From Pyrinomonas methylaliphatogenes (GTDB taxonomy: Bacteria > Acidobacteriota > Blastocatellia > Pyrinomonadales > Pyrinomonadaceae): a stretch of 64,000 nt of DNA. Location: positions 62,082 through 126,081 of the forward strand of contig NZ_CBXV010000007.1 of NCBI RefSeq assembly GCF_000820845.2, given 5' to 3'. Of this stretch, positions 1 to 64,000 are shown piece by piece. A program made the translations under genes and the position numbers. The notes beneath the pieces are model-generated. The model did no database searches. It worked only from the letters and a program-made list of their open reading frames with translations, and was not told the DNA's origin. Numbering within the stretch: the first letter of the stretch is position 1; each line of letters starts with the position of its first letter.

Positions 1-1134
1 TAGATCAAGGAAGAGCGCGAGATCGAGCACGAGAGGCGCGGCCAAGATCGAGTCACGGCACAGGAAGTTGATCTTGATCTGCATCGGGTAGCCGAGCCAA
101 CCGAAGATGTCGATGTTATCCCACCCTTCTTTGTTGTCGCCGCGCGGCGGGTAGTAGTTGATGCGCACGAGATGTGAAAAGTCTTTGTAAAGCTGCGGGT
201 AGATCTCGGGCTGGAGGATATATTCGAGCACGGAGAGCTTCGACTCCTCTTTGGTCTTGAACGAGTCGGGATCATCCAAGACTTCGCCATCGCGGTTGCC
301 GAGGATATTGGTCGAATACCAGCCGTGCAGCCCCAACAGGCGCGATTTCAGGCCGGGCGCGATGATCGTCTTCATCAGGGTCTGGCCGGTTTTGAAATCC
401 TTGCCGCAAATCGGCACGCCGTTCTGATTGGCGAGTTCGATCAGGGCTGGAATATCTACGGTCAGATTGGGCGCGCCGTTGGCGAACGGGACGCCGGAGC
501 GAAGTGCCGCGTAGGCATAGATCATCGAAGGTGCGATCGCTTTATGATTCTCCTTGAGCGCTTTCTCGAATGACTGAAGGCTGCGGTGTACGGGATGGGG
601 CTTCATGAAGACTTCGGTCGAAGCCGCCCAGATCATGACCATGCGCGCGCATCTATTACGGCGTTTGAATTCCGCGATCTCCTCGATGAGTTGCTCGGCG
701 AGATCCATCTTCGTCTTGCCTTCTTTAATGTGCGTGCCGTTCAAGCGCTTGACGTACCTTTGGTCGAAGACGGCGCGCATCGGCTTGATCTTCTGCAGTT
801 GAGGTTTGAGCTGTACGAGCAGTTCCTTTTCGAGCACGCCCGCTTGCAGCGCAGCTTCATATGCCGAGTCTGGGAAGATATCCCATGCGCCGAAGACCAG
901 ATCGTCCAGTTCTGCGAGCGGAACGAAATCTTTGATCTTAGGGACGCGGTTTTCGGTGCGCTTCCCGAGGCGAATCGTGCCCATTTGGGTCAGGCTTCCG
1001 ATCGGTTCGGCCAAACCGCGTTTGACGGCTTCGACCCCGGCGATAAACGTCGTGCTGACGGCTCCCAAGCCGACGAGTAGAACGCCCAATTTGCCCTGAG
1101 CTGGGGCGATTTCGACGCCTTTTTCAATAGCCAT
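1..1134 (-). CDS. ino1: myo-inositol-3-phosphate synthase, 3' end outside window
   Basis: Converts glucose-6-phosphate to inositol-3-phosphate using bound NAD+, the first step toward inositol lipids and inositol-derived solutes. Translating the minus strand from ATG 1134 gives an uninterrupted 378 codons that run off the left edge. Visible family features are an N-terminal Rossmann motif (GVLLVGLGAVSTT), TQMGTIRLG, the stretch CGKDFKTGQTLMKT, and the LLGLHGWYSTNILGNRDG and GDNKEGWDNIDIFGW blocks. The start is supported by AGGAG eleven bases upstream. No partner gene lies in the visible flank. Identification is strong; only the C-terminus is missing. Confidence 0.93.
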   Translation of the reverse strand, partial: MAIEKGVEIAPAQGKLGVLLVGLGAVSTTFIAGVEAVKRGLAEPIGSLTQMGTIRLGKRTENRVPKIKDFVPLAELDDLVFGAWDIFPDSAYEAALQAGVLEKELLVQLKPQLQKIKPMRAVFDQRYVKRLNGTHIKEGKTKMDLAEQLIEEIAEFKRRNRCARMVMIWAASTEVFMKPHPVHRSLQSFEKALKENHKAIAPSMIYAYAALRSGVPFANGAPNLTVDIPALIELANQNGVPICGKDFKTGQTLMKTIIAPGLKSRLLGLHGWYSTNILGNRDGEVLDDPDSFKTKEESKLSVLEYILQPEIYPQLYKDFSHLVRINYYPPRGDNKEGWDNIDIFGWLGYPMQIKINFLCRDSILAAPLVLDLALFLDL

Positions 1135-1266
1135 CGCTATGATCTCCTTGATGGGAATTAGATCCGAGATTTCGATTTCAGGATAAACCCAAAGCGAAGG
1201 CGCGTCTCGCGTTCTTTTGCGCAAAATTGACGGTCGATTGCGGCGCGTTGGGTCGAAGCTCGCGCC

Positions 1267-2127
1267 TCACCCGTCGCTGTTGCCTTTGATCAAGGCGGCG
1301 CGGAAGACGCGCGGACTCAGTCCGGTGGCTCGGCGAAAGGCTTTGGCGAAATGGCTCGGGCTGCTGTAACCGACGCGCCCAGCGATCTCGGTGATCGATA
1401 GATCGGTTTGGGCGAGCAATGTCTCAGCGCGGGCCAGTCGCAACGCCGCAAGGTAAGCGTGGGGCGTCGTTCCGGTCGCCTTCTTGAAGAGGCGCGCGAA
1501 GTGGAACGGGGAGAGGTAGGCGGCGGCAGCCATCTCTTCGAGCGAGAGTTCGCGATCCAATTGTGCGTACATGAGTTCCACGGCGCGACGCAAGCGCCGG
1601 TCGATGAGTCCGGCGCGCGTTAACTCGAGTTCATCTGCGCGACGAACGCGGGCGTAGCGGCGTAAAAGATGCACCATAACTTGTTCGACGAGCGCGGAGG
1701 CGACCACATCTTTCCCCCGCTCATCAGTCGCTAGCTCTTCTGCGACGTCGCGCGCGAGGCGAATGAGCTTGGCATCGCCGCCGATGAGATTGGTGTGGAA
1801 GCTAACGAACGCATCGCTGCGCGCGAATCCGATGCGCACAGCGCAATCGAGGACGAGCGTCGGCGAAAGGGAGAAAAGGACGAAGCTCGCCTCGTCGCCG
1901 CGCAAAGAAAGGGGCTCGTTGGGCAAGACGAGGAGCGCATCTCCGCCGCGCATTGTGCCCTTGTCGTTGGAAACGGCGAATCGCCAAGAGCCGTCGAGCA
2001 GAGCCAAAATCATGTAGTGCGAGCGCGCTTCGCTGTGCCAGTTCAAATGGCAGCGTTGGCGATAATGAAGCGTGTAATCGGGATGGACGAGAATGCGCTC
2101 GGAACTATTCGTGTGACGATGTGGCAT
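1267..2127 (-). CDS. AraC-family transcriptional regulator
   Basis: A DNA-binding activator or repressor with an N-terminal cupin-like sensing half and a C-terminal double helix-turn-helix of about 100 residues. The C-terminus shows the family pattern LSLEEMAAAAYLSPFHFARLFKK, then a second helix with VGYSSPSHFAKAFRRATGLSPR. ATG 2127 is preferred because AGG sits six bases upstream; a TTG 13 codons further up (2166) is the alternative. Its ligand is unknown. It lies upstream of ino1 on the same strand, but the gap of about 130 bases makes an operon unlikely. Residue-level evidence for the family is clear; the target is not. Confidence 0.85.
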   Translation of the reverse strand: MPHRHTNSSERILVHPDYTLHYRQRCHLNWHSEARSHYMILALLDGSWRFAVSNDKGTMRGGDALLVLPNEPLSLRGDEASFVLFSLSPTLVLDCAVRIGFARSDAFVSFHTNLIGGDAKLIRLARDVAEELATDERGKDVVASALVEQVMVHLLRRYARVRRADELELTRAGLIDRRLRRAVELMYAQLDRELSLEEMAAAAYLSPFHFARLFKKATGTTPHAYLAALRLARAETLLAQTDLSITEIAGRVGYSSPSHFAKAFRRATGLSPRVFRAALIKGNSDG

Positions 2128-2334
2128 CTCTTGCCTGACTGGGCTGTTCTGAATGCAAGCGTTCAATTGGCGGCGCGCATCTTCGATCGCTCAAACATAA
2201 CCTTGAATCCGCCTCTGCGCAAGTTCGGGGTCGCTGTCGAGAAGGATGCGCGAGGGTCGGCATCCCCGTTCGCGCAACGCGACGCGCCGAGCCCGGGCCG
2301 TTTCGCGCGCGATCCTCGCCCCGTGACGCGAGCT

Positions 2335-3942
2335 TCAGTGCGGTTTGGTGCAGTAGGTGCGGAAATCGAGCTCTTGAAAGATGTTGTCGCGCGATTCGAT
2401 CTCTTCCAGACGCGCGACATCTATCTCGCCTCGCGCGATATCATCAGCGAGCGCATTGAAACGGTAGATGTGGGCGCGGAAGCGGCGCACAGCATATTCG
2501 ACGGTCGTCCCCTGATAGATCTGGAACGCCCAATCGCTCGATTGGGCGAGCAACAGTTCGCGCGCAGCTTGATTGAGCGCGCGGCGTTTCATCTCGTCAG
2601 CGGTCAGCGCGTGCTCATCGGCCAATCGGGTCATACGCGCTTCGGCGGCATGCTGATACGGGTACATCCACGCCGTGCCTTCGTTCAGCCAAACTTTGAA
2701 ATATCCTTCCGCGCCCCAGGAAGACTGGGCCGGTTGTTGCGTCTGGATGGGCAGATCGAGATCGAGGTAGTCGCCCGGCGAGATCGGGATGAGCGCATCT
2801 CGGCGCTCGCTCAGCCGGCGGAAAACGAAATCGAGGAACTGCGGGCCTTCATACCACCAGTGGCCGAAAAGCTCCGCATCATAGGGCGAGACGATAAGCG
2901 GCGCGCGATCTTCGAACGACTCGCGCAGCCGCCTCGCCTGTTCGAGACGCGAGCGGACGAAGTGCTCAGCGTCGAGCATGGCGCGCCGGCGGGCCGCTCC
3001 CGGATCGTAAGGCGCTTTTTCATGAAGGGGCACATCGCGCCCGGTGATGCGATGATATTTGAGCCCCAAATGGCGACGTTCTCCGTCGCTGTGCAGATGC
3101 GGTTTCAAGTATTCATATGGCGCGTCCCAACCTATGTCTCGATAGAATTCGCGGTAGTCCGCATGTCCCGGATAACCGGTGATCGAGCTCCAGACTTGTT
3201 GGCTCGTCTCCGGATCGCGCGCGAAGACAGCGACCCCGTTCGGACAGCGAACCGGCGCGTAGACGCCATAACGCGGGCGCGGATCTCCGTAGAGGACCGC
3301 ATGCGCGTCGGCGATGAAGTATTCGAGGCCGGCATCGGCCAGAATCGTTTCGACGCCCGGCTCATACGCGCATTCGGGCAACCAGATGCCGCGCGGCTGA
3401 CGCCCGAAATGTTTTCGGTAGTTGTTGATGGCGATCTCAACTTGCGCGCGCCGCGCCTCTTCTGTCGAGATGAGCGGCAAAAAGCCATGCGTCGCGCCGC
3501 AGGTGATGATCTCAATGATGCCGGCATCCTGAAGCTCACGGAACGCGCGCACGAGATCGCGCCGGTAAACATCTTCCCAGAGATGATGAGCCGCCCTCAG
3601 ATTCTCATGATACATGCGCGCCGTCTGGTGGAATTCGGGCGCCTCGCGGGCCGTGCGTCCCAGTTCTTTTTCGACGAGCGCGAGTAGATTCTCCAAATGG
3701 CGCGTGTAACGCGAGCGCAGCAGTTCATCGGATAGCATCTCGCACAGCGGCGGCGAGATGTTGATCGCGAGGCGAGGTTTATCGCTCAGTCGCGCTAGAT
3801 TCGAGAAGATTGAGATGAGCGGCAGGTAAACTTCCGTGATCGCTTCGTAGAGCCAGTCCTCTTCGAGGAATTCCGGACGTTCCGGGTGGCGCACGAAAGG
3901 CAGATGAGCGTGAAGCACTAGGCTGAAATAGGCGACGGACAT
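2335..3942 (-). CDS. GH57 1,4-alpha-glucan branching enzyme
   Basis: A 535-residue family 57 glycoside hydrolase expected to transfer alpha-1,4 glucan segments into alpha-1,6 branches during glycogen formation. It opens with the family signature HAHLPFVRHPE (residues 11-21). The nucleophile region GIWLPECAYEPG places the catalytic Glu near residue 190, and SPYDAELFGHWWYEGP places the catalytic Asp near 355. The length is normal for the bacterial branching enzyme subgroup. The DUF4912 gene lies 37 bases upstream on the same strand, and the two probably form an operon, a pairing also seen in other bacteria. An amylase or 4-alpha-glucanotransferase activity cannot be excluded. Confidence 0.88.
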   Translation of the reverse strand: MSVAYFSLVLHAHLPFVRHPERPEFLEEDWLYEAITEVYLPLISIFSNLARLSDKPRLAINISPPLCEMLSDELLRSRYTRHLENLLALVEKELGRTAREAPEFHQTARMYHENLRAAHHLWEDVYRRDLVRAFRELQDAGIIEIITCGATHGFLPLISTEEARRAQVEIAINNYRKHFGRQPRGIWLPECAYEPGVETILADAGLEYFIADAHAVLYGDPRPRYGVYAPVRCPNGVAVFARDPETSQQVWSSITGYPGHADYREFYRDIGWDAPYEYLKPHLHSDGERRHLGLKYHRITGRDVPLHEKAPYDPGAARRRAMLDAEHFVRSRLEQARRLRESFEDRAPLIVSPYDAELFGHWWYEGPQFLDFVFRRLSERRDALIPISPGDYLDLDLPIQTQQPAQSSWGAEGYFKVWLNEGTAWMYPYQHAAEARMTRLADEHALTADEMKRRALNQAARELLLAQSSDWAFQIYQGTTVEYAVRRFRAHIYRFNALADDIARGEIDVARLEEIESRDNIFQELDFRTYCTKPH

Positions 3943-3978
3943 GGCGGATTCGCTTCAGTTGACATCGAAAGGCGCGAC

Positions 3979-4950
3979 TCACTCGACCGTCCGATCAGGC
4001 GCAGAGGTCGGAAGCCCGACTGGGCCACGCGGCGTGAAGGTCTCGCTTGCGCCGAAAACGCTTTCGCGATATTCAGGCGGCAAGGAGGCGCGCAGCGCTT
4101 CGATCAGACGCGCGCGGTCCAGTTTCGCCAGCCTCTCTTCAAACCATGCCAGAAGTTCGGGGGGGAAGATCTTCCGCAATTCGTCGAGGTCATGACCGGC
4201 AGCGAACGCGATGAGCAGCCGCCAGCCCTCGCCCCCGAATCCCGATAGCGCCTCTACCCACGAGACTTCGTTCGAAGCTTCGAGTTGTACGGCCAGCGCC
4301 TCTGCCGCATAGCCCGACTCCGAAAGGATGCGGGCAAACGCGCTCGGCGGGACGTTGAAGAGCGGAGATCGGTCCGCTTCGGGCGATACGCTCGCGCGCG
4401 GCGTTCGTACGACATTCGAGACCAGAAGCCTGATGAACGGATGTCCTGGCGCAAACAGCCCGAGTTCGACGCGATAAAGGCGCGCGGGGAAGACATCGAA
4501 CCATTCGCTGCCATCCGGCGAAGCTGGTCGCACGTATTGTTGGCCGCCGATCAGATCCGTCAATCGGACGGCGAGCGTGTATTGCGCCGCTCGATCGCCG
4601 AGGACTTTGCGCAGCGTTTCAAACGGATCACGTGACAAACCCCAGTAGAGGAACAGCCTGTATGGCGATTGCGCAAATAGTCTTATGCGATCGGCGCGCG
4701 GCAGCGGCGGCAGCGGCTCTATCTCTGGGAGAACGGCGAGACGACGTTGCGCCTCTTCGAGGCGCGCGCGTAGCGCCTCGGGCGAAACCGTCTCAGAGCT
4801 GCTTCGAAAATCGGAGAAAATCGCCATATCGGACGGGCGCGGATCTTCGACGCCCTCTGGGCTCATTGCAAGCTTGAAAGATCTTTCACAGTTTGGCCGA
4901 CCGATCGCGCTTGTGTCAACGCGCAAGCGTGCGAAAGCTTCTGGACGCAT
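3979..4950 (-). CDS. DUF4912 domain protein
   Basis: A 323-residue protein whose middle (about residues 85-185) matches DUF4912: a RLFAQSPYRLFLYWGLSRDP block followed by a beta-rich YTLAVRLTDL and YRVELGLF region. The biochemical role is not established. The gene sits directly upstream of the GH57 branching enzyme, so a glucan-related role is inferred. No signal peptide is visible. The start is uncertain: no Shine-Dalgarno precedes ATG 4950, and internal ATGs at 4866 and 4827 are possible. A 14-bp palindrome (TGAAAGATCTTTCA) lies at 4875-4888, just before the 4866 ATG, and could be an operator if that start is real. Confidence 0.75.
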   Translation of the reverse strand: MRPEAFARLRVDTSAIGRPNCERSFKLAMSPEGVEDPRPSDMAIFSDFRSSSETVSPEALRARLEEAQRRLAVLPEIEPLPPLPRADRIRLFAQSPYRLFLYWGLSRDPFETLRKVLGDRAAQYTLAVRLTDLIGGQQYVRPASPDGSEWFDVFPARLYRVELGLFAPGHPFIRLLVSNVVRTPRASVSPEADRSPLFNVPPSAFARILSESGYAAEALAVQLEASNEVSWVEALSGFGGEGWRLLIAFAAGHDLDELRKIFPPELLAWFEERLAKLDRARLIEALRASLPPEYRESVFGASETFTPRGPVGLPTSAPDRTVE

Positions 4951-5024
4951 CGACTTTTCGGGCGGTTTGCGACGAAGCGAAAAGCGAATCGGGCTGAAGT
5001 GACGATGGCCAGATGAAAGCCGGA

Positions 5025-5975
5025 TTAGTCCTTCAGCCGGGCCGCCGCAGAGTCACTCTCTGCGCCCATGCATTCGACCGGCGACCCTTGCACTTCGGCG
5101 GCCACCGCTTGCGGATCGTATGAAATCCGTTTGAGCTTGATGCTGAGCGTACCGAGATCGCTGCTCAGTTCGGCTCGGACGGGAATGCGCTTCGGGTCGG
5201 TCGTCATCCAGAGAGACATGCGGCCATCGCGTCGGACCAGCCCGTTCTCGCCGAAGATCCCAACTTCGAGGCGCACGGTCTCGACCTCACCGAGGATGGT
5301 CTTCAGTCGTTTGATTTCGGCGACTTTCACCGGCACGTGATAAGGATGGCCCGCATCGCTGATGATCATCTCAAACTGCGCGCCCGGAGCGAGAGGCTTC
5401 GTGCGAAGAACGTAGATCGCTGAGAGTATGTCGTAGAGCGCATCACCGATCTGGCTCGTGATGGTGTTCGGTCTCTGGGCCGGATGCTTGGGATCCTTTT
5501 CGATCCACGTGACTTGGTCGCGCTGGCGGTCGAACACCGCGCAATCGACTCTGACGCGCGACCCTTGCTCATCGTATCTTCTCGTTTCGAGCACCGCGAA
5601 TGATTCGGGATCGACCTTCGATTCGATGCGATAGCGAAAATTTATTCCGAAGAGTTTATGAAACCAGCCGTCGGCGCGCGCTTCGCCGGTGAGGCGGAGC
5701 AGACCTGGGGCGCGCTGGCATTTGGAAGGCGGATTCGCCGCCTCCCGAGTATTTATCGCTGGCGGCGGCGCGTCGTCGAAGCGAGCCGCGAATCGAAATT
5801 CGGCGATGTTGATGTTGCGCAAGATTAGCTTGGAGAATTCCCCTTCGTAGACCAGTTGTTCTTGCGGAAGGAAAGGAAGAGCGCGGCGTTCATCCATGTT
5901 CGCTCGTTGCCCGATCGCCGATTGACAGTTGGCGAAGGTGAGACAGAGGAGGAGAAGAAGTTCGCCGGTTCGCAT
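5025..5975 (-). CDS. exported DUF3108 domain protein
   Basis: A 316-residue exported protein. Residues 1-22 form a signal peptide (MRTGELLLLLCLTFANCQS...), followed by the DUF3108 start YEGEFSKLILRNINIAEFRF and an alternating beta-strand pattern with a LLRLTGEA segment. DUF3108 proteins are periplasmic or outer-membrane associated with no defined reaction. It is followed upstream by the ICMT-like gene with a 16-base gap, so the two are probably cotranscribed. A lipoprotein assignment is not supported: the Cys at about residue 17 lies in FANCQ, which is not a good lipobox. Confidence 0.8.
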   Translation of the reverse strand: MRTGELLLLLCLTFANCQSAIGQRANMDERRALPFLPQEQLVYEGEFSKLILRNINIAEFRFAARFDDAPPPAINTREAANPPSKCQRAPGLLRLTGEARADGWFHKLFGINFRYRIESKVDPESFAVLETRRYDEQGSRVRVDCAVFDRQRDQVTWIEKDPKHPAQRPNTITSQIGDALYDILSAIYVLRTKPLAPGAQFEMIISDAGHPYHVPVKVAEIKRLKTILGEVETVRLEVGIFGENGLVRRDGRMSLWMTTDPKRIPVRAELSSDLGTLSIKLKRISYDPQAVAAEVQGSPVECMGAESDSAAARLKD

Positions 5976-5991
5976 CGCCTTCGTTGATGGA

Positions 5992-6630
5992 TCAACGGAT
6001 CAGCATGGCTTTGAGCGCCAGCGCGAGCCACGCGATGATGAAACCGAACGCCGCCCGATATTCGCGATAGCGCAGGTAAAGCCGCGCATCGAAGTTCTGC
6101 GCTCGTTTCCGGCTGTAAACTGTCGGGCGCGGGAAAAAGAGCGGCACCGCGCGCGCGTAAGCCTCATACTCCGAGCCGAAGAGTCGGCGCATCGTCGCTT
6201 CTTCGACGCGCATCACGGGCAGATAGATGCCTAAAAAGAAGATGACGAAAAGCGCGCCGAGAGACGCGCGACCGGCGGCAATGGTGAACCCGAGCCCCAA
6301 GAGGAAACTGCCGAGGTAGAGCGGATTTCGCGTGTAGGCGTATGGGCCGGAGGTCGCCAGTGCGGCGTTTTTGCGGATATGGCCGGAAGCCCATGCGCGC
6401 GTGATCAATCCGAGCGACGCGACGATGCCGCCCGCGGCCAAAGTCCAAGGGAGAGGACGCGCTAAGGCGATGAAGATGGCGCCGCACAGAAAACCTAATG
6501 GCACGCGCCACCGTTGAAGCTGCGAGCCGAGTCGCTGCGTAATCGGGCGATCTTCAACGATATTCATCCTCGACACAGCGTGATGGTAGCCGATCCGGCG
6601 AGAGTTTGAAAAGCGCGCGCGATCCCGCAA
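5992..6630 (-). CDS. isoprenylcysteine carboxylmethyltransferase (ICMT)-like membrane protein
   Basis: A multi-spanning membrane methyltransferase-like protein of 191-212 residues. The C-terminal half shows the ICMT/PEMT hallmark SGPYAYTRNPLYLGSFLLG (SAM-binding region) and a second half with RVEEATMRRLFGSEYEAYARAVP. In bacteria such proteins methylate small lipophilic or isoprenoid substrates; the substrate here is unknown. The start is uncertain: TTG 6630 has AAGG six bases upstream, while ATG 6567 matches the usual N-terminus but has GAGG directly abutting it. It begins about ten bases after the waaC stop and probably shares its transcript. Confidence 0.78.
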   Translation of the reverse strand: MRDRARFSNSRRIGYHHAVSRMNIVEDRPITQRLGSQLQRWRVPLGFLCGAIFIALARPLPWTLAAGGIVASLGLITRAWASGHIRKNAALATSGPYAYTRNPLYLGSFLLGLGFTIAAGRASLGALFVIFFLGIYLPVMRVEEATMRRLFGSEYEAYARAVPLFFPRPTVYSRKRAQNFDARLYLRYREYRAAFGFIIAWLALALKAMLIR

Positions 6631-6639
6631 GGATGGCCT

Positions 6640-7695
6640 TCATCGCGCGGCGCAACGCGCGCGCCTTAATCGTTCCTCGACGGCGCGAAGGACGCGATCG
6701 ACCTCAATCTCCATGCAGATCCAGTTACGGCACGAGCGGCGGTGGCAGTTCTCCCGACAGCCAATGTCCATGCGTTCGACGCAGATGTCTTCGGCGCGCG
6801 GCGAGCCATTGCGCCACCACTCGGTGGGCCCGAATAGACCGACGACCGGAGTCCCAGCCGCGACGGCCAAATGGGTCGGCCCGGTGTCGCCGCCGACGTA
6901 AACGCGCGCGCGCCGCGCGAGCGCATAAAATCCTTTGAGCGATAGGCTCACGGCATAAGCTGCGCCCTTGCGGCTTTCCCGCATGACCTCATCCGCGAGC
7001 TCTGCTTCACCCGGTCCGTATGTGATCACCGAGGGCAGCCCGAGGGTTTCCCACAGAGCATCGGCCAGGGCTCCGAATCGCCGCGCGCTCCAAAGCTTAG
7101 TGGGCCAGCCGCCGCCCGGGTTGAGGAGGGCGAAATCTTCGGCCACAGCCTCGATCGCCGATTCAGCTTCGCGTTCGTGTTCCGGCGAGATCGCGATCGG
7201 GAAGCGGAACTGGGTCGGATCCGTCGGCGTCTTGATGTCGAGCGCTTGTGCGGCGAGCGCGAGGTTTTTGGCGATGACGTGAGCGCGCGCGGGGACGCGA
7301 TAGATCTCGGTCAGAAGAAAACGACTCGCAGGTTCGCGCAACGTTTCGGGGGCAAAACCGCAACGGCGCGGCGCTCCGGCGAGTCTGGCTAAGAAGGCAG
7401 ACTTTATCAGTCCTTGCAGATCAAGGGCGACATCGAAGGGCTGGGCGCGCAAACGATGCAACTGTTGGCGCGCCACCAACAGCGTCTCCCCAAGCCTCGA
7501 CGCGCGCCGCAGCGCCTTCGTATCGACTTCGATGAGATGATCGATCAGCGGGTTGTCTTGCAGGATTTCGGCGGCGCGCCGTTCGACGAGCCAGGAGATC
7601 TCGGCCTGTGGCAGCGCGTTTCTGATGGCCGCTAGCGTCGGCAGGGCGTGTACGACATCGCCAATGCTGCTCAACTTGACGATGAGAATCCGCAT
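6640..7695 (-). CDS. waaC: lipopolysaccharide heptosyltransferase I
   Basis: A GT9-family transferase that adds the first L-glycero-D-manno-heptose to Kdo-lipid A at the inner face of the cytoplasmic membrane. The N-terminus MRILIVKLSSIGDVVHALPTL is the classic WaaC start with the catalytic-site Asp in GDVVH, and the C-terminal half carries the nucleotide-sugar motif GGDTGPTHLAVAAGTPVVGLFGPT. The length of 351 is typical. An unusual Cys-rich tail (CRENCHRRSCRNWIC) is also seen in relatives and may bind a metal. It sits downstream of hldC in a heptose synthesis and transfer block. Confidence 0.92.
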   Translation of the reverse strand: MRILIVKLSSIGDVVHALPTLAAIRNALPQAEISWLVERRAAEILQDNPLIDHLIEVDTKALRRASRLGETLLVARQQLHRLRAQPFDVALDLQGLIKSAFLARLAGAPRRCGFAPETLREPASRFLLTEIYRVPARAHVIAKNLALAAQALDIKTPTDPTQFRFPIAISPEHEREAESAIEAVAEDFALLNPGGGWPTKLWSARRFGALADALWETLGLPSVITYGPGEAELADEVMRESRKGAAYAVSLSLKGFYALARRARVYVGGDTGPTHLAVAAGTPVVGLFGPTEWWRNGSPRAEDICVERMDIGCRENCHRRSCRNWICMEIEVDRVLRAVEERLRRARCAAR

Positions 7696-7727
7696 GTTGT
7701 TCGCCTTGAAACTTTCGCGTGGATCTT

Positions 7728-8240
7728 TCAGCGACCCATTTTCGCCCCTTTTAACTTCTCGATCAGTGCGGAAGAAGAATGCTCCTTTGGATCGCCGACG
7801 ATGACGACGCGCCCGCCGTATGAGCGCACGATCTCGCGCTCGGGAACGGTCTCCTCGGTGTAGTCGGTCCCTTTCGCGTGGATGTCCGGGCGAATGGCTA
7901 AAAGCAAGGCTTCCACGGTCGGCTCGTGAAAGATCGTCACCAGATCGACCGCGCGCAAAGAGGCGACGATCTCCGCACGTTCACGTTCGGGGATGAGCGG
8001 CCTGCCGGGTCCCTTAAGGGCCCGAACCTGTTCATCGCAGTTGATGCCGACAACGAGAAGATCGCCCAACGCGCGCGCCGCTTCGAGGTAACGGACATGT
8101 CCGACGTGCAAGATGTCGAAGCACCCGTTGGCGAAGACTATGCGCGCGCCATTTTTGCGCGCGATGGCGACGCGCGCGATCAGGCGGTTGCGCTCGAGGA
8201 TACGCGAAGCCGCGTCGTTCTGCTCATCCTGTGCTCTCAT
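7728..8240 (-). CDS. hldC: D-glycero-beta-D-manno-heptose 1-phosphate adenylyltransferase
   Basis: A nucleotidyltransferase that activates heptose-1-phosphate to ADP-heptose. The N-terminal nucleotide-binding motif [13 protein letters not shown] (residues 36-48) is the cytidylyltransferase-fold HxGH signature, followed by [17 protein letters not shown] and the C-terminal ERE-VRSYGG region. It is a stand-alone enzyme of 170 residues, corresponding to the C-terminal half of E. coli HldE (RfaE2). Its start overlaps the end of hldA by 17 bases, implying translational coupling and a split HldE arrangement. Confidence 0.93.
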
Positions 8241-9276
8241 GCGCCAAGACGGTCAAAAGCTCTTCGGTCGAGACGGTCGCCGTGCCGCGTTTCATCACGA
8301 CAACGCTGCCCGCGTAGTTTGCCAGCCGCGCCGCATCGCTGAATGGGGCGCCGCAGGCGAGCGCAAGCGTGTAGGTGGCGATCACGGTGTCTCCAGCGCC
8401 GGTGACATCCACCGCATCGCGCGATCCGACGATCGGGATGTGAAGCGGCGGGCGTTCCGCTTCGAGGAGCAGCATCCCGTCACCGCCGCGCGTGATAAGT
8501 AGCGCGCGATAACGCAGACGCTGTCTCAACTCTTCGCCGATCTCTTCCAACCTGCGGATGCCAGCGATACGTTCGCGGCAAAGATCTTCAACTTCGGCTT
8601 CGTTCGGCGTGGCCGAAGTGAAGCCTTTGAATTCGAAGAGGCGATGGCGCGAATCGACTACGACCGGAATCCCGCGCGCCATCGCCCGTTGTGCGCTTTG
8701 GGCAATTTCCGCCGAAACGATGCCGTAACCGTAGTCGGAGATGACGATCGCATCGCTTCGCGCGAAAACGTCGCGTGCGTTGGCATGCAAGAGCTGGCGC
8801 GAGGTTTCGTTCATTGGAGTTTCCCCTTCGTAATCGACGCGGATCACCTGCTGGCGCGGGGCGTGGGCTCGTCCGGCTAGGATGCGAACTTTCGTCGTCG
8901 TGCGCGCGCCTTTGATGACGATGATCGAATCGCAGGCGACTCCGGCTGCGGATAGCTTATCTATCACCTTTCGACCGGCCTCATCATCTCCGATGGCGCC
9001 GATGAGCGTCGCCTTTGCGCCGAGCGCGGCCAAGTTCATCGCGCAGTTGGCGGCGCCGCCCGGAAGCGTCTCCGTCCGCTCGTGACGCAAGATGAGCACG
9101 GGAGCCTCGCGCGAGACGCGACTGATCTCGCCATAGACGAATTGATCGGCGACGATGTCACCGACGACTGCGACGCGACACTCGGCGAAAGAGCGCACAA
9201 GCGATTGGAGACGCAAGCGAAGAGGCGCATCATCGATCGCGAGCCGATCATCTCTCGAACGGTTTGGCACGCTCAC
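8224..9276 (-). CDS. hldA: D-glycero-beta-D-manno-heptose-7-phosphate kinase
   Basis: A PfkB-family kinase that phosphorylates heptose-7-phosphate at C1, corresponding to the N-terminal half of HldE (RfaE1). It shows the N-terminal [15 protein letters not shown], the substrate-binding [16 protein letters not shown], and the ATP/anion-hole motif TGAGDT (residues 292-297). It begins with GTG at 9276. Upstream lies a 29-bp repeat copied from the end of gmhB (see the repeat entry), which widens this junction. The neighbours gmhB, hldC and waaF complete the ADP-heptose pathway except for gmhA and an epimerase. Confidence 0.92.
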
Positions 9277-9291
9277 TATATTACACCCGCT

Positions 9292-9386
9292 CTCTTCAAC
9301 ATTTCAGCTACACATGCGACCCGCTGGTCCGCGAAGCGCTCATCGAGCTCGAGCATCCTCTTCAACTTTTCAGCCACACAGGCGAC
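9292..9386. repeat. direct-repeat doublet at gmhB 3' end / hldA 5' end
   Basis: Two 29-bp near-copies (9292-9320 and 9358-9386; about four mismatches; period 66, separator 37 bp). The core shared on the minus strand is GTCGC-TGTGT-GCTGAAA. The 9358 copy contains the last codons and TGA stop of gmhB; the other copy is noncoding and precedes hldA. It resembles the other doublets in the window in repeat length and period, not in sequence. Confidence 0.85.
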
Positions 9387-10003
9387 TCTGCGCTTAAGTG
9401 CGCTTCCCCATCCGTCGTGATGCGTTCGACCGCTTCGAGCAGATTGGGCGCGATCAGATCGGGCATATGTTCCCATCGCGCTCGTTGATATTCCCATTCG
9501 CCGAGTCCGTAACCGGTGAGCACGAAGGCGGCGCGCAGACCGGCATTGCGCGCCAGTTCGATGTCGCTGTAACGGTCGCCGATCATCCAACTTCGCGTTA
9601 GGTCTATGGCTAAATCGCGCGCCGCGCGCTGGACCAAACCGGGCTTCGGTTTGCGGCAATCGCAGTCTTGGCGGTAAGGCGGTTCGCCGACCGACGGATG
9701 ATGTGGGCAGTAGTAGATGGCATCCAAGCGCGCGCCTTCGCTCTCCAACCGTTCGCGCAGCAGGCGGTGAACTTCCAAGACAAGATCTTCGCTGAAGTAA
9801 CCGCGCGCGATGCCAGCTTGGTTTGTTATGATGATCGCCAGCCAACCCGCCCGATTCAGTCTCCGGATCGCTTCGGCGGAGAAAGGGAAGAGGCGAAAGC
9901 GCGACGGATGGTTGACGTATCCAACCTCTTCGGAAAGCGTCCCATCGCGGTCGATGAATACCGCGCGACGTAGCTTAGGTTCAGCGATTACTGATCGGTC
10001 CAT
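9362..10003 (-). CDS. gmhB: D-glycero-beta-D-manno-heptose 1,7-bisphosphate 7-phosphatase
   Basis: A HAD-superfamily phosphatase that removes the 7-phosphate from heptose bisphosphate. Motif I is FIDRDGTL with catalytic Asp18 and Asp20, motif II is ITNQAGIARG, and motif IV is MIGDRYSDIELARNAG. A zinc-binding loop with CPHHP and DCDCRKP is characteristic of GmhB and separates it from histidinol phosphatase. It overlaps the waaF 3' end by 23 bases. Its last codons are duplicated downstream. Confidence 0.92.
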   Translation of the reverse strand: MDRSVIAEPKLRRAVFIDRDGTLSEEVGYVNHPSRFRLFPFSAEAIRRLNRAGWLAIIITNQAGIARGYFSEDLVLEVHRLLRERLESEGARLDAIYYCPHHPSVGEPPYRQDCDCRKPKPGLVQRAARDLAIDLTRSWMIGDRYSDIELARNAGLRAAFVLTGYGLGEWEYQRARWEHMPDLIAPNLLEAVERITTDGEAHLSAESPVWLKS

Positions 10004-11126
10004 CGTTATGGATGTTTCGCTCGATATTCGCCTTCGATTGCGAACCGTTTGCTGATTCTAGCAGAGGCCGCTGGAGGATTCGAAAGGCTTTGGCGAAGAT
10101 CTCGTCCGCCGTGATGTCGGTCATGCAGCGATGGTCGATCGGGCATTGACGCAAATGGCACGGGGCGCATGGCGGAGGATGGTGTACGATCTCCGCCGTT
10201 GGCGAAAAAGGGCGCGTCCTTGTCGGATCGGTCGGGCCAAAGATGACGAGCGTCGGTTTGCCGAGCGCTCCGCCGATGTGAGCTGGGCCGGTGTCGTTGG
10301 TGACGAGCAGATCGGCGATGCTGAGCAAGGCCGTGACCTGTTCGATGTCTAGCGTGCCGGTGAGGATTTTAGGTTCATGTTTCATCTTCGCAGCCACTTC
10401 CCGGGCTACCTCCATTTCGCTCGGCGCGCCGATCAGCACGATTTCAGCGTTCAATTCATCTATCAAACGATCCCCCAAGGCGGCGAAGCGGTCGGCGGGC
10501 CAACGTTTCGCTTCGCTGTTGGTCGAGCCCGGGCAGAGGGCGACGAGCGGTCCGCTAATGGACATCCCCCGCTCGCGTAAAATGGCGCGTATGCGCGCTT
10601 GGCGCTGCGGCGAAACTTCGAGGCACGGTGCGAGCGCGGCCCCATCCGAGAGGGGGGAGCTTTGACGGGCGCAAAGCAGCCTTTCGATCTCCGTCGCGAG
10701 ATTGAGGTAGTAGAAGACTTCGTGCCGCTCGGCGCGCCAAGTTGGAAGGCGCACCGGATGCGTAAGGAGAAGGGCGCGCCCGTCGGTCGCGTACCCGATG
10801 CGGGTTGGGATGCGCGCCAAAGCGGCGATCAGCGCCGCTTCGAATGCGTTCTGAAAGAGCACGGCCAGATCGAACGTCGCTTGGCGCAATCGCTTCGCTT
10901 GTCGTAGCGGAGAGAGGAAGGAGCGGCGTTGGTAGATCAGGAGTTCGTCGATGAGATCGCTTTCGGCGAACAGTCCGGCGGTCCATGGGCGCGCAACGTA
11001 TGCGAGATGAGCGTGCGGGAAAATCCGCCGCAAGTGCTTGAGAGCGGGAAGCGAGATGACGGTGTCGCCCACCCAACTGGTGCCATGCACGAGTATGCGT
11101 TCGATTTGTGCGGATGATCGGCTCAC
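9981..11126 (-). CDS. waaF: lipopolysaccharide heptosyltransferase II
   Basis: A GT9 transferase that adds the second inner-core heptose. The N-terminus ILVHGTSWVGDTVISLPALK contains the GDTVISLPAL motif of WaaF, and the C-terminal domain has ALCPGSTNSEAKRWP and VTNDTGPAHIGGALGKPTLVIFGPTDP for ADP-heptose binding. It starts with GTG at 11126, preceded by GGGAGAAG. A CxxC-like CAPCHLRQCPIDHRC segment lies near residue 330, as in many WaaF proteins. It is the first gene of the overlapping waaF-gmhB-hldA-hldC-waaC run, downstream of the SDR gene. Confidence 0.92.
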   Translation of the reverse strand: MSRSSAQIERILVHGTSWVGDTVISLPALKHLRRIFPHAHLAYVARPWTAGLFAESDLIDELLIYQRRSFLSPLRQAKRLRQATFDLAVLFQNAFEAALIAALARIPTRIGYATDGRALLLTHPVRLPTWRAERHEVFYYLNLATEIERLLCARQSSPLSDGAALAPCLEVSPQRQARIRAILRERGMSISGPLVALCPGSTNSEAKRWPADRFAALGDRLIDELNAEIVLIGAPSEMEVAREVAAKMKHEPKILTGTLDIEQVTALLSIADLLVTNDTGPAHIGGALGKPTLVIFGPTDPTRTRPFSPTAEIVHHPPPCAPCHLRQCPIDHRCMTDITADEIFAKAFRILQRPLLESANGSQSKANIERNIHNDGPISNR

Positions 11127-11154
11127 CTTCTCCCATTCGGCGTAGCTCAGCTCT

Positions 11155-11994
11155 TCAACCGATGATTCGGCGTATGCCCTCTTCGAGGGAGACGATCGGC
11201 TCCCAATCGAGTTCGGCGCGAGCGCGCGCGATATCGGCGACGTAATTCACTGGAACGGGCGTCGCTTCGCTCGGTTCGATGAGCGGCTCGCGCCCCATGA
11301 GACGCCCGATCAGTTCGACTATTTCGCGTAAACTGGCCGCATGGCGGACGCCCGCGCCGAGATTGTACAATCCGCGCCGTATGTTCGAATCTATAAAGGC
11401 GCGGCAGGCGCGCGCGAAATCCTCGACGTAGAGCGGATCGCGACGCGGCGTTCCATCGAGCGGCAACCTGATCGGCAGATTGCGGCTGATCCTTTCGATG
11501 TAGTTCCCCACGAAGCTCGGCTGATTGCCTTCGGACGAAGGCGCATAGACGGGCGAAAGACGAAAGATGCAAACTCGCAGATCGCGCGCCTGCGCGTAGA
11601 AATCCACGTAACGCTCACCGATCAGCTTCGACCATTCGAACGCCGCTTGACCGCAGTAGTCGGTCGGACATGTTTCGGGAACCTCTTCGTAGCGATCCGC
11701 GTGCATGCCGTAGACATCTTTGGTCGAGGCATAAATGAAGATGGCGCCGCGACGCACGTGGCGCAGGACGTGCGCTGTGCCTTCGGCGTTGACGCGGAAA
11801 CATGTCTCGGCAGCGGCGGGCGATTTGTCCGAGTGCGCGGCCAGATGGATCACCGCGTCATAATCGCTGATGATCGTGGCATCGTGCGGATTCAGAATAT
11901 CGCAGTAAGAGCGACGCGAAAAGTCGTCGGCGTTGAAGAATCGGCGAAGATAAGTGCCGAGATAGCCGCTGCCGCCTGTGATTAAGATCTTCAA
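11155..11994 (-). CDS. NAD-dependent epimerase/dehydratase (extended SDR) with altered active site
   Basis: A 279-residue sugar-nucleotide SDR beginning MKILITGGSGYLGTYLRRFF (GxxGxxG NAD-binding loop). HLAAHSDKSP and the strand YASTKDVYG are in order, and the C-terminus has RDPLYVEDFARAC and NLGAGV. The expected YxxxK catalytic motif reads FEWSK (codon TTC at about 11637-11639), so the catalytic Tyr is replaced by Phe. A nearby Tyr in TDYCG might substitute, or the protein may use a different chemistry. Position suggests a role in LPS sugar supply, but it is not a convincing HldD (ADP-heptose epimerase). Confidence 0.8.
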   Translation of the reverse strand: MKILITGGSGYLGTYLRRFFNADDFSRRSYCDILNPHDATIISDYDAVIHLAAHSDKSPAAAETCFRVNAEGTAHVLRHVRRGAIFIYASTKDVYGMHADRYEEVPETCPTDYCGQAAFEWSKLIGERYVDFYAQARDLRVCIFRLSPVYAPSSEGNQPSFVGNYIERISRNLPIRLPLDGTPRRDPLYVEDFARACRAFIDSNIRRGLYNLGAGVRHAASLREIVELIGRLMGREPLIEPSEATPVPVNYVADIARARAELDWEPIVSLEEGIRRIIG

Positions 11995-12055
11995 TTTCAG
12001 ATCGTTTAGAACTTTCTTCGGGCTCCGCGCCTTACGCGAAGCGATCCATTCGGAA

Positions 12056-12277
12056 TCAAACGGCCTTGTAATCGCGCTTCATGCGCCGCCATCCGGGCCG
12101 CACGATGACGCGCTTCTCCTCGCGTCCGACGCAGTCCCAACAGACATAATGAATGTCATTATCCGCGCCAACGTACTGGATGAAATGGTCTGTTTCGGAA
12201 TCGCATCGCTCGCAGCGGACGACGGGCCGCCCTTCGGTTCTGATGTCAGACGAGACGAATGGCAAAGGTGCGCTCAA
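12056..12277 (-). CDS. small zinc-ribbon protein
   Basis: A 73-residue protein with two Cys pairs (CERC and CWDC) about 26 residues apart, typical of a zinc ribbon, and a basic C-terminus (PGWRRMKRDYK). The start is TTG 12277, chosen because a perfect AGGAGGT lies 13 bases upstream and no ATG or GTG is in frame between them. Function is unknown. It is isolated between the SDR and the divergent penicillin-binding protein gene. Confidence 0.6.
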   Translation of the reverse strand: MSAPLPFVSSDIRTEGRPVVRCERCDSETDHFIQYVGADNDIHYVCWDCVGREEKRVIVRPGWRRMKRDYKAV

Positions 12278-12440
12278 CGCTTGATCAAGGACCTCCTTCG
12301 CTCACCTACTCTCTGGAAGAACCCGCAGGACAAGAAAATACATCAAAGAGATGGCGCTTACCAAATGGCGGATCCGGTTCATTGAGCTAAATCTGGAGTG
12401 GACATGAGGCGCGCGAACGGTTTAGATTGAGATTCGGTTT

Positions 12441-12470
12441 AGGCGCTTGAAAGTAGCCGTTCGAGCGCCT
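12441..12470 (+). promoter_or_regulatory. hairpin in the leader of the PBP gene
   Basis: AGGCGCT (12441-12447) pairs perfectly with AGCGCCT (12464-12470) across a 16-base loop, ending five bases before the GTG start at 12476. A weak T-run follows. It could modulate translation initiation. Confidence 0.35.
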
Positions 12471-12475
12471 TTCGC

Positions 12476-15232
12476 GTGAAGATGGCGGTCGGTCATCCAA
12501 CCAAGCAAAGGCGTCGGTCGTCGAAGGCGCGAGTGGTGCGGTATGACGACTGGGCGGAGCCGCGGCGCGAATGGTGGCGGCGTCTCTTCAGCGCGCCGGT
12601 CATCGCCGTGCTCGCCGTTCTGGCGACAGCCTGCCTAGGGGTTTTGGCGTATTACTACGTCGTCTTCTCGGCGCGCATCGACCGTCTGTTGCGCGGAGAG
12701 ATCTTCACGCGATCGGCGGGGATCTATGCGGCGCCGAAAGAGATCCGCGTAGGGGAGAACCTGTCGCTTGACGACCTGATCGCGCTTTTGAAGCGCGCCG
12801 GTTACGTCGAACGCGGGCAGCAGGCCGACAGTTCACGCGGTCGTTATGCCGTTGAGGGCACCGCCGTCGAGATCGAACCGAGCGAAAATAGCGTGATCGA
12901 TGGGCAGCGCGTCTTTGCGCGACTGCGCGTGCAGTTTGCGCGCGGCGGAAGAGGCATCGCCTCGATCACCGATCTTGACAACAGCAGGCGAATCACGCGC
13001 GCGTGGCTCGAACCAGAGCAGATCAGTTCCGTCATGGGGCGCGAGCGCGAGAAACGTCGCGTCATCGGATTCAAAGATCTGCCGCCGCATCTCGTCAAAG
13101 CGATCCTCGTCACGGAGGACCGGAGTTTCTTCGAGCATCCGGGGATCAATTTTCGCGGCATCTTGCGCGCGCTATGGCGCCGTTACGATGCGGATCCGAA
13201 CTCGCCTCTCGCCCGCCAGGGCGGATCGAGCATCACGCAACAACTCGTGAAGAATCTCCTGCTCTCGCCCGAAAGGACGCTGCGCCGCAAGCTGGCCGAA
13301 GCTTATATGTCTCTCATCCTAGAGACGCGCTTGTCGAAAGAGGAGATCTTCGCGCTCTACTGCAACGAGGTCTATTTGGGCCAGCAGGCCGGATTTTCGA
13401 TCAACGGTTTCGGCGAAGCGGCGCAAGCCTACTTCAACAAGGATGTCACCGAATTGACCTTGCCGGAGGCGGCCTTCCTCGCCGGGCTGATCCGCAGTCC
13501 GAATCGTTATAACCCGTATCGCGATCCGGAGCGAGCGACGGCACGGCGCAATCAGGTCCTGCAGTCGATGGCCGAGGCCGGCGCGATCACGCCGCAGGAG
13601 GCGGCTGAAGCGCAGGCGACGCCGCTCAAGGTCGCTCCGGCCAAAGGGCGGGTTGATATCTCTGAGGCGCCGTATTTCGTCGATTACGTGCAGAATCTGC
13701 TCGGCGACTACCTCGCCGATATGAGCGCGGCGCAACATCTGCGCATCTACACGTCGATCGACATGGATCTGCAGCGCGCCGCTTATGCTGCCGTAGCTAA
13801 ACAGCTCGCTGCGCTCGATCGCGTCTTGGCGCGTAGAAAGATCGCGCCCGGGACGGTGCAAGCGGCGCTCGTCGCGCTGAACGCGCAGACGGGCGAGATC
13901 GTGGCGATGGTCGGCGGGCGCGATTACGAGAAGAGTCAACTCAATCGGGTCGAAGCTTTGCGTCAGCCCGGTTCCGTCTTCAAACCGTTCGTCTATGCCA
14001 CGGCGCTCAACACGGCTTATGATCCCGTGCCGCGTGTGATCACTGCCGCGACGACCTTCATGGACGAGCCGAAGACGTTCACCTTCGACGATCAGGAATA
14101 TTCGCCCGGCAACTTCGGCGATCAATACACTTACGCTCCGGTCACCTTGCGCGATGCGCTGGTGCGGAGTCTGAACGTCGTCACGGTCGAAGTGGCGAAT
14201 GAGGTGACCATTGGGCGGGTGATGAACTTGGCGGCGAAGGCTGGACTTCCCAAGCCAGCGCGTCCGTACTTGGCGATGGCGCTCGGCACCAACGAGGCGA
14301 CGCCGCTGCAGATCGCTTCGGCTTACACGGCCTTCGCTCAAAACGGGGTCCGTGTCACACCGGTTGCCATCGATCGGATCACGACCGGGCGCGGCGAGAC
14401 GGTGGTCGCTCCCGTCGGGCAGAAGAACGAGGTGCTGACGCCCGAGGTGGCGTTCATCATGACATCGATGATGAAGGATGTGGTTAATCGGGGCACGGCG
14501 GCGCGTTTGCGCGCGCGCGGATTTCGGGCCAACGTTGCGGGCAAGACCGGGACGTCGCGCGATGGTTGGTTTGCCGGTTACACGCCTTCGCTCGTTTGCG
14601 TCGTGTGGGTCGGTTTCGACGATGGTTCACAACTGGGTCTGACCGGGGCCGACTCGGCTTTGCCGATCTGGGCCGACTTTATGACTGCGGCGCTCAACGA
14701 GCATCCCGAGTGGACCGGCGATTGGCAGATGCCTGCCGGGATAGAGACGGCGGAGATAGATCCGACGACGGGGCAACTGGCCGCGCCCGATAGCCCGAAC
14801 AAGCGACTCGAATATTTCATCCGCGGCACGGCTCCGACCGTACAGAGTCAAGCGCCGCCCGAAGCATCGCCGACGCCCGAGATAGAGATGCCCGATGCGC
14901 CGCCGCCTGATTTGCCGGTGCCGGAAGCTTCGCCTGCGGAACCGACTCAGGGGGCGGAGAGGCCGCGCCTTGAAAGCCGCGGCCTCTCGCAGCCTGATGG
15001 TTCGGCGCGATCCGTCGGGACGATCACGCTCGATATAGATCCGACGACCGGCTTGATCGCGGCGCCGACCTGTCCGGTGATCAGATCGAAGACTTTCATC
15101 ATCGGGCAAGAACCGCGCCGTTACTGCGGGCCGCAGTATCACACCGGAAGAAGCGGCGCACTTGGTGAGCGGGAACCGCCTCGCAGCGATGGCTCTTCTC
15201 GCCCGAGATTGATCGCGCCGCGTGGGCCCTGA
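12476..15232 (+). CDS. class A penicillin-binding protein (transglycosylase/transpeptidase)
   Basis: A 918-residue bifunctional peptidoglycan synthase. A basic cytoplasmic tail is followed by one membrane helix (about residues 42-65), a small PBP1B-like UB2H segment, then the GT51 transglycosylase with the catalytic Glu in ILVTEDRSFFEHPG (about residue 213) and RQGGSSITQQLVKN. The transpeptidase has the SxxK motif in GSVFKPF (Ser near 500), SLN in RSLNVVTVE, and KTGTSRDGW near 688. The last 150 residues are Pro-rich, low complexity and end in a repeated DPTTG element (EIDPTTGQLAAPDSP and DIDPTTGLIAAPTCP). Start is GTG 12476 or ATG 12482. Confidence 0.93.
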   Translation: MKMAVGHPTKQRRRSSKARVVRYDDWAEPRREWWRRLFSAPVIAVLAVLATACLGVLAYYYVVFSARIDRLLRGEIFTRSAGIYAAPKEIRVGENLSLDDLIALLKRAGYVERGQQADSSRGRYAVEGTAVEIEPSENSVIDGQRVFARLRVQFARGGRGIASITDLDNSRRITRAWLEPEQISSVMGREREKRRVIGFKDLPPHLVKAILVTEDRSFFEHPGINFRGILRALWRRYDADPNSPLARQGGSSITQQLVKNLLLSPERTLRRKLAEAYMSLILETRLSKEEIFALYCNEVYLGQQAGFSINGFGEAAQAYFNKDVTELTLPEAAFLAGLIRSPNRYNPYRDPERATARRNQVLQSMAEAGAITPQEAAEAQATPLKVAPAKGRVDISEAPYFVDYVQNLLGDYLADMSAAQHLRIYTSIDMDLQRAAYAAVAKQLAALDRVLARRKIAPGTVQAALVALNAQTGEIVAMVGGRDYEKSQLNRVEALRQPGSVFKPFVYATALNTAYDPVPRVITAATTFMDEPKTFTFDDQEYSPGNFGDQYTYAPVTLRDALVRSLNVVTVEVANEVTIGRVMNLAAKAGLPKPARPYLAMALGTNEATPLQIASAYTAFAQNGVRVTPVAIDRITTGRGETVVAPVGQKNEVLTPEVAFIMTSMMKDVVNRGTAARLRARGFRANVAGKTGTSRDGWFAGYTPSLVCVVWVGFDDGSQLGLTGADSALPIWADFMTAALNEHPEWTGDWQMPAGIETAEIDPTTGQLAAPDSPNKRLEYFIRGTAPTVQSQAPPEASPTPEIEMPDAPPPDLPVPEASPAEPTQGAERPRLESRGLSQPDGSARSVGTITLDIDPTTGLIAAPTCPVIRSKTFIIGQEPRRYCGPQYHTGRSGALGEREPPRSDGSSRPRLIAPRGP

Positions 15233-15315
15233 GGCGAAAGGTTAAGATCGACTGCCACAAACGCGGAGACGGAGAGGCTGAAGCGCCGTTGTGAATTGAA
15301 GAAGAACCTCGCTGG

Positions 15316-16875
15316 CTAGGCTCGTGAACCGAGGAGTTGGCATATCGCTTCGTCGTCGAGCCCTTCCTGTTTTATGTCAGTTGAAGGCCATCCATTTAAA
15401 TAGCTCTCCGTCAACTTGCGGAAGTGATAGCCCATCGCCGCCAGCGTCATCGCGTGCGCGAAGCGTCGCGGGCACGCGGCCAGCGTGCGCGCCACATAGC
15501 GCCAGAACGATGTGCGCGCTGGGTCGCGGATGCCTAGTTCCAACACCAAGCGCACCAAAGCGGCCAGATCGTGGACCAGTTCGTTGTGGCGCGATTCAAA
15601 ACCGGAGTGGGCCAACCGCTTCAGACATTCGAGCGCGCGGTTGTAGTACTCCGTTGGACTATAGATCGTTTGCAGGATGCGTTTGTAACCGTCAATCAAT
15701 CGTCCGGCGTCCATGCGCGGGATGAAGTTGAGCGAACAATCCGTGTTGTTGCCGCTGCTTTCGCCGAGCAATCTCCCTTCGCGTTCCAACCGCCGCCACA
15801 GTTGAGTCCCCGGCAGCGCGTTGAGCAGTCCGACCATGGCCAGCGGGATAGCGCTCTCGCGTATGAACTCGATCTGACGATCGAAGATGTCGGGCGGGTC
15901 ATGATCGAAACCGACGATGAACCCAGCCATCACTTCCATGCCATAGGATTGGATCTTGCGTACCGCGTCGAGAAGATCGCGTTGCAGGTTCTGCCCCTTC
16001 TGCGCTTCGGCGAGGCTCTCCTTGACGGGCGTTTCGATGCCCAGAAAGACGCGCCGGAAGCCCGCGCGGCGCATCATCTCGAGAAGTTCATCGTCTTCGG
16101 CGAGATTGACGCTCGCTTCCGTGAAGAGGCTGAACGGATAGCGGTGTCGTTGTTGCCACTCGGCCAGTTCAGGCAGCAGTCGTTTGACGTTGCGTTTGTT
16201 GCCGATGAAGTTATCATCGACGATGAAGACCGATCCGCGCCAGCCCGTTGCGCGCAGCGCGTCGAGTTCGGTCAGCATCTGAGCGGGCGATTTCGTCCGC
16301 GGCACGCGCCCGTAGATCTCGATGATGTCGCAGAACTCGCAGCGAAACGGACAGCCGCGCGAATACTGCACGCTCATCGAAACGTAGCGGCGCAGATCAA
16401 CCAAGTTGAATTCGGGCACCGGCGTCAGTTCGAGCGACGGGCGTTCGCGACTGGCGTAGATCCGTTCGGTCGCGCCGCCGTGCGTGAACTCCTCGATGAA
16501 ACGCGGCAGCGTCTCTTCGGCCTCGCCGAAGAAGAGGTAGTCGGCGGGCAAATCCTCGCAGGTCGTCGTCACGTAGGGACCGCCGACGGCGACGGGTTTG
16601 CCGAGGAGCTTGCACTGTTGGACCACCGCGCGCAGCGAGTCTTTCTGCACGAGCATGGCGCTTGCGAAGACGATGTCAGCCCACTCGATATCCGCTCGCT
16701 TGAGCGGCTCGACGTTCATGTCAACCAAGCGCCGCTGCCAGTTTGCCGGCAGCATCGCGGCGACGGTCATCAATCCGAGCGGCGGAAAGGCCGAACGTTT
16801 GCCTTCGAACTTCAGCGCGTGTCGAAAGCTCCAGTAGGTGTCAGGGAATTGCGGATAGACGAGAAGCGCTTTCAT
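15316..16875 (-). CDS. B12-binding radical SAM protein with DUF4070-type C-terminus
   Basis: A 519-residue cobalamin-binding radical SAM enzyme. An N-terminal B12-binding-like domain ([17 protein letters not shown] ... [13 protein letters not shown]) is followed by the radical SAM core with Cys175, Cys179 and Cys182 in CPFRCEFC, the glycine-rich [10 protein letters not shown] and FLGIETP motifs, and a DUF4070-like C-terminus. Relatives methylate unactivated carbons; the HpnP hopanoid methylases belong to the wider group, but this is not specific enough to assign. The gene is monocistronic. A candidate promoter TTGAAA-N17-TCATAA lies upstream at about 16935-16965 (minus strand). Confidence 0.85.
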
Positions 16876-17144
16876 GTGTGATCTCCTTACCGGATCATTG
16901 AGGGGCGAGGATCTGTGAACGGAAGCCCATCGACTTTATGACCCATTGCCCGCGAATCTTTCAAACGCGCGCCCATCCTAATCTTCAGGTGAGTCGGTGT
17001 CAATAGGGTCGGAGCGTGAGATCCGCCAGCGCTTCGATTTCGTCATCGCTGAGGCCCCATCGGAGACCCAAACGATCGGGCTCTTCTTCGCTGAATTCAA
17101 CCCCGATTCGCAAAGCTCGCGGATTTGTCGAAAATTGGGGGAGA

Positions 17145-17160
17145 CGGCAGTCGCTTTGCG
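17145..17160 (+). promoter_or_regulatory. candidate sigma-54 promoter for phosphoketolase
   Basis: CGGCAGTCGCTTTGCG matches TGGCAYR-N4-TTGCW with correct GG/GC spacing and a perfect TTGC; the first T is C and position 6 deviates. It is 130 bases upstream of the xfp ATG. It is weaker than the cyd and flavoprotein promoters. Confidence 0.45.
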
Positions 17161-17166
17161 GCAAGG

Positions 17167-17273
17167 TTGGTATGAGGATTGAAGCATCGGTTAATATGCT
17201 TCCCAATAGTGCTCGAGACGATAGGCGGACATCCCGTGTTGGCATGAGGATTAAGGCGTCTTTAATATGCTTC
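17167..17273 (+). repeat. direct-repeat doublet in the phosphoketolase leader
   Basis: Two copies of about 36 bp (17167-17202 and 17239-17273; period 72) share the pattern TTGG-ATGAGGATT ... TTAATATGCTTC. The first copy also contains an inverted repeat, GAAGCAT ... ATGCTTC, at 17181-17202. The second copy ends just before the xfp Shine-Dalgarno. Each copy also looks like a degraded -24/-12 element (TTGGTATGAGGATTG). Confidence 0.8.
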
Positions 17274-17289
17274 GGGGGGAGATAGAGTT

Positions 17290-19665
17290 ATGGGTCTCGA
17301 TGGACTGAACGAGTATTGGAAGGCTTGCTGTTACTTGTCGGCAGGGATGATCTACCTGCAAGATAACCCTTTACTGAAGGAGCCGCTGCGGCCTGAGCAC
17401 ATAAAGAATCGGCTCTTGGGCCATTGGGGGGCGAGCCCGGGCTTGAGTTTCGTCTATGTTCACGCCAACCGAGTCATCATCAAATATGATCTCGATTGCA
17501 TCTTCATCGCTGGACCAGGGCATGGCGCGCCCGGCGTGATCGCTCCCGCATATCTCGAAGGCACTCTCAGCGAACTCTATCCGGAGTTTACGCTAAACGA
17601 AGACGGCATGCGGCGGCTCTTCCGAGCCTTCTCTTTCCCCGGCGGGTTCGGCAGCCATTGCACGCCGGAGCTTCCCGGTTCGATTCAAGAGGGCGGGGAA
17701 CTGGGTTACAGTCTCGCTCACGCTTACGGCGCCGTTTTCGATAACCCAGATCTCATCGCCGTTACGGTCGTCGGAGATGGCGAAGCGGAGACCGGCCCGT
17801 TGGCCACCGCATGGCATTCCAACAAGTTCTTGAACCTAGCTAGAGACGGCGCGGTGCTTCCCGTGCTGTTGCTCAATGGCTACAAGATAAACAACCCGAC
17901 GGTTCTGGCGAGAATAGAGGATGAAGAACTGTCGTCTTTGTTCAGAGGTTACGGTTACGAGCCGAGGATCGTTTCGGACGCGGATCAGATGGGAGCGCAC
18001 GAGTCGATGGCTGAAGCGATGGATTGGGCGGCGGAAAGGATCTTGGCTCTGCGCGAGGAGGCGCGCGCAAAGCGGCAAGCGCAAAGGGCGAGGTTGCCCC
18101 TGATCATCCTTCGCGAACCCAAGGGCTGGACGGCGCCGAAGAAGATCAAAGATTCGCACCTGGAAGGGTACTGGCGAGCGCATCAGGTGCCTCTACCTGA
18201 AGTCAAAACCGATCCCGAAAGCTTGCGCGTGCTCGAAGATTGGCTGAGGAGCTATCAGCCGGAGAGACTGTTTACGAAAGAAGGGGCGCTCAGAGAGGAT
18301 CTGAGATGCCTCGCCCCCGAAGGCGAGAAACGCATGAGCGCAAATCCTCAGGCGAACGCTGGGGGAAGACGGCACGCGCTCATGCTCCCGAATCCCGAGA
18401 AGTTCTCCGTGAAGGTGGAGCTGAAAGGCGCAACTGTTGCGGGGAACACCAAACCTTTGGGCCACTTTCTGAAAGAGGTGATGCGTCTCAATCCAACCAG
18501 CTTCAGGCTCTTCGGTCCCGATGAGACCAAGTCGAACCGGCTCGATGCCGTCTTCGAATTCGGCAAGGCATGGATGGCGAAGACCTTGCCCGAAGACGCC
18601 GACGAGGGATTCCTTTCGCCCACGGGGCGAACCATGGAGTATCTTTCGGAGCACACGGTGGAAGGTTGGTTGGAAGGCTATCTGTTGACGGGCAGGTACG
18701 GCTTGCTGAGCACCTATGAGGGGTTCGCGCCAATCATCTCTTCGATGGTCAATCAGTTCGGCAAATGGTTAGATATCTCTTCCGATGTGCATTGGAGGCT
18801 TCCCATTCCGTCCTTGAACTTGCTTCTCACCTCCGTCGTCTGGCGACAAGATCATAACGGGTTCACGCATCAGGATCCGGGTTTCATCAACGCGATCGTC
18901 GATAAATGGCCCAGCGTCGTTCGGCTCTACTTCCCGCCCGACGCGAACTCGCTCCTGTGGACCGTTTGGCGTGCTTTTCAGACGAGCGACAGGATCAACA
19001 TCATCGTCATCGACAAACAACGCCACCCGCAGTACTTGGATGCAGACGAGGCTTTCAACCATGTGACCAAGGGGCTTGGGATCTGGGACTTCGCTTCCGT
19101 CCATCCGCAGGAAGAGCCCGATGTCGTGATCGCAAGCTGTGGAGATGTCCCAACCAAGGAGGCCAAATGCGCGGTCGAGATTTTGAGGGAGTATTTCCCT
19201 GATCTGCGAATCAGATTCGTCAACGTCGTCAACCTCTTCACGCTCGTCCCCAGCGGGGAACATCCGGATGGACTTACTGATCGAGAGTTCGATTCCTACT
19301 TTACGAAGGACAGACCGATCATCTTCAATTTCCACGGTTATCCGTGGCTCATCCATCGGCTCGCCTATCGCAGGACGAATCACAAGAATCTACACGTCCG
19401 AGGGTATCGCGAAAATCGAAAGATAGGCATGGAGGCCGCCTATCTCGTCCCTTTCCTCAAAGGGCGGGGCGGCATTACCACTCCGATGCAGCTTGCCATC
19501 ATCAATCAGATAGACCGTTTCAGCGTCGCCATGGACGTCATCGACCGCGTGGAGAAACTTGCGACGAAAGCGAGCTTCTACAAGGACCGTATCAAGGACC
19601 AGCAGATCGAAGCCCTCGCTTACGCTTACGAGCACGGAGTGGATCATCCGAATTACGCCGAATGA
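17290..19665 (+). CDS. xfp: xylulose-5-phosphate/fructose-6-phosphate phosphoketolase
   Basis: A thiamine-diphosphate enzyme that cleaves xylulose-5-P or fructose-6-P with phosphate to give acetyl-phosphate plus glyceraldehyde-3-P or erythrose-4-P. The 791-residue length is standard. Visible motifs are WGASPGLSFVYVHANR, GPGHGAPG, the TPP motif GDGEAETGPLATAWHSNK ending in NGYKINNPT, and QDHNGFTHQDPG in the pyrimidine domain. It uses ATG 17290 preceded by GGGGGGAGA. It lies in the stress/low-oxygen gene group; acetyl-phosphate formation could support ATP supply when respiration is limited. Two upstream repeats and a candidate sigma-54 promoter precede it. Confidence 0.95.
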   Translation: MGLDGLNEYWKACCYLSAGMIYLQDNPLLKEPLRPEHIKNRLLGHWGASPGLSFVYVHANRVIIKYDLDCIFIAGPGHGAPGVIAPAYLEGTLSELYPEFTLNEDGMRRLFRAFSFPGGFGSHCTPELPGSIQEGGELGYSLAHAYGAVFDNPDLIAVTVVGDGEAETGPLATAWHSNKFLNLARDGAVLPVLLLNGYKINNPTVLARIEDEELSSLFRGYGYEPRIVSDADQMGAHESMAEAMDWAAERILALREEARAKRQAQRARLPLIILREPKGWTAPKKIKDSHLEGYWRAHQVPLPEVKTDPESLRVLEDWLRSYQPERLFTKEGALREDLRCLAPEGEKRMSANPQANAGGRRHALMLPNPEKFSVKVELKGATVAGNTKPLGHFLKEVMRLNPTSFRLFGPDETKSNRLDAVFEFGKAWMAKTLPEDADEGFLSPTGRTMEYLSEHTVEGWLEGYLLTGRYGLLSTYEGFAPIISSMVNQFGKWLDISSDVHWRLPIPSLNLLLTSVVWRQDHNGFTHQDPGFINAIVDKWPSVVRLYFPPDANSLLWTVWRAFQTSDRINIIVIDKQRHPQYLDADEAFNHVTKGLGIWDFASVHPQEEPDVVIASCGDVPTKEAKCAVEILREYFPDLRIRFVNVVNLFTLVPSGEHPDGLTDREFDSYFTKDRPIIFNFHGYPWLIHRLAYRRTNHKNLHVRGYRENRKIGMEAAYLVPFLKGRGGITTPMQLAIINQIDRFSVAMDVIDRVEKLATKASFYKDRIKDQQIEALAYAYEHGVDHPNYAE

Positions 19666-19798
19666 GCGCTTTCGCCATCCGACACTCATCGCGCAGCTAT
19701 TGATGATTCGAGGTGAGTCGCATGATCTCTACTCCTAAGCGCGGAGAGCGCAGGAAAGCGACCGATAGGATTGCGGATGACTTTCGACTCTCGCTGAA

Positions 19799-20245
19799 TT
19801 ACTTCGGCGAGACGGTGCGCCGTCCGCTGATAATGCGCGGAGTGATGCGGTAGGTGGCGACTCTGTTAGCGCGGCCCCACACGTCAATCCACATGATGTT
19901 GATCGCGGGAGTGAGCGTCGGATTGGTCTTCGTGATGTGCTGCATGGCGCGTTCGATATCTTCCGGGGAGGTCAGCCTTTCCGCTTCACCGATGACGACG
20001 ACGCTTTGCCAGTCGGTCGGACTATTGACCTCTTCAACTTGCAGGCAGACTTCCGGATTGGCGGCGATGTAATCGGTCTTCAGGCCTTCGGTGGTGAGTA
20101 TGTAGATCTTCTGATCGTGATAGGCGTAGTGGATCGGCACGACGTAAGGGCGATTGTTACGGGCGCAACCGAGGTGCCCGTAGCTGAGGCGCGCCAGCAG
20201 CGCGTGTGCTTCCTGTGGCGGCATCTCCTCGATTTCAACCGGCAT
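19799..20245 (-). CDS. pyridoxamine 5'-phosphate oxidase-like flavoprotein
   Basis: A 148-residue split-barrel FMN-binding protein of the PNPOx/NimA-like group (ARLSYGHLGCARNNRPYVVPIHYAYHD, then KTDYIAANPEVCLQVEEV). Such proteins bind flavin or F420-like cofactors; many are stress induced and the substrate is usually unknown. ATG 20245 follows GAGGAGG. It starts 57 bases after the SQR-like gene on the same strand, so the two form an operon, probably driven by the sigma-54 promoter at 21540-21555. A second PNPOx-like gene (21971-22390) lies nearby with similar domain layout. Confidence 0.82.
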   Translation of the reverse strand: MPVEIEEMPPQEAHALLARLSYGHLGCARNNRPYVVPIHYAYHDQKIYILTTEGLKTDYIAANPEVCLQVEEVNSPTDWQSVVVIGEAERLTSPEDIERAMQHITKTNPTLTPAINIMWIDVWGRANRVATYRITPRIISGRRTVSPK

Positions 20246-20301
20246 AGATCCTCCTCACCTGAGAACTTCGCGCGAGTCTTCCGCAACCGTTCCAACGGAA
20301 A

Positions 20302-21447
20302 TCAGCGATGTTCCATTCGCCAATAGGTTTCGTGAACGCGCTTCGCCCAACTCCAGAAGCGACCTTGCCGAACGGCGTGCGGCTCATCTTCCCACAAACC
20401 TTGATGCAAATAGAGCGTATCCGCATCGCCCGTGTCGATGATGAGCCTTGCTTCATGCGTGTAGAGCGCTGAGGGTTCGCGCCCTTCGACCTCGGCTTGG
20501 ACGTTGGCGGCGGCGACCTCCGCTTGTCGGACGGCCATGTGCCCCATCTTGGGGCCGGAGAAGCTCACGCAATCGCCAACCGCATAGGCGCGTTCGATCT
20601 CGCGTACACGCATGTGGCGATCCGTGCGGATGAAGCCGTCGTAATCGGTGATCTCTGCGCTGTAATGATGCAGTCCGATAGAAGCGCCGGCAAATGGCGG
20701 GACGAGCATCAGAAGATCGTACGACAGCTTCGATTGGTCATCGGCCCAGACTTGACCTTCGGTAATACGCCGGACGGAAAAATCGGGCAGAAGTTCGATG
20801 CCGTGCGCCTCCATCGCTTGTCGCAATCGGGCGGTGAAATCCTCTCCGCCAAATCCGGCGATCGCGTCGAGCGATTGTTCCGGCGTGACGACCGTGATGC
20901 GCACGCGATGGCGCGCTTGGCGCTCCTCAAGATGGCGCGCCAGCGCGAACGCGGTCTCGAACACGGGCACGCTCAGCCGAGCGCCGGGGCAGTAACCGAT
21001 CACGGCGCGGCCCTCTTGAAAACGGCGAACAGCTTCGCCGAACCTGAGCGCCGCTTCGACCGACAACAGGTGATGCGCGTGTTCGAAGAATCCGGCGACT
21101 TGTTCGGTGGCGAGCCTTCTGCCGGTGGCGATGATCAAGTGGTCGTATGAGAGTTCGCCATCGAACTCGCCTCGCGCCAGCGTGACGATGCGGCGGCGAA
21201 AGTCAACGCGCACCGCTTCGGTGCGAATGAAGCGCACACGGCGGCTGAGCATCGCTTCGCGTAGATCGAACGAGACATCGGCAACGTCGGCGCGACCGAA
21301 GGCGACGCGCACGAGCGCCGGATAGAAGACGAATCGATCGCTGCGCGAAACGAGCGTGATCTGATGTTCCGGCGCGAGATTCTCAGCGAGACGTTCGGCG
21401 GCGACCACCCCACCGAAGCCGCCTCCCAAGATCAGTATATGAGCCAT
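20302..21447 (-). CDS. FAD-dependent pyridine nucleotide-disulfide oxidoreductase (SQR/NDH-2 like)
   Basis: A 381-residue flavoprotein with an N-terminal FAD motif ILILGGGFGGVVAAERLAE, YDHLIIATGRR, and the second dinucleotide region ending in RAYAVGDCVSF. The pattern fits the sulfide:quinone reductase and type II NADH dehydrogenase superfamily. The usual SQR catalytic Cys set is not obvious (Cys residues at YCPGA and GDC only), so NADH:quinone oxidoreductase-like activity is more likely; this is inference. A respiratory role would suit its neighbours. The sigma-54 promoter at 21540-21555 precedes it. Confidence 0.82.
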   Translation of the reverse strand: MAHILILGGGFGGVVAAERLAENLAPEHQITLVSRSDRFVFYPALVRVAFGRADVADVSFDLREAMLSRRVRFIRTEAVRVDFRRRIVTLARGEFDGELSYDHLIIATGRRLATEQVAGFFEHAHHLLSVEAALRFGEAVRRFQEGRAVIGYCPGARLSVPVFETAFALARHLEERQARHRVRITVVTPEQSLDAIAGFGGEDFTARLRQAMEAHGIELLPDFSVRRITEGQVWADDQSKLSYDLLMLVPPFAGASIGLHHYSAEITDYDGFIRTDRHMRVREIERAYAVGDCVSFSGPKMGHMAVRQAEVAAANVQAEVEGREPSALYTHEARLIIDTGDADTLYLHQGLWEDEPHAVRQGRFWSWAKRVHETYWRMEHR

Positions 21448-21539
21448 CTTGAACCTCTCTTCTCGGCTATTTGTATCATCCGATCGGATGTCTGCTCGCC
21501 GCTTGTCAAGCCGTCGGCTTGATTGCCATTAGCTATAGT

Positions 21540-21555
21540 AGCATAGAGCATGCCA
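21540..21555 (-). promoter_or_regulatory. sigma-54 promoter for the flavoprotein operon
   Basis: On the minus strand TGGCATGCTCTATGCT matches TGGCAYR-N4-TTGCW with only T-to-A at one position, and GG and GC at exact spacing. It lies about 95 bases upstream of the 21447 start. A GGGGATTTTCCCC palindrome (21697-21709) is about 150 bases further up, in enhancer position. Confidence 0.75.
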
Positions 21556-21696
21556 CAATTCGGCTTTGCGTCGTGATCTTCTGGAGATGATTGCGTGTCC
21601 TGAATAAGATCTGCCTTCAAACGCTGGATCTGAACCCTTCCTCGTGATGCCGCGCCATCTCCGTTACGGACAGATGGGGGCTTTTACGCACTGAAT

Positions 21697-21709
21697 GGGG
21701 ATTTTCCCC
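21697..21709. promoter_or_regulatory. candidate enhancer palindrome GGGGATTTTCCCC
   Basis: A perfect GGGG-ATTTT-CCCC palindrome about 142 bases upstream of the -24 element of the flavoprotein operon. It resembles the two boxes at 40252-40264 and 40273-40285 upstream of uspA (GGGGAAATTCGCC and GGGGAATTTCACC). Confidence 0.45.
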
Positions 21710-21791
21710 TCTCATCTCTAAACGCGAAACGCATGGCGTGGCGCGTAACCCTCTTATGCTGAAACAGGCGGATGCGCTCATTGACGAAGGT

Positions 21792-21967
21792 AGCATAGTT
21801 CTAGGGAGTATGGCCCCGCTTCAAGTGCAGGCAGTCCAGCCGGAGCGTCGCGCACCTTGTCATGTAACATAGTTTCTAGAGAGAATGGCCTCGCTCCAAG
21901 CATCTTCAACGCGAGACGCTGCCTTTCCGCCATCAGATAGTTCTAAAGGGCACGGGCGAGCTTTAAG
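21792..21967. repeat. three-copy degenerate direct repeat
   Basis: Copies at 21792-21825, 21866-21900 and 21935-21967 share CATAGTT-CTAG-GAG-ATGGCC-CGCT-CAAG in pieces, the third being the most decayed. Spacings are 74 and 69. It fills the intergenic stretch upstream of the flavoprotein operon; I see no gene there. Confidence 0.7.
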
Positions 21968-21970
21968 GTT

Positions 21971-22390
21971 TTACTCTTCTTTGAGCCCAGTCAATTCTTC
22001 AATCCGAATGCGAAATATGATGACGGGGACCGGCTCGGCATCGAAGGCGATACGTGATTCGACAGGGGTAAGCCAGGGGAAATGTCGGAGCAGTTCGTTA
22101 AGATAGAAGCTGCGGCGAGAGTCCTTGATCTCTTCATAGTGACCGAAAGCGATAACGCTCCGCCAGCGTCGGTCATCTTCGATCTCATCAACTTGCAGAC
22201 AGGCTTCCGGGCGCGCGCGCAGCGCGTTGATCTTCATCCCAGGAAGCGAATGGAGATAGACCGCGCCATCATCGTAGATGTAATTTACCGGTACGACATA
22301 CGGCCACTTGTCCGTGATGCAACCGAGTCGCGCCAGCTTGTTTCTGCGCAGCAATTCGCGCGCCTCTTCATCGCTAAGCGGGACGATCAT
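21971..22390 (-). CDS. pyridoxamine 5'-phosphate oxidase-like flavoprotein (second copy)
   Basis: A 139-residue split-barrel flavoprotein with ELLRRNKLARLGCITDKWPYVVPVNYIYDD and PEACLQVDEIEDDRRWRSVIAFG, i.e. the same family as 19799-20245 but diverged. It uses ATG 22390 with GAGGAG upstream. An excellent sigma-54 promoter is 35 bases upstream (22426-22441). Probable FMN- or heme-linked stress oxidoreductase; the substrate is unknown. Proximity to phosphoketolase, UspA and cytochrome bd supports a low-oxygen or redox-stress role. Confidence 0.82.
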   Translation of the reverse strand: MIVPLSDEEARELLRRNKLARLGCITDKWPYVVPVNYIYDDGAVYLHSLPGMKINALRARPEACLQVDEIEDDRRWRSVIAFGHYEEIKDSRRSFYLNELLRHFPWLTPVESRIAFDAEPVPVIIFRIRIEELTGLKEE

Positions 22391-22425
22391 CTGAATGCTC
22401 CTCGGGCGGAATCTAATTTGATAGG

Positions 22426-22441
22426 AGCAAAATTTATGCCA
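22426..22441 (-). promoter_or_regulatory. sigma-54 promoter for the 21971-22390 flavoprotein
   Basis: TGGCATAAATTTTGCT on the minus strand is a perfect TGGCAYR-N4-TTGCW match. Predicted transcription begins about 25 bases upstream of the ATG. Confidence 0.85.
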
Positions 22442-22467
22442 GATCGGAGTGTTGAGGTGAAGATCCG

Positions 22468-22690
22468 AGTCTTATTGGGATGAGAGCGCACAGAACGCTC
22501 CCTGCTCGGCGGCGAGTTTCAACATGACCGGAGTCGTATTGTGACGCGAGGGGATGGGGTTAGTTTCAAGGGCGGAATGGATCGTCGAGAATCTTTCAAG
22601 TCGTATTGTGATGCGAGGGAATGAGGTTAGAGCTCAATCCCATCGGCGGAGCGCGAAGGTCTAAGTCGTATTGGAATGCGAGTTGCCCCA
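22468..22690 (+). repeat. four-unit direct-repeat array upstream of the Ca2+-type ATPase
   Basis: Units begin at 22468, 22532, 22599 and 22664 (periods 64, 67, 65). Each opens with AGTC(T/G)TATTG and continues about 32-36 bp; the middle two are the closest (TATTGTGA-GCGAGGG-ATG-GGTTAG). Separators are roughly 30-35 bp and unrelated to each other. The last unit contains the -24/-12 element of the ATPase gene; the others carry broken versions. Confidence 0.85.
22672..22687 (+). promoter_or_regulatory. sigma-54 promoter for the Ca2+-type P-ATPase
   Basis: TGGAATGCGAGTTGCC has GG and GC at exact spacing with a perfect TTGC. It sits 48 bases upstream of the 22736 ATG, inside the last unit of the repeat array. 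Confidence 0.65.
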
Positions 22691-22735
22691 GTGATCATTT
22701 AGACCGAGCGTTAACGAATCGGGCGAAAGGGAGAG

Positions 22736-25426
22736 ATGATGGTCCAAGGTTGGACGCAGGATCTCATGGGACGGGCGCATGCGATGGCGTGTGAAGCCGT
22801 TGTGGAAGCTCTGGATGTATCGCTTGAAGGCGGTCTGTCTCGATCGGAAGTCGAGCGCCGGCGAGGCATTTGGGGCAAGAACGAGATGCCTCAACTGAGA
22901 GCGCGCTCCGCTTGGCGCATCTTCTTGGCCCAGTTCAAGAGCCTCATCATCGCCCTGCTAGGTGGCGCCATCATCGTTGCGCTCTTGTATGATGATCGCG
23001 TCGAAGCGGGAGCCATTCTCGTCGTACTCATCGTCAATGCGTCTATCGGTTTTATAACCGAGCGGCAAGCTGAGCGTGCGTTGGATGCTTTGCGGCGCGC
23101 AACTCGATCGGTCGTGCGCGTTCGCCGTGAAGGGCGGGAGGCGATCGTCGATGCGGAGGATCTTGTCCCAGGTGACATCGTACTTCTCGGGGCTGGCGAT
23201 CGTATCCCGGCTGATCTGCGCATCATCTCAACCGCCAATTTGTGGGCTGAGGAATCGGCCTTGACGGGGGAGAGCGCGCCGGTCGCGAAGGGAGCATCGC
23301 CAGTTGCCGATGAGGCCCCTCTCGCCGAGCGCCATTCGATGCTTTATCTCGGCACGATCATCGTCGCCGGTCAAGGCATGGGCGTCGTTACCGCGACCGG
23401 GGCGCATACGGAGTTGGGGAGAATAGGGCGTTTAGTCGGTCAAACGGCAAAGGAATCAACGCCATTGGAGAGGAGACTGGCCGATCTCGGGCGACGCTTA
23501 GTCATGTTTGTGTTGGCGATCGCTTTCATCATCTTTATTGCGGGATGGGCGCGCGGTCATCCATTACCGATAATGGCTGAAGTGGCAATCAGCTTAGCGG
23601 TAGCAGCGATTCCAGAAGGACTCCCTGCCGTTACGACATTAATCCTTGCTCTTGGGATGCTTCGTATGGCGCGCGAACGTGCGATCGTCCGACGGCTTCC
23701 GGCGGTCGAAACGCTGGGGAGCGTGACGGTCATCTGTACGGACAAAACCGGCACGCTCACCGAGAACCGGATGACGGCGCACTCCTTCTATTTAAGCAGT
23801 GGGCAGATTGTTGAGATCTCTCATGCCCAAGCCGCGCCTGCTGATCGGCTGCTTGAGCGCGCGTTGCTTGTCTGTCTTCTTTGCAATAACGCCTCTTGGC
23901 ATGTGGACGAGTCGGGGGAGTTGCGCGCGACTGGAGATCCAACGGAAGTCGCTTTATTGGAAGCGACGCGCGCCCGCGGGCTGCCTGTTGAGCGTCTTCG
24001 CGGACGATATCGTAAGGTCCATGAAGTCCCATTCGATGCTTCTACGATGTACATGATAACCGTTCATCGCGCTGATGATGACCACTGGCTTGTTGCGCTT
24101 AAAGGTGCCCCGGCCGTTATCCTCGATCTTTGTTCATCTCGTTACGATCGCCAGCTCGTAGCACACATGCTTACCCCTCAGGAAAAGGAATGTTTCTTAG
24201 AAGCGAATCGAGAGATGGCTGACCGAGCTTTGCGTGTGCTCGGTTTAGCGGAGAAGATCGTCGCTGGTGCCTCAGCTTTAGAGGAGTTAGATCTGACGGG
24301 CGGTTATACCTTCATCGGTTTTGTTGGGATGATCGATCCGCCTCGGGCGGGAGTGACCGAAGCGATCACTCGAGCTAGGCTCGCGGGCATCCGGATCATC
24401 ATGCTTACAGGCGATCAGCTTAACACGGCTTGTGCCATCGCTCGTGAGCTGGGGATCGGAACAGAACATGGACTGCGCGCGCTCCATGCACGGGAACTGC
24501 GAGATGTGGGGTGGGATCGCTTGGCTGAAATCGCGACAGCGACGGACGTGTTTGCGCGAGTATCGCCGGAGGATAAGCTGCGGATCGTCATGGCATTGAA
24601 AGCGGCACGAGAGATCGTCGCCGTCACGGGCGATGGAGTTAACGATGCTCCCGCTTTGAAGGCTGCGGATGTCGGCATCGCAATGGGCATGCGTGGGACG
24701 GAAGCGGCGAAGGAAGCCGCCGATATCATCCTTACGGATGATAACTTCGCGACTTTGGTAAAAGCCATTGAGGGCGGGCGAACGATTTATGCAAATATTA
24801 CCAAGTTCGTGCATAGCATGTTCTCGCATAATCTCAGCGAAGTGTTGGCAATCTTCAGCGCTATACTCGGAGGACTGCCTTTACCGTTATTGCCGTTACA
24901 GATACTTTGGGTCAATATGATCACAGACGTCTTGCCAGCCTTCGCTCTCGCAGTTGAGCCGCCGGATCCAGAGACGATGCAACGACAGCCACGCCCACCT
25001 CGCGCGACGCTCCTTTCGAGGCGACTCCTGTGGTTGATCGTTTGGCAAGGAGCAATGTTGGCGGCGCTCATCGTCGGCGCATATCTTTGGGCGCTCATCC
25101 AGTATGGCCCTGGCGCGCATGCTCGCACTATCGCCCTGCTCGCTTTGGTCGCCGTCCAGCTCGGACACATGTTCAACTGCCGTTCGCGTGTGCAGTCGGC
25201 CTTTCATCGCCTCGGTCACAACCGGATGATCATCCTAGCCCTGATCATCAGCTTGGGGTTGCAGCTTTTGGCCATCCATCTATCTCCACTTGCCACAGTC
25301 CTCGATTTGACGCCTCTGGCAGCGGCAGATTATGTGGCGGTAGGTTTATGCTTCACTTTGCCGATCGTGATCGTCGAAACTACGAAATTCATCGCTAGGT
25401 TGAAAAAGGACCACCATGCGAGCTAA
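22736..25426 (+). CDS. P-type Ca2+-transporting ATPase (P2A type)
   Basis: An 896-residue cation-export ATPase. The phosphorylated Asp is about residue 336 in [13 protein letters not shown], the TGES actuator motif is present (ALTGESAPV), and the hinge reads [17 protein letters not shown]. The membrane cation site resembles SERCA: PEGLPAV in M4, HNLSEVL in M5 and NMITD in M6 retain the Glu, Asn and Asp ligands, which supports Ca2+ (or Mn2+) rather than Na+/K+ or Mg2+. ATG 22736 follows AAAGGGAGAG. Its sigma-54 promoter and repeat array tie it to the neighbouring stress genes. Confidence 0.9.
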
Positions 25427-25463
25427 GGAGAGAGCCATGCCTGCCCCAGTCAAGCTTCGGGCC

Positions 25464-25890
25464 TTATGGTTTGATTGCGACCTTCATCAAACCGTCGCGA
25501 CGTGCGCCGAATAAGTCGTATGCCTCGACGATCAGGTCGAGGTTGAAAGTATGCATAAAGAGAGGTCTGAGATCAACGCGTTCGCTCCTGACCATCGCTG
25601 TGCAAACGGCGCATGCGTTCTTTGCCACCGGTCACAGAGTCGTCGCGATGCGATAATCACCGATCCCGGCTGCGAAGAAGGCGTCATAGGGCAATTGCAG
25701 CTTCCTTAGAATACACGCCAAGACTCGAGAGCATTCCGCCAGAGCGCAGACATCGCGGGCAATTCTCGAACCTCTCTTGCGTGCCGAGCGCTTCGATGGC
25801 GACATCCGCACCTCCGCCACTCAATCTCCTCACCTCGGCGGTAATATCGACTTCGCGATAGTTAGGGACAACGCCAAGACGCCGCGCCAG
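25464..25890 (-). pseudogene. decayed zinc-type alcohol dehydrogenase, C-terminal part
   Basis: Minus-strand translation in shifting frames gives LARRLGVVPNYREVDIT, SGGGADVAIEALGTQERFEN, GMLSSLGVYSK, then after a frameshift DAFFAAGIGDYRIATTL, and after two more shifts GKERMRRL and VDLRPLFMHTFNLDLIVEAYD ending DGLMKVAIKP and TAA at 25464. This is the NAD-binding and C-terminal part of a medium-chain (isopropanol/threonine-type) dehydrogenase. The N-terminal half is missing and the break falls exactly where the repeat doublet at 25892 begins. Confidence 0.75.
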
Positions 25891-25891
25891 T

Positions 25892-26000
25892 GAGCAAGTT
25901 CAAGAGTGGCGCCCCCAAGGATGACTAGGACGCAAGCGCTTCGACGCGAAAAAAACGAAACGGAGCAAGTTCAAGAGTGGCGCCCCCAAGGATGATTAGG
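25892..26000 (+). repeat. near-perfect 38-bp direct-repeat doublet
   Basis: Copies at 25892-25929 and 25963-26000 differ at a single base (core GAGTGGCGCCCCCAAGGATG; C/T near the end). Period 71; the separator is 33 bp and includes an A-run. It lies between the dehydrogenase pseudogene and a transposase remnant. It is the youngest-looking of the doublets. Confidence 0.92.
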
Positions 26001-26049
26001 GCGTGCAACATCATCTTGCCTAAACGAAGGACTTGCGGCCTGTGTGAGT

Positions 26050-26316
26050 GCGCGATTGATGTCAAAGCCAATTACCTGCTCTACAAGCAGACGGATAAGA
26101 AAGACCGGACCACGCTTCGGACGTGGTTGAGCGCTCTGCCGTTGACCAAGAAGACGATTGAACCGATGATGCGCGCCGGACACGCACGCTGGAAGATCGA
26201 GACGTTCGCTCAAGAACTAAGAGGACCATTTTGAAAACAATGACGGGTACGGCGTAAAGAATTTGGCGAGAATGCTGGCGCTGCTGGTAAGTCCTTCTTC
26301 TCTTGTTGGTCATGAT
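26050..26316 (+). pseudogene. transposase remnant (IS4-like/ISNCY-type C-terminus)
   Basis: The frame from about 26050 gives DVKANYLLYKQTDKK, LPLTKKTIEPMMRAGHARWKIE, typical of the C-terminal catalytic region of a transposase. Near 26231 the frame shifts and continues HFENNDGYGVKNLARMLALLV. The usual ENE-type Glu cluster is damaged. The N-terminal portion is gone, so it cannot be active. It marks past insertion activity at the left edge of the accessory island. Confidence 0.7.
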
Positions 26317-26348
26317 TAAGGCTAGGTCGGGTCTAAGTCAAAGCTCTC

Positions 26349-27659
26349 TTAACTTAAGCTCTCTTTGCGTCGGTCAGCGCTGGGATGCGTGGATAACCAC
26401 TCAATCCATCGCGGCAATTTTGATGGCTGCCCAGTTATGTCCGCTATTTTAGCAAGCGCGTCTCCTAAGGCCGCGCCGTAACCTAAGCGCTTCGCAAAAA
26501 GGTCGGCTCTCCTTTCGAGCCATCGCATCAACATCAAAAATAGGATCCCGCTCAATAAAAATCCCAGTGGCTTTAGCCAAGATGACAAAAAGCCTAACAC
26601 TACTTCATTCGAAAGGAATGACTCCAACCATTTATCGAGGTTAACTGCAAAGATAATGTACAAAGGAATGATGAGCGCCCAAAAAGCGGCGAATATAGTT
26701 GTATGCTTCTCACTATAGTGCCCGTACTCATGAAATAGTACGGCCATCACTTCCTCGGCGCCGAAGTTTTCAAGCAATGGTTCAGTTACTCCTACGATCG
26801 TTTGCTTCGGCCAAACGCCAATGACGAAAGCGTTAGGCAAAGGCCATTTCTCTCTGGAAATCAAATAGACTTCCTTTATTTGAGGGTTATGGCCGGCATC
26901 AGCGAGCTTGCGAATAAAGGCCCGAACTATCGGATGATCCTCGGAAAGAACTTCGATGGCTTCGCGCCGTATGCGCCATGTCGAGTAAGAAGTCATTATG
27001 ATTATACTTGCCGAGGCTGAGACCAAAGCAGCGATAAAGATAGGCGTCCGATATGCCAAGTATAGGAAAAAGAAGAGATTAAGGAATATCACTATGAAAA
27101 CGATCTGATTGATTTGCAGCTTGAGGAACTCTTGAAGCGCACGCCGTAGCGTAAACAGATGTGGTGTTTTTTGCATCGTCTTCCTAGGTACCCTACGTGC
27201 TACTTCGAGAAAAACCAAAGTCCAGATCACAGATGAAACCAAACCCAAAAGATGATTGGATGCAGATAAGACTCTTTGTAGCGAGATAGCACTTACATCC
27301 AGCTCGTAACTTAGCCATTCAACTGCCCAAGAGCTATAGGATCCTGAAACCGCTCTATCTGTTGCTATAATGATGGTAAAGACGAGAGTGCATGAAGCTA
27401 TAAGGATCTGTTTTTTGAAAAGATTGTTTGGATCTTTCCTCAGAAATATGAATAAAAATATTCCCCCCAAAGAGACGCTTAGATGAGTCAAAAGAACGTA
27501 TAGATGGATATATAGATCAGGCTTTTGCCATTGAGAGGTGACTATATCAGTGACAGCCAAATGACCATCTTCTGTGAGTTGAACTTCGAACCCTACCGGT
27601 CCTGCCAGTCTTTTGCCAGATCGATCAATCAGTTCGATCAAGACATGCCTCCGATTCAA
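26349..27659 (-). CDS. membrane M48-family metalloprotease
   Basis: A 436-residue protein with several membrane segments and a zinc-protease motif HEYGH (about residues 306-310) in VMAVLFHEYGHYSEKH, with a distal ERRADLFAKRLG helix providing the third ligand; this is the M48 (HtpX/Ste24-like) layout. N-terminal residues precede a long hydrophobic span. It begins with TTG 27659 (AAGG eight bases upstream) and is visibly more AT-rich than neighbouring core genes, suggesting acquisition. It sits downstream of a small membrane protein and an exported 563-residue protein on the same strand. Its target may be the Cys-rich precursors nearby, but this is inference. Confidence 0.8.
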   Translation of the reverse strand: MNRRHVLIELIDRSGKRLAGPVGFEVQLTEDGHLAVTDIVTSQWQKPDLYIHLYVLLTHLSVSLGGIFLFIFLRKDPNNLFKKQILIASCTLVFTIIIATDRAVSGSYSSWAVEWLSYELDVSAISLQRVLSASNHLLGLVSSVIWTLVFLEVARRVPRKTMQKTPHLFTLRRALQEFLKLQINQIVFIVIFLNLFFFLYLAYRTPIFIAALVSASASIIIMTSYSTWRIRREAIEVLSEDHPIVRAFIRKLADAGHNPQIKEVYLISREKWPLPNAFVIGVWPKQTIVGVTEPLLENFGAEEVMAVLFHEYGHYSEKHTTIFAAFWALIIPLYIIFAVNLDKWLESFLSNEVVLGFLSSWLKPLGFLLSGILFLMLMRWLERRADLFAKRLGYGAALGDALAKIADITGQPSKLPRWIEWLSTHPSADRRKESLS

Positions 27660-27705
27660 AGTGAAGACCTTAAATTTATAGTAAATGGTTAAATGGTCAG
27701 AAGAA

Positions 27706-28032
27706 TCATGCAGCCTCTCTCCATTCAGAGGCTACTCGCTCAACCAAACTCGTATAATTCGGCGAAATATAAAAGCCTGCAGGTCCTCCTCGCTGAACGA
27801 ATTTGCGCCATTCTTCGAAAAAGGTTTCGCCAGGAGTACTGGCCAAAATCTCTTCTTGGGAAGAGGAATCGGCTATTGTACCTTCAACCCGTACGCTGAG
27901 AAGCACTAACAACAAGAACAGGGCACGGAAAAGCACAGTGAGGGTATCTTTGTTCCTGCGGCTTTCCGCTCGTAAAAGTGACGAAGCGAAAACCCTATTT
28001 CGCTTTATGCGCGCGGGCGATGTCATTAACAT
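27706..28032 (-). CDS. small membrane-anchored protein, unknown
   Basis: A 108-residue frame starting at ATG 28032 (GAGAG upstream). A basic N-terminus is followed by one hydrophobic helix (VLFRALFLLLVLLSV) and an acidic, Trp-containing outer part (EEWRKFVQRGGPAGFYISPNYTSLVERV). No family recognised. It ends 46 bases before the M48 protease gene on the same strand, so both may be transcribed together. It could be an accessory or immunity-type partner, but nothing in the sequence proves it. Confidence 0.4.
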   Translation of the reverse strand: MLMTSPARIKRNRVFASSLLRAESRRNKDTLTVLFRALFLLLVLLSVRVEGTIADSSSQEEILASTPGETFFEEWRKFVQRGGPAGFYISPNYTSLVERVASEWREAA

Positions 28033-28293
28033 GAGTTCTCTCACACTCAGTAATCTCTCTCGCAAAGACGACTTCGAGTTCGGTCTCGACGTCGACATAG
28101 AAGCGGCCATCCACGTGCCCCTTCTCACCTTCTTGCCAAAAAGAGCCAGCCAACCAGATGATCAAAACCTTCTACCGCTTTTGTCAATTCCAAACTCGGG
28201 AAACTTTTTATGCCCATTGATGGATAGTCTTAGTCAGAGATAATTAAGCTTTCGGCGATATTAGGATAAGCTGTTGTTAGCTCGAATCGGTTG

Positions 28294-29985
28294 TTATTGC
28301 GAGCGATCTTTTGAAGAAGATTTCGGCAGACCCTTTTCAACTGCTCTCTCGACCGTCGCCAGTCGCGCAACCATCTGCACCGCCTTGTTCTCCAGCCTGT
28401 TTGCAATCGACAATGTTCTCTCCAAATCCTTCTCCCCCAACGCAGAGAAGGCCCGCATCAACTCGGCTGAGTCGGCAAAACTACTGGGATCATTGAGAAT
28501 CGGTTTTGACCGAGAACCCTTTTGTTCTTTGGCGCCGACATCGGCCAGCGAATTGATCGTGGCTACGCCATCTTGCAGCATGAGCATCGCCTCCGTCGGC
28601 GCAAAATGGGCCGTCTCGGCAGCAATAGTTAGTAGAGCGACAGCATAGATCCCTTTCGGCAAGGCGTCGGCCGAGGTCCTTTTCACTTCGTAAAGGATGG
28701 TCGTTAAAAGATCTGGCTCTCGTTTCTCGTGTGCGACTTTGGCGATCTCTGCCAACAGCAGCATCTTCTGCGTTCCATCTCTCATCTTTCGCGCTATGCT
28801 GAGCGCTTCGAATAGTTCGCCCCGGCCAAGGTGGGTTTTAACCCGCGCTTTGAGCAGCAGTTCACCCCATGACAGCCTCTTCTTCTCGTCTTTCAGCTTG
28901 TCGATCGCCTCCTGCGCCGCTTCGAAGTCACCTCTAGCCATCGAGCTGATGATCTCAGCCTCCGAACCATCTCCACCGTTCTTGCCGATCGCTCCTTTCA
29001 CTGCAGCCACCTGCACCTGAATGGCGTCGAGTAATTGGTTCGGTAGGCCAGCGCTCAAACGTTTGGCCGTCGCGTCCAAAGCCTCTGTTAGTTGAGGAGC
29101 GTAGCGCGGAGACAAAGCCGCTAACGTTGCTGCCAACGTCGCTTGGCACAACGTCCTGAAACTGAGCGTGTTCTGTTGTAGCCCCTGATCCTTAACGAGG
29201 CTTTCCTCGGATTCGGCCAAAGACTCCCCGAGCACTTGATACCCGATTGACACGAACTGGAAACGCAACCTCTCATCTGACTCCTTCACTTCTGGCGAAA
29301 CCTCTGCTGAGGGGAAGTACGGAAAGAGATACGCGATCATGTTATTTAACCCGACAAGAGCCACCGTGCGCGGCTGTCGCAAAAAGTTCCCTAGCGAACG
29401 CTCTGCTACAGTGTTAGCCAGAGAAGGATCCTTCTCCCTGATCCTCGTCAAAATCGGCGCAAACATCGGCGACGTGTTCCGCGCAAGGCTCTTTTCCAGC
29501 ACCGCGGCGGCAAGCCTGACGTCCGTCTCGGCCAAACGGTAGGCCGTGAAGGCCAATCGCTTGGTTTGCGGATCGGTCCCCATTACCCGCGCGAAATCCG
29601 AATCGGCTTCATCCTCTTTCGCTGTCTTCTTCAAAAGCTGATCCGCTAGCGCTCGGTCCCTGGGAAAAAGGTAGCGGAGGATGATCGTTCTGGCCTCTTC
29701 TTTATCGAAGTCCTTGTCGGTTTGACTCTCTACCTTATCCCACAGGTCGACGAAAACGGCGCGCGATCTTTCCGCCGATTCAGTCCAGAGCAACGACGCG
29801 GCTTTAGCTTTGACCCGCACGACATCGAGCGGATTCTCTAATCTATCAGCAGCGTTTTGTACCGCTTCGACTTCTTGCATCGCACGTCGGTATTTGAGCC
29901 ATGCCTTTCTCACCGTTTGCCTTCCCGTTGCGTTAGTCATAAGCACCGTCGCTGCTATGATGATAGAGCAAATCACGTGCTTCAT
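28294..29985 (-). CDS. exported alpha-helical repeat protein, unknown
   Basis: A 563-residue protein. ATG 29985 is chosen because AGGAG lies four bases upstream and a signal peptide follows (MKHVICSIIIAATVLMTNATG). The rest is helix-rich with pairs resembling TPR-like repeats (e.g. ARTIILRYLFPRDRALADQLLKK and ETDVRLAAAVLEKS). No catalytic motif is visible. Similar long exported helical proteins occur in Acidobacteriota without assigned function. A 14-bp palindrome GACGAATGTTCGTC (30028-30041) lies about 45 bases upstream and could be an operator. Confidence 0.6.
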   Translation of the reverse strand: MKHVICSIIIAATVLMTNATGRQTVRKAWLKYRRAMQEVEAVQNAADRLENPLDVVRVKAKAASLLWTESAERSRAVFVDLWDKVESQTDKDFDKEEARTIILRYLFPRDRALADQLLKKTAKEDEADSDFARVMGTDPQTKRLAFTAYRLAETDVRLAAAVLEKSLARNTSPMFAPILTRIREKDPSLANTVAERSLGNFLRQPRTVALVGLNNMIAYLFPYFPSAEVSPEVKESDERLRFQFVSIGYQVLGESLAESEESLVKDQGLQQNTLSFRTLCQATLAATLAALSPRYAPQLTEALDATAKRLSAGLPNQLLDAIQVQVAAVKGAIGKNGGDGSEAEIISSMARGDFEAAQEAIDKLKDEKKRLSWGELLLKARVKTHLGRGELFEALSIARKMRDGTQKMLLLAEIAKVAHEKREPDLLTTILYEVKRTSADALPKGIYAVALLTIAAETAHFAPTEAMLMLQDGVATINSLADVGAKEQKGSRSKPILNDPSSFADSAELMRAFSALGEKDLERTLSIANRLENKAVQMVARLATVERAVEKGLPKSSSKDRSQ

Positions 29986-30027
29986 AGTTCTCCTAATTTT
30001 ACAGCGCCTGCTGAATCGGTGTTTGTT

Positions 30028-30041
30028 GACGAATGTTCGTC
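30028..30041. promoter_or_regulatory. palindrome GACGAATGTTCGTC upstream of the exported protein
   Basis: A perfect 6-2-6 inverted repeat 43 bases before ATG 29985. It shares GTTCGT with the conserved box before the two Cys-rich precursor genes. Confidence 0.4.
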
Positions 30042-30126
30042 TCATCTAACGGCGAAAATTTTATCGCTTGGCGCTCTGTGTAAGGGAACCGCTTCAGCCG
30101 AGCGATCTCACGTCCCCTCGAAGAAT

Positions 30127-30603
30127 TTATGGCAAGATGACTCCAGGGCCCTTCTCTCCGGAATCTTGGATGTAACCACACTCAAACGCGCAACCAATGA
30201 CCACGACGACGCCAGTCCCGATGCAACTGGCGCATGTTCCCCAATCACCATTTGCGCAAGAATCTACGCAATGTAGGAGTAAATCAGGTGAAACGTTTCT
30301 GGCTAGGCATCCTTTAAAACACTCTCAGTCGCCAGCTTCCTGTGCAGGCGAGCAAAAGCATGCTCTATTTACGCGTGTACTTGTAGTTTTTGCGCTGTTT
30401 CCTTCCTTGGAGAATGATTTGGTTCTTCCCTTTAGGTCGATCATCCGTGAACTAGGCTTTCCGCCCGTTCCCTTAAAGCGAGCCGCCTCTACGTTCGACT
30501 TGAAGAGGAGCTTGGTCTCCGACGAAGCAGCTTGAGCGGTGATTGAGCCGCCAGAGAAAATCGCCAACAACAAAATGATTCCAAGTGAATATGTGTTGCT
30601 CAT
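30127..30603 (-). pseudogene. secreted Cys-rich precursor peptide interrupted by an in-frame TGA
   Basis: ATG 30603 (AGG upstream) opens a 92-codon frame with a signal peptide (MSNTYSLGIILLLAIFSGGS) and a propeptide ending RACFCSPAQEAGD, then TGA (30327-30325). Reading past that TGA in the same frame continues for 65 more codons: ECFKGC, CVDSCANGDWGTCASCIGTG, VIGCAFECG, to TAA at 30127. The second part holds most of the Cys residues, in a pattern reminiscent of halocin C8-like bacteriocins. Either the gene is broken by one nonsense change or the TGA is recoded; both halves are clearly one ancestral protein. Its sequence is unlike any core gene nearby. Confidence 0.6.
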
Positions 30604-30707
30604 AATTTTCCTGCCTCTCTCAACTCAGTCATAAGGGGCTGAATTGGCGTTTTCCAGACTCGACCTTCGTTCTTTTATTGCCTTCTGAATTATGGAAACG
30701 AACAAGC

Positions 30708-30745
30708 TGGGAGAATCTTAACGCCCGTCGGCGGAGAATCTTCAA
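30708..30745 (-). promoter_or_regulatory. conserved upstream box of Cys-rich precursor A
   Basis: The minus strand holds two AAGATTCTCC elements about 22 bp apart, separated by GCCGACGG. The same arrangement (AAGAATTCTCC ... GCCGATGG ... AAGATTTTCC) occurs at 33984-34022 before precursor B. A GTTCGT follows both. It could be a shared activator site. Confidence 0.5.
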
Positions 30746-30843
30746 TTGGCGCCACCCTAGAGCGAAATACTCCTCTCAAGACATCTCCTCACAAAACTTT
30801 AGCAGCTCTAATGAAAGCCGGAGAGGCATCGCCCTAAGGCAGA

Positions 30844-30857
30844 TGTCAATATTGACA
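30844..30857. promoter_or_regulatory. 14-bp palindrome TGTCAATATTGACA
   Basis: A perfect palindrome between the divergent precursor A and ECF sigma genes. It may be an operator. Confidence 0.35.
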
Positions 30858-30923
30858 GATAGAATGGAGGAAGTAATATGTGTTCGTGTTGCCTGATTTG
30901 TCGGGCGAATCGGTTGAAGCCGA

Positions 30924-30989
30924 CTAGAAGCTATCTCATTTACGGCATGATTCTTCCTCAGCTTTTGCCGCTTTTGAGATAACTTCTAG
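30924..30989. repeat. 66-bp imperfect palindrome with a dispersed right arm
   Basis: CTAGAAGCTATCTCA (30924-30938) is inverted with one mismatch at 30975-30989, and the arms extend inward to CGGCA/TGCCG. The right 32 bp (30958-30989) recur at 50581-50612 with two mismatches. It looks like a small dispersed REP- or MITE-type element. Confidence 0.65.
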
Positions 30990-31053
30990 CGCAACCTCAC
31001 TTGATGATCTAGTCATCGTCTCTTTGCCTCTTAGCCCCGGAGACAGGCAAGGA

Positions 31054-31065
31054 GCGAAGCTTCGC
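31054..31065. promoter_or_regulatory. palindrome GCGAAGCTTCGC before the ECF sigma gene
   Basis: A perfect 12-bp palindrome 35 bases upstream of ATG 31100, within a longer stem-capable stretch (TTGCCT ... AGGCAA). It could be an operator or a leader hairpin. Confidence 0.35.
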
Positions 31066-31099
31066 ACGGCGAGTGGCCGTGAGCGCCGCGAGGTTCGCG

Positions 31100-31723
31100 A
31101 TGGGGCGGAAGAGGCAGGTGGTTGATTCTTGCGCGTCTTTGCCGACAGGGGATCTCGATCCATCCGTCTGGCAAGCTGTCCTGCAACAGATCGAACGTGC
31201 GGCCAAGCGCAATTACCCGCACTTCTACGGAAGAAGGGCGAGCGCTGACGAGTTGCACGACATCTGCTACGACATCTTGTTGCGACTCATCAGCAGCAGG
31301 ATCTTTTTGCGACTTGCCAATGGCGAGCTGCGTGACGGAGCGGAAGCCAAGCTGAGAGCTTTTATCCGTAAAACCACGAGGAACTACCTTTTAGATCGCG
31401 TGCGCAAGATGCGCGAGAGAATTCCAATCACCGCCGACTTGAGGGTGGTCTTCCCCCAGGACTACGAGCGCGAGATTCTCGAAGAAGAGATCCGCCGGGC
31501 GGCTTGTCGGCTCGGACCGCGAGAGAGGATGTTGTTCGAGCTTCTGCTTGAGGAAGGGCTAGAGATTGAAGCCATTGCCTGCAGGTTGAATCTGAAGATT
31601 GAGTCTGTTTATGTGCTTAAGCACCGAATTCTCAAAAGACTACGAGAGATGATCGCCACGGATGAGCCGCTCGATCTACACGATGCCAGCCATGCCCGGT
31701 CTGCTAAAAACTCCGCGAGATGA
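31100..31723 (+). CDS. ECF-type RNA polymerase sigma factor
   Basis: A sigma-70-family regulator of about 207 residues (ATG 31100 with GAGG six bases upstream; GTG 31073 is an alternative). Region 2 contains DELHDICYDILLRL and RAFIRKTTRNYLLDRVRK; region 4 has the helix-turn-helix LEIEAIACRLNLKIESVYVLKHRILKRLREM. It is divergent from Cys-rich precursor A, which it may control; no anti-sigma factor is visible. The C-terminal codons (REMIATDEP) are copied twice downstream in the repeat array at 31646-31835, so the natural C-terminus may have been altered. Confidence 0.82.
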   Translation: MGRKRQVVDSCASLPTGDLDPSVWQAVLQQIERAAKRNYPHFYGRRASADELHDICYDILLRLISSRIFLRLANGELRDGAEAKLRAFIRKTTRNYLLDRVRKMRERIPITADLRVVFPQDYEREILEEEIRRAACRLGPRERMLFELLLEEGLEIEAIACRLNLKIESVYVLKHRILKRLREMIATDEPLDLHDASHARSAKNSAR

Positions 31724-31835
31724 TCGCAATTGATGGACCGAGTTTGCGCGGTGTTCGGCGAACGAGTATCGAAGACGGGCGAATTGAGAGATGATCGGTA
31801 TGGTATGGACCGAGCTGGCGGTGAGCGAGTCGGGG
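31646..31835 (+). repeat. three-copy direct repeat running out of the sigma gene
   Basis: Copies begin at 31646 (inside the gene), 31717 and 31788, exactly 71 bp apart. All open with GAGATGATCG and continue with GATG(A/G)(A/G)CCG(A/C) in staggered form. The array ends where the duplicated cyd control region begins. Confidence 0.8.
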
Positions 31836-32334
<499 letters not shown>

Positions 32335-32399
32335 GGTTGTCACGTGACGTCCCCCTCGAATCGAGTCAAGCTTCTCTGGCGATTCAAGCCGCCAAAAAT

Positions 32400-32678
32400 T
32401 CAGATTCGTAGACCATGCGCCAATCCAACCGGATCGACACGACAAGGGGACTGAGTTAGCCTGAACTGATGCCTCTTAAGAGGGAAAGCACTCTGCGGAT
32501 CCTTGGGTCCGTTTAAGTTTCCCTCGCTTAAAGGGGGAGCGTGCCTCACGAGAAGTGCGGAGAGATCACCAGCTTCCGCGAATGATGTTAACAGCGGTTG
32601 TCTTCCTGTTCGGTGTGCACAGATCTCATTGATCACTTGAAGCGAGCTGCCGCATGCTTCGTCAGAAACGTCTGCCAT
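32400..32678 (-). CDS. small hypothetical protein
   Basis: A possible 92-residue protein from ATG 32678 with GGGGAGAG upstream. It contains a few Cys residues (DEACGS, NEICAH, SPCRVD) and no hydrophobic segment. No family recognised. It follows the 88-residue membrane protein gene by 44 bases on the same strand, which with the Shine-Dalgarno is the only support. Confidence 0.3.
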   Translation of the reverse strand: MADVSDEACGSSLQVINEICAHRTGRQPLLTSFAEAGDLSALLVRHAPPLSEGNLNGPKDPQSAFPLKRHQFRLTQSPCRVDPVGLAHGLRI

Positions 32679-32722
32679 TTTAGCTCTCCCCTCAGTCTTT
32701 ACAAGGCTCGCCCAGCCGCTTG

Positions 32723-32989
32723 CTAGCGAATAAGTGTGTGTATGAGAATCGCTATCACGACTATCACTGCAATTGTCGACGCCCATTGAATGAAATTAAG
32801 AGGATGACCGCCGAGTCGCAGCATCAAGTACTTTGCGATGGGATAGAGAACCAGCCAAGCTATCACTAATCCAACGCCAACCGATGCGAACTGAGACAGT
32901 CCAAGCCGCTTGCCAACGACGATGCCGCAAAACTCGGCGAGAATAGCCGAGACCAACGATAGAAAGCCTATCGGCGCGAACCTTGACAT
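32723..32989 (-). CDS. small integral membrane protein (three helices)
   Basis: An 88-residue protein made almost entirely of three hydrophobic helices (GFLSLVSAILAEFCGIVVG, FASVGVGLVIAWLVLYPIA, ASTIAVIVVIAILIHTLI). It lies directly downstream of the Cys-rich precursor B on the same strand, a position typical of a bacteriocin immunity or export protein, but no homology proves this. The first 36 bp around its ATG are copied 57 bp upstream, giving a decoy start MSRLVPIV ahead of the real MSRFAPIG. Confidence 0.6.
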   Translation of the reverse strand: MSRFAPIGFLSLVSAILAEFCGIVVGKRLGLSQFASVGVGLVIAWLVLYPIAKYLMLRLGGHPLNFIQWASTIAVIVVIAILIHTLIR

Positions 32990-33072
32990 GTTTGCTTAGG
33001 TCAGGATCGTCTGGCTTCTCTGAACTATTGGGACCAATCTTGACATGCCGCTTAGTCCCATAGAGTTCCATA
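32978..33072 (-). repeat. gene-start duplication before the small membrane protein
   Basis: On the minus strand CTAAGC-(G/A)ACATGTCAAG(A/G)TT-G occurs at about 33026-33061 and again at about 32969-33003, period 57. The upstream copy overlaps the stop of precursor B; the downstream copy contains the ATG of the 88-residue gene. Confidence 0.7.
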
Positions 33073-33438
33073 TGAACAACCTACGGCGCTTCCAATACAA
33101 CCTATCCCACTGCCTGTTATCGCGCATGGGGCGAAAGCTATCTCAGCATTCCACCAGTTGAGCGCACCGCAGGTTATAATTGAGCCTAAAATCGCGCCGC
33201 CGCACCACGCCGCACTGCATTTGAACCAAGCACGCCAGCCACCGCGCCATCTTATTTTAACGAATTTTGCGCCACCAGAACGTGTACCTATTGCCTTGCT
33301 GAGGTATTGTTCCGCTAGTGGGGTTCCAATGTCGACGTTTGTGTACATGCCGGGTTCATCCAGTGGCTCCAAAGGTACGCCATTGCGGAAAGGCAATTCG
33401 TAAACTACCTCCCATTGATAAACATTATGGTCGGGCAT
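33052..33438 (-). CDS. Cys-rich C-terminal part of precursor B
   Basis: A 128-codon frame from ATG 33438 whose last 60 residues are Cys- and Gly-rich (FKCSAAWCGGAILGSIITC, CAITGSGIGCIGSAVGC), a pattern like halocin C8-type peptides. It has no signal peptide of its own and overlaps the end of the 33425-33925 frame by 14 bases, in the +1 frame. The natural product was probably one precursor made of both parts. As it stands it needs either translational coupling at ATG 33438, a +1 frameshift, or it is broken. Confidence 0.5.
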   Translation of the reverse strand: MPDHNVYQWEVVYELPFRNGVPLEPLDEPGMYTNVDIGTPLAEQYLSKAIGTRSGGAKFVKIRWRGGWRAWFKCSAAWCGGAILGSIITCGALNWWNAEIAFAPCAITGSGIGCIGSAVGCSYGTLWD

Positions 33439-33925
33439 GACTATAAACAATATTGGCAACGTATTGATCGACCAAGTTGCCGTAGTCATCGTAAAGATTG
33501 CCGATAGCAGTGCCATGCCATTCATACTCTAGGCTAAGAGTAGGGACCCATATCAACTCAATATATGAGCCACCCGTATTGTCCTGAGAGAATTTAATCC
33601 TTTGAAAACTTCCGCAGTCCCGGCACCCCATAGCAAGAGCCATCCTTTTTGATCTAGGGTATAGACCTGACAACATTGAAGACTCTTCAACTTTAGGTCT
33701 GCGACCCTTGTTTTCGAAGACTTTAAGGGCTGCGCGAACGTCTTTACTTTGTTCCTTCAGGAGCCTCACACGTGCTGCAACCTCCGGCCCACTTGCAGCC
33801 TTAAAAGCTCTATCTTTGAGTTGGTTATTATCGATTATCTTGCCGGTAGCTACCTTGGAATGGGCTAACGACAACGTCGTTAGCGAAAGAACCAGCGCTA
33901 GAAACGAATTGATTCTTTTATTCAT
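33425..33925 (-). CDS. signal-peptide-bearing N-terminal part of precursor B
   Basis: A 166-residue exported protein (signal peptide MNKRINSFLALVLSLTTLSLAHS; ATG 33925 preceded by a Shine-Dalgarno in GGAGGAAAGG). A middle CRDCG pair lies near residue 105 and the end reads NLVDQYVANIVYS before a stop. The continuation is in the 33052-33438 frame. The gene shares an upstream box with precursor A. A role in a secreted, proteolytically processed Cys-rich peptide is inferred from layout only. Confidence 0.5.
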   Translation of the reverse strand: MNKRINSFLALVLSLTTLSLAHSKVATGKIIDNNQLKDRAFKAASGPEVAARVRLLKEQSKDVRAALKVFENKGRRPKVEESSMLSGLYPRSKRMALAMGCRDCGSFQRIKFSQDNTGGSYIELIWVPTLSLEYEWHGTAIGNLYDDYGNLVDQYVANIVYSHARP

Positions 33926-33983
33926 CCTTTACCTTTCCTCCTGCCTAGTTCTTTGCCTCGCATATTATTAAGTACGAACGAGA

Positions 33984-34022
33984 CCGGAAAATCTTAATCT
34001 CCATCGGCGGGGAGAATTCTTC
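33984..34022 (-). promoter_or_regulatory. conserved upstream box of Cys-rich precursor B
   Basis: Minus strand: GAAGAATTCTCC, then GCCGATGG, then TTAAGATTTTCC and TCGTTCGT. It aligns over about 40 bases with 30708-30745 upstream of precursor A, with paired AAGATTCTCC-like elements about 22-24 bp apart. Confidence 0.5.
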
Positions 34023-34128
34023 GTCAATGTCAAATCAATATTCAGGCGAAGGATGCATCTCTAAACGTTGATTCCGGTTGACTCTGTATAAACTTCTGTA
34101 AAAAGCGGAAAATCACATGAGACGACGC

Positions 34129-34140
34129 CAACAATTGTTG
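34129..34140. promoter_or_regulatory. palindrome CAACAATTGTTG
   Basis: A perfect 12-bp palindrome about 150 bases upstream of the cyd -24/-12 promoter. It could be an operator; nothing else supports it. Confidence 0.25.
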
Positions 34141-34220
34141 CTGACAGGTTGACAACAGGTGGGTGAAGGGGTAGCGCTGACAATGATCGAGCAAGAGCGC
34201 GCAAAATCACCCGTCAGCGA

Positions 34221-34236
34221 TGCGTGAATTCGCGCA
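34221..34236. promoter_or_regulatory. candidate enhancer palindrome TGCGTGAATTCGCGCA
   Basis: A near-perfect inverted repeat 53 bases upstream of the cyd -24 element, also present in the duplicated copy (31859-31874, TGCGTAAATTCGCGCA). Its GAATTC centre recalls the uspA boxes. Confidence 0.4.
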
Positions 34237-34288
34237 CAGTCAATCGACCTAGTGCCTCGCAACTAGGGTAAAATGGAGGTTCGTGGGG

Positions 34289-34304
34289 TGGCATGGTCTT
34301 TGCC
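34289..34304 (+). promoter_or_regulatory. sigma-54 promoter of cydAB
   Basis: TGGCATGGTCTTTGCC is a perfect TGGCAYR-N4-TTGC match with exact GG/GC spacing. The predicted leader before the cydA TTG is about 100 bases. Confidence 0.85.
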
Positions 34305-34418
34305 AGTTCGTGTTTGCGGACAGGCGTCGTAAGATAATCCGAGAACACATCAGAGGACAGAGGAGAACGCGCGGCGTTCCGAGAAGTTGAAAGTTCGGCG
34401 AGAAGGAGGGCGTGAGGA

Positions 34419-35795
<1,377 letters not shown>

Positions 35796-35841
35796 GAGAA
35801 AGGGTCGTTCGTCACCGAATCGACGGCCAAGGAGAAGCCTG

Positions 35842-36885
35842 ATGGAGACGTTGTGGTTCATCCTCGTCGCGTTGATGTTGATCGCCTACGTCGTGCTCGA
35901 CGGCTTCGACCTAGGCGCCGGGATCATTCATCTTCTGGTCGCCAAGGACGAAACGGAACGCCGGTTGATTCTGCGCAGCATCGGACCGGTGTGGGATGGG
36001 AACGAGGTCTGGCTGATCGCCGCCGGCGGCGCGCTCTATTTCGCTTTTCCGCTTCTTTATGCCTCGAGCTTCAGCGGCTTCTATTTGCCGCTGATGATCG
36101 TCCTCTGGCTGCTGATGTTGCGCGGCATCGGAATCGAACTCCGCTCGCATGTCGATAGCCCATTGTGGCGCGAGTTCTTCGATTTCGTCTTCAGCGCGTC
36201 GAGCCTGTTGCTCGCGGTCTTCTTTGGCGCGGCGATCGGCAACGTCGTCCGCGGCGTGCCGCTCGATGAGCGAGGGTTCTTCTTCGCGCCTTTGTGGACC
36301 GATTTCCGGGTCGGGCCGCAACCCGGCATCCTCGATTGGTACACGGTGCTCACTGGATTGCTCGCCTTCGCCACGCTCGCTGTGCACGGGGCGCACTGGA
36401 TCGCCTACAAAACCGAAGGGCCGCTCAACGAACGCGCGCGGCGCGCTGCCGCCAGAGGTTGGTATCTGATCGTCGCGCTCACCATCTTGAGCCTCGTCGC
36501 GACGCTCAACGTGCGCCCACAGGTTCTCGATAACTTCCGCGCGCACTGGTGGGGCTGGCTGATCCCCTTAGCGGTCGCCGCGTCGCTCGCGGCGATGCCT
36601 CTTTTCCAGCGGCGCAGGCGCGACCTGGCTGCGTTTCTCGCGTCGACGCTTTACATCACGGCAATGCTTGGCGGCGCGGCTTTCGCCATGTACCCGTACC
36701 TGCTTCCAGCGACCACCGATCCAGCGCGCAGCTTGACGATCTTCAACGCGCAGAGCGGGCCGTACAGTCTGCGCGTCGGGTTCATCTGGTGGCTCATTGG
36801 AATGGCGCTCGCCGTCGGCTATTTCGTCTTCCTCTATCGCTTCTTCCGCGGCAAAGTCTCGCTCGAAGAACGAGAGGGGTATTGA
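35842..36885 (+). CDS. cydB: cytochrome bd ubiquinol oxidase subunit II
   Basis: The 347-residue partner of CydA, a membrane protein with about eight to nine helices. The N-terminus METLWFILVALMLIAYVVLDGFDLGAGIIHL contains the family's DGFDLG motif, followed by GPVWDGNEVWLIAAGGALYFAFP. ATG 35842 lies 46 bases after cydA with AAGGAG upstream. No CydX-like small subunit was recognised after it. It shares the cydA promoter. Confidence 0.94.
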   Translation: METLWFILVALMLIAYVVLDGFDLGAGIIHLLVAKDETERRLILRSIGPVWDGNEVWLIAAGGALYFAFPLLYASSFSGFYLPLMIVLWLLMLRGIGIELRSHVDSPLWREFFDFVFSASSLLLAVFFGAAIGNVVRGVPLDERGFFFAPLWTDFRVGPQPGILDWYTVLTGLLAFATLAVHGAHWIAYKTEGPLNERARRAAARGWYLIVALTILSLVATLNVRPQVLDNFRAHWWGWLIPLAVAASLAAMPLFQRRRRDLAAFLASTLYITAMLGGAAFAMYPYLLPATTDPARSLTIFNAQSGPYSLRVGFIWWLIGMALAVGYFVFLYRFFRGKVSLEEREGY

Positions 36886-37127
36886 AGCTCCCGAGCGCAT
36901 CCGCTTTTGAAAGAGTTCGGTCGAAATCGTGTGAATTGGGCGGTAAACTGAGGTAGCTTCTAATCGCTCAGGAAGGGCGGTGCGTTTATGTCTGCCGATC
37001 CGGCTCGCGGGTCGAAGTGCTGAAGTGCTGGAGAAAGTCAGATCTATCTGGGCGATCCAGTGTTCGGTGGGATGATGCTCAGTTAGCGAGTTGGGAGCCG
37101 GATCTTTGACCGGCCTTCGACGTTGCG

Positions 37128-39629
37128 ATGAAGGAACGATCTTCTCCGACGGACGGGCTCGCGAACGACGAGGCGAAGCGCCGACTCGCGCAGTTCGGTC
37201 CGAACGAACTCGCTGCGCCATCTTCATGGCAGCCGCTGTGGCAGTTTCTCTCCTTTTTCGCCAATCCGCTCGTTCTGATTCTGCTCGCTGCCAGCCTCAT
37301 TTCGACTGCCCTCGGCGAGGCGACCGAGGCTGTGATCATCATTGCGATCGTCTTGGTGAGCGCGACGCTCGACTTCTTCCAGGTCTTCCGCTCGAACCGC
37401 GCGGCGGAAAGGTTGCGCCACGAAGTCGCCCCGCGAGCCAAGGTTCGACGCGACGGTGAGTGGCGCGAGATCCCGCGGCGTGAAGTCGTTCCGGGCGATG
37501 TCATACGATTGACGGCTGGCGATCTCGTCCCAGCCGATGCGTTGCTTTTCGAAGCCAAGGATCTGCACGTGCAGCAAGCGGCGCTCACCGGCGAGTCGCT
37601 TCCCGTCGAGAAAGAGGCTGCGCCAGTCGAATCGCTTCGCGACATCAAGTTAGGCGAAGTCATGCTTGACCAAGAGATGGCGCGTCATGTGGTCTTCCTC
37701 GGCACTTCGATCGTCAGCGGCACGGGCATGGCGCTGGTCATCGCCACCGGTGCGCGCACGGCCTTCGGCAACATCGCGACGCAGCTTGCAAGGCGACACC
37801 CGGAGACGGAGTTCGAGCGAGGCATCAGGCGATTCAGCATGCTGATCATGCGGACGGTCATCTTCCTCGTCCTCTTCGTCTTTCTCTCCAGCGTCATCTT
37901 GCAACGCAACACGCTCGAAGCCTTCCTCTTCGCCGTCGCCTTGGCCGTCGGATTGACGCCGGAGTTCCTTCCGATGATCGTGACGGTGACGCTCACGCAA
38001 GGGGCGTTGCAGATGGCGCGGCGGAAGGTCATCGTTCGTCGTTTGGAAGCGATCCAGAATTTCGGCAGCATCGACATCTTATGCAGCGACAAGACGGGGA
38101 CGCTCACGCGCGGCGAGATGCGTCTTGTGATGTGCGTCTCGGTTTCAGGGGAGCCCGACGCTAGGATCTTGGAACTGGCCTACCTCAATAGCTTCCATGA
38201 AACTGGCATCAACTCGCCGCTCGATCAAGCGATCCTGCAGCATGACAAATTCGATGCGGAATCGTGGCGCAAGCTCGATGAGATACCTTTTGACTTCGAG
38301 CGACGCCGCGTATCGGTCGTCGTCCAGCGCGATGGTGAACGGTTGCTCATCACGAAGGGCGCGCCGGAGAGCGTTTGCGAAGTCTGCGCTAATTACGCGG
38401 AGGGGGGCGCGATTCATCCTCTCGATACACGCGAGGCGCGCGCGCTTTGTGCCCGATCGCACCAGACTTTGAGCGCGCAAGGTTATCGCGTGCTGGCCGT
38501 CGCCTACAAGCGCGTCGGGCCGCAAGACGCTTATCGTGCCTCGGACGAGAGCGATTTGACGCTCGCCGGATTCATCGCTTTCTCCGATCCGCCGCTCGAA
38601 GATGCGGCCCAAGCTCTGCAAGCGTTGAAACGAGACGGCGTGCGCGTGAAGATCTTGACGGGAGACAACGAGCTTGTCGCACGCCACGTCTGTCAACAGG
38701 TCGGGTTGAACGTCGGGCGAGTCTTGCTCGGGCCGGAGTTGGATCGAATCACCGACGCTGCGCTGGCTCAGCTCGCCGAGCAAGTAGATCTGTTCGCCCG
38801 CGTCACGCCCGCGCAAAAGAACCGGGTGATAATGGCGCTCAAAGCCAAAGGGCACGTCGTCGGCTTTTTGGGAGACGGCATCAACGATGCGCCATCGCTC
38901 CATGCGGCCGATGTCGGGATCTCGGTCGCCAATGCGACCGATGTGGCGAAAGAGTCGGCAGACATCATCCTGCTTGAACGAGGACTGAAGGTGCTGCATG
39001 ATGGCCTCATCGAGGGGCGCAAAAGCTTCGGCAACGTGATGAAGTACCTGCTGATGGGCACGAGCTCGAATTTCGGCAACGTGCTCAGCATGGCTGCCGC
39101 TTCCGTTTTGCTCCCTTTCTTGCCGATGCTGCCCGTCCAGATCCTTTTGAACAACTTCCTCTACGATCTGGCACAGATCACGATCCCGACCGACAACGTC
39201 GACGCGACCTTCATCCGCAAACCGCGCCGTTGGGAGATCGGCTTGATCCGCGACTTCATGCTCTATGTTGGTCCGATCAGTTCCATCTTCGACTTCTTAA
39301 CCTTCTTCGCCTTGTTAAAGCTCTTTCACGCTTCGGAAGCGGAATTTCATACCGGCTGGTTCATCGAATCGCTCGCGACGCAAACGCTGGTCATCTTCAT
39401 CATTCGCACGGCGGGCAATCCGTTGCGCAGTAGACCGAGCAACGCGCTCGCGTTGACGACTGTAACGATTGTCCTCTTCAGTTTGCTCCTACCTGTGACC
39501 CCGCTCGCCCGCTTCTTCGCCTTTACGCCCGTACCAGCAGCTTTCTACCTCTTCTTGTTTCTTGTAACGGTGAGTTATCTGCTTGCCGTCGAGTTCGTCA
39601 AAAGACGGTTGATGCGGACGGCTCTTTAG
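37128..39629 (+). CDS. MgtA-type P-ATPase (Mg2+ importer family)
   Basis: An 833-residue P3-type ATPase. Phosphorylated Asp is about residue 321 in CSDKTGTLTRGEM, TGES is in the actuator (ALTGESLPV), and the hinge is GDGINDAPSLHAADVG. The C-terminal membrane part carries NNFLYDLAQITIPTDNVD, close to the MgtA/MgtB signature NLLYDISQ-SIPWDK, and RKPRRWEIG follows. Mg2+ import is therefore likely but not certain. ATG 37128 has no clear Shine-Dalgarno. It follows cydB by 242 bases and ends in a hairpin facing uspA. Confidence 0.85.
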   Translation: MKERSSPTDGLANDEAKRRLAQFGPNELAAPSSWQPLWQFLSFFANPLVLILLAASLISTALGEATEAVIIIAIVLVSATLDFFQVFRSNRAAERLRHEVAPRAKVRRDGEWREIPRREVVPGDVIRLTAGDLVPADALLFEAKDLHVQQAALTGESLPVEKEAAPVESLRDIKLGEVMLDQEMARHVVFLGTSIVSGTGMALVIATGARTAFGNIATQLARRHPETEFERGIRRFSMLIMRTVIFLVLFVFLSSVILQRNTLEAFLFAVALAVGLTPEFLPMIVTVTLTQGALQMARRKVIVRRLEAIQNFGSIDILCSDKTGTLTRGEMRLVMCVSVSGEPDARILELAYLNSFHETGINSPLDQAILQHDKFDAESWRKLDEIPFDFERRRVSVVVQRDGERLLITKGAPESVCEVCANYAEGGAIHPLDTREARALCARSHQTLSAQGYRVLAVAYKRVGPQDAYRASDESDLTLAGFIAFSDPPLEDAAQALQALKRDGVRVKILTGDNELVARHVCQQVGLNVGRVLLGPELDRITDAALAQLAEQVDLFARVTPAQKNRVIMALKAKGHVVGFLGDGINDAPSLHAADVGISVANATDVAKESADIILLERGLKVLHDGLIEGRKSFGNVMKYLLMGTSSNFGNVLSMAAASVLLPFLPMLPVQILLNNFLYDLAQITIPTDNVDATFIRKPRRWEIGLIRDFMLYVGPISSIFDFLTFFALLKLFHASEAEFHTGWFIESLATQTLVIFIIRTAGNPLRSRPSNALALTTVTIVLFSLLLPVTPLARFFAFTPVPAAFYLFLFLVTVSYLLAVEFVKRRLMRTAL

Positions 39630-39655
39630 GAGCCCGTGCGGTCGAGCGGGCCTAA
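39626..39655. terminator. hairpin between convergent P-ATPase and uspA
   Basis: TTAGG-A-GCCCG (39626-39636) pairs with CGGGCCTAA (39647-39655). No T-run follows, so it may only act as a bidirectional stem. Confidence 0.4.
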
Positions 39656-39671
39656 GGCGATTCCGGGCCGG

Positions 39672-40142
39672 TCACCGCTGCGCCGTTTTATATTCCGGTT
39701 TGCGCACGATCTCGACCGAGCATGGCGCATGCGTTGCCACGGCTTGCGAGACGGAACCTAAAAGGAACCTTTCAAGTCTGCCGCGCCCATGCGAGCCGAG
39801 GATGATCAAGTCGGCTTTGAAGGCTTCAGCCTCATCGAGGATCGCTCTCTTCGGGACGCCTTTGAGCACCTTTGTCGTGACCTTATGCTTGTGGCTCTCC
39901 GGTCCATTGTGAAGCTTGGTGGCGGCTTCTTCGACGATCCGGCGCGCGCGCTCACGCTCCGCCTTCTCGATCATCTCGTAATCGACTTCGACCGCCAACC
40001 AAGGTTCGGCTAACATCGCGTAAGGTGATTCATAGGCGGAGACGACTTCGATCTCGCTCCCTTCAGGCAGAGGTCGTTGCGCAAGTTCAGCGACGGCTGC
40101 ATCGCTCGATTCAGATCCATCAACTGCGATCAAGATCCTCAT
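39672..40142 (-). CDS. universal stress protein UspA family
   Basis: A 156-residue cytoplasmic stress protein. ATG 40142 (GGGGGAG upstream) gives MRILIAVDGSESSDAAVAEL, then the C-terminal ATP-binding signature GSHGRGRLERFLLGSVSQAVATHAPCSVEIVR (G-2x-G-9x-GS pattern), so ATP binding is predicted. It is preceded by a sigma-54 promoter (40180-40195) and two palindromic boxes (40252-40285), and it abuts the sensor kinase and NtrC-type regulator genes. A role in low-oxygen or energy stress is inferred. Confidence 0.9.
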   Translation of the reverse strand: MRILIAVDGSESSDAAVAELAQRPLPEGSEIEVVSAYESPYAMLAEPWLAVEVDYEMIEKAERERARRIVEEAATKLHNGPESHKHKVTTKVLKGVPKRAILDEAEAFKADLIILGSHGRGRLERFLLGSVSQAVATHAPCSVEIVRKPEYKTAQR

Positions 40143-40179
40143 TTCGCTCTCCCCCTTTTTAGTCTTTGCCGATCTTTCA

Positions 40180-40195
40180 AGCACGTGCCGTGCCG
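40180..40195 (-). promoter_or_regulatory. sigma-54 promoter of uspA
   Basis: Minus-strand CGGCACGGCACGTGCT aligns with TGGCACG-N4-TTGCW, with T-to-C and T-to-G as the mismatches and GG/GC spacing exact. It is 38 bases upstream of ATG 40142. Confidence 0.6.
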
Positions 40196-40251
40196 TTACC
40201 TGCTTAGTCTTGGGAAACGGTCGGCGGAAGGAAGATCTCATCCACAGAGAT

Positions 40252-40285
40252 GGGGAAATTCGCCACGTGTAAGGGGAATTTCACC
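40252..40285. promoter_or_regulatory. tandem enhancer boxes upstream of uspA
   Basis: GGGGAAATTCGCC (40252-40264) and GGGGAATTTCACC (40273-40285) are 21 bp apart, two helical turns. They sit 57-90 bases upstream of the -24 element and resemble GGGGATTTTCCCC before the flavoprotein operon. Confidence 0.55.
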
Positions 40286-40336
40286 AAACGATCTGATCGC
40301 CCGCGCTGGCGGAAGCTAGCCGGATCGCTGGGGCTT

Positions 40337-42256
40337 TCATCTTTTTCCGAGAACCTCGGCCAAAGTGTGCAGAAGAGTCGCTGCCGTGTATGGTTTGGCG
40401 AGGAATGCATTCGCGCTCATCCGATCGGTTGAGCCATCGCCAAGCGGAAGCCCACTCGATGCGATGATCTTCGCTTGCGGATCGAGTCTGCGAAGGGCGC
40501 GCATGGTCGCCGCCCCGTCCATGAAGGGCATCGCCATATCGGTGATGACCGCGGCGATCTCGTCTCGGTGGGCGGCGTAGAGCGCCACCGCCTCCGCCCC
40601 GTCGCTCGCTGCGATGGCGCGATAGCCGAAGGTTTCGAGCGTCTGTTTAGTGATGGCGCGCACGGCCTCTTCATCATCGATGATCAAGATGAGTTCGCCT
40701 TGACCGCGTGGGATCTCTTTGGGCGGCGTCTCTTCTTCCATTGGCACCGCAGCTTCGAGCGCAGGCAGGTAAATGGCGAAACTCGCGCCGCGATGAGGTT
40801 CGCTCTGCACGGTGATGAAGCCGCCGTGGCTTTTGACGATCGCCAGCGCGGTCGAAAGTCCGAGGCCGGTCCCTTTGCCCGGCTCCTTGGTCGTGTAGAA
40901 CGGCTCGAAGATCCGCTCCATCACTTCAGGCGTCATCCCCGCCCCCGTGTCGGCGACGGTGATGCGGACGAACCTGCCGGGTTTAGCGTCAAGATTCATC
41001 CGCGCATAGTTTTCGTCGAGCGTGACGTTCTCCGCGGTGACGGAGAGCTTGCCGCCCGCGGGCATCGCATCGCGTGCGTTGACCGCGAGGTTCATCAAGA
41101 CTTGATGGATCTGCGTCACGTCGGCTGAGACGGGCCATAGGTCGTTGGCGACCTCGCATTCGATATTGATCGCCTTCGGAAAAGTGTCGCGGATGATCCC
41201 GACGAAATCTTTGATCAAATAACGAAGCTGAACCGGCAGGCGATCCCCCTCTAATCCGCGGGCAAACGAGAGGACCTGTTTGACCATCTGTCGCCCGCGC
41301 TCGGCGCTCTGCTGCAGAATGGAGAGCCAATGTTGGCTCGACTCATCCGGCAGCTTCAGCCTAAGCATCTCGATCGCCATCAAAATGGGCGCAAGCACGT
41401 TGTTGAGATCATGCGCGATGCCGCTCGCCAGCGTGCCGAGCGATTCCATCCGCTGCGCGCGCAAAAACTGCGCCTCGATCCGCTTCTTTTCGGTGATATC
41501 GGTGTTGATGACGAGGATCGAGCGCGGCTGCGCCCTCTCGTCGCGCATCAGCGTCCAACGGCTTGCGATCTCTATCGTTCGACCATCGCGCGTCGTCAGG
41601 CGAAATTCGCCCGACCATTCGCCGCGCTCGAGCGTCGCCTTTTCGGCTTGCGCGGCGCGCGAAGCGGCTCCTGCGAAAAGCAGTTCGAGGATGTCGCTGT
41701 CTAGCGCCTCTTGCGCCGTCCGGCCAAAGATGCGTTCGGCGGCGCGGTTCCAGTAAGTGATGCGGCGGCTGAGATCGCAGACGAAGATGGCATCCTGCGC
41801 CTGATCAAGCAGCGCCGCTTGCTCGCGTATGCGCTCTTCGGCCAGCTTGCGTTCGGTGATATCGTAGCGGATCGAGACGTACTGATAAGGTTTGCCGGCG
41901 GCGTTGAGGAAGGGGACGATGGTCGTCGCGACCCAGTAGTGACTTCCGTCCTTGGCGCGATTGCGGATCTCGCCGCGCCAAACGCGCCCGCGTGCGATCG
42001 TCCGCCACAATTCGCGGAAGAACTCCTTGGGATGATAGCCGCTGTTGATGATCCGGTGGTCCTGGCCGAGAAGCTCTTCTCTGGAGTACTTCGAGATCTC
42101 GCAGAACTTGCTGTTGACGTAAGTGATGCGTCCGCGCTGGTCGGTGATGGCGACGATCGCCGCTTCATCGAGCGCGAATTTGATGTCGGCCAGCTCTTTG
42201 AGCGAGCGTTCGAGCGCCGCTTCCACTGTGGATGGGCCGATTTCGCGAATGGTCAT
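40337..42256 (-). CDS. hybrid sensor histidine kinase (PAS-PAS-HisKA-HATPase-REC)
   Basis: A 639-residue kinase. Two PAS domains (about residues 25-150 and 155-270, each with GRITYVN or RITYWN segments) precede the dimerisation helix with phospho-His in ASGIAHDLNNVLAPI, the ATPase boxes MNLAVNARDAMP, DTGAGMTPEV and GTGLGLSTALAIV, and a C-terminal receiver with IIDDEE, Asp in ITDMAMP and Lys in LAKPY. No membrane helices are visible, so it senses a cytoplasmic or redox signal. ATG 42256 follows GAGGAG. The NtrC-type gene lies 36 bases upstream, forming one operon. Confidence 0.88.
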   Translation of the reverse strand: MTIREIGPSTVEAALERSLKELADIKFALDEAAIVAITDQRGRITYVNSKFCEISKYSREELLGQDHRIINSGYHPKEFFRELWRTIARGRVWRGEIRNRAKDGSHYWVATTIVPFLNAAGKPYQYVSIRYDITERKLAEERIREQAALLDQAQDAIFVCDLSRRITYWNRAAERIFGRTAQEALDSDILELLFAGAASRAAQAEKATLERGEWSGEFRLTTRDGRTIEIASRWTLMRDERAQPRSILVINTDITEKKRIEAQFLRAQRMESLGTLASGIAHDLNNVLAPILMAIEMLRLKLPDESSQHWLSILQQSAERGRQMVKQVLSFARGLEGDRLPVQLRYLIKDFVGIIRDTFPKAINIECEVANDLWPVSADVTQIHQVLMNLAVNARDAMPAGGKLSVTAENVTLDENYARMNLDAKPGRFVRITVADTGAGMTPEVMERIFEPFYTTKEPGKGTGLGLSTALAIVKSHGGFITVQSEPHRGASFAIYLPALEAAVPMEEETPPKEIPRGQGELILIIDDEEAVRAITKQTLETFGYRAIAASDGAEAVALYAAHRDEIAAVITDMAMPFMDGAATMRALRRLDPQAKIIASSGLPLGDGSTDRMSANAFLAKPYTAATLLHTLAEVLGKR

Positions 42257-42292
42257 CTGCGCTCTCCTCAATCGGCTTGATCGCAAAAAAGA

Positions 42293-43711
42293 TCAAGTGC
42301 GCGCTTCCGAAATCCGTGAACGGTGGCTGGCCGCTTCGTCGATCTCGCGCAGTTTCTTCAGGCGGTAGCGCAACTGATCGCGCGAGATGCCGAGCAATTC
42401 GGCAGCGCGCGTTTGATTCCCGCCGCTCAACCTGATCGCTTGGCGCACGAGCGAACGTTCGACTTCGTCCAATGAAAGCCCCGATGGCGGGAGCCGAACG
42501 ATCTCTTCACTGAAAGCGCTGGTCGGCGAACCGTGGCGGAGTTCCGGCGGCAGGTGTTCGCACGTGATCCATTCGCCATCTTCCAAGATCATCGCTCGCT
42601 CGATGACGTTGCGTAGTTCACGCACGTTGCCGGGCCAGCCGTAGCGCTTGAAGGCCTCTTTCGCTTCTTCCGTGAGCCCACGCACGCGCACGCTTCGCCG
42701 CATGGTCCGGTTGAAGGAGTCGATGTAGTGGTCGGCGAGCAAGAAGAGATCATCGCCGCGTTCGCGCAGCGGCGGCAAGTCGATGCGGATCACGGCCAAG
42801 CGATAGTAGAGGTCGAGCCTGAAGCGACCCGCCTCGGTCTCCGCGCGAAGATCGCGGTTCGATGCGGCGATGATGCGCACATCGACCTCAACTTCGCGCA
42901 GCGCGCCGATGCGACGCACACGGCCTTCTTCGAGCACGCGCAGCAGTTTAGCTTGCAGGCTGAGGTCGAGTTCGCCGATCTCGTCGAGAAAGAGCGTGCC
43001 ACCCGAAGCCTGTTCGATCAACCCTTCCTTGCGCTGCTTGGCGTCGGTGAAGGCTCCCTTCTCGTGACCGAACAGCTCAGCTTCGATCAGGTTTTCGGGC
43101 AACGCGGCGCAGTTGATCGCGACGAAAGGGCCTTCGGCGCGGTTTGAACCGTAGTGGATGGCTTTGGCCAAAAGATCCTTGCCTGTGCCAGATTCGCCCT
43201 GCAGCAACACGGAGGTCGCTTCCGCGCTGGCTACTTTGCGCGCAAGCGCGAGCGTTTCCTGCATCGCACGAGATCTGCCGATGATCCGATCGAAGCCAAA
43301 CGCGCGCGCCCGTTCGCGTCTAACGCGCCCCATTTCGCGGCGGAGTCGCCGCACCTCGAAGCAGTTTTGGAGCGTGACGCGCAGCTCTTCGAGGTTGATC
43401 GGCTTGCCGATGAAGTCATATGCGCCGCCGCGTAACGCTGCCACGACGTTCGGGACGTTGACGTTACCTGTGACGATGATGACGATCGTATCAAACTGCC
43501 GATCTTTGACCTCGTGCAGGATGTCGAGCCCGGACCCATCTGGCAGCTCTATGTCGAGAAGGATAGCCGCTGGCTGTTCGCAAGCTAAAAGGCGCCGCGC
43601 TTCTTCGATGGATGCTGCTTCCAGCGGTTGATACTGCCAGCCTTGCAGAATCTCGCGCAGCGACCACCGGATCGCCGGATCGTCATCGATGATCAGGACC
43701 TTCTCTCGCAC
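42293..43711 (-). CDS. NtrC-family sigma-54 response regulator
   Basis: A 472-residue activator: receiver domain with phospho-Asp53 (LLDIELPDG), a AAA+ core with GESGTGKD (Walker A), the sigma-54 contact loop GAFTDA, and [12 protein letters not shown], then a Fis-type HTH ([24 protein letters not shown]). GTG 43711 is preferred over ATG 43789 because the N-terminus then starts at the receiver and ATG 43789 would sit almost at the predicted transcription start. It is the likely activator of the sigma-54 promoters noted across 17-54 kb, judged by position and type. Confidence 0.9.
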
Positions 43712-43795
43712 TTGGTTCAAATGATGCCTCGATCGGGATCTCGCCAGATGAGTCCGCCAAAGGCGCGCTCGCCGGGCCGTGAAAGTCACGAATGA

Positions 43796-43825
43796 TATTC
43801 AACGCTGCGCCGCGATGGCGGTCAA
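43796..43825 (-). promoter_or_regulatory. candidate sigma-70 promoter for the regulator-kinase operon
   Basis: TTGACC-N18-TGAATA on the minus strand, about 85 bases upstream of GTG 43711. Spacing is slightly long. Confidence 0.4.
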
Positions 43826-43887
43826 GTCAAAGCGTGCGCCCGCTCTGAGATGAGAGCTTGACCGGCGGCTTGAGATCGCCGAAGCCC

Positions 43888-44559
43888 TTATCCGAATGGC
43901 GGCGAGGGGGAGCGATCGCGGAGAGGATCTTCGAGCGGCATGACGAGCGGGCGGCGTTTGAACCAACCGGTCACGCTGAAGCGCTCGCGTTGGGATGGTA
44001 AGACCTCGTGATAGATCGAATCGCTACGGAAAATGACACAAGTGCCGGCGCGCGGTTGAATGTCGATAAAGTTCCCGTCCGTGTATAGCCTCAAAGCCCC
44101 ACCATATTCTTCGCGCCAGTCGCGATTCAAATAGAGAACACAGGAGATGATCCGATCCGAAGATGAGGAGAATTGATCCAAATGTTTTCGGTAGAAAGCG
44201 CCCGGTGGATATACGGCGAAATGGGCTTCGAAAGATACCAGACCCGCGAAAAACGCTCGGTTGATCTCACGGCGCAGCGTTTCGATGCGCTGCCAATACA
44301 CTTTTTGCGCTCTCGTGGGTGCGTTTTCATCTAACCACAGGATGTGGTCGCTGCGAATGTCCGGGCGGATTTGGAATCGCTCTGCGCGCCCGATGCCGGC
44401 TCGCTTGAACGCGCCTGCTTCCCAGAGCCGTTGCGCTTCCGCAGCGAGCTCTGCGATCTCTTCCTCGGCGAGGAAATCTCGGATTAAGGTCCAGCCCTGT
44501 TCGGCTAACTGATCGATGGCTGTTGATTCAAGGATGAGCGCTGCCCCATCCGATGTCAT
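43888..44559 (-). CDS. 2-oxoglutarate-Fe(II) oxygenase (prolyl 4-hydroxylase-like)
   Basis: A 223-residue double-stranded beta-helix dioxygenase. Iron ligands appear as His126 and Asp128 in YRKHLDQF and His184 in SIYHEVLP, with Arg193 (RFSVTGW) for 2-oxoglutarate. The pattern GGALRLYTD between them matches P4H-like bacterial proteins that hydroxylate proline or small substrates. The substrate is unknown. A GTAG-containing inverted repeat (44605-44616) precedes it. It is a single gene facing the divergent tilS. Confidence 0.85.
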   Translation of the reverse strand: MTSDGAALILESTAIDQLAEQGWTLIRDFLAEEEIAELAAEAQRLWEAGAFKRAGIGRAERFQIRPDIRSDHILWLDENAPTRAQKVYWQRIETLRREINRAFFAGLVSFEAHFAVYPPGAFYRKHLDQFSSSSDRIISCVLYLNRDWREEYGGALRLYTDGNFIDIQPRAGTCVIFRSDSIYHEVLPSQRERFSVTGWFKRRPLVMPLEDPLRDRSPSPPFG

Positions 44560-44604
44560 AATTGAGACCTCCGCAATTACGCCACGGGATGAGTTCAGCT
44601 TTGT

Positions 44605-44616
44605 AGTAGTGCTACT
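44605..44616. promoter_or_regulatory. palindrome AGTAGTGCTACT
   Basis: A perfect 5-2-5 inverted repeat 46 bases before ATG 44559 and 64 before tilS; overlapping GTAGCACTAC resembles BlaI/CopY-type operators. No such regulator is in the window. Confidence 0.35.
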
Positions 44617-44679
44617 TTAGCATGAATGGCTGGATGCGATGAAATCGCTTCGGTCGGATGACGCGCGTAAAGGTGCAGT

Positions 44680-45723
44680 GTGATGGGAAGAGGAGAGAGG
44701 CTTAGCGAATTCGCGCGGGCGTTGGAGAGGGAGTTGCGGCGCTTGGAGCTTAAGGCGCAACGTGCCATCGTCGCCGTCTCTGGCGGCAGCGATTCGGTGG
44801 CGCTGCTGCTTGGGCTCGACGAGTTAGCGAAGAGCGGGAGGTTGGGCTTTGAATTGATCGTCGCGCACTTGGATCACAGCCTGCGCCCCGAAAGCGGGCA
44901 GGAAGCTTCGCGTGTTGCCGCGTTGGCGACTGAACTCGGATACGAGTGTGAGATAGAACGCATCGCCGTCGCACAGGTCGCCGCCGAGATCAAAGATAAT
45001 GTGGAGCAGGTCGCAAGGCGGTTGCGTTACGAATTCTTGTCGAAGGCAGCGCGTAAGCACATGGCCGAACTGATCATCGTCGCACACACGATGGATGATC
45101 AGGCGGAGACGGTTTTGCTGCGCTTGATCCGCGGAAGCGGCGCCGAAGGTTTGAGCGGAATGGCGCGAACGCGCGCGCTTGGGCCGGGCCTTTGGCTCGT
45201 GCGTCCCCTGCTCGGTTGGGCGCGAAAACGCGATACGGAAGCTTACTGTCGCGCGCGCCGTGTCGAGTTCGTCGTCGATGCTTGGAACGAAGATGAGCGC
45301 TTTGCGCGCGTGCGCGTGAGACGACAGTTGATCCCTTTGCTTGAGACCTTTAACCCGAAGATAGTCGAAACGCTTTCGCGCACCGCGGATCTTCTGCGTG
45401 AAGATGACGCGGCGTTGGATGAGGAGGCCGAACGATGGCTTAAACGGGCTGGCTGCGAGGATCAAACTGTGGCTCTTCGCGTCGAGATCGTTAAAGAAGC
45501 CCCTGCTGCTATTCGTCGGCGCGTATTGCGTCGTTGGATCGAGATCAATCGAGGCCATCTGCGCCGCATCGAACTCGTGCACATCGAAGCGGTGGAGAAA
45601 CTCTTGGAAGGGGAGCGCGGAGGACGGGTCGCCGAATTGCCTGGCGGAGCAGAGATCGAACGTCGCCGTGGGCTTCTTTATTTCAGGCAAAAAGAGGTTG
45701 AAAAAGGCGCGATGGAAATCTAG
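44680..45723 (+). CDS. tilS: tRNA(Ile)-lysidine synthase
   Basis: An ATP-dependent ligase that modifies C34 of the tRNA-Ile CAU anticodon to lysidine, changing its identity from Met to Ile. The N-terminal PP-loop VAVSGGSDSVALLLG (SGGxDS) is diagnostic, followed by VAHLDHSLRPESGQEA and VAHTMDDQAETVLLRL. At 347 residues it lacks the long C-terminal extension of E. coli TilS but keeps the core. Start is GTG 44680 or ATG 44683. Position before ftsH is a common bacterial arrangement. Confidence 0.92.
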   Translation: MMGRGERLSEFARALERELRRLELKAQRAIVAVSGGSDSVALLLGLDELAKSGRLGFELIVAHLDHSLRPESGQEASRVAALATELGYECEIERIAVAQVAAEIKDNVEQVARRLRYEFLSKAARKHMAELIIVAHTMDDQAETVLLRLIRGSGAEGLSGMARTRALGPGLWLVRPLLGWARKRDTEAYCRARRVEFVVDAWNEDERFARVRVRRQLIPLLETFNPKIVETLSRTADLLREDDAALDEEAERWLKRAGCEDQTVALRVEIVKEAPAAIRRRVLRRWIEINRGHLRRIELVHIEAVEKLLEGERGGRVAELPGGAEIERRRGLLYFRQKEVEKGAMEI

Positions 45724-45821
45724 AATCGAACTAGGTCGCCGCGCGCGGCGAGTCGGCGTAAGCCGTTATGTTGAGATGGGAGAATGGAATACGGCAACGA
45801 CTGAGATGTCACGAGCATCAT

Positions 45822-45838
45822 ACTTCGGGGTCCGAAGT
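45822..45838 (+). promoter_or_regulatory. hairpin ACTTCGG-GGT-CCGAAGT upstream of ftsH
   Basis: A 7-bp perfect stem with 3-base loop about 55 bases before the ftsH start, in the tilS-ftsH gap. Without a T-run it is more likely regulatory than a terminator. Confidence 0.3.
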
Positions 45839-45893
45839 TGAGGCGACAAAGGGTGAAAAATAGGTTATCATTCGGTGACGGAGGCATACGGGG

Positions 45894-47837
45894 TTGAATT
45901 CCACAGCTAAGCAGATCGTCGTTTGGGTTCTGATCATCATGGGGGCGTTGCTCCTCTACCGCCTCTTCGCTGGGACGGCAGGGCGCGACGCTAAGCAGTT
46001 GCCGATCAGCGATCTCGTCGCAAAGATCAAGAAGAACGAGATCACGGAGTTGACGATCAAACAATCGGAAGTCGTCGCTACCGATGGCAAGCAGACTTGG
46101 CACACCCCGCTGGCCAACGAACAGTTCAAGGCCGACTTGATGAAGCTTGCTTCCGAGCCGAATGAGCGCGGTGAACAACGTGTGCGCGTCGAAGAAGAAG
46201 TGAGCGGCAATAGCGCCATCTGGACGATGGTGCTTTATTGGGCGCCGCTCATCTTTTTGATCGCGATCTGGATCTTCATGATGCGCCAGATACAGGCTGG
46301 CGGAAACAAAGCCTTGAGCTTCGGGAAGGCGCGAGCCAAGCTGCTCAATAACCAGCAAAAGCGCGTCACCTTCAAGGATGTCGCCGGCGTCGATGAAGCT
46401 AAGGAAGAGTTGCAAGAGATCATCGAGTTCTTGAAGGAACCGCAGAAATTCCAGAAACTCGGCGGGCGCATCCCGAAAGGCGTCTTGATGGTCGGCCCGC
46501 CGGGCACGGGCAAAACGCTGTTGGCGCGGGCCGTCGCCGGCGAAGCTAATGTCCCGTTCTTCTCGATCTCGGGATCGGATTTCGTCGAGATGTTCGTCGG
46601 CGTCGGCGCCAGTCGCGTGCGCGATCTGTTCGAGCAGGGGAAGAAGAACGCGCCCTGCATCATCTTCATCGATGAGATAGACGCCGTCGGTCGCCATCGC
46701 GGCGCCGGACTTGGCGGCGGTCACGACGAGCGTGAACAGACTCTCAACCAGTTGCTCGTCGAGATGGATGGTTTCGAGTCGAACGATGGCGTCATCATCA
46801 TGGCTTCGACCAACCGGCCCGACGTGCTCGATCCGGCCCTCCTGCGACCCGGGAGGTTCGATCGCCGCGTCGTCGTTTCGCGACCTGATGTGCGTGGGCG
46901 CGAAGGGATCTTGAAGGTCCATACGCGCAAGATCCCGCTCGGCGATGATGTCGATATCTCTGTGATCGCGCGCGGCACGCCCGGATTCACCGGCGCCGAT
47001 CTCGCCAACTTGGTTAACGAAGCAGCTTTGAATGCGGCGCGCAACAACCGCAAGGTCGTCACGATGGCCGATTTCGAATTGGCCAAAGACAAAGTGTTGA
47101 TGGGCGCCGAGCGGCGCTCGATGGTCATCTCGAACGAAGAGAAGCGCGTTACCGCTTATCACGAAGCGGGGCACGCGCTCGTTGGATTGAAAGTGCCCAA
47201 TGCCGATCCAGTCCACAAGGTGACGATCATCCCGCGAGGCATGGCATTGGGCGTTACGCAGCAACTGCCCGAAGGGGATCGGCATAATTACACCAAGGAG
47301 TATCTGCTCGGCCAGATCGCCATCTTGATGGGCGGGCGCGTCGCCGAAGAGGTCTTCTTGGGTAGCATTACGACGGGAGCGGCCAACGATCTCGAACGCG
47401 CCACAGAGTTGGCGCGCGCGATGGTCTGCGAATATGGCATGAGCGATCTCGGACCGCTCACCTTCGGCAAGCGCGAAGAACAGATCTTCTTGGGGCGCGA
47501 GATCGCCCAGCATCGCGATTTCTCCGAAGATACGGCGATCAAGATCGATCAGGAGGTGAAGAAGATCATCACCGAGCAGTACGAACGCGCGAAGAAGATC
47601 ATCCTCGAAAATCGCGAGGCGATGATCCGTTTGTCCGAAGCTCTCCTTGAGCGCGAAACGCTCGATGCCGTACAGATCCGCCGCATCGTCGCCGGGTTGC
47701 CGCTTGATGATGACGAGCCGCCGACTTCCGATGGGGATTCGGCGTCGAAGGTCAAAGAGAAGGAGGCGACTCCCACTGTGCCGAAATTGAAGCCGATCCT
47801 TCCGCCGATCACGGGAAGCAATCCCGCAACGGCATGA
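45894..47837 (+). CDS. ftsH: ATP-dependent zinc metalloprotease FtsH
   Basis: A 647-residue inner-membrane protease for damaged and regulatory proteins. Two membrane helices (about residues 7-25 and 105-125) flank a periplasmic domain; the AAA+ core has GPPGTGKT (about residue 200), [10 protein letters not shown] and the SRH, and the protease active site is HEAGH (about residue 422). It starts with TTG 45894 (GGAGG upstream). A strong terminator follows at 47865-47899, so it ends its own transcript. Confidence 0.96.
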
Positions 47838-47864
47838 GGACCAAGGGGCGAAAGATACGCGCAA

Positions 47865-47899
47865 GCGGAAGCCGATCAACTGGCTTCCGCCTTTTTATT
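47865..47899 (+). terminator. intrinsic terminator after ftsH
   Basis: GCGGAAGCC (47865-47873), an 8-base loop, GGCTTCCGC (47882-47890), then CTTTTTATT: perfect 9-bp stem and T-run. Confidence 0.9.
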
Positions 47900-47951
47900 C
47901 CATTAATCTTATGTCGTCGCTGATCGCCGCGACGTCGGTGGAGTCCGACTT

Positions 47952-48824
47952 ATGGCGCGTATTTGGAAAACAGCGCGGCGCTCGATCGAACTTGGCGCGC
48001 GCACGCTCATCATGGGCGTGCTCAATACGACGCCCGATAGCTTTAGCGATGGCGGGCTCTTCGATTCGGTCGATCGCGCTCTCGCGCACGCGGAGCGGAT
48101 GGTTGCTGAGGGCGCAGACATCATCGACATCGGCGGGGAGTCGACGCGCCCCGGATCCTCTCCCGTTCCGGTCGAGGAGGAGTTGCGCCGAACCATCCCG
48201 GTGGTCGCGCGATTGGCTAAAATATTCGATCTGCCGCTGTCGATCGATACGACGAAGGCGGAGGTCGCACGTGCCGCGTTAGATGCTGGAGTCGAGATCA
48301 TCAACGATATTTCCGGGCTCCGTTTCGATCCTCGCTTGGCCGATACAGCGGCGCGCACGGGGGCCGGTTTGGTGCTCATGCACTCTCGCGGCGATCGGGC
48401 CTCTTTGCACGCTCAGCCGCCCAGCGAGGACATCTTCGCGGAAGTGATCGCCGGATTGCGCCAGAGCATCGCGGAAGCGGAAAGGCATGGTGTGGCCCGC
48501 GCGCAGATCGTGCTCGATCCGGGGATCGGCTTCGGCAAGACCGCCATGCAGAACGTCGAATTGATCGCGCGCTTGGATCGCTTGGCCGGAGAGTTCCGCG
48601 AATTCCCGTTGCTCGTCGGCCCCTCGAGGAAATCTTTCATCGGCCATCTGCTGAACGGTGCCCCTGTGGACCAGCGATTGCACGGCACGATGGCTACGGT
48701 CGCGATCTCGATCTTCCTCGGCGCCGCGATCGTGCGTGTGCATGATGTGCGCGCCGCAGTCGAAACGGCGCGCGTTGCCGATGCCCTTCGGCAGATCGTC
48801 GCCGAAAGCTACAAGTGTGCATAG
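47952..48824 (+). CDS. folP: dihydropteroate synthase
   Basis: Condenses p-aminobenzoate with hydroxymethyl-dihydropterin diphosphate in folate synthesis; target of sulfonamides. The 290-residue protein has the N-terminal TLIMGVLNTTPDSFSDGG, DIIDIGGESTRPGS, and the C-terminal motif LLVGPSRKSFIG. The barrel strands are complete. It follows the ftsH terminator and leads a small same-strand run with lptE and holA; whether they are one operon is uncertain (36-base gap to lptE). Confidence 0.93.
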   Translation: MARIWKTARRSIELGARTLIMGVLNTTPDSFSDGGLFDSVDRALAHAERMVAEGADIIDIGGESTRPGSSPVPVEEELRRTIPVVARLAKIFDLPLSIDTTKAEVARAALDAGVEIINDISGLRFDPRLADTAARTGAGLVLMHSRGDRASLHAQPPSEDIFAEVIAGLRQSIAEAERHGVARAQIVLDPGIGFGKTAMQNVELIARLDRLAGEFREFPLLVGPSRKSFIGHLLNGAPVDQRLHGTMATVAISIFLGAAIVRVHDVRAAVETARVADALRQIVAESYKCA

Positions 48825-48860
48825 CATCTGTCGTTTCGCCTAACGTGACGCATCGCGGTT

Positions 48861-49475
48861 ATGTTTAAGATGATTCGAAGTGGTCGCTATCTCTGGGGGG
48901 GAAGGATGGGATTGGGCCGTCTTTCGAGCGGGTTCGCTCGAAATGGTCGGCGCGTCCTCCTGTTGGTTACAATCTCGCTTCTCGCTTCCGGGTTCACGGA
49001 ATGCTACAAGCCGATGACGCGCAACGGCCTGCCTGAACGGATACACGTCATCGCCGTCCCCGCCTTTCAGAACCAGGCGTTGCATTACCGGATCGAATCG
49101 CGCTTCACCAAGGCGGTCATGGATGAACTCATTCGTCGCGGTCGCGGGCTGCGCGTCCAAAGCGAACGCGATGGGGCCGATGCGGTGATAGATGGGACGA
49201 TAAAGCGGTTCGGCTTCTCCAGCGTGCTGCTCGACAATAACGGGCGCGCGCGCGTCTTCGAAGTGGAGATTCAAGCCGCCGTCACGGTGCGCGATCAGAA
49301 GGCGAACAAAGTGCTTTATGATAACCAAAACTACGTCTTTCGCGGCGAATTCGAGTTCGCGCAGGATCCGCGCGTCTTCTTCAATGAAGAGGATGCGGCG
49401 GTCGATCGAATCGCGCGTAGTTTCGCCGAGAGCTTGGTCTCGACGCTCGTGAATGGATTCGGGGCGATAAGATGA
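48861..49475 (+). CDS. lptE: LPS-assembly protein LptE-like
   Basis: A 204-residue exported protein matching the LptE/RlpB family, which plugs LptD in the outer membrane for LPS insertion. After a hydrophobic N-terminus (RRVLLLVTISLLASGFTEC) comes HVIAVPAFQNQALHYRIESRFTKAVMDELIRRG and YDNQNYVFRGEF. The Cys of the putative lipobox is FTEC, which is atypical, so lipidation is uncertain. The start may be internal (ATG 48906). Its last codons overlap holA by 4 bases, implying coupling. Confidence 0.75.
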   Translation: MFKMIRSGRYLWGGRMGLGRLSSGFARNGRRVLLLVTISLLASGFTECYKPMTRNGLPERIHVIAVPAFQNQALHYRIESRFTKAVMDELIRRGRGLRVQSERDGADAVIDGTIKRFGFSSVLLDNNGRARVFEVEIQAAVTVRDQKANKVLYDNQNYVFRGEFEFAQDPRVFFNEEDAAVDRIARSFAESLVSTLVNGFGAIR

Positions 49476-50476
49476 GCACGTTGACGCGCGAGGAGTTGCG
49501 CCGCCAATTGAAGAGCGGGAAGCTGCATCCGCTCTACTTGCTTTATGGTCCGGAGGAGTATTTGCGTGAAAAGGCGGCCCGCGCGATCGCCGATTCGGCG
49601 CTCAACGGCGCGCCGCTGCGCGAGTTCAATGAGTCGAGGTTCGATCTGGCCGTTGCCGACATACAGCACGCGCTTGCGTCGGCTTATGAGCTGCCGGTGA
49701 TGGGATCGCGCCGCGTCGTGCATATCGCCAATTTCAGTCGCTTGCGTGAGGCAGACGAAGAGGCCTTGGGACGCTACCTGGTCCAGCCAGCGGAGACCGC
49801 GGTGGTCATCTTCACCGCCGACGATCTCGATAAGCGAAAGAGGCTGAGCAAGTTGCTGCTCGAACGTTGTGCCGCCGTCGAGTTCCCGATCCTCAACGAT
49901 ATGGAGCTCGCGCAGTGGGCGCGCGGGCAATTGAAAGAGTTGGGCGCGACGGTTGATGAAAGAACATTGCACCATATAATCGCGCTCGTCGGGCCACATG
50001 TCCGTCGGTTGGCGATCGAATTGGAGAAATTGGCGACGGCTGCTTTGCCTCAAGGGCAGATCACGATCGATCTGGTCGAAGCTCTGACGGATCGGTCGCG
50101 CGAGCTTTCAAATTTCGAATTGACCGATCATCTCATCCGGCGAGATAAAAAACGCGCGTTGATGACGTTGCGCCATCTGTTAGCGGATGGCGCGGAACCG
50201 GTCATGCTGTTGGGGCTCATCGCGAGCAATTATCATCGGTTGGCTTTGGCGAAGGAGTTGATGGCGCGCGGAGCGCCGACATCCGAGGTCTTCCGCGTTG
50301 TCGCCTTGCCTTTCAGCAAGCGAGAAGAGTTCCTCGCCACCGCACGTCGAACCGATGCGCGCGTCTTCGCGCGGGCGATCGAGAGGATCGCCGCGGCGGA
50401 TCTCGCCATTAAAACATCGCAAGCGACGCCGCAGTTGCAACTCGAAATGCTCATCTGTGAACTCTCAAATCTTTAG
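49472..50476 (+). CDS. holA: DNA polymerase III delta subunit
   Basis: A 334-residue clamp-loader subunit that opens the beta clamp. The N-terminus PLYLLYGPEEYLREKAARAI and the segment RLREADEEALGRYL...TAVVIFTADDLDKRKRL match HolA, and the C-terminal helical part has LIASNYHRLALAKELMARG. Translation begins at ATG 49472 inside the lptE stop (ATGA overlap). It is followed by a repeat-containing gap before rpsT. Function is core replication. Confidence 0.9.
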   Translation: MSTLTREELRRQLKSGKLHPLYLLYGPEEYLREKAARAIADSALNGAPLREFNESRFDLAVADIQHALASAYELPVMGSRRVVHIANFSRLREADEEALGRYLVQPAETAVVIFTADDLDKRKRLSKLLLERCAAVEFPILNDMELAQWARGQLKELGATVDERTLHHIIALVGPHVRRLAIELEKLATAALPQGQITIDLVEALTDRSRELSNFELTDHLIRRDKKRALMTLRHLLADGAEPVMLLGLIASNYHRLALAKELMARGAPTSEVFRVVALPFSKREEFLATARRTDARVFARAIERIAAADLAIKTSQATPQLQLEMLICELSNL

Positions 50477-50488
50477 CAGCGAGCTCAT

Positions 50489-50574
50489 AAATGCCTCTTT
50501 CGGCTCGACCCGTGAGCACCGCTTGCGTCGGCGTCGTGATCGTTTGAATCCCACAAATGCCTCTTTCGGCTCGA
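50489..50574 (+). repeat. direct-repeat doublet after holA
   Basis: AAATGCCTCTTTCGGCTCGA occurs identically at 50489-50508 and 50555-50574 (period 66), with a few extra matching bases on each side. It lies 12 bases after the holA stop. The remaining 370-base gap to rpsT also has the 32-bp dispersed repeat at 50581-50612; I see no gene or RNA in the rest. Confidence 0.85.
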
Positions 50575-50580
50575 TCCACT

Positions 50581-50612
50581 TCAGCTTTTGCCGTTTTTGA
50601 GATGACTTCTAG
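50581..50612. repeat. second copy of the dispersed 32-bp element
   Basis: TCAGCTTTTGCCG(T)TTTTGAGAT(G)ACTTCTAG matches 30958-30989 with two mismatches, without the left arm of that palindrome. Confidence 0.6.
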
Positions 50613-50848
50613 AGAGGAAGTTTCGGTTGGCAGCCGCAGGTCACCGCTTCGACGAGGAGCGTCCAGCTAGGATCTCGACGCGGGTGGCTTTTCGGAGACT
50701 TCCCCTCGGTTCTCTCTGATCGAGTCGTCCTTATCTAGACCCAACTGTCGCGTCCGCTGCGGAGACTTCGCTCGTCAGGAGATGGACACGGGCACCGCGC
50801 CTCCGTTTCACTGTGTGCCGCTCAATGAGCCAGTCTTTCCGGGCTACG

Positions 50849-51124
50849 CTAGGCTGAGGCTTGAGTTAGTTGGTTGAGGCGTGAGGTCAACCGCGATTTG
50901 TATCTCGCCGCCGCGTTGCGATGGATCACGCCCTTCTGGACCGATTTGTCGATGATGGAGATCGTTTGAGGTAGAAGCTGTTGGGCGGCCTGATAATCTC
51001 CCGATGTGAGCGCGGCGCGGAACTTCTTGATCGCCGTTCTCAAACGGCTCCGGTTGCTCCGATTGATGCGCCGTCTCTTCTCATTTTGGCGCATCCGTTT
51101 CTCTGCGGACTTATGATTCGGCAT
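50849..51124 (-). CDS. rpsT: 30S ribosomal protein bS20
   Basis: A 91-residue, very basic small-subunit protein. MPNHKSAEKRMRQNEKRRRINRSNRSRLRT is the standard S20 start, followed by the helical SVQKGVIHRNAAARYKSRLTSRLNQL. It has a good promoter TTGACG-N18-TATATT (51179-51208, minus strand). Monocistronic. No unusual feature. Confidence 0.96.
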   Translation of the reverse strand: MPNHKSAEKRMRQNEKRRRINRSNRSRLRTAIKKFRAALTSGDYQAAQQLLPQTISIIDKSVQKGVIHRNAAARYKSRLTSRLNQLTQASA

Positions 51125-51178
51125 CTTACGCTTCTCTCCAGGCTACGGTTGAAAGTTCGTGGTTTTAGCGAAAAGAGA

Positions 51179-51208
51179 AATATAGTGCGTCGATTGACGA
51201 ATCGTCAA
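51179..51208 (-). promoter_or_regulatory. sigma-70 promoter of rpsT
   Basis: TTGACG at 51208-51203 and TATATT at 51184-51179 on the minus strand, 18-bp spacer. The -35 lies in a TTGACG...CGTCAA palindrome. Confidence 0.7.
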
Positions 51209-52683
51209 GGGATCGACGAAGCGTTCTTTTCGGGCGAGTTGACCCCTTGTGCCTCGTCAGGGCGTTGCGGCAGAAGTTCCGCCGTATACAGCGTGCAGTA
51301 GGCGCGATAGTAGTTCATCACTTTAAAGACGTAGTCTTTGGTTTCAGCGAAGCCTATCTCAGCCGTGAAGATGCCCGGGTCCCGTTTGCCTGAGCGTTCA
51401 AGCCAGCGCGCGACGTTGTCCTCTCCGCCGTTATATGAAGCGACGACCGCTTCGGGCAGTTGAGGGAAGAGCTTGGTGAGTTCGGCGAGATAGGCTGCAG
51501 CGATCTGGATTGAGATCTCGGGACGATAAAGATCCATCTCTCCGACCTCGCTCAAATTCGCGCGCGGGCCGTACTTTTGGGCGATGTCGATGGTCAACTG
51601 CATGAGTCCGCGGGCGGCGGCTCGAGAACGGGCCTGTGGGCGAAAAGCGCTCTCTTGGCGCATGATGGCGAGGATGAGGCGCGGATCGAGACCGCGCTCT
51701 TTAGCCACGCGCAGAACGATCTCGCGGTATGGCGTCTCGCCGAAATCGGCTGAGGTTCGGATCTGATCGCGCACTCGGCTCGCTCGGGCAATGGCTTGCG
51801 CGCGTTGCCCAAGGCGCATCAAGCGCATAGTGGCGAGCCATCCGTAGTAGGAATAGATGCTGTCGGGGATGAGTTGATAGATACGGGCCGCCTCGGCTGA
51901 GTTGCCGAGTCTTTCCAGACTGTAAGCGCGAAGGTAATTGACCTCAGCGACGCTTGTCATCGTGCCAGTGAGAGGCGATCGGAGCAGTTCATCGCTTAAA
52001 GTCACGGCTTTGGTCCAGTTGCCGCGCGATATTTCGAGTCGAAGGTGCGCGAAGAGCGCGTTGGTCGCCGTCGGCGTCCCGGCGAATTTCTGGCGCGTGC
52101 GTTCGATCCAGTCAAGCGCCTCCTGCGGCTTGCCAGCTTCGCGCAATGTGTCGATCGTATTCAGATAGGCGTCGGCGATCCGCTCCCCTGCCGGAAAGCG
52201 CGCGATATAGGCTTGATAGCGAGAAGCGGCCTCGGCTGCGCGCCCTAAACGCAGAAGCGTCGGGGCGACGAAGTAAAAACCGTCACGCCCTTCGCGCGAG
52301 TTCGGATAGTCGCGACCAAGCTTTTCGAAGAAGGGGAGCGCCTCCGCATAGCGGCGTTCCTGATAGAAGGATCGTCCGATGCCGAACAGGGCTGCGGGGA
52401 CGCGCTCGTCATTGGGATAGCGTGTGATCAACGCTTGCCAGTGTGCGCGCGCTTCGGCGAAAGCGCGGTTGGCGAAGTAGATGGCCGCACGGCGCATATG
52501 CTCTTCGGCGCTGAGCGGCGCCAACTCCCCGTTACTGGTGCGGCTCGCTTGATCGAGCCTCCTCACCGCAGCCAGGGCGGCATCGCCCTGCGCGATGGCT
52601 CCGTTTGACAGGGCCAGAGCCGAAGTCGCCAACGCCGCGGCGACGATGAGAATAAGCGGCGAATCTGTTGAGCGAAGTCTCAT
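51205..52683 (-). CDS. soluble lytic transglycosylase (Slt70-like)
   Basis: A 492-residue periplasmic enzyme that cleaves peptidoglycan glycan strands. A signal peptide begins the protein (MRLRSTDSPLILIVAAALATSALALS), TPR-like helices fill the middle (e.g. YEERRYAEALPFFEKLGRDYP), and the C-terminal SLT domain has catalytic Glu in IMRQESAF, then ARGLMQL and VASYNGGEDNV. ATG 52683 is preferred; a TTG eight codons upstream is possible. It is close to class A PBP genes in function only. Confidence 0.9.
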   Translation of the reverse strand: MRLRSTDSPLILIVAAALATSALALSNGAIAQGDAALAAVRRLDQASRTSNGELAPLSAEEHMRRAAIYFANRAFAEARAHWQALITRYPNDERVPAALFGIGRSFYQERRYAEALPFFEKLGRDYPNSREGRDGFYFVAPTLLRLGRAAEAASRYQAYIARFPAGERIADAYLNTIDTLREAGKPQEALDWIERTRQKFAGTPTATNALFAHLRLEISRGNWTKAVTLSDELLRSPLTGTMTSVAEVNYLRAYSLERLGNSAEAARIYQLIPDSIYSYYGWLATMRLMRLGQRAQAIARASRVRDQIRTSADFGETPYREIVLRVAKERGLDPRLILAIMRQESAFRPQARSRAAARGLMQLTIDIAQKYGPRANLSEVGEMDLYRPEISIQIAAAYLAELTKLFPQLPEAVVASYNGGEDNVARWLERSGKRDPGIFTAEIGFAETKDYVFKVMNYYRAYCTLYTAELLPQRPDEAQGVNSPEKNASSIP

Positions 52684-52764
52684 CGCGTTACATCCCTGAA
52701 TCGTCAATCGCTTTGATGCTTTCGCCGCGATGAAGGGAGGCCATCGAATGTCGAGTCACGGCGA

Positions 52765-53208
52765 TCAAACTTCCGCCGCTGTGGATTCGTTCTCTATCTC
52801 ATAGGTGGAAACGATCTCGACCGTTGGTCGCAACGTCGCGGCGACGCTGCAATACTTATTCTCCGATAGTTCGATCGCTTGCTCTACGGCCCGTGCGGAG
52901 ACGTTCACGCCGCGGATGATGTGACGAACCTCCATGCGCGTGAAGTGGCGCGGATGCTCGTCGCGGCGCGCGCCGCGCACTTCGACGCGATAGTCTGTTA
53001 CCTGTTCGCGCTTTTTGCGTAGTATCCCGATGACGTCAACGGCTGTACAAGCGCCAAGCGCGATGAGCAGCAGTTCCATCGGCGATGGAGCGGCGTGGCG
53101 CGCGCCGTCGGTGTCGATCGCTTGCGCGTGTCCGCTTGGCGTGATGCCGATGAAGAAGCCATGGTCGGCGAAGTGAACCGTCGCTACTAGATCTTTGCCC
53201 TCACTCAT
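52765..53208 (-). CDS. OsmC-family peroxiredoxin-like protein
   Basis: A 147-residue protein of the OsmC/Ohr superfamily, which detoxifies organic or lipid hydroperoxides. The pattern PMELLLIALGACTAVDVIGILRKKREQV supplies the first conserved Cys (ALGACTA), and SENKYCSVAATL the second. ATG 53208 follows AGGAGG. It diverges from the exported 53441 gene; the gap holds the promoter for the latter. A stress role is inferred from family. Confidence 0.85.
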   Translation of the reverse strand: MSEGKDLVATVHFADHGFFIGITPSGHAQAIDTDGARHAAPSPMELLLIALGACTAVDVIGILRKKREQVTDYRVEVRGARRDEHPRHFTRMEVRHIIRGVNVSARAVEQAIELSENKYCSVAATLRPTVEIVSTYEIENESTAAEV

Positions 53209-53352
53209 GATCGAAACCTCCTCGGAAACCCTAAATGTTCTAAAGCTCTGCGGGCTGCAGCATAACACGAAGGCCGCGCCCCGCTTCAAGGACGAGCCTT
53301 TTTCGGTTCACGGCTTCCGATTCCCAGCAACCGATTGCAGCGAAAAAGGAGG

Positions 53353-53381
53353 TTGTTCTCGCGCCGAGCGCTGGTTAAAAT
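53353..53381 (+). promoter_or_regulatory. sigma-70 promoter for the 53441 gene
   Basis: TTGTTC (53353-53358), 17-bp spacer, TAAAAT (53376-53381). Confidence 0.5.
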
Positions 53382-53440
53382 GTAAAGCGAGGTATTGGGC
53401 TGATCTCGCAGCCGGAGAAAGCGAAGAGATAAGGAGGCCG

Positions 53441-53938
53441 ATGATGTTTCGCTTGCGGGAACTGATCGTCGCAGGATGCCTTGTTCCGGCTCTGTTTGGT
53501 TTCCCGGTCACGGCCCGCGCTCAGAGTCAGGCGCAGAGCCAGAACGCAGTCTCCGGGGAGAGACAGACGGATGAGCCGGTGTTGCGCGAGTATCGGGGCA
53601 TCAAGATCGGCATGACGTTAGATGAAGTGCATCAAAAACTCGGCGACCCGAAAGAGAAGAGCGACCGATTGGACATTTACACTTTCTCCGATTCGGAGAC
53701 GGCACAGATCTACTACGATGAATCGAAGAAGGTGATGGCCATCGCCGTCATTTACACGGGGCGCGATAATAACGCGCCGACGGCCAAAGCCGTGTTGGGC
53801 ACCGATGTCCAACCGCGTCCTGATGGCTCAGCCTATCTTATGATCCGCTATCCGAAAGCGGGTTACTGGGTCTCTTATAGTCGTACGGCCGGAGAAGAGC
53901 CGATCGTGACCGTGACCATGCAAAGGATGGTCCCGTAA
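53441..53938 (+). CDS. exported protein, unknown
   Basis: A 165-residue exported protein: AAGGAGG before ATG 53441, then a signal peptide (MMFRLRELIVAGCLVPALFGFPVTARA). The mature part has REYRGIKIGMTLDEVHQKLGDPKEKSD and DIYTFSDSETAQIYYD, which resembles SmpA/OmlA/BamE-like beta proteins but without enough conserved residues to assign. It is likely periplasmic. Single gene between OsmC and a glycine-zipper protein. Confidence 0.7.
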   Translation: MMFRLRELIVAGCLVPALFGFPVTARAQSQAQSQNAVSGERQTDEPVLREYRGIKIGMTLDEVHQKLGDPKEKSDRLDIYTFSDSETAQIYYDESKKVMAIAVIYTGRDNNAPTAKAVLGTDVQPRPDGSAYLMIRYPKAGYWVSYSRTAGEEPIVTVTMQRMVP

Positions 53939-54028
53939 CTCGCTTCGGTTAATCGAAGTCACTTGCGCGCGGTTTGCGTCTCCGTGGCGCAGAAGGTGAA
54001 GTTTAAGTTGATCCTTTATAGGCATTCG

Positions 54029-54049
54029 CGTGAGCGCGACTCACGTTTT
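54029..54049 (+). terminator. probable intrinsic terminator after the 53441 gene
   Basis: CGTGAG-CGCGA-CTCACG followed by TTTT (54046-54049), about 90 bases after the stop. Confidence 0.5.
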
Positions 54050-54187
54050 CGGTCTGAATCTCACTCCATTTGGTCGATTCAATGAGGCCGCGTGCGTCGG
54101 TATCGCTCCCTGATCCTTTCCCAGCGCCGCAGCGTTCGCGCGAAATAGATGCGCAAAGGAGCTCCTGACCCAATGCAGATCGCGGTG

Positions 54188-54203
54188 TGGCATAGCGATT
54201 GCC
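54188..54203 (+). promoter_or_regulatory. sigma-54 promoter of the glycine-zipper protein gene
   Basis: TGGCATAGCGATTGCC matches TGGCAYR-N4-TTGC exactly, 66 bases upstream of ATG 54270. It extends the sigma-54 set beyond the stress cluster. Confidence 0.8.
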
Positions 54204-54269
54204 CCTTTCCCGTAAAGGAAGTAGATGCGTCTAATGAGAGTACGGAATCGGAACTTACGGAGGGGAGCC

Positions 54270-55769
54270 ATGCCGCTAAAGCGAACTCTTTTCGTCCTCC
54301 TCGCCCTTCTGTTACTGAGCAACCTGTCGCTAAGAGCCGACGCTCAAGCGCGCCGGGCTTATCGCTTAACCGATGCGCAGATGCGTCAACTGTTGCGGCG
54401 GATAGAGAGCGATACGGCCCGTTTCCGTCGGAGCGCGGGCGAAGCTTTGGGAAGTTCGAGCGCCGATGAGGTCAACGCTCTCATCTCCGCTTTCGAAGAG
54501 GCCATGGCCTCGCTACGCGACCGTTTCGGAAGGCGTGAATCGGCGCGCGGCGACGCCGAAGTCGTGCTCGATCGCGCGGCACGCATAGACGATTATGTGC
54601 GCCAGCATCGTTTGAGTGTGCGGGCCGAGAGCGATTGGCGAACTTTGCGTGCCGATCTCAATCAACTGGCCCGCGCTTATGGGATCACATGGCGATGGAA
54701 CGCTTCGACCGCCGCGAATGCGCCCGCCGTTGGAGTCGACGCGCGTTTGACCGGGACATATGAGCTCGATGCAGAACGCAGCCAGAATCCGCGTGAAGCG
54801 ATCGAACAGGTGACGCGCAGTTTGCCGAGCGGGCAGCGGCAGAGCGTTTACGATGAACTCGTCGCTCGTCTTGATCCGCCCGACAGGTTGGCCATCGAGC
54901 GTCGGGGGCGGGCGGTGACCATCGCTTCGTCTCGTGCGCCCCGTATCTCCCTGATCGCCGATGGGATCGAACGTTCGGAACGGGCTAATGATGGAAGCGC
55001 GATGCGCGTGCGCGCTAGCTTAATCGGCGATCGTTTAGAGATCAACGCTGTTGGCGAGCGCGGGAGCAGTTTCAATGTGACTTTTGAAGCGCTCGATAAC
55101 GGCGACCGATTGCGCGTCGTGCGGCGCATCTATGCCGATCGGATCGGTCAGTACGTCTCGCTCGAGAGCATCTACGATCGCGTCTCGAGCGTCGCTCAAT
55201 GGGATCTATATAGGGAGACCTCGCCCGTCACATCGGAGGCTTTCCTCGTTCCGGATGGAACCCGTGTCGTCGCCGTTCTGAACACGAATCTCTCGACGAA
55301 AGATTCGCGCGAAGGCGATCGTTTCACGGCGACGGTGCGCGAGCCGACGAATTATCGGGATGCCGTGATCGAAGGTTACGTTTCGCGCGTGAATCAGCCG
55401 GGACGCATCAGCGGGCGGGCTGAGATCACGCTCAATTTCGAACGAATACGCTTACCCGATGGGCGCAGTTATCGTTTTTCCGGGATCCTCGAAAGCGTCC
55501 AACCGGTCGGCGGGGAGCAGGTGCGCATCGACAACGAAGGCGCGATCAAAGAGCAGACCAGTCAAACCGAGCGGACCGTGCAACGCACAGCTATTGGGAC
55601 GGCTGTCGGAGCGGTCATCGGGGCGATCGCTGGCGGCGGCAAGGGGGCGGCCATCGGCGCGGTGATCGGCGCTGGCGCGGGCGCAGGTTCGGTCTACGTG
55701 CAGGGGCGCGATCATCTCGAATTGGCGAGCGGGACTGCGTTGACCATTCGCGCGAGCGCGCCGCGATGA
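54270..55769 (+). CDS. exported glycine-zipper protein
   Basis: A 499-residue exported protein. GGAGGGGAG before ATG 54270 sets the start; a signal peptide follows (MPLKRTLFVLLALLLLSNLSLRADA). The middle is helical with no enzyme motif. The last 75 residues contain a glycine-zipper membrane motif (AVGAVIGAIAGGGKGAAIGAV, then GAGAGAG), as in outer-membrane-associated helper proteins. It has a perfect sigma-54 promoter, so stress or envelope regulation is likely. Function unknown. Confidence 0.75.
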   Translation: MPLKRTLFVLLALLLLSNLSLRADAQARRAYRLTDAQMRQLLRRIESDTARFRRSAGEALGSSSADEVNALISAFEEAMASLRDRFGRRESARGDAEVVLDRAARIDDYVRQHRLSVRAESDWRTLRADLNQLARAYGITWRWNASTAANAPAVGVDARLTGTYELDAERSQNPREAIEQVTRSLPSGQRQSVYDELVARLDPPDRLAIERRGRAVTIASSRAPRISLIADGIERSERANDGSAMRVRASLIGDRLEINAVGERGSSFNVTFEALDNGDRLRVVRRIYADRIGQYVSLESIYDRVSSVAQWDLYRETSPVTSEAFLVPDGTRVVAVLNTNLSTKDSREGDRFTATVREPTNYRDAVIEGYVSRVNQPGRISGRAEITLNFERIRLPDGRSYRFSGILESVQPVGGEQVRIDNEGAIKEQTSQTERTVQRTAIGTAVGAVIGAIAGGGKGAAIGAVIGAGAGAGSVYVQGRDHLELASGTALTIRASAPR

Positions 55770-55835
55770 GTACGTTCGTCGAAGGGCGGGTGGGGTAAGA
55801 TGGTTCGATCCACCTGCCCACGATCGTCACCGGTT

Positions 55836-56576
55836 TCATTCGGCGAGCAAGCTCGCGGCAGCTCGATCAACTACCCACAGAAGATCGCCGTCCGTCGGGG
55901 CGACCAATTTGGCTGGGATCGAACGCGCATCGGTCTTTTCATCGAAAACGGCCCGCAAGGCTGGAGCCTTCTCCGCACCTGCGACGAGGAAGATGACGTG
56001 CGCGGCGTTGTTGATCGAGCGGAGCGTCAGCGTCAAGCGCATCGCTTTCAACTTCTCGACATAAGTTGCGATCGTTAAGCGTTCGCGTTCGTCGAGCGCT
56101 GGCGAGTAGGGAAAGAGCGAAGCCGTGTGACCATCCGCTCCCATACCTAGCAGGATGAGGGAGAAGCGGGGAAGGCCACGAAAGTGCGCCCGCAGCAGCG
56201 CCTCGTATTCGGCGGCAGCGCGATTCGGGTCCTCTTCGCCTCTCATGCGATGGACGTTTGAAATGGGGATTGGGGCGCGGGCGAGCAGCGTTTCGTGCAC
56301 CATCCGATAATTGCTCTCCTCATCATCCGGCGGCACACAGCGTTCATCGGCCCAGAACAGATGCGTGCGATTCCAATCTATCTCCGAGGAGAATTCTGAG
56401 CCGAGAAGCGTGTAAAGAAGGCGCGGGGTCGAGCCTCCCGAAAGCGCGAGATCGAACCTCTCATCGCGCTTGATGCTCTGTCGCGCGATCTCGACGAAGA
56501 GTTCGGCGGCGCGGCGACTCGCCGCTTGAAGGTCAGGGTGGATCTCAATCGGTCGGCCATTCATCTTCCAGGTCAT
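55836..56576 (-). CDS. pgl: 6-phosphogluconolactonase
   Basis: Hydrolyses 6-phosphogluconolactone in the oxidative pentose-phosphate pathway. The 246-residue DevB-type protein has FDLALSGGSTPRLLYTLL, FWADERCVPPDDEESNYRMV and GMGADGHTASLFP. ATG 56576 (MTWKMNGRPIEIHP) or the internal ATG 56564 could be the start; the first 34 bp around it are copied upstream (56608-56641). That upstream copy encodes a 15-codon decoy frame, MNGRPIEIHPSVKRR then stop. It is the last gene of the pgi-gnd-zwf-opcA-pgl operon. Confidence 0.9.
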   Translation of the reverse strand: MTWKMNGRPIEIHPDLQAASRRAAELFVEIARQSIKRDERFDLALSGGSTPRLLYTLLGSEFSSEIDWNRTHLFWADERCVPPDDEESNYRMVHETLLARAPIPISNVHRMRGEEDPNRAAAEYEALLRAHFRGLPRFSLILLGMGADGHTASLFPYSPALDERERLTIATYVEKLKAMRLTLTLRSINNAAHVIFLVAGAEKAPALRAVFDEKTDARSIPAKLVAPTDGDLLWVVDRAAASLLAE

Positions 56577-56641
56577 CGGGCAGAGCGCCTATCGTCTTTT
56601 CACACTTGGGTGGATTTCAATCGGTCGGCCATTCATCTTCC
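56537..56641 (-). repeat. gene-start duplication between opcA and pgl
   Basis: 34-bp copies at 56537-56570 (inside pgl) and 56608-56641, one mismatch, period 71, separator 37 bp. The opcA-pgl gap is 73 bases; removing one 71-bp unit leaves the few-base gap seen at the other junctions of this operon. It is strong evidence for a 71-bp insertion event. Confidence 0.92.
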
Positions 56642-56649
56642 GGCTTAAC

Positions 56650-57765
56650 TCAAAGCGTTTCGAGGATCTCGAGCGCTGAACTGAGGGCCTGTTCATACAC
56701 GTGGTCGCGCCCGAGTTCTTCGAGTTCGCGCCGCATCAGACAGCCTTCGCTGCGATCATCACATCGGGCAACGTGATTCGACTTCCGGCCCGAGATCCGC
56801 GTTTCGATATGCCCGCCGCTTTCCGATAGAGAGATGCGTAGACTCGGTTCTGCTCCAGCCATAAACTCGACAGCCGTCAGACGGCCAGGTTCGATCCCCT
56901 GCGCTTCGTTTTGTCGCAAGCGCAATTCGATTCGGCGATCGTCGGCATCGAAGAGAAGCGAGGGGCCGGTCGGAGTGATCAAACGCCACTTCAAACGGCT
57001 CGCAAGCCATCCGGCAAACAGCAAGGCTTGCGGCGATGAGCGTTCACCTTTGAAGGGCGTGTGCTCTATGCTGACCGTTCGCGCGTAGCGGATCGCCGCG
57101 CGCCCCGAAAGGGTGTCGTAGCTTTCGGCGAGCGTCGCGCGCCATTCGTTGATCCGCGCCCATTCGAGATCGCTGAGAACCACTTCATCAAGCGTTTTGT
57201 CGCGGAGAAGGCGATCCAGCGATCGGAACTGATCGTGCAACTTGCGGGAAAGCGATGAGTCTACGATGGCGCGGTCCGATAGTTCGCAGAGTTTGTAGAA
57301 AATCTCGTCGTCGCAAGATGCCCCTTTCCACCAGAGGAAGGTTGGAAGATCAGAGTAGAGCAGGACGGCGACGGCGCTGAGAAGCTCAGCTTGCAGGTCT
57401 GGGTTGGCGATGAACAGTATCTGCTCGCCGCACAGGCGCGGGCTTCGAGCTTCGGCGCGCACACAACGCGCGGCGATGTAGGCTCGAGCTGTGCGCGAGG
57501 GGGCGTCTGAATTGATGAGCAGGAAGAGCGCGCGGCAGGGATGGGCGATGATGATCTCATCGAGCGCTGCCTGCGTTTCGTCAAAACCGGCCTCGTCCTC
57601 CATCCAGACGATCAGATTCAAAGCGCGTCCACGAAGCAAGGCTTCTTCTCCGTTTGTCGCGTGTTCGGTCCACAAGCTGCGCAAGGCGTTCTCCACTGCC
57701 GCGACATTGAGTCCCGGACCTTCATGTATGGGCCACAGACCGTAGCGCGCGTCATCGAGAACCAT
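56650..57765 (-). CDS. opcA: glucose-6-phosphate dehydrogenase assembly protein OpcA
   Basis: A 371-residue OpcA-type protein that supports the Zwf enzyme in its oligomeric, redox-responsive form. It has NLIVWMEDEAGFDETQ, SDLPTFLWWKG (the family's PxxxWWKG region) and RIDHYL-independent C-terminal layout. It begins 2 bases after the zwf stop, i.e. tight operon spacing. Mostly seen in cyanobacteria and actinobacteria, so its presence is a useful marker of this operon type. Confidence 0.88.
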   Translation of the reverse strand: MVLDDARYGLWPIHEGPGLNVAAVENALRSLWTEHATNGEEALLRGRALNLIVWMEDEAGFDETQAALDEIIIAHPCRALFLLINSDAPSRTARAYIAARCVRAEARSPRLCGEQILFIANPDLQAELLSAVAVLLYSDLPTFLWWKGASCDDEIFYKLCELSDRAIVDSSLSRKLHDQFRSLDRLLRDKTLDEVVLSDLEWARINEWRATLAESYDTLSGRAAIRYARTVSIEHTPFKGERSSPQALLFAGWLASRLKWRLITPTGPSLLFDADDRRIELRLRQNEAQGIEPGRLTAVEFMAGAEPSLRISLSESGGHIETRISGRKSNHVARCDDRSEGCLMRRELEELGRDHVYEQALSSALEILETL

Positions 57766-57767
57766 CT

Positions 57768-59333
57768 TTACAACCTCCGCCAGCGACGCCCGTCGCGTTC
57801 GATCAGTTCATCCGCCGCCTGCGGTCCCCAAGTGCCGGCGGCGTAGTTGGGGAAATCCGGCTTCTCTGCGGCCCACGCTTCGAGCACGGGCATCACGATC
57901 TCCCAACTGCGCTCGATCATGTCGCGTCGGGCGAAGAGCGTCGCTTCGCCCAACATGCAATCGAGCAGTAAGCGTTCGTAGGCTTCCGGCAGCGTGATGC
58001 CGAAAGATGCGCTGTAGCGGAAATCCATATTGACCGGGCGAAGGCGCATCGCTTGCCCAGGCAGTTTGACATTGAAACGCAGCGTAATCCCTTCGTTAGG
58101 TTGAATGCGAATGATGAGGAGATTGGCGCTCAGCGATTCGCCATTCGCGGTGAAGAGATTGTGAGGGACATCTTTGAAGCGGATCGCGACTTCGGTAACG
58201 CGCTTCGGCAGACGTTTGCCCGATCGCACGTAGAAGGGAACTCCGGCCCATCGCCAATTATCGATCTGAAGCTTCAAGGCGGCGAACGTCTCCGTCGTCG
58301 ATTGCGGATCGACCCCGGGCTCTTCGCGATAGCCGACCACTCTCTCGCCGAGGACGAATCCTGGCCCATATTGGCCGCGCACGGCGGACTCTTTGACGTC
58401 CTTGATCGGGCGCACCGCGGCGAGAGCCTTCATCTTCTCATCGCGCACATCGTCGCCCGATAACGAAGTCGGCGGTTCCATCGCGATCAACGATACGACT
58501 TGGAGCACATGGCTCTGGATCATGTCGCGCAGCGCCCCAGCGCGTTCGTAGTAGCCGCCGCGTCCCTCGACGCCGAGCGTCTCGGCGTTCGTGATCTGAA
58601 CGTGGTCGATATGATTGCGGTTCCATACTGACTCGAAGATGCTGTTGGCGAAGCGAAGGGCGAAGAGGTTTTGGACGGTCTCTTTGCCGAGATAGTGGTC
58701 TATACGATAGATCTGATCTTCGCCGAAGAAGCGAGCGATACGGGCGTTCAGTTCGCGCGCGCTCGCGAGATCGTAACCGAAGGGCTTTTCGATGATGATG
58801 CGCGTCCATCTCCCTGCCTCGGCGCGCGTAAGGCCGCATTCGCCCAAACGCTCGATGATCGTCGAAAAGAGTTCGGGCGCGGTGGCCAGATAGAAGAGGC
58901 GATTGCCTTCAGTTTGCCGCTCGCCTTCGAGTCGCTGTAACGAAGCGATCATTCGCGTGTAGGCCCCCGCATCGGAAAGATCTGCCGCTTCATAGCGGAG
59001 TCCCGAGGCGAAGCTTTGCCAAGTGCGCTCATCGAACGTCTGTTCCTCGTTCTCGATGACCGCATCGCGCATGCGCTGACGAAACTCTTCATCGCTCATC
59101 TCTGTGCGCGCGATGCCAAGCACGGCGAAGTTCGGCGAAAGCAAGCGCCGCTGCGCGAGCCGATAGAGCGCCGGGATCAATTTGCGGCGCGTCAGATCTC
59201 CAGAGGCGCCGAAGATGATGATCGCGCATGGCCCAGCTGCGCGCTCCACTTTCAACCCTTCGCGCAAGGGATTATCCGAAAGCTCGTCCACGGCGATAGG
59301 TCTTTCATTCAGAGATCCGAGGCTCATCGTCAT
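57768..59333 (-). CDS. zwf: glucose-6-phosphate 1-dehydrogenase
   Basis: Oxidises glucose-6-phosphate to 6-phosphogluconolactone with NADP+. The 521-residue protein has the cofactor motif IIFGASGDLTRRK, the active-site RIDHYLGKETVQNL and GTWGPQAA at the end. ATG 59333 overlaps the gnd stop (ATGA), showing translational coupling, and further upstream start codons are not needed. It feeds NADPH and pentose supply together with gnd and pgl. Confidence 0.94.
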   Translation of the reverse strand: MTMSLGSLNERPIAVDELSDNPLREGLKVERAAGPCAIIIFGASGDLTRRKLIPALYRLAQRRLLSPNFAVLGIARTEMSDEEFRQRMRDAVIENEEQTFDERTWQSFASGLRYEAADLSDAGAYTRMIASLQRLEGERQTEGNRLFYLATAPELFSTIIERLGECGLTRAEAGRWTRIIIEKPFGYDLASARELNARIARFFGEDQIYRIDHYLGKETVQNLFALRFANSIFESVWNRNHIDHVQITNAETLGVEGRGGYYERAGALRDMIQSHVLQVVSLIAMEPPTSLSGDDVRDEKMKALAAVRPIKDVKESAVRGQYGPGFVLGERVVGYREEPGVDPQSTTETFAALKLQIDNWRWAGVPFYVRSGKRLPKRVTEVAIRFKDVPHNLFTANGESLSANLLIIRIQPNEGITLRFNVKLPGQAMRLRPVNMDFRYSASFGITLPEAYERLLLDCMLGEATLFARRDMIERSWEIVMPVLEAWAAEKPDFPNYAAGTWGPQAADELIERDGRRWRRL

Positions 59334-60772
59334 TGGTCCGCCGCTCGTTCCCAATCGGTATGGATGTGGCCCAGTTCGGGTTTGTCCGCGCGCTCGTAGG
59401 TGTGTGCGCCGAAAAGATCGCGCTGCGCTTGAGTCAAGTTCTGTGGCAGGCGCTCGCTTCGGTAACTGTCGAAATAGGCGAGGCTCGCCGCCAGTCCCAA
59501 GCACGGGACGCCGTCGTTTACGGCTAGGCTGACAGCTCGTCGCCATGCTCCTTGCAAAGGGATGATCAAGCGCGCGATCTCCGGATCGAGCAGAAGGTTA
59601 GGCAACCCTTTGTCCCGCAGGTAAGCGTTTTTCACTCGATCGAGGAGGCGCGCGCGGATGATACAGCCTCCCTTCCAGATGCGCGCCACCTCGCTCAGGT
59701 CTATTCCCCAATCGAATTCGTTAGAAGCTGCGCGGATCAGCGACATGCCTTGCGCATAGGCGCAGAGTTCCGAGGCGTAGAGCGCGTCATGCAGATCCTG
59801 CGCGATGCGCTCACGTTCGTTGATCTCCCTCCTGCCTTCGTTCGCCGCTTCTTCAAAAAGGCGCGCCGCCCGAACGCGCTCCTCTTTCAAACTGGATATG
59901 AGTCGCGCTTCGACCCCGGCATCTATCGTGGGAGTTGGAACGCCCAGATCGAGCGCCGTCTGCGTCGTCCACTTGCCGGTCCCTTTCTGCTCGGCGCGAT
60001 CGAGCACGAGATCGACGAGCGGTTGACCCGTCTCTCGATCGCGCACGCGAAAGATCTTCGCCGTGATCTCGAGCAAGAAGGATTGAAGCGCCCCGGCGTT
60101 CCATCGGTCGAAAACTTGGGCCAGTTCTTCCGCCCCTAGGCCGAGCGCGCGGCGCATGATGTCGTAGACTTCGGCGATCAATTGCATCACGCCGTACTCG
60201 ATCCCATTGTGGACCATCTTGACGAAATGCCCAGCTCCATCGGGACCGATGTAGGCAACGCAAGGACCGTCATCCGTCTTCGCCGCGATGTCTTCGAGTA
60301 TCGGTCGCAGTTCATCGTAGGCCGAGCGCGAGCCGCCGGGCATGAGCGATGGTCCGAAGAGCGCGCCGCGCTCGCCGCCCGAAACGCCCATGCCGATGTA
60401 ACGCAATCCGCGAGCGTTCAGCGCGGCGGCGCGCCGCCGCGTGTCTTCAAAATGAGAGTTGCCGCCATCTATCAAGATGTCATCGCCTTCGAGGTATGGG
60501 ATGAACTGTTCGATGGTCCAATCGACGGGCGGTCCAGCTTTGACCATCATCAAGATGCGACGCGGACGCTTCAAAGCGTGAACCATCTGCGCCGGATCCT
60601 TGAAGATCGCGATCTGCTTGCCGCGCGCCTCACCTGCCGCGAAAGTCTCGGCGAGTTGCGGATCGCGCTCCCAGGCGGCGACGCCATAGCCGTGCCGTTC
60701 AATGTTGAGCGCGAGGCTCGAACCCATAACGCCTAATCCGACGATCCCTATGTCAGCAACCTGTTGTTCCAT
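59330..60772 (-). CDS. gnd: 6-phosphogluconate dehydrogenase (decarboxylating)
   Basis: Converts 6-phosphogluconate to ribulose-5-phosphate, CO2 and NADPH. The 480-residue form has the N-terminal GLGVMGSSLALNIERHG, the substrate site DGGNSHFEDTRRR, GVSGGERGALFGPSLMPGG, and GHFVKMVHNGIEYGVMQ with the catalytic Lys. It starts 10 bases after the pgi stop and its own stop overlaps zwf. No anomalies. Confidence 0.95.
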   Translation of the reverse strand: MEQQVADIGIVGLGVMGSSLALNIERHGYGVAAWERDPQLAETFAAGEARGKQIAIFKDPAQMVHALKRPRRILMMVKAGPPVDWTIEQFIPYLEGDDILIDGGNSHFEDTRRRAAALNARGLRYIGMGVSGGERGALFGPSLMPGGSRSAYDELRPILEDIAAKTDDGPCVAYIGPDGAGHFVKMVHNGIEYGVMQLIAEVYDIMRRALGLGAEELAQVFDRWNAGALQSFLLEITAKIFRVRDRETGQPLVDLVLDRAEQKGTGKWTTQTALDLGVPTPTIDAGVEARLISSLKEERVRAARLFEEAANEGRREINERERIAQDLHDALYASELCAYAQGMSLIRAASNEFDWGIDLSEVARIWKGGCIIRARLLDRVKNAYLRDKGLPNLLLDPEIARLIIPLQGAWRRAVSLAVNDGVPCLGLAASLAYFDSYRSERLPQNLTQAQRDLFGAHTYERADKPELGHIHTDWERAADQ

Positions 60773-60782
60773 ATCCCAACGC

Positions 60783-62492
60783 TTACCTGGTTCGATCTAA
60801 ACTTTGCACCGCTTCAAGCAGAAAGTTCAATCCTCCGGTGTCGTGACGAAAATGTAACCGCAACGCGCGCCGTCGCCGACCGAGCAGGGCAGCGAAATCG
60901 CCGAGCGCTTGCGCCCGTTCGAGCGCGCCGAAGCTGTATCTCTCGCCGGGGACGGGGAGGTCTTGGCGAGCATCGGCTGTGATCAGCAGGAATACGCCCG
61001 TGTCCGGTCCACCCTTATGCAGTTGCCCTGTGGAGTGAAGATAACGCGGCCCATATCCGGCGGTGGTCGCCACGCGCAGACGATCGAGCACGTGGCGACG
61101 TATTTCGCTGAGCAGCGCGTCGTGTTCCTCGTTCTCTTCGAGGTAGACGAGCAGCGCGATGTAGTCGCGCCCCATACGCGCCTGCGCGAGGTGCCGCCGG
61201 ATCAGTTCTCGCGCGTCGTCCGAATCGAGATCGCTCGAGCGCGGGCCGTAGATCAGAACTTCGTCCGTCGCTAGCAGCGGTTCCTCTTCGGGCAGATCTC
61301 CCGTCTCCGCGAATTGTCCAAGCAGCGCGGCGGTGCGATCCTTGCTCTCTTGGACGTTCGGCTGGTCGAATGGATCGATGCCGAGAAGCGCGCCAGCGAT
61401 GGCCGTCGCCATCTCCCACGTGAAGAACTCAGCCCACAGCTCGTGCGCGCCGCTGATGGAGCGCTTGAGGATCGGGTGAGCGCGGGAGGCGAGCGCGTCG
61501 AGTTTGCGTTCGATCTCTTCATCAGGCTCGCCCGCCTGAATGGCGACGAAGAGACGATCATCGGCGTAATCTTCCGGTTCGCCCAAAGGCTCGCCGGCGA
61601 CGGGCACGATCCCCACCCCTTCTTTGCCCGTGCTTTCGGCGATCAGTTGCTCAACCCATAGGCCAAACGATGAGATCCGTCCGTTTGCGATGAGCGTCAA
61701 CTTGTCTTGACCTTCGCGCGCGCAGGCGCCCATCGCAACGCCTAGCCGCGCCGCCGGATTCTCGCGCACGGGCACATCAGGGCCACACGCGCGCATCGCC
61801 GCTTCAGCGCGCTCGAGCGCGCGCGCAACGTCAAGCCCCATGAGCGCCGCGGGAACGAGTCCGAATAGCGATAGAGCCGAATAGCGCCCACCGATGTCCG
61901 GCGGGTTCGTGAAGGTCCGGCGAAAGCTTCGCTCACGTGCCAAGCGTTCGAGCGGCGTCCCCGGATCGGTAATGGCGATGAAGTTATGACCAGCTCGCTC
62001 GCCGCGCTCTTCGCGCGCGCGTTCGTAGAAGAATTTGAAGAAAGAGAGCGGTTCGATGGTCGTGCCCGATTTTGAAGAGACGACGAAGAGCGTGCTTTGT
62101 GGCGAGATGCGCGAAGCGAAGTTCGCCACCGTATCCGGATCGGTCGAATCGAGCACGAGAAGTTCGGGCCAACCCTCGAGCGCCCCGAAAGTGCGGCGCA
62201 AGACTTCCGGACAAAGGCTCGATCCTCCCATGCCGAGCAGCAGGATGCGTTCGATCCCATCATCGCGTATCGCGCGCGCGAACGCCTCTATTTCGCCCGC
62301 GTGCGCGCGCATCTTCGCCACAACGTCGAGCCAACCGAGCGCATTTCGGATGATCTTCTGATGCTCTTCTTCTCGCTTCCACAAGGAAACGTCCTTGGTC
62401 CAAATGCGCTCAACGACTCGCTCTTCTTCGATGCGGCTCAACTCCTCATCGATGAATGAAGCTTTCTCGCCAAGGTTTCCGTTGATTCCCAT
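60783..62492 (-). CDS. pgi: glucose-6-phosphate isomerase, transaldolase-fusion type
   Basis: Interconverts glucose-6-P and fructose-6-P. The 569-residue protein belongs to the PGI group normally fused after transaldolase: LLLGMGGSSLCPEVL, VSSKSGTTIEPLSFF, and HSTGQLHKGGPDTGVFL near the end. Here it stands alone, without a transaldolase domain. Start ATG 62492 has AAGGAG upstream. It is the first gene of the operon, so it provides the feed of glucose-6-P into the oxidative branch. Confidence 0.93.
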   Translation of the reverse strand: MGINGNLGEKASFIDEELSRIEEERVVERIWTKDVSLWKREEEHQKIIRNALGWLDVVAKMRAHAGEIEAFARAIRDDGIERILLLGMGGSSLCPEVLRRTFGALEGWPELLVLDSTDPDTVANFASRISPQSTLFVVSSKSGTTIEPLSFFKFFYERAREERGERAGHNFIAITDPGTPLERLARERSFRRTFTNPPDIGGRYSALSLFGLVPAALMGLDVARALERAEAAMRACGPDVPVRENPAARLGVAMGACAREGQDKLTLIANGRISSFGLWVEQLIAESTGKEGVGIVPVAGEPLGEPEDYADDRLFVAIQAGEPDEEIERKLDALASRAHPILKRSISGAHELWAEFFTWEMATAIAGALLGIDPFDQPNVQESKDRTAALLGQFAETGDLPEEEPLLATDEVLIYGPRSSDLDSDDARELIRRHLAQARMGRDYIALLVYLEENEEHDALLSEIRRHVLDRLRVATTAGYGPRYLHSTGQLHKGGPDTGVFLLITADARQDLPVPGERYSFGALERAQALGDFAALLGRRRRALRLHFRHDTGGLNFLLEAVQSLDRTR

Positions 62493-62884
62493 TCAACAAG
62501 CTCCTTCCAAATTCTCTCGCGTCGAGTTGCCTTTACGATGGGACAAAACGCGCGTCGGATCCGGTCCAGTCGCGCGAACGCTTCGTCGAACCGGCACGCC
62601 TGCTCATCGAACAGAAGCTCATCTCAGCTGGGGTCGTAGATCGTCGTCGAGCGGAAGCGCAATTCCGTTGAACGATCGCGAGCGCTCGTCGAAAGCGCAT
62701 CCGTGCGCGGCGAGAACTCTCTCGATCCGCCCCGGCAGAAACCCCATCCCTGAGGCTGAGGTTGGGCGCTCTCTTCGCCCCCAGCCTTCTCGCTTGTCCC
62801 TCGAGCGCTGGCATCGTCATCACGGCCCCTTGCAGCGCAAGAGAAGCATAGCACGGAGCAGAAAGGTTGGCTAACGCGCGGATT
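62493..62884. other. intergenic stretch without recognisable gene
   Basis: About 390 bases between pgi and arsR. Open frames here are Arg-rich shadows with no Shine-Dalgarno or family motif. No hairpin, repeat or RNA was recognised. Confidence 0.5.
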
Positions 62885-63283
62885 CTAGCCTCGACCGAGC
62901 GATTTTCGCCCCGCCGTGAGCGGAATCGGACGCGGAGCGTCGCGTAAAAGCGCACAGCACTTCGATAAACGGGCGCGGTCGCGCGCCATCTGGCGGTCCT
63001 CGCGCAAACACGCGCGCACTTCGCGCAAGATCCGCGCCGCATGTTCGTCTTCGGGCTCGACGATGCGATAGTAGATCCATTTGCCTTTGCGGCGCGCTGC
63101 GGTGACTCCGGCGCGCCGCAGATAGGCGAGGTGGCGCGAGATCTTCGGCTGAGGCATCTGCAGGGCTTCGACTAGGTAACAGACGCAGATCTCCGAATCG
63201 TCCAGCAGATTGAGCAACCGCAGGCGCGTGCGATCGGCCAGCGCGCGGAACAGGCGCTCTAGATCGAATTCGTTTTTGGTCAT
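62885..63283 (-). CDS. arsR: ArsR-family arsenic/antimony repressor
   Basis: A winged-helix metalloregulator. Residues 5-95 show FDLERLFRALADRTRLRLLNLL, the metal site Cys33/Cys35 in EICVCYL and the recognition helix QPKISRHLAYLRRAG, so it should release DNA on binding As(III). A C-terminal KCC pair may be a further site. ATG 63283 is chosen because the family N-terminus starts there, although no Shine-Dalgarno is obvious. It is divergent from arsI, with the promoter and operator between them. Confidence 0.92.
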   Translation of the reverse strand: MTKNEFDLERLFRALADRTRLRLLNLLDDSEICVCYLVEALQMPQPKISRHLAYLRRAGVTAARRKGKWIYYRIVEPEDEHAARILREVRACLREDRQMARDRARLSKCCALLRDAPRPIPLTAGRKSLGRG

Positions 63284-63327
63284 GGCGATGGCGATTATAC
63301 CATGCGGGGGAAGATTACACATACGGC

Positions 63328-63356
63328 TTGACATATATGTCGTGGATCGGTATAGT
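63328..63356 (+). promoter_or_regulatory. sigma-70 promoter of arsI-arsC
   Basis: TTGACA (63328-63333), 17-bp spacer, TATAGT (63351-63356). The spacer start contains the palindrome ACATATATGT. Confidence 0.85.
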
Positions 63357-63360
63357 ATCC

Positions 63361-63386
63361 ATTCATTCGCTTAGGCGAATATGAAT
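63361..63386. promoter_or_regulatory. candidate ArsR operator
   Basis: Inverted repeat ATTCAT-TCGC-TTAG-GCGA-AT-ATGAAT centred just downstream of the -10 of arsI, a position that would block transcription when ArsR is bound. Confidence 0.65.
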
Positions 63387-63405
63387 CCACTGTTCGGAGG
63401 TTCGG

Positions 63406-63825
63406 ATGAAAGAGATCAAAATACTGAAGCCGCATGTCGCCATCAACGTGCGCGACGTGCAGCGAAGCGTAGATTTTTACCGGCGCATGTTCGGCGTCGA
63501 ACCGGTTCGCGTGCGGGCCGATTACGCCAAGTTCGATCTGGATGATCCGCCGCTCAACTTCGCGCTCAACCGGCGTGCAAATGTTGGCGACGGCGCGCTC
63601 TCTCATCTAGGCATTCAAGTCGCTTCGACGGAAGATGTCCTGAAGATGCGTGCGCGATGGGAGGCTGCCGGCCTTCTGACGCGCGATGAGATGCAGACCG
63701 TTTGTTGTTATGCGTTGCAGGACAAGGTTTGGGTGACCGATCCCGACGGAAACGAATGGGAGGTGTTCGTCGTGCTCGAGGGCGATCTGCCGGAGAGAGG
63801 CGGAACGGTGGGATGTTGTGCCTGA
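63406..63825 (+). CDS. arsI: ArsI/CadI-type vicinal-oxygen-chelate dioxygenase
   Basis: A 139-residue glyoxalase-fold enzyme of the ArsI (C-As lyase) and CadI group. Likely metal ligands are His10 (LKPHVAINV), His68 (LSHLGIQV) and Glu119 (EWEVF); the vicinal Cys100-Cys101 pair (TVCCYALQ) fits binding of trivalent organoarsenicals, and a second GCC pair ends the protein. Its reaction would demethylate methylarsenite. Position with arsR and arsC supports arsenic detoxification. Confidence 0.88.
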
Positions 63826-63841
63826 AGCTATGGAGCGTAGA

Positions 63842-64000
63842 ATGAGTGGCGAACGAACGAAGCGACGTGTGCTTTTCTTGTGCACCGGGAACAGCGCGCG
63901 TTCGCAGATGGCCGAAGGTTGGTTGCGCGCTTTGGGTGGCGACGCTTACGAAGTCGCGTCAGCCGGCACGCATCCCTCTTCCGTCCATCCATTGGCTATC
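63842..64000 (+). CDS. arsC: arsenate reductase (low-Mr phosphatase type), 3' end outside window
   Basis: Partial: 53 codons from ATG 63842 (GGAG upstream; in-frame ATG 63830 is an alternative) to the window edge. [30 protein letters not shown] contains the CX5R active site CTGNSARS of thioredoxin-coupled ArsC. It starts 16 bases after arsI and completes an arsR/arsI-arsC locus. Confidence 0.9.

Follow-up and report, generated by a model that had tools for sequence, protein, structure and literature searches.

A probable nonsense mutation before the Cys-rich domain of a secreted-protein gene in Pyrinomonas methylaliphatogenes K22, a bacterium that decodes TGA as selenocysteine

Halocin C8 is made as a precursor that is secreted and whose C-terminal domain is hydrophobic and rich in Cys. 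Another kind of described system with which the locus studied here can be compared is the bacterial selenoprotein gene, of which selD of Pyrinomonas methylaliphatogenes K22 is an example. Such genes have one in-frame TGA, homology on both sides of it, and a genome that decodes selenocysteine (Sec). In the published bacterial SECIS (bSECIS) model, a stem-loop lies 16-37 nt after the TGA, has G in the first two positions of its loop and reaches a minimum free energy of -7.5 kcal/mol or lower (PMC13188914). Some known selenoprotein genes have no SECIS that fits the model (PMC13188914).

K22 is a thermophile with an optimum of 65 C, and no pseudogenes are listed in its genome paper (PMC4644332). 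The genome comprises 3,788,560 bases in 16 contigs. In the window, which is the whole 64,000-nucleotide stretch analysed here, a gene for a Cys-rich secreted precursor is interrupted by a TGA.

The interrupted frame and its homologs

On the minus strand, positions 30603-30127 form a single frame throughout, which consists of 92 codons, a TGA (30327-30325), 65 codons and a TAA. The features of the frame and of the gene next to it are as follows.

30325..30603 (minus strand): first part of the Cys-rich frame, 92 codons; start codon, signal peptide, polar linker with CFC, end at the TGA
30325..30327 (minus strand): in-frame TGA; Trp, Gly or Ala at this column in homologs
30127..30324 (minus strand): second part of the Cys-rich frame, 65 codons; Cys-rich domain and TAA, assigned by homology
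28294..29985 (minus strand): partner gene for a secreted protein, which adjoins or is fused with the Cys-rich domain in relatives

By eye, a ribosome-binding site, AGGCAGGA, precedes the ATG, and about residues 1-25 of the precursor form a signal peptide, MSNTYSLGIILLLAIFSGGSITAQA. The polar stretch that comes after it ends in CFC, and the Cys residues of the domain beyond the TGA are spaced CX3C-X12-CX3C-X7-CX2C-X10-CX3C. No second lesion was seen in the gene. The intergenic region upstream contains an inverted repeat at 30921-30993 (CTAGAAGTTATCTCA ... TGAGATAGCTTCTAG); short stretches similar to it are found at G000:C7:112662-112693 and G000:C3:185512-185580, so it is perhaps a small dispersed element.

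Judged by sequence comparison, the tail after the TGA is real coding sequence. Against a profile built from the other homologs it scored 47.3 bits, and the best of 2000 shuffles of the tail itself scored 10.5. Homolog matches extend across the TGA without a change of frame (tblastn E-values of 1e-15, 1e-8 and 4e-7), and a whole-genome search with X at the TGA found stop-free homologs in two genomes of another genus (E 2.0e-7 and 2.2e-5). All eight Cys columns that the homologs share after the TGA are retained in the window sequence. The preliminary description of this locus, that one frame runs intact on either side of the TGA with 65 codons beyond it, is thus confirmed by the match of the tail to uninterrupted homologs.

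At the TGA column, seven homologs have Trp (four, all fused proteins of genus g10 with the motif GPWWDC), Gly (two) or Ala (one), and none has Cys. Given these residues, substitution in a Trp-, Gly- or Ala-type codon is the simplest origin of the stop. The preliminary description left open whether a Cys or Trp codon had mutated to the stop or the TGA was a recoded codon; a nonsense mutation is supported, though not one of Cys, since the site is never Cys in relatives.

Matches to the Cys-rich gene were found by profile search in 11 of 119 Pyrinomonadaceae genomes. Outside the family, 396 sampled genomes of the phylum gave weak matches only, and the plasmid and viral searches gave no relatives. 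The uninterrupted homologs in Pyrinomonadaceae (L003/L079 and L004/L080, and the fused L081-L085), which belong to an unnamed family, resemble the K22 gene in being secreted precursors with the eight Cys columns and a 583-aa-type neighbour, but at the column of the K22 TGA they have a sense codon, for Gly or Trp. A further difference of the g10 homologs is that their Cys-rich domain is part of the same polypeptide as the partner, with another C-terminal domain after it.

The locus had also been said to recall halocin C8-like bacteriocins. Halocin C8 and the K22 precursor are alike in general terms, as both are secreted and have a C-terminal Cys-rich hydrophobic domain. However, the resemblance was unsupported: the K22 protein has no Pfam or NCBIfam match at E-values up to 1, no relative of solved structure, and a different gene context with a large secreted protein as partner. 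The g10 proteins carry the domain within a long polypeptide and not at a releasable C-terminus. Nothing that we tested supports a bacteriocin role for the Cys-rich domain.

Selenocysteine decoding and the TGA of the window

The preliminary description called for a search for selA, selB and selC, and in the K22 genome selA, selB, selC (tRNA-Sec, anticodon UCA) and also selD are all present. The selD gene has an in-frame TGA in K22 and three relatives, so K22 decodes TGA as Sec and selD itself is a selenoprotein gene. No paper on selenocysteine in Pyrinomonadaceae was found in the literature. The selD gene of K22 served as the positive control for SECIS from the same organism. Formate dehydrogenases had been considered for this use; the two close homologs that K22 has both carry Cys at the Sec position, and selD was used instead. 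The selD SECIS is conserved in Pyrinomonadaceae as CUYGYUCAGGUKYUGAGCRRG, 32-33 nt after the TGA and with a GGU loop. The elements are located as follows.

L087:1550-1584 (plus strand): selD SECIS element
L088:1550-1584 (plus strand): selD SECIS element
L089:2347-2381 (minus strand): selD SECIS element
L090:2341-2375 (minus strand): selD SECIS element

No hairpin fitting the bSECIS model was found after the TGA of the window at either 37 or 65 C, whereas selD of K22 has a strong one. Among 400 random TGAs of the window, 299 have some model hairpin and 189 reach -7.5 kcal/mol; the candidate TGA has none. Folding of the stretch after it did not differ significantly from that of shuffled sequences (z-scores of -0.4 to +0.9), and the stretch is predicted to be unfolded at 65 C. 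The selD SECIS covariance model, which includes selD coding sequence and so tests likeness to the selD element rather than every possible SECIS, gave 46.6-51.8 bits on its own training selD genes and nothing comparable at the TGA of the window. An Rfam search over the locus gave nothing relevant. Hence the stem-loop suggested for this position is absent by both the published model and the selD comparison. The window gene shares with selenoprotein genes such as selD the single in-frame TGA, the homologous frame after it and the Sec-decoding genome, but it differs from them in having neither a SECIS-like hairpin nor homologs with Cys at the site.

The closest homolog of the Cys-rich gene, from the genome Bin_028 of another genus (L043, L062 and L078; JAUCQE010000237.1), also has exactly one in-frame TGA, at L043:858-860. 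It was the sole match in a contig scan with a two-row alignment. This TGA falls at a Cys column that is invariant in all other members, and a TGA at an otherwise invariant Cys is the usual sign of Sec/Cys exchange. Both selA and a Sec-type selD are present in Bin_028. A hairpin after the TGA fits the bacterial model at 37 C with -10.6 kcal/mol, but it lacks the GGU loop, and hairpins of -10 or lower follow 128 of 400 random TGAs; folding after the TGA was not significant against shuffles. About 10 of the 49 single-base routes to a stop in the Bin_028 gene are changes of Cys to TGA, so a chance nonsense mutation would strike a Cys about one time in five. Sec/Cys exchange at the Bin_028 TGA is therefore suggested, though not decided.

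Loss of the gene and the origin of the stop

Further evidence on the gene comes from the one other Pyrinomonas genome compared, that of a sister species (G001).

29088..30798 (no strand): stretch of about 1.7 kb absent from G001; junction with 4 bases of microhomology

In G001, DNA with 95-96% identity to the window passes directly from the intergenic region (30799) to the middle of the partner gene (29091), so that nothing is left of the Cys-rich gene and the partner gene lacks its first half. A junction with just four shared bases is not typical of an assembly artefact. The rest of the partner gene in G001 has one extra base within a run of G, either a real insertion or a draft error. The deletion indicates that the Cys-rich gene is dispensable in the genus. 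Where the two genomes were compared, the partner gene retains a pairwise dN/dS of 0.26, which makes a recent loss probable.

In our view the TGA of K22 is probably the result of a recent nonsense mutation that hit a dispensable and eroding gene, specific to the family, for a secreted protein. Stop-free homologs align across the TGA and have sense residues at the site, no SECIS was found, and the gene is deleted in G001; sense codons in intact homologs together with loss of constraint or other lesions in close relatives are what marks a nonsense pseudogene. Most genomes of the family also lack the gene. One codon just before the Cys-rich domain would have turned into TGA, and release factor 2 would terminate there to leave a 92-aa secreted stub without the Cys-rich domain. 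The K22 gene is thus presumably out of use, and the change to TGA presumably recent. Some observations speak against a pseudogene. Beyond the TGA the frame is wholly undamaged and no conserved Cys is missing, a state that old pseudogenes seldom keep. The partner gene is intact, K22 decodes Sec, the Bin_028 homolog also has a single in-frame TGA, and a SECIS that fits the model is missing from some known selenoprotein genes.

Three other explanations were weighed. If the TGA were read as selenocysteine, SelB and tRNA-Sec would give a Sec-containing, disulfide-rich secreted protein. The complete set of sel genes, with selD itself a selenoprotein gene, the frame intact on both sides of the TGA and the TGA of Bin_028 at an invariant Cys are in its favour, but we regard it as quite improbable, because a hairpin of the kind that most random TGAs of the window have is absent here, folding is no stronger than in shuffles, no homolog has Cys at the site, the Bin_028 TGA does not coincide with that of K22, and the sister species has deleted the gene. 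A broader form of the idea, in which the family includes true selenoproteins that rely on atypical SECIS elements, with Sec in place of a disulfide Cys of the Bin_028 protein and, with lower likelihood, at another position in K22, also seems unlikely. Leaky readthrough by a near-cognate tRNA, which would give little full-length protein and leave the short form as the main product, would explain why the downstream frame and all conserved Cys residues are intact. Near-cognate decoding of TGA would supply an aromatic residue, and four homologs have Trp there. However, we identified no signal for readthrough, sense codons are used by all the other stop-free homologs, and the genus can dispense with the gene, so we give readthrough only a small chance. 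Finally, a sequencing or assembly error, with the gene intact in the living strain, would fit the otherwise intact frame, since one base difference accounts for the stop. The difference is a substitution and not a homopolymer indel, and published coverage is 75x from MiSeq plus 454 (PMC4644332); we give such an error a low probability. A recent nonsense mutation remains the best explanation.

The partner gene and the intact form

In K22 and in the genomes G113, G003 and G030, the Cys-rich gene lies directly upstream of a gene of the 583-aa type. The partner protein of K22 has 583 aa from the first ATG (30045) and about 563 aa from a better start (29985). By eye, both the Cys-rich and the 583-aa-type proteins have signal peptides. 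Genus g10 (L081, L082, L083, L084 and L085) has a single polypeptide of about 900 aa that unites a 583-aa-type protein, the Cys-rich domain and, at the C-terminus, a domain in which DxNxNG-like motifs occur. In G134, the gene at L076:6337-7200 (minus strand) adjoins a 583-aa-type gene, which comes after it; it encodes a different precursor, also secreted, whose hydrophobic C-terminus contains Cys.

The Cys-rich domain is predicted with moderate confidence to form short helices (mean pLDDT 69, core about 80-86), and a fold search of the predicted domain in PDB gave no meaningful match. The best PDB sequence match was a plant antimicrobial peptide; its E-value of 0.45 is not significant, and it probably reflects just the CX3C...CX3C spacing. 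From their sequences, the intact homologs, which occur in some Pyrinomonadaceae only, consist of a signal peptide, a linker and a putative small disulfide-rich helical domain. The domain probably works outside the cytoplasm together with the downstream secreted 583-aa protein. The most economical reading is that the intact form would be a disulfide-stapled extracellular domain that acts with its partner, perhaps at the cell surface, and a structural or surface role seems plausible.

Elsewhere in the window, two overlapping frames at 33052-33525 and 33425-33925 (minus strand) resemble a single secreted precursor whose C-terminus is hydrophobic and Cys-rich and which a frameshift has split; the loci compared contained no homolog of it. 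These frames are flanked by a duplication of the upstream part and 5' end of cydA (32127-32317/34358-34548 and 31814-31911/34176-34273, with 96% and 86% identity).

In conclusion, a complete Sec system and an in-frame TGA are insufficient to call a selenoprotein, and the K22 candidate fails against the selD SECIS control of its own genome. The Cys/TGA pair of Bin_028 provides a directly testable case in a related genome; if Sec is used in this family, exported multi-disulfide proteins would carry selenocysteine. This study also describes a small two-gene secreted module that is limited to the family Pyrinomonadaceae and is being lost in Pyrinomonas.
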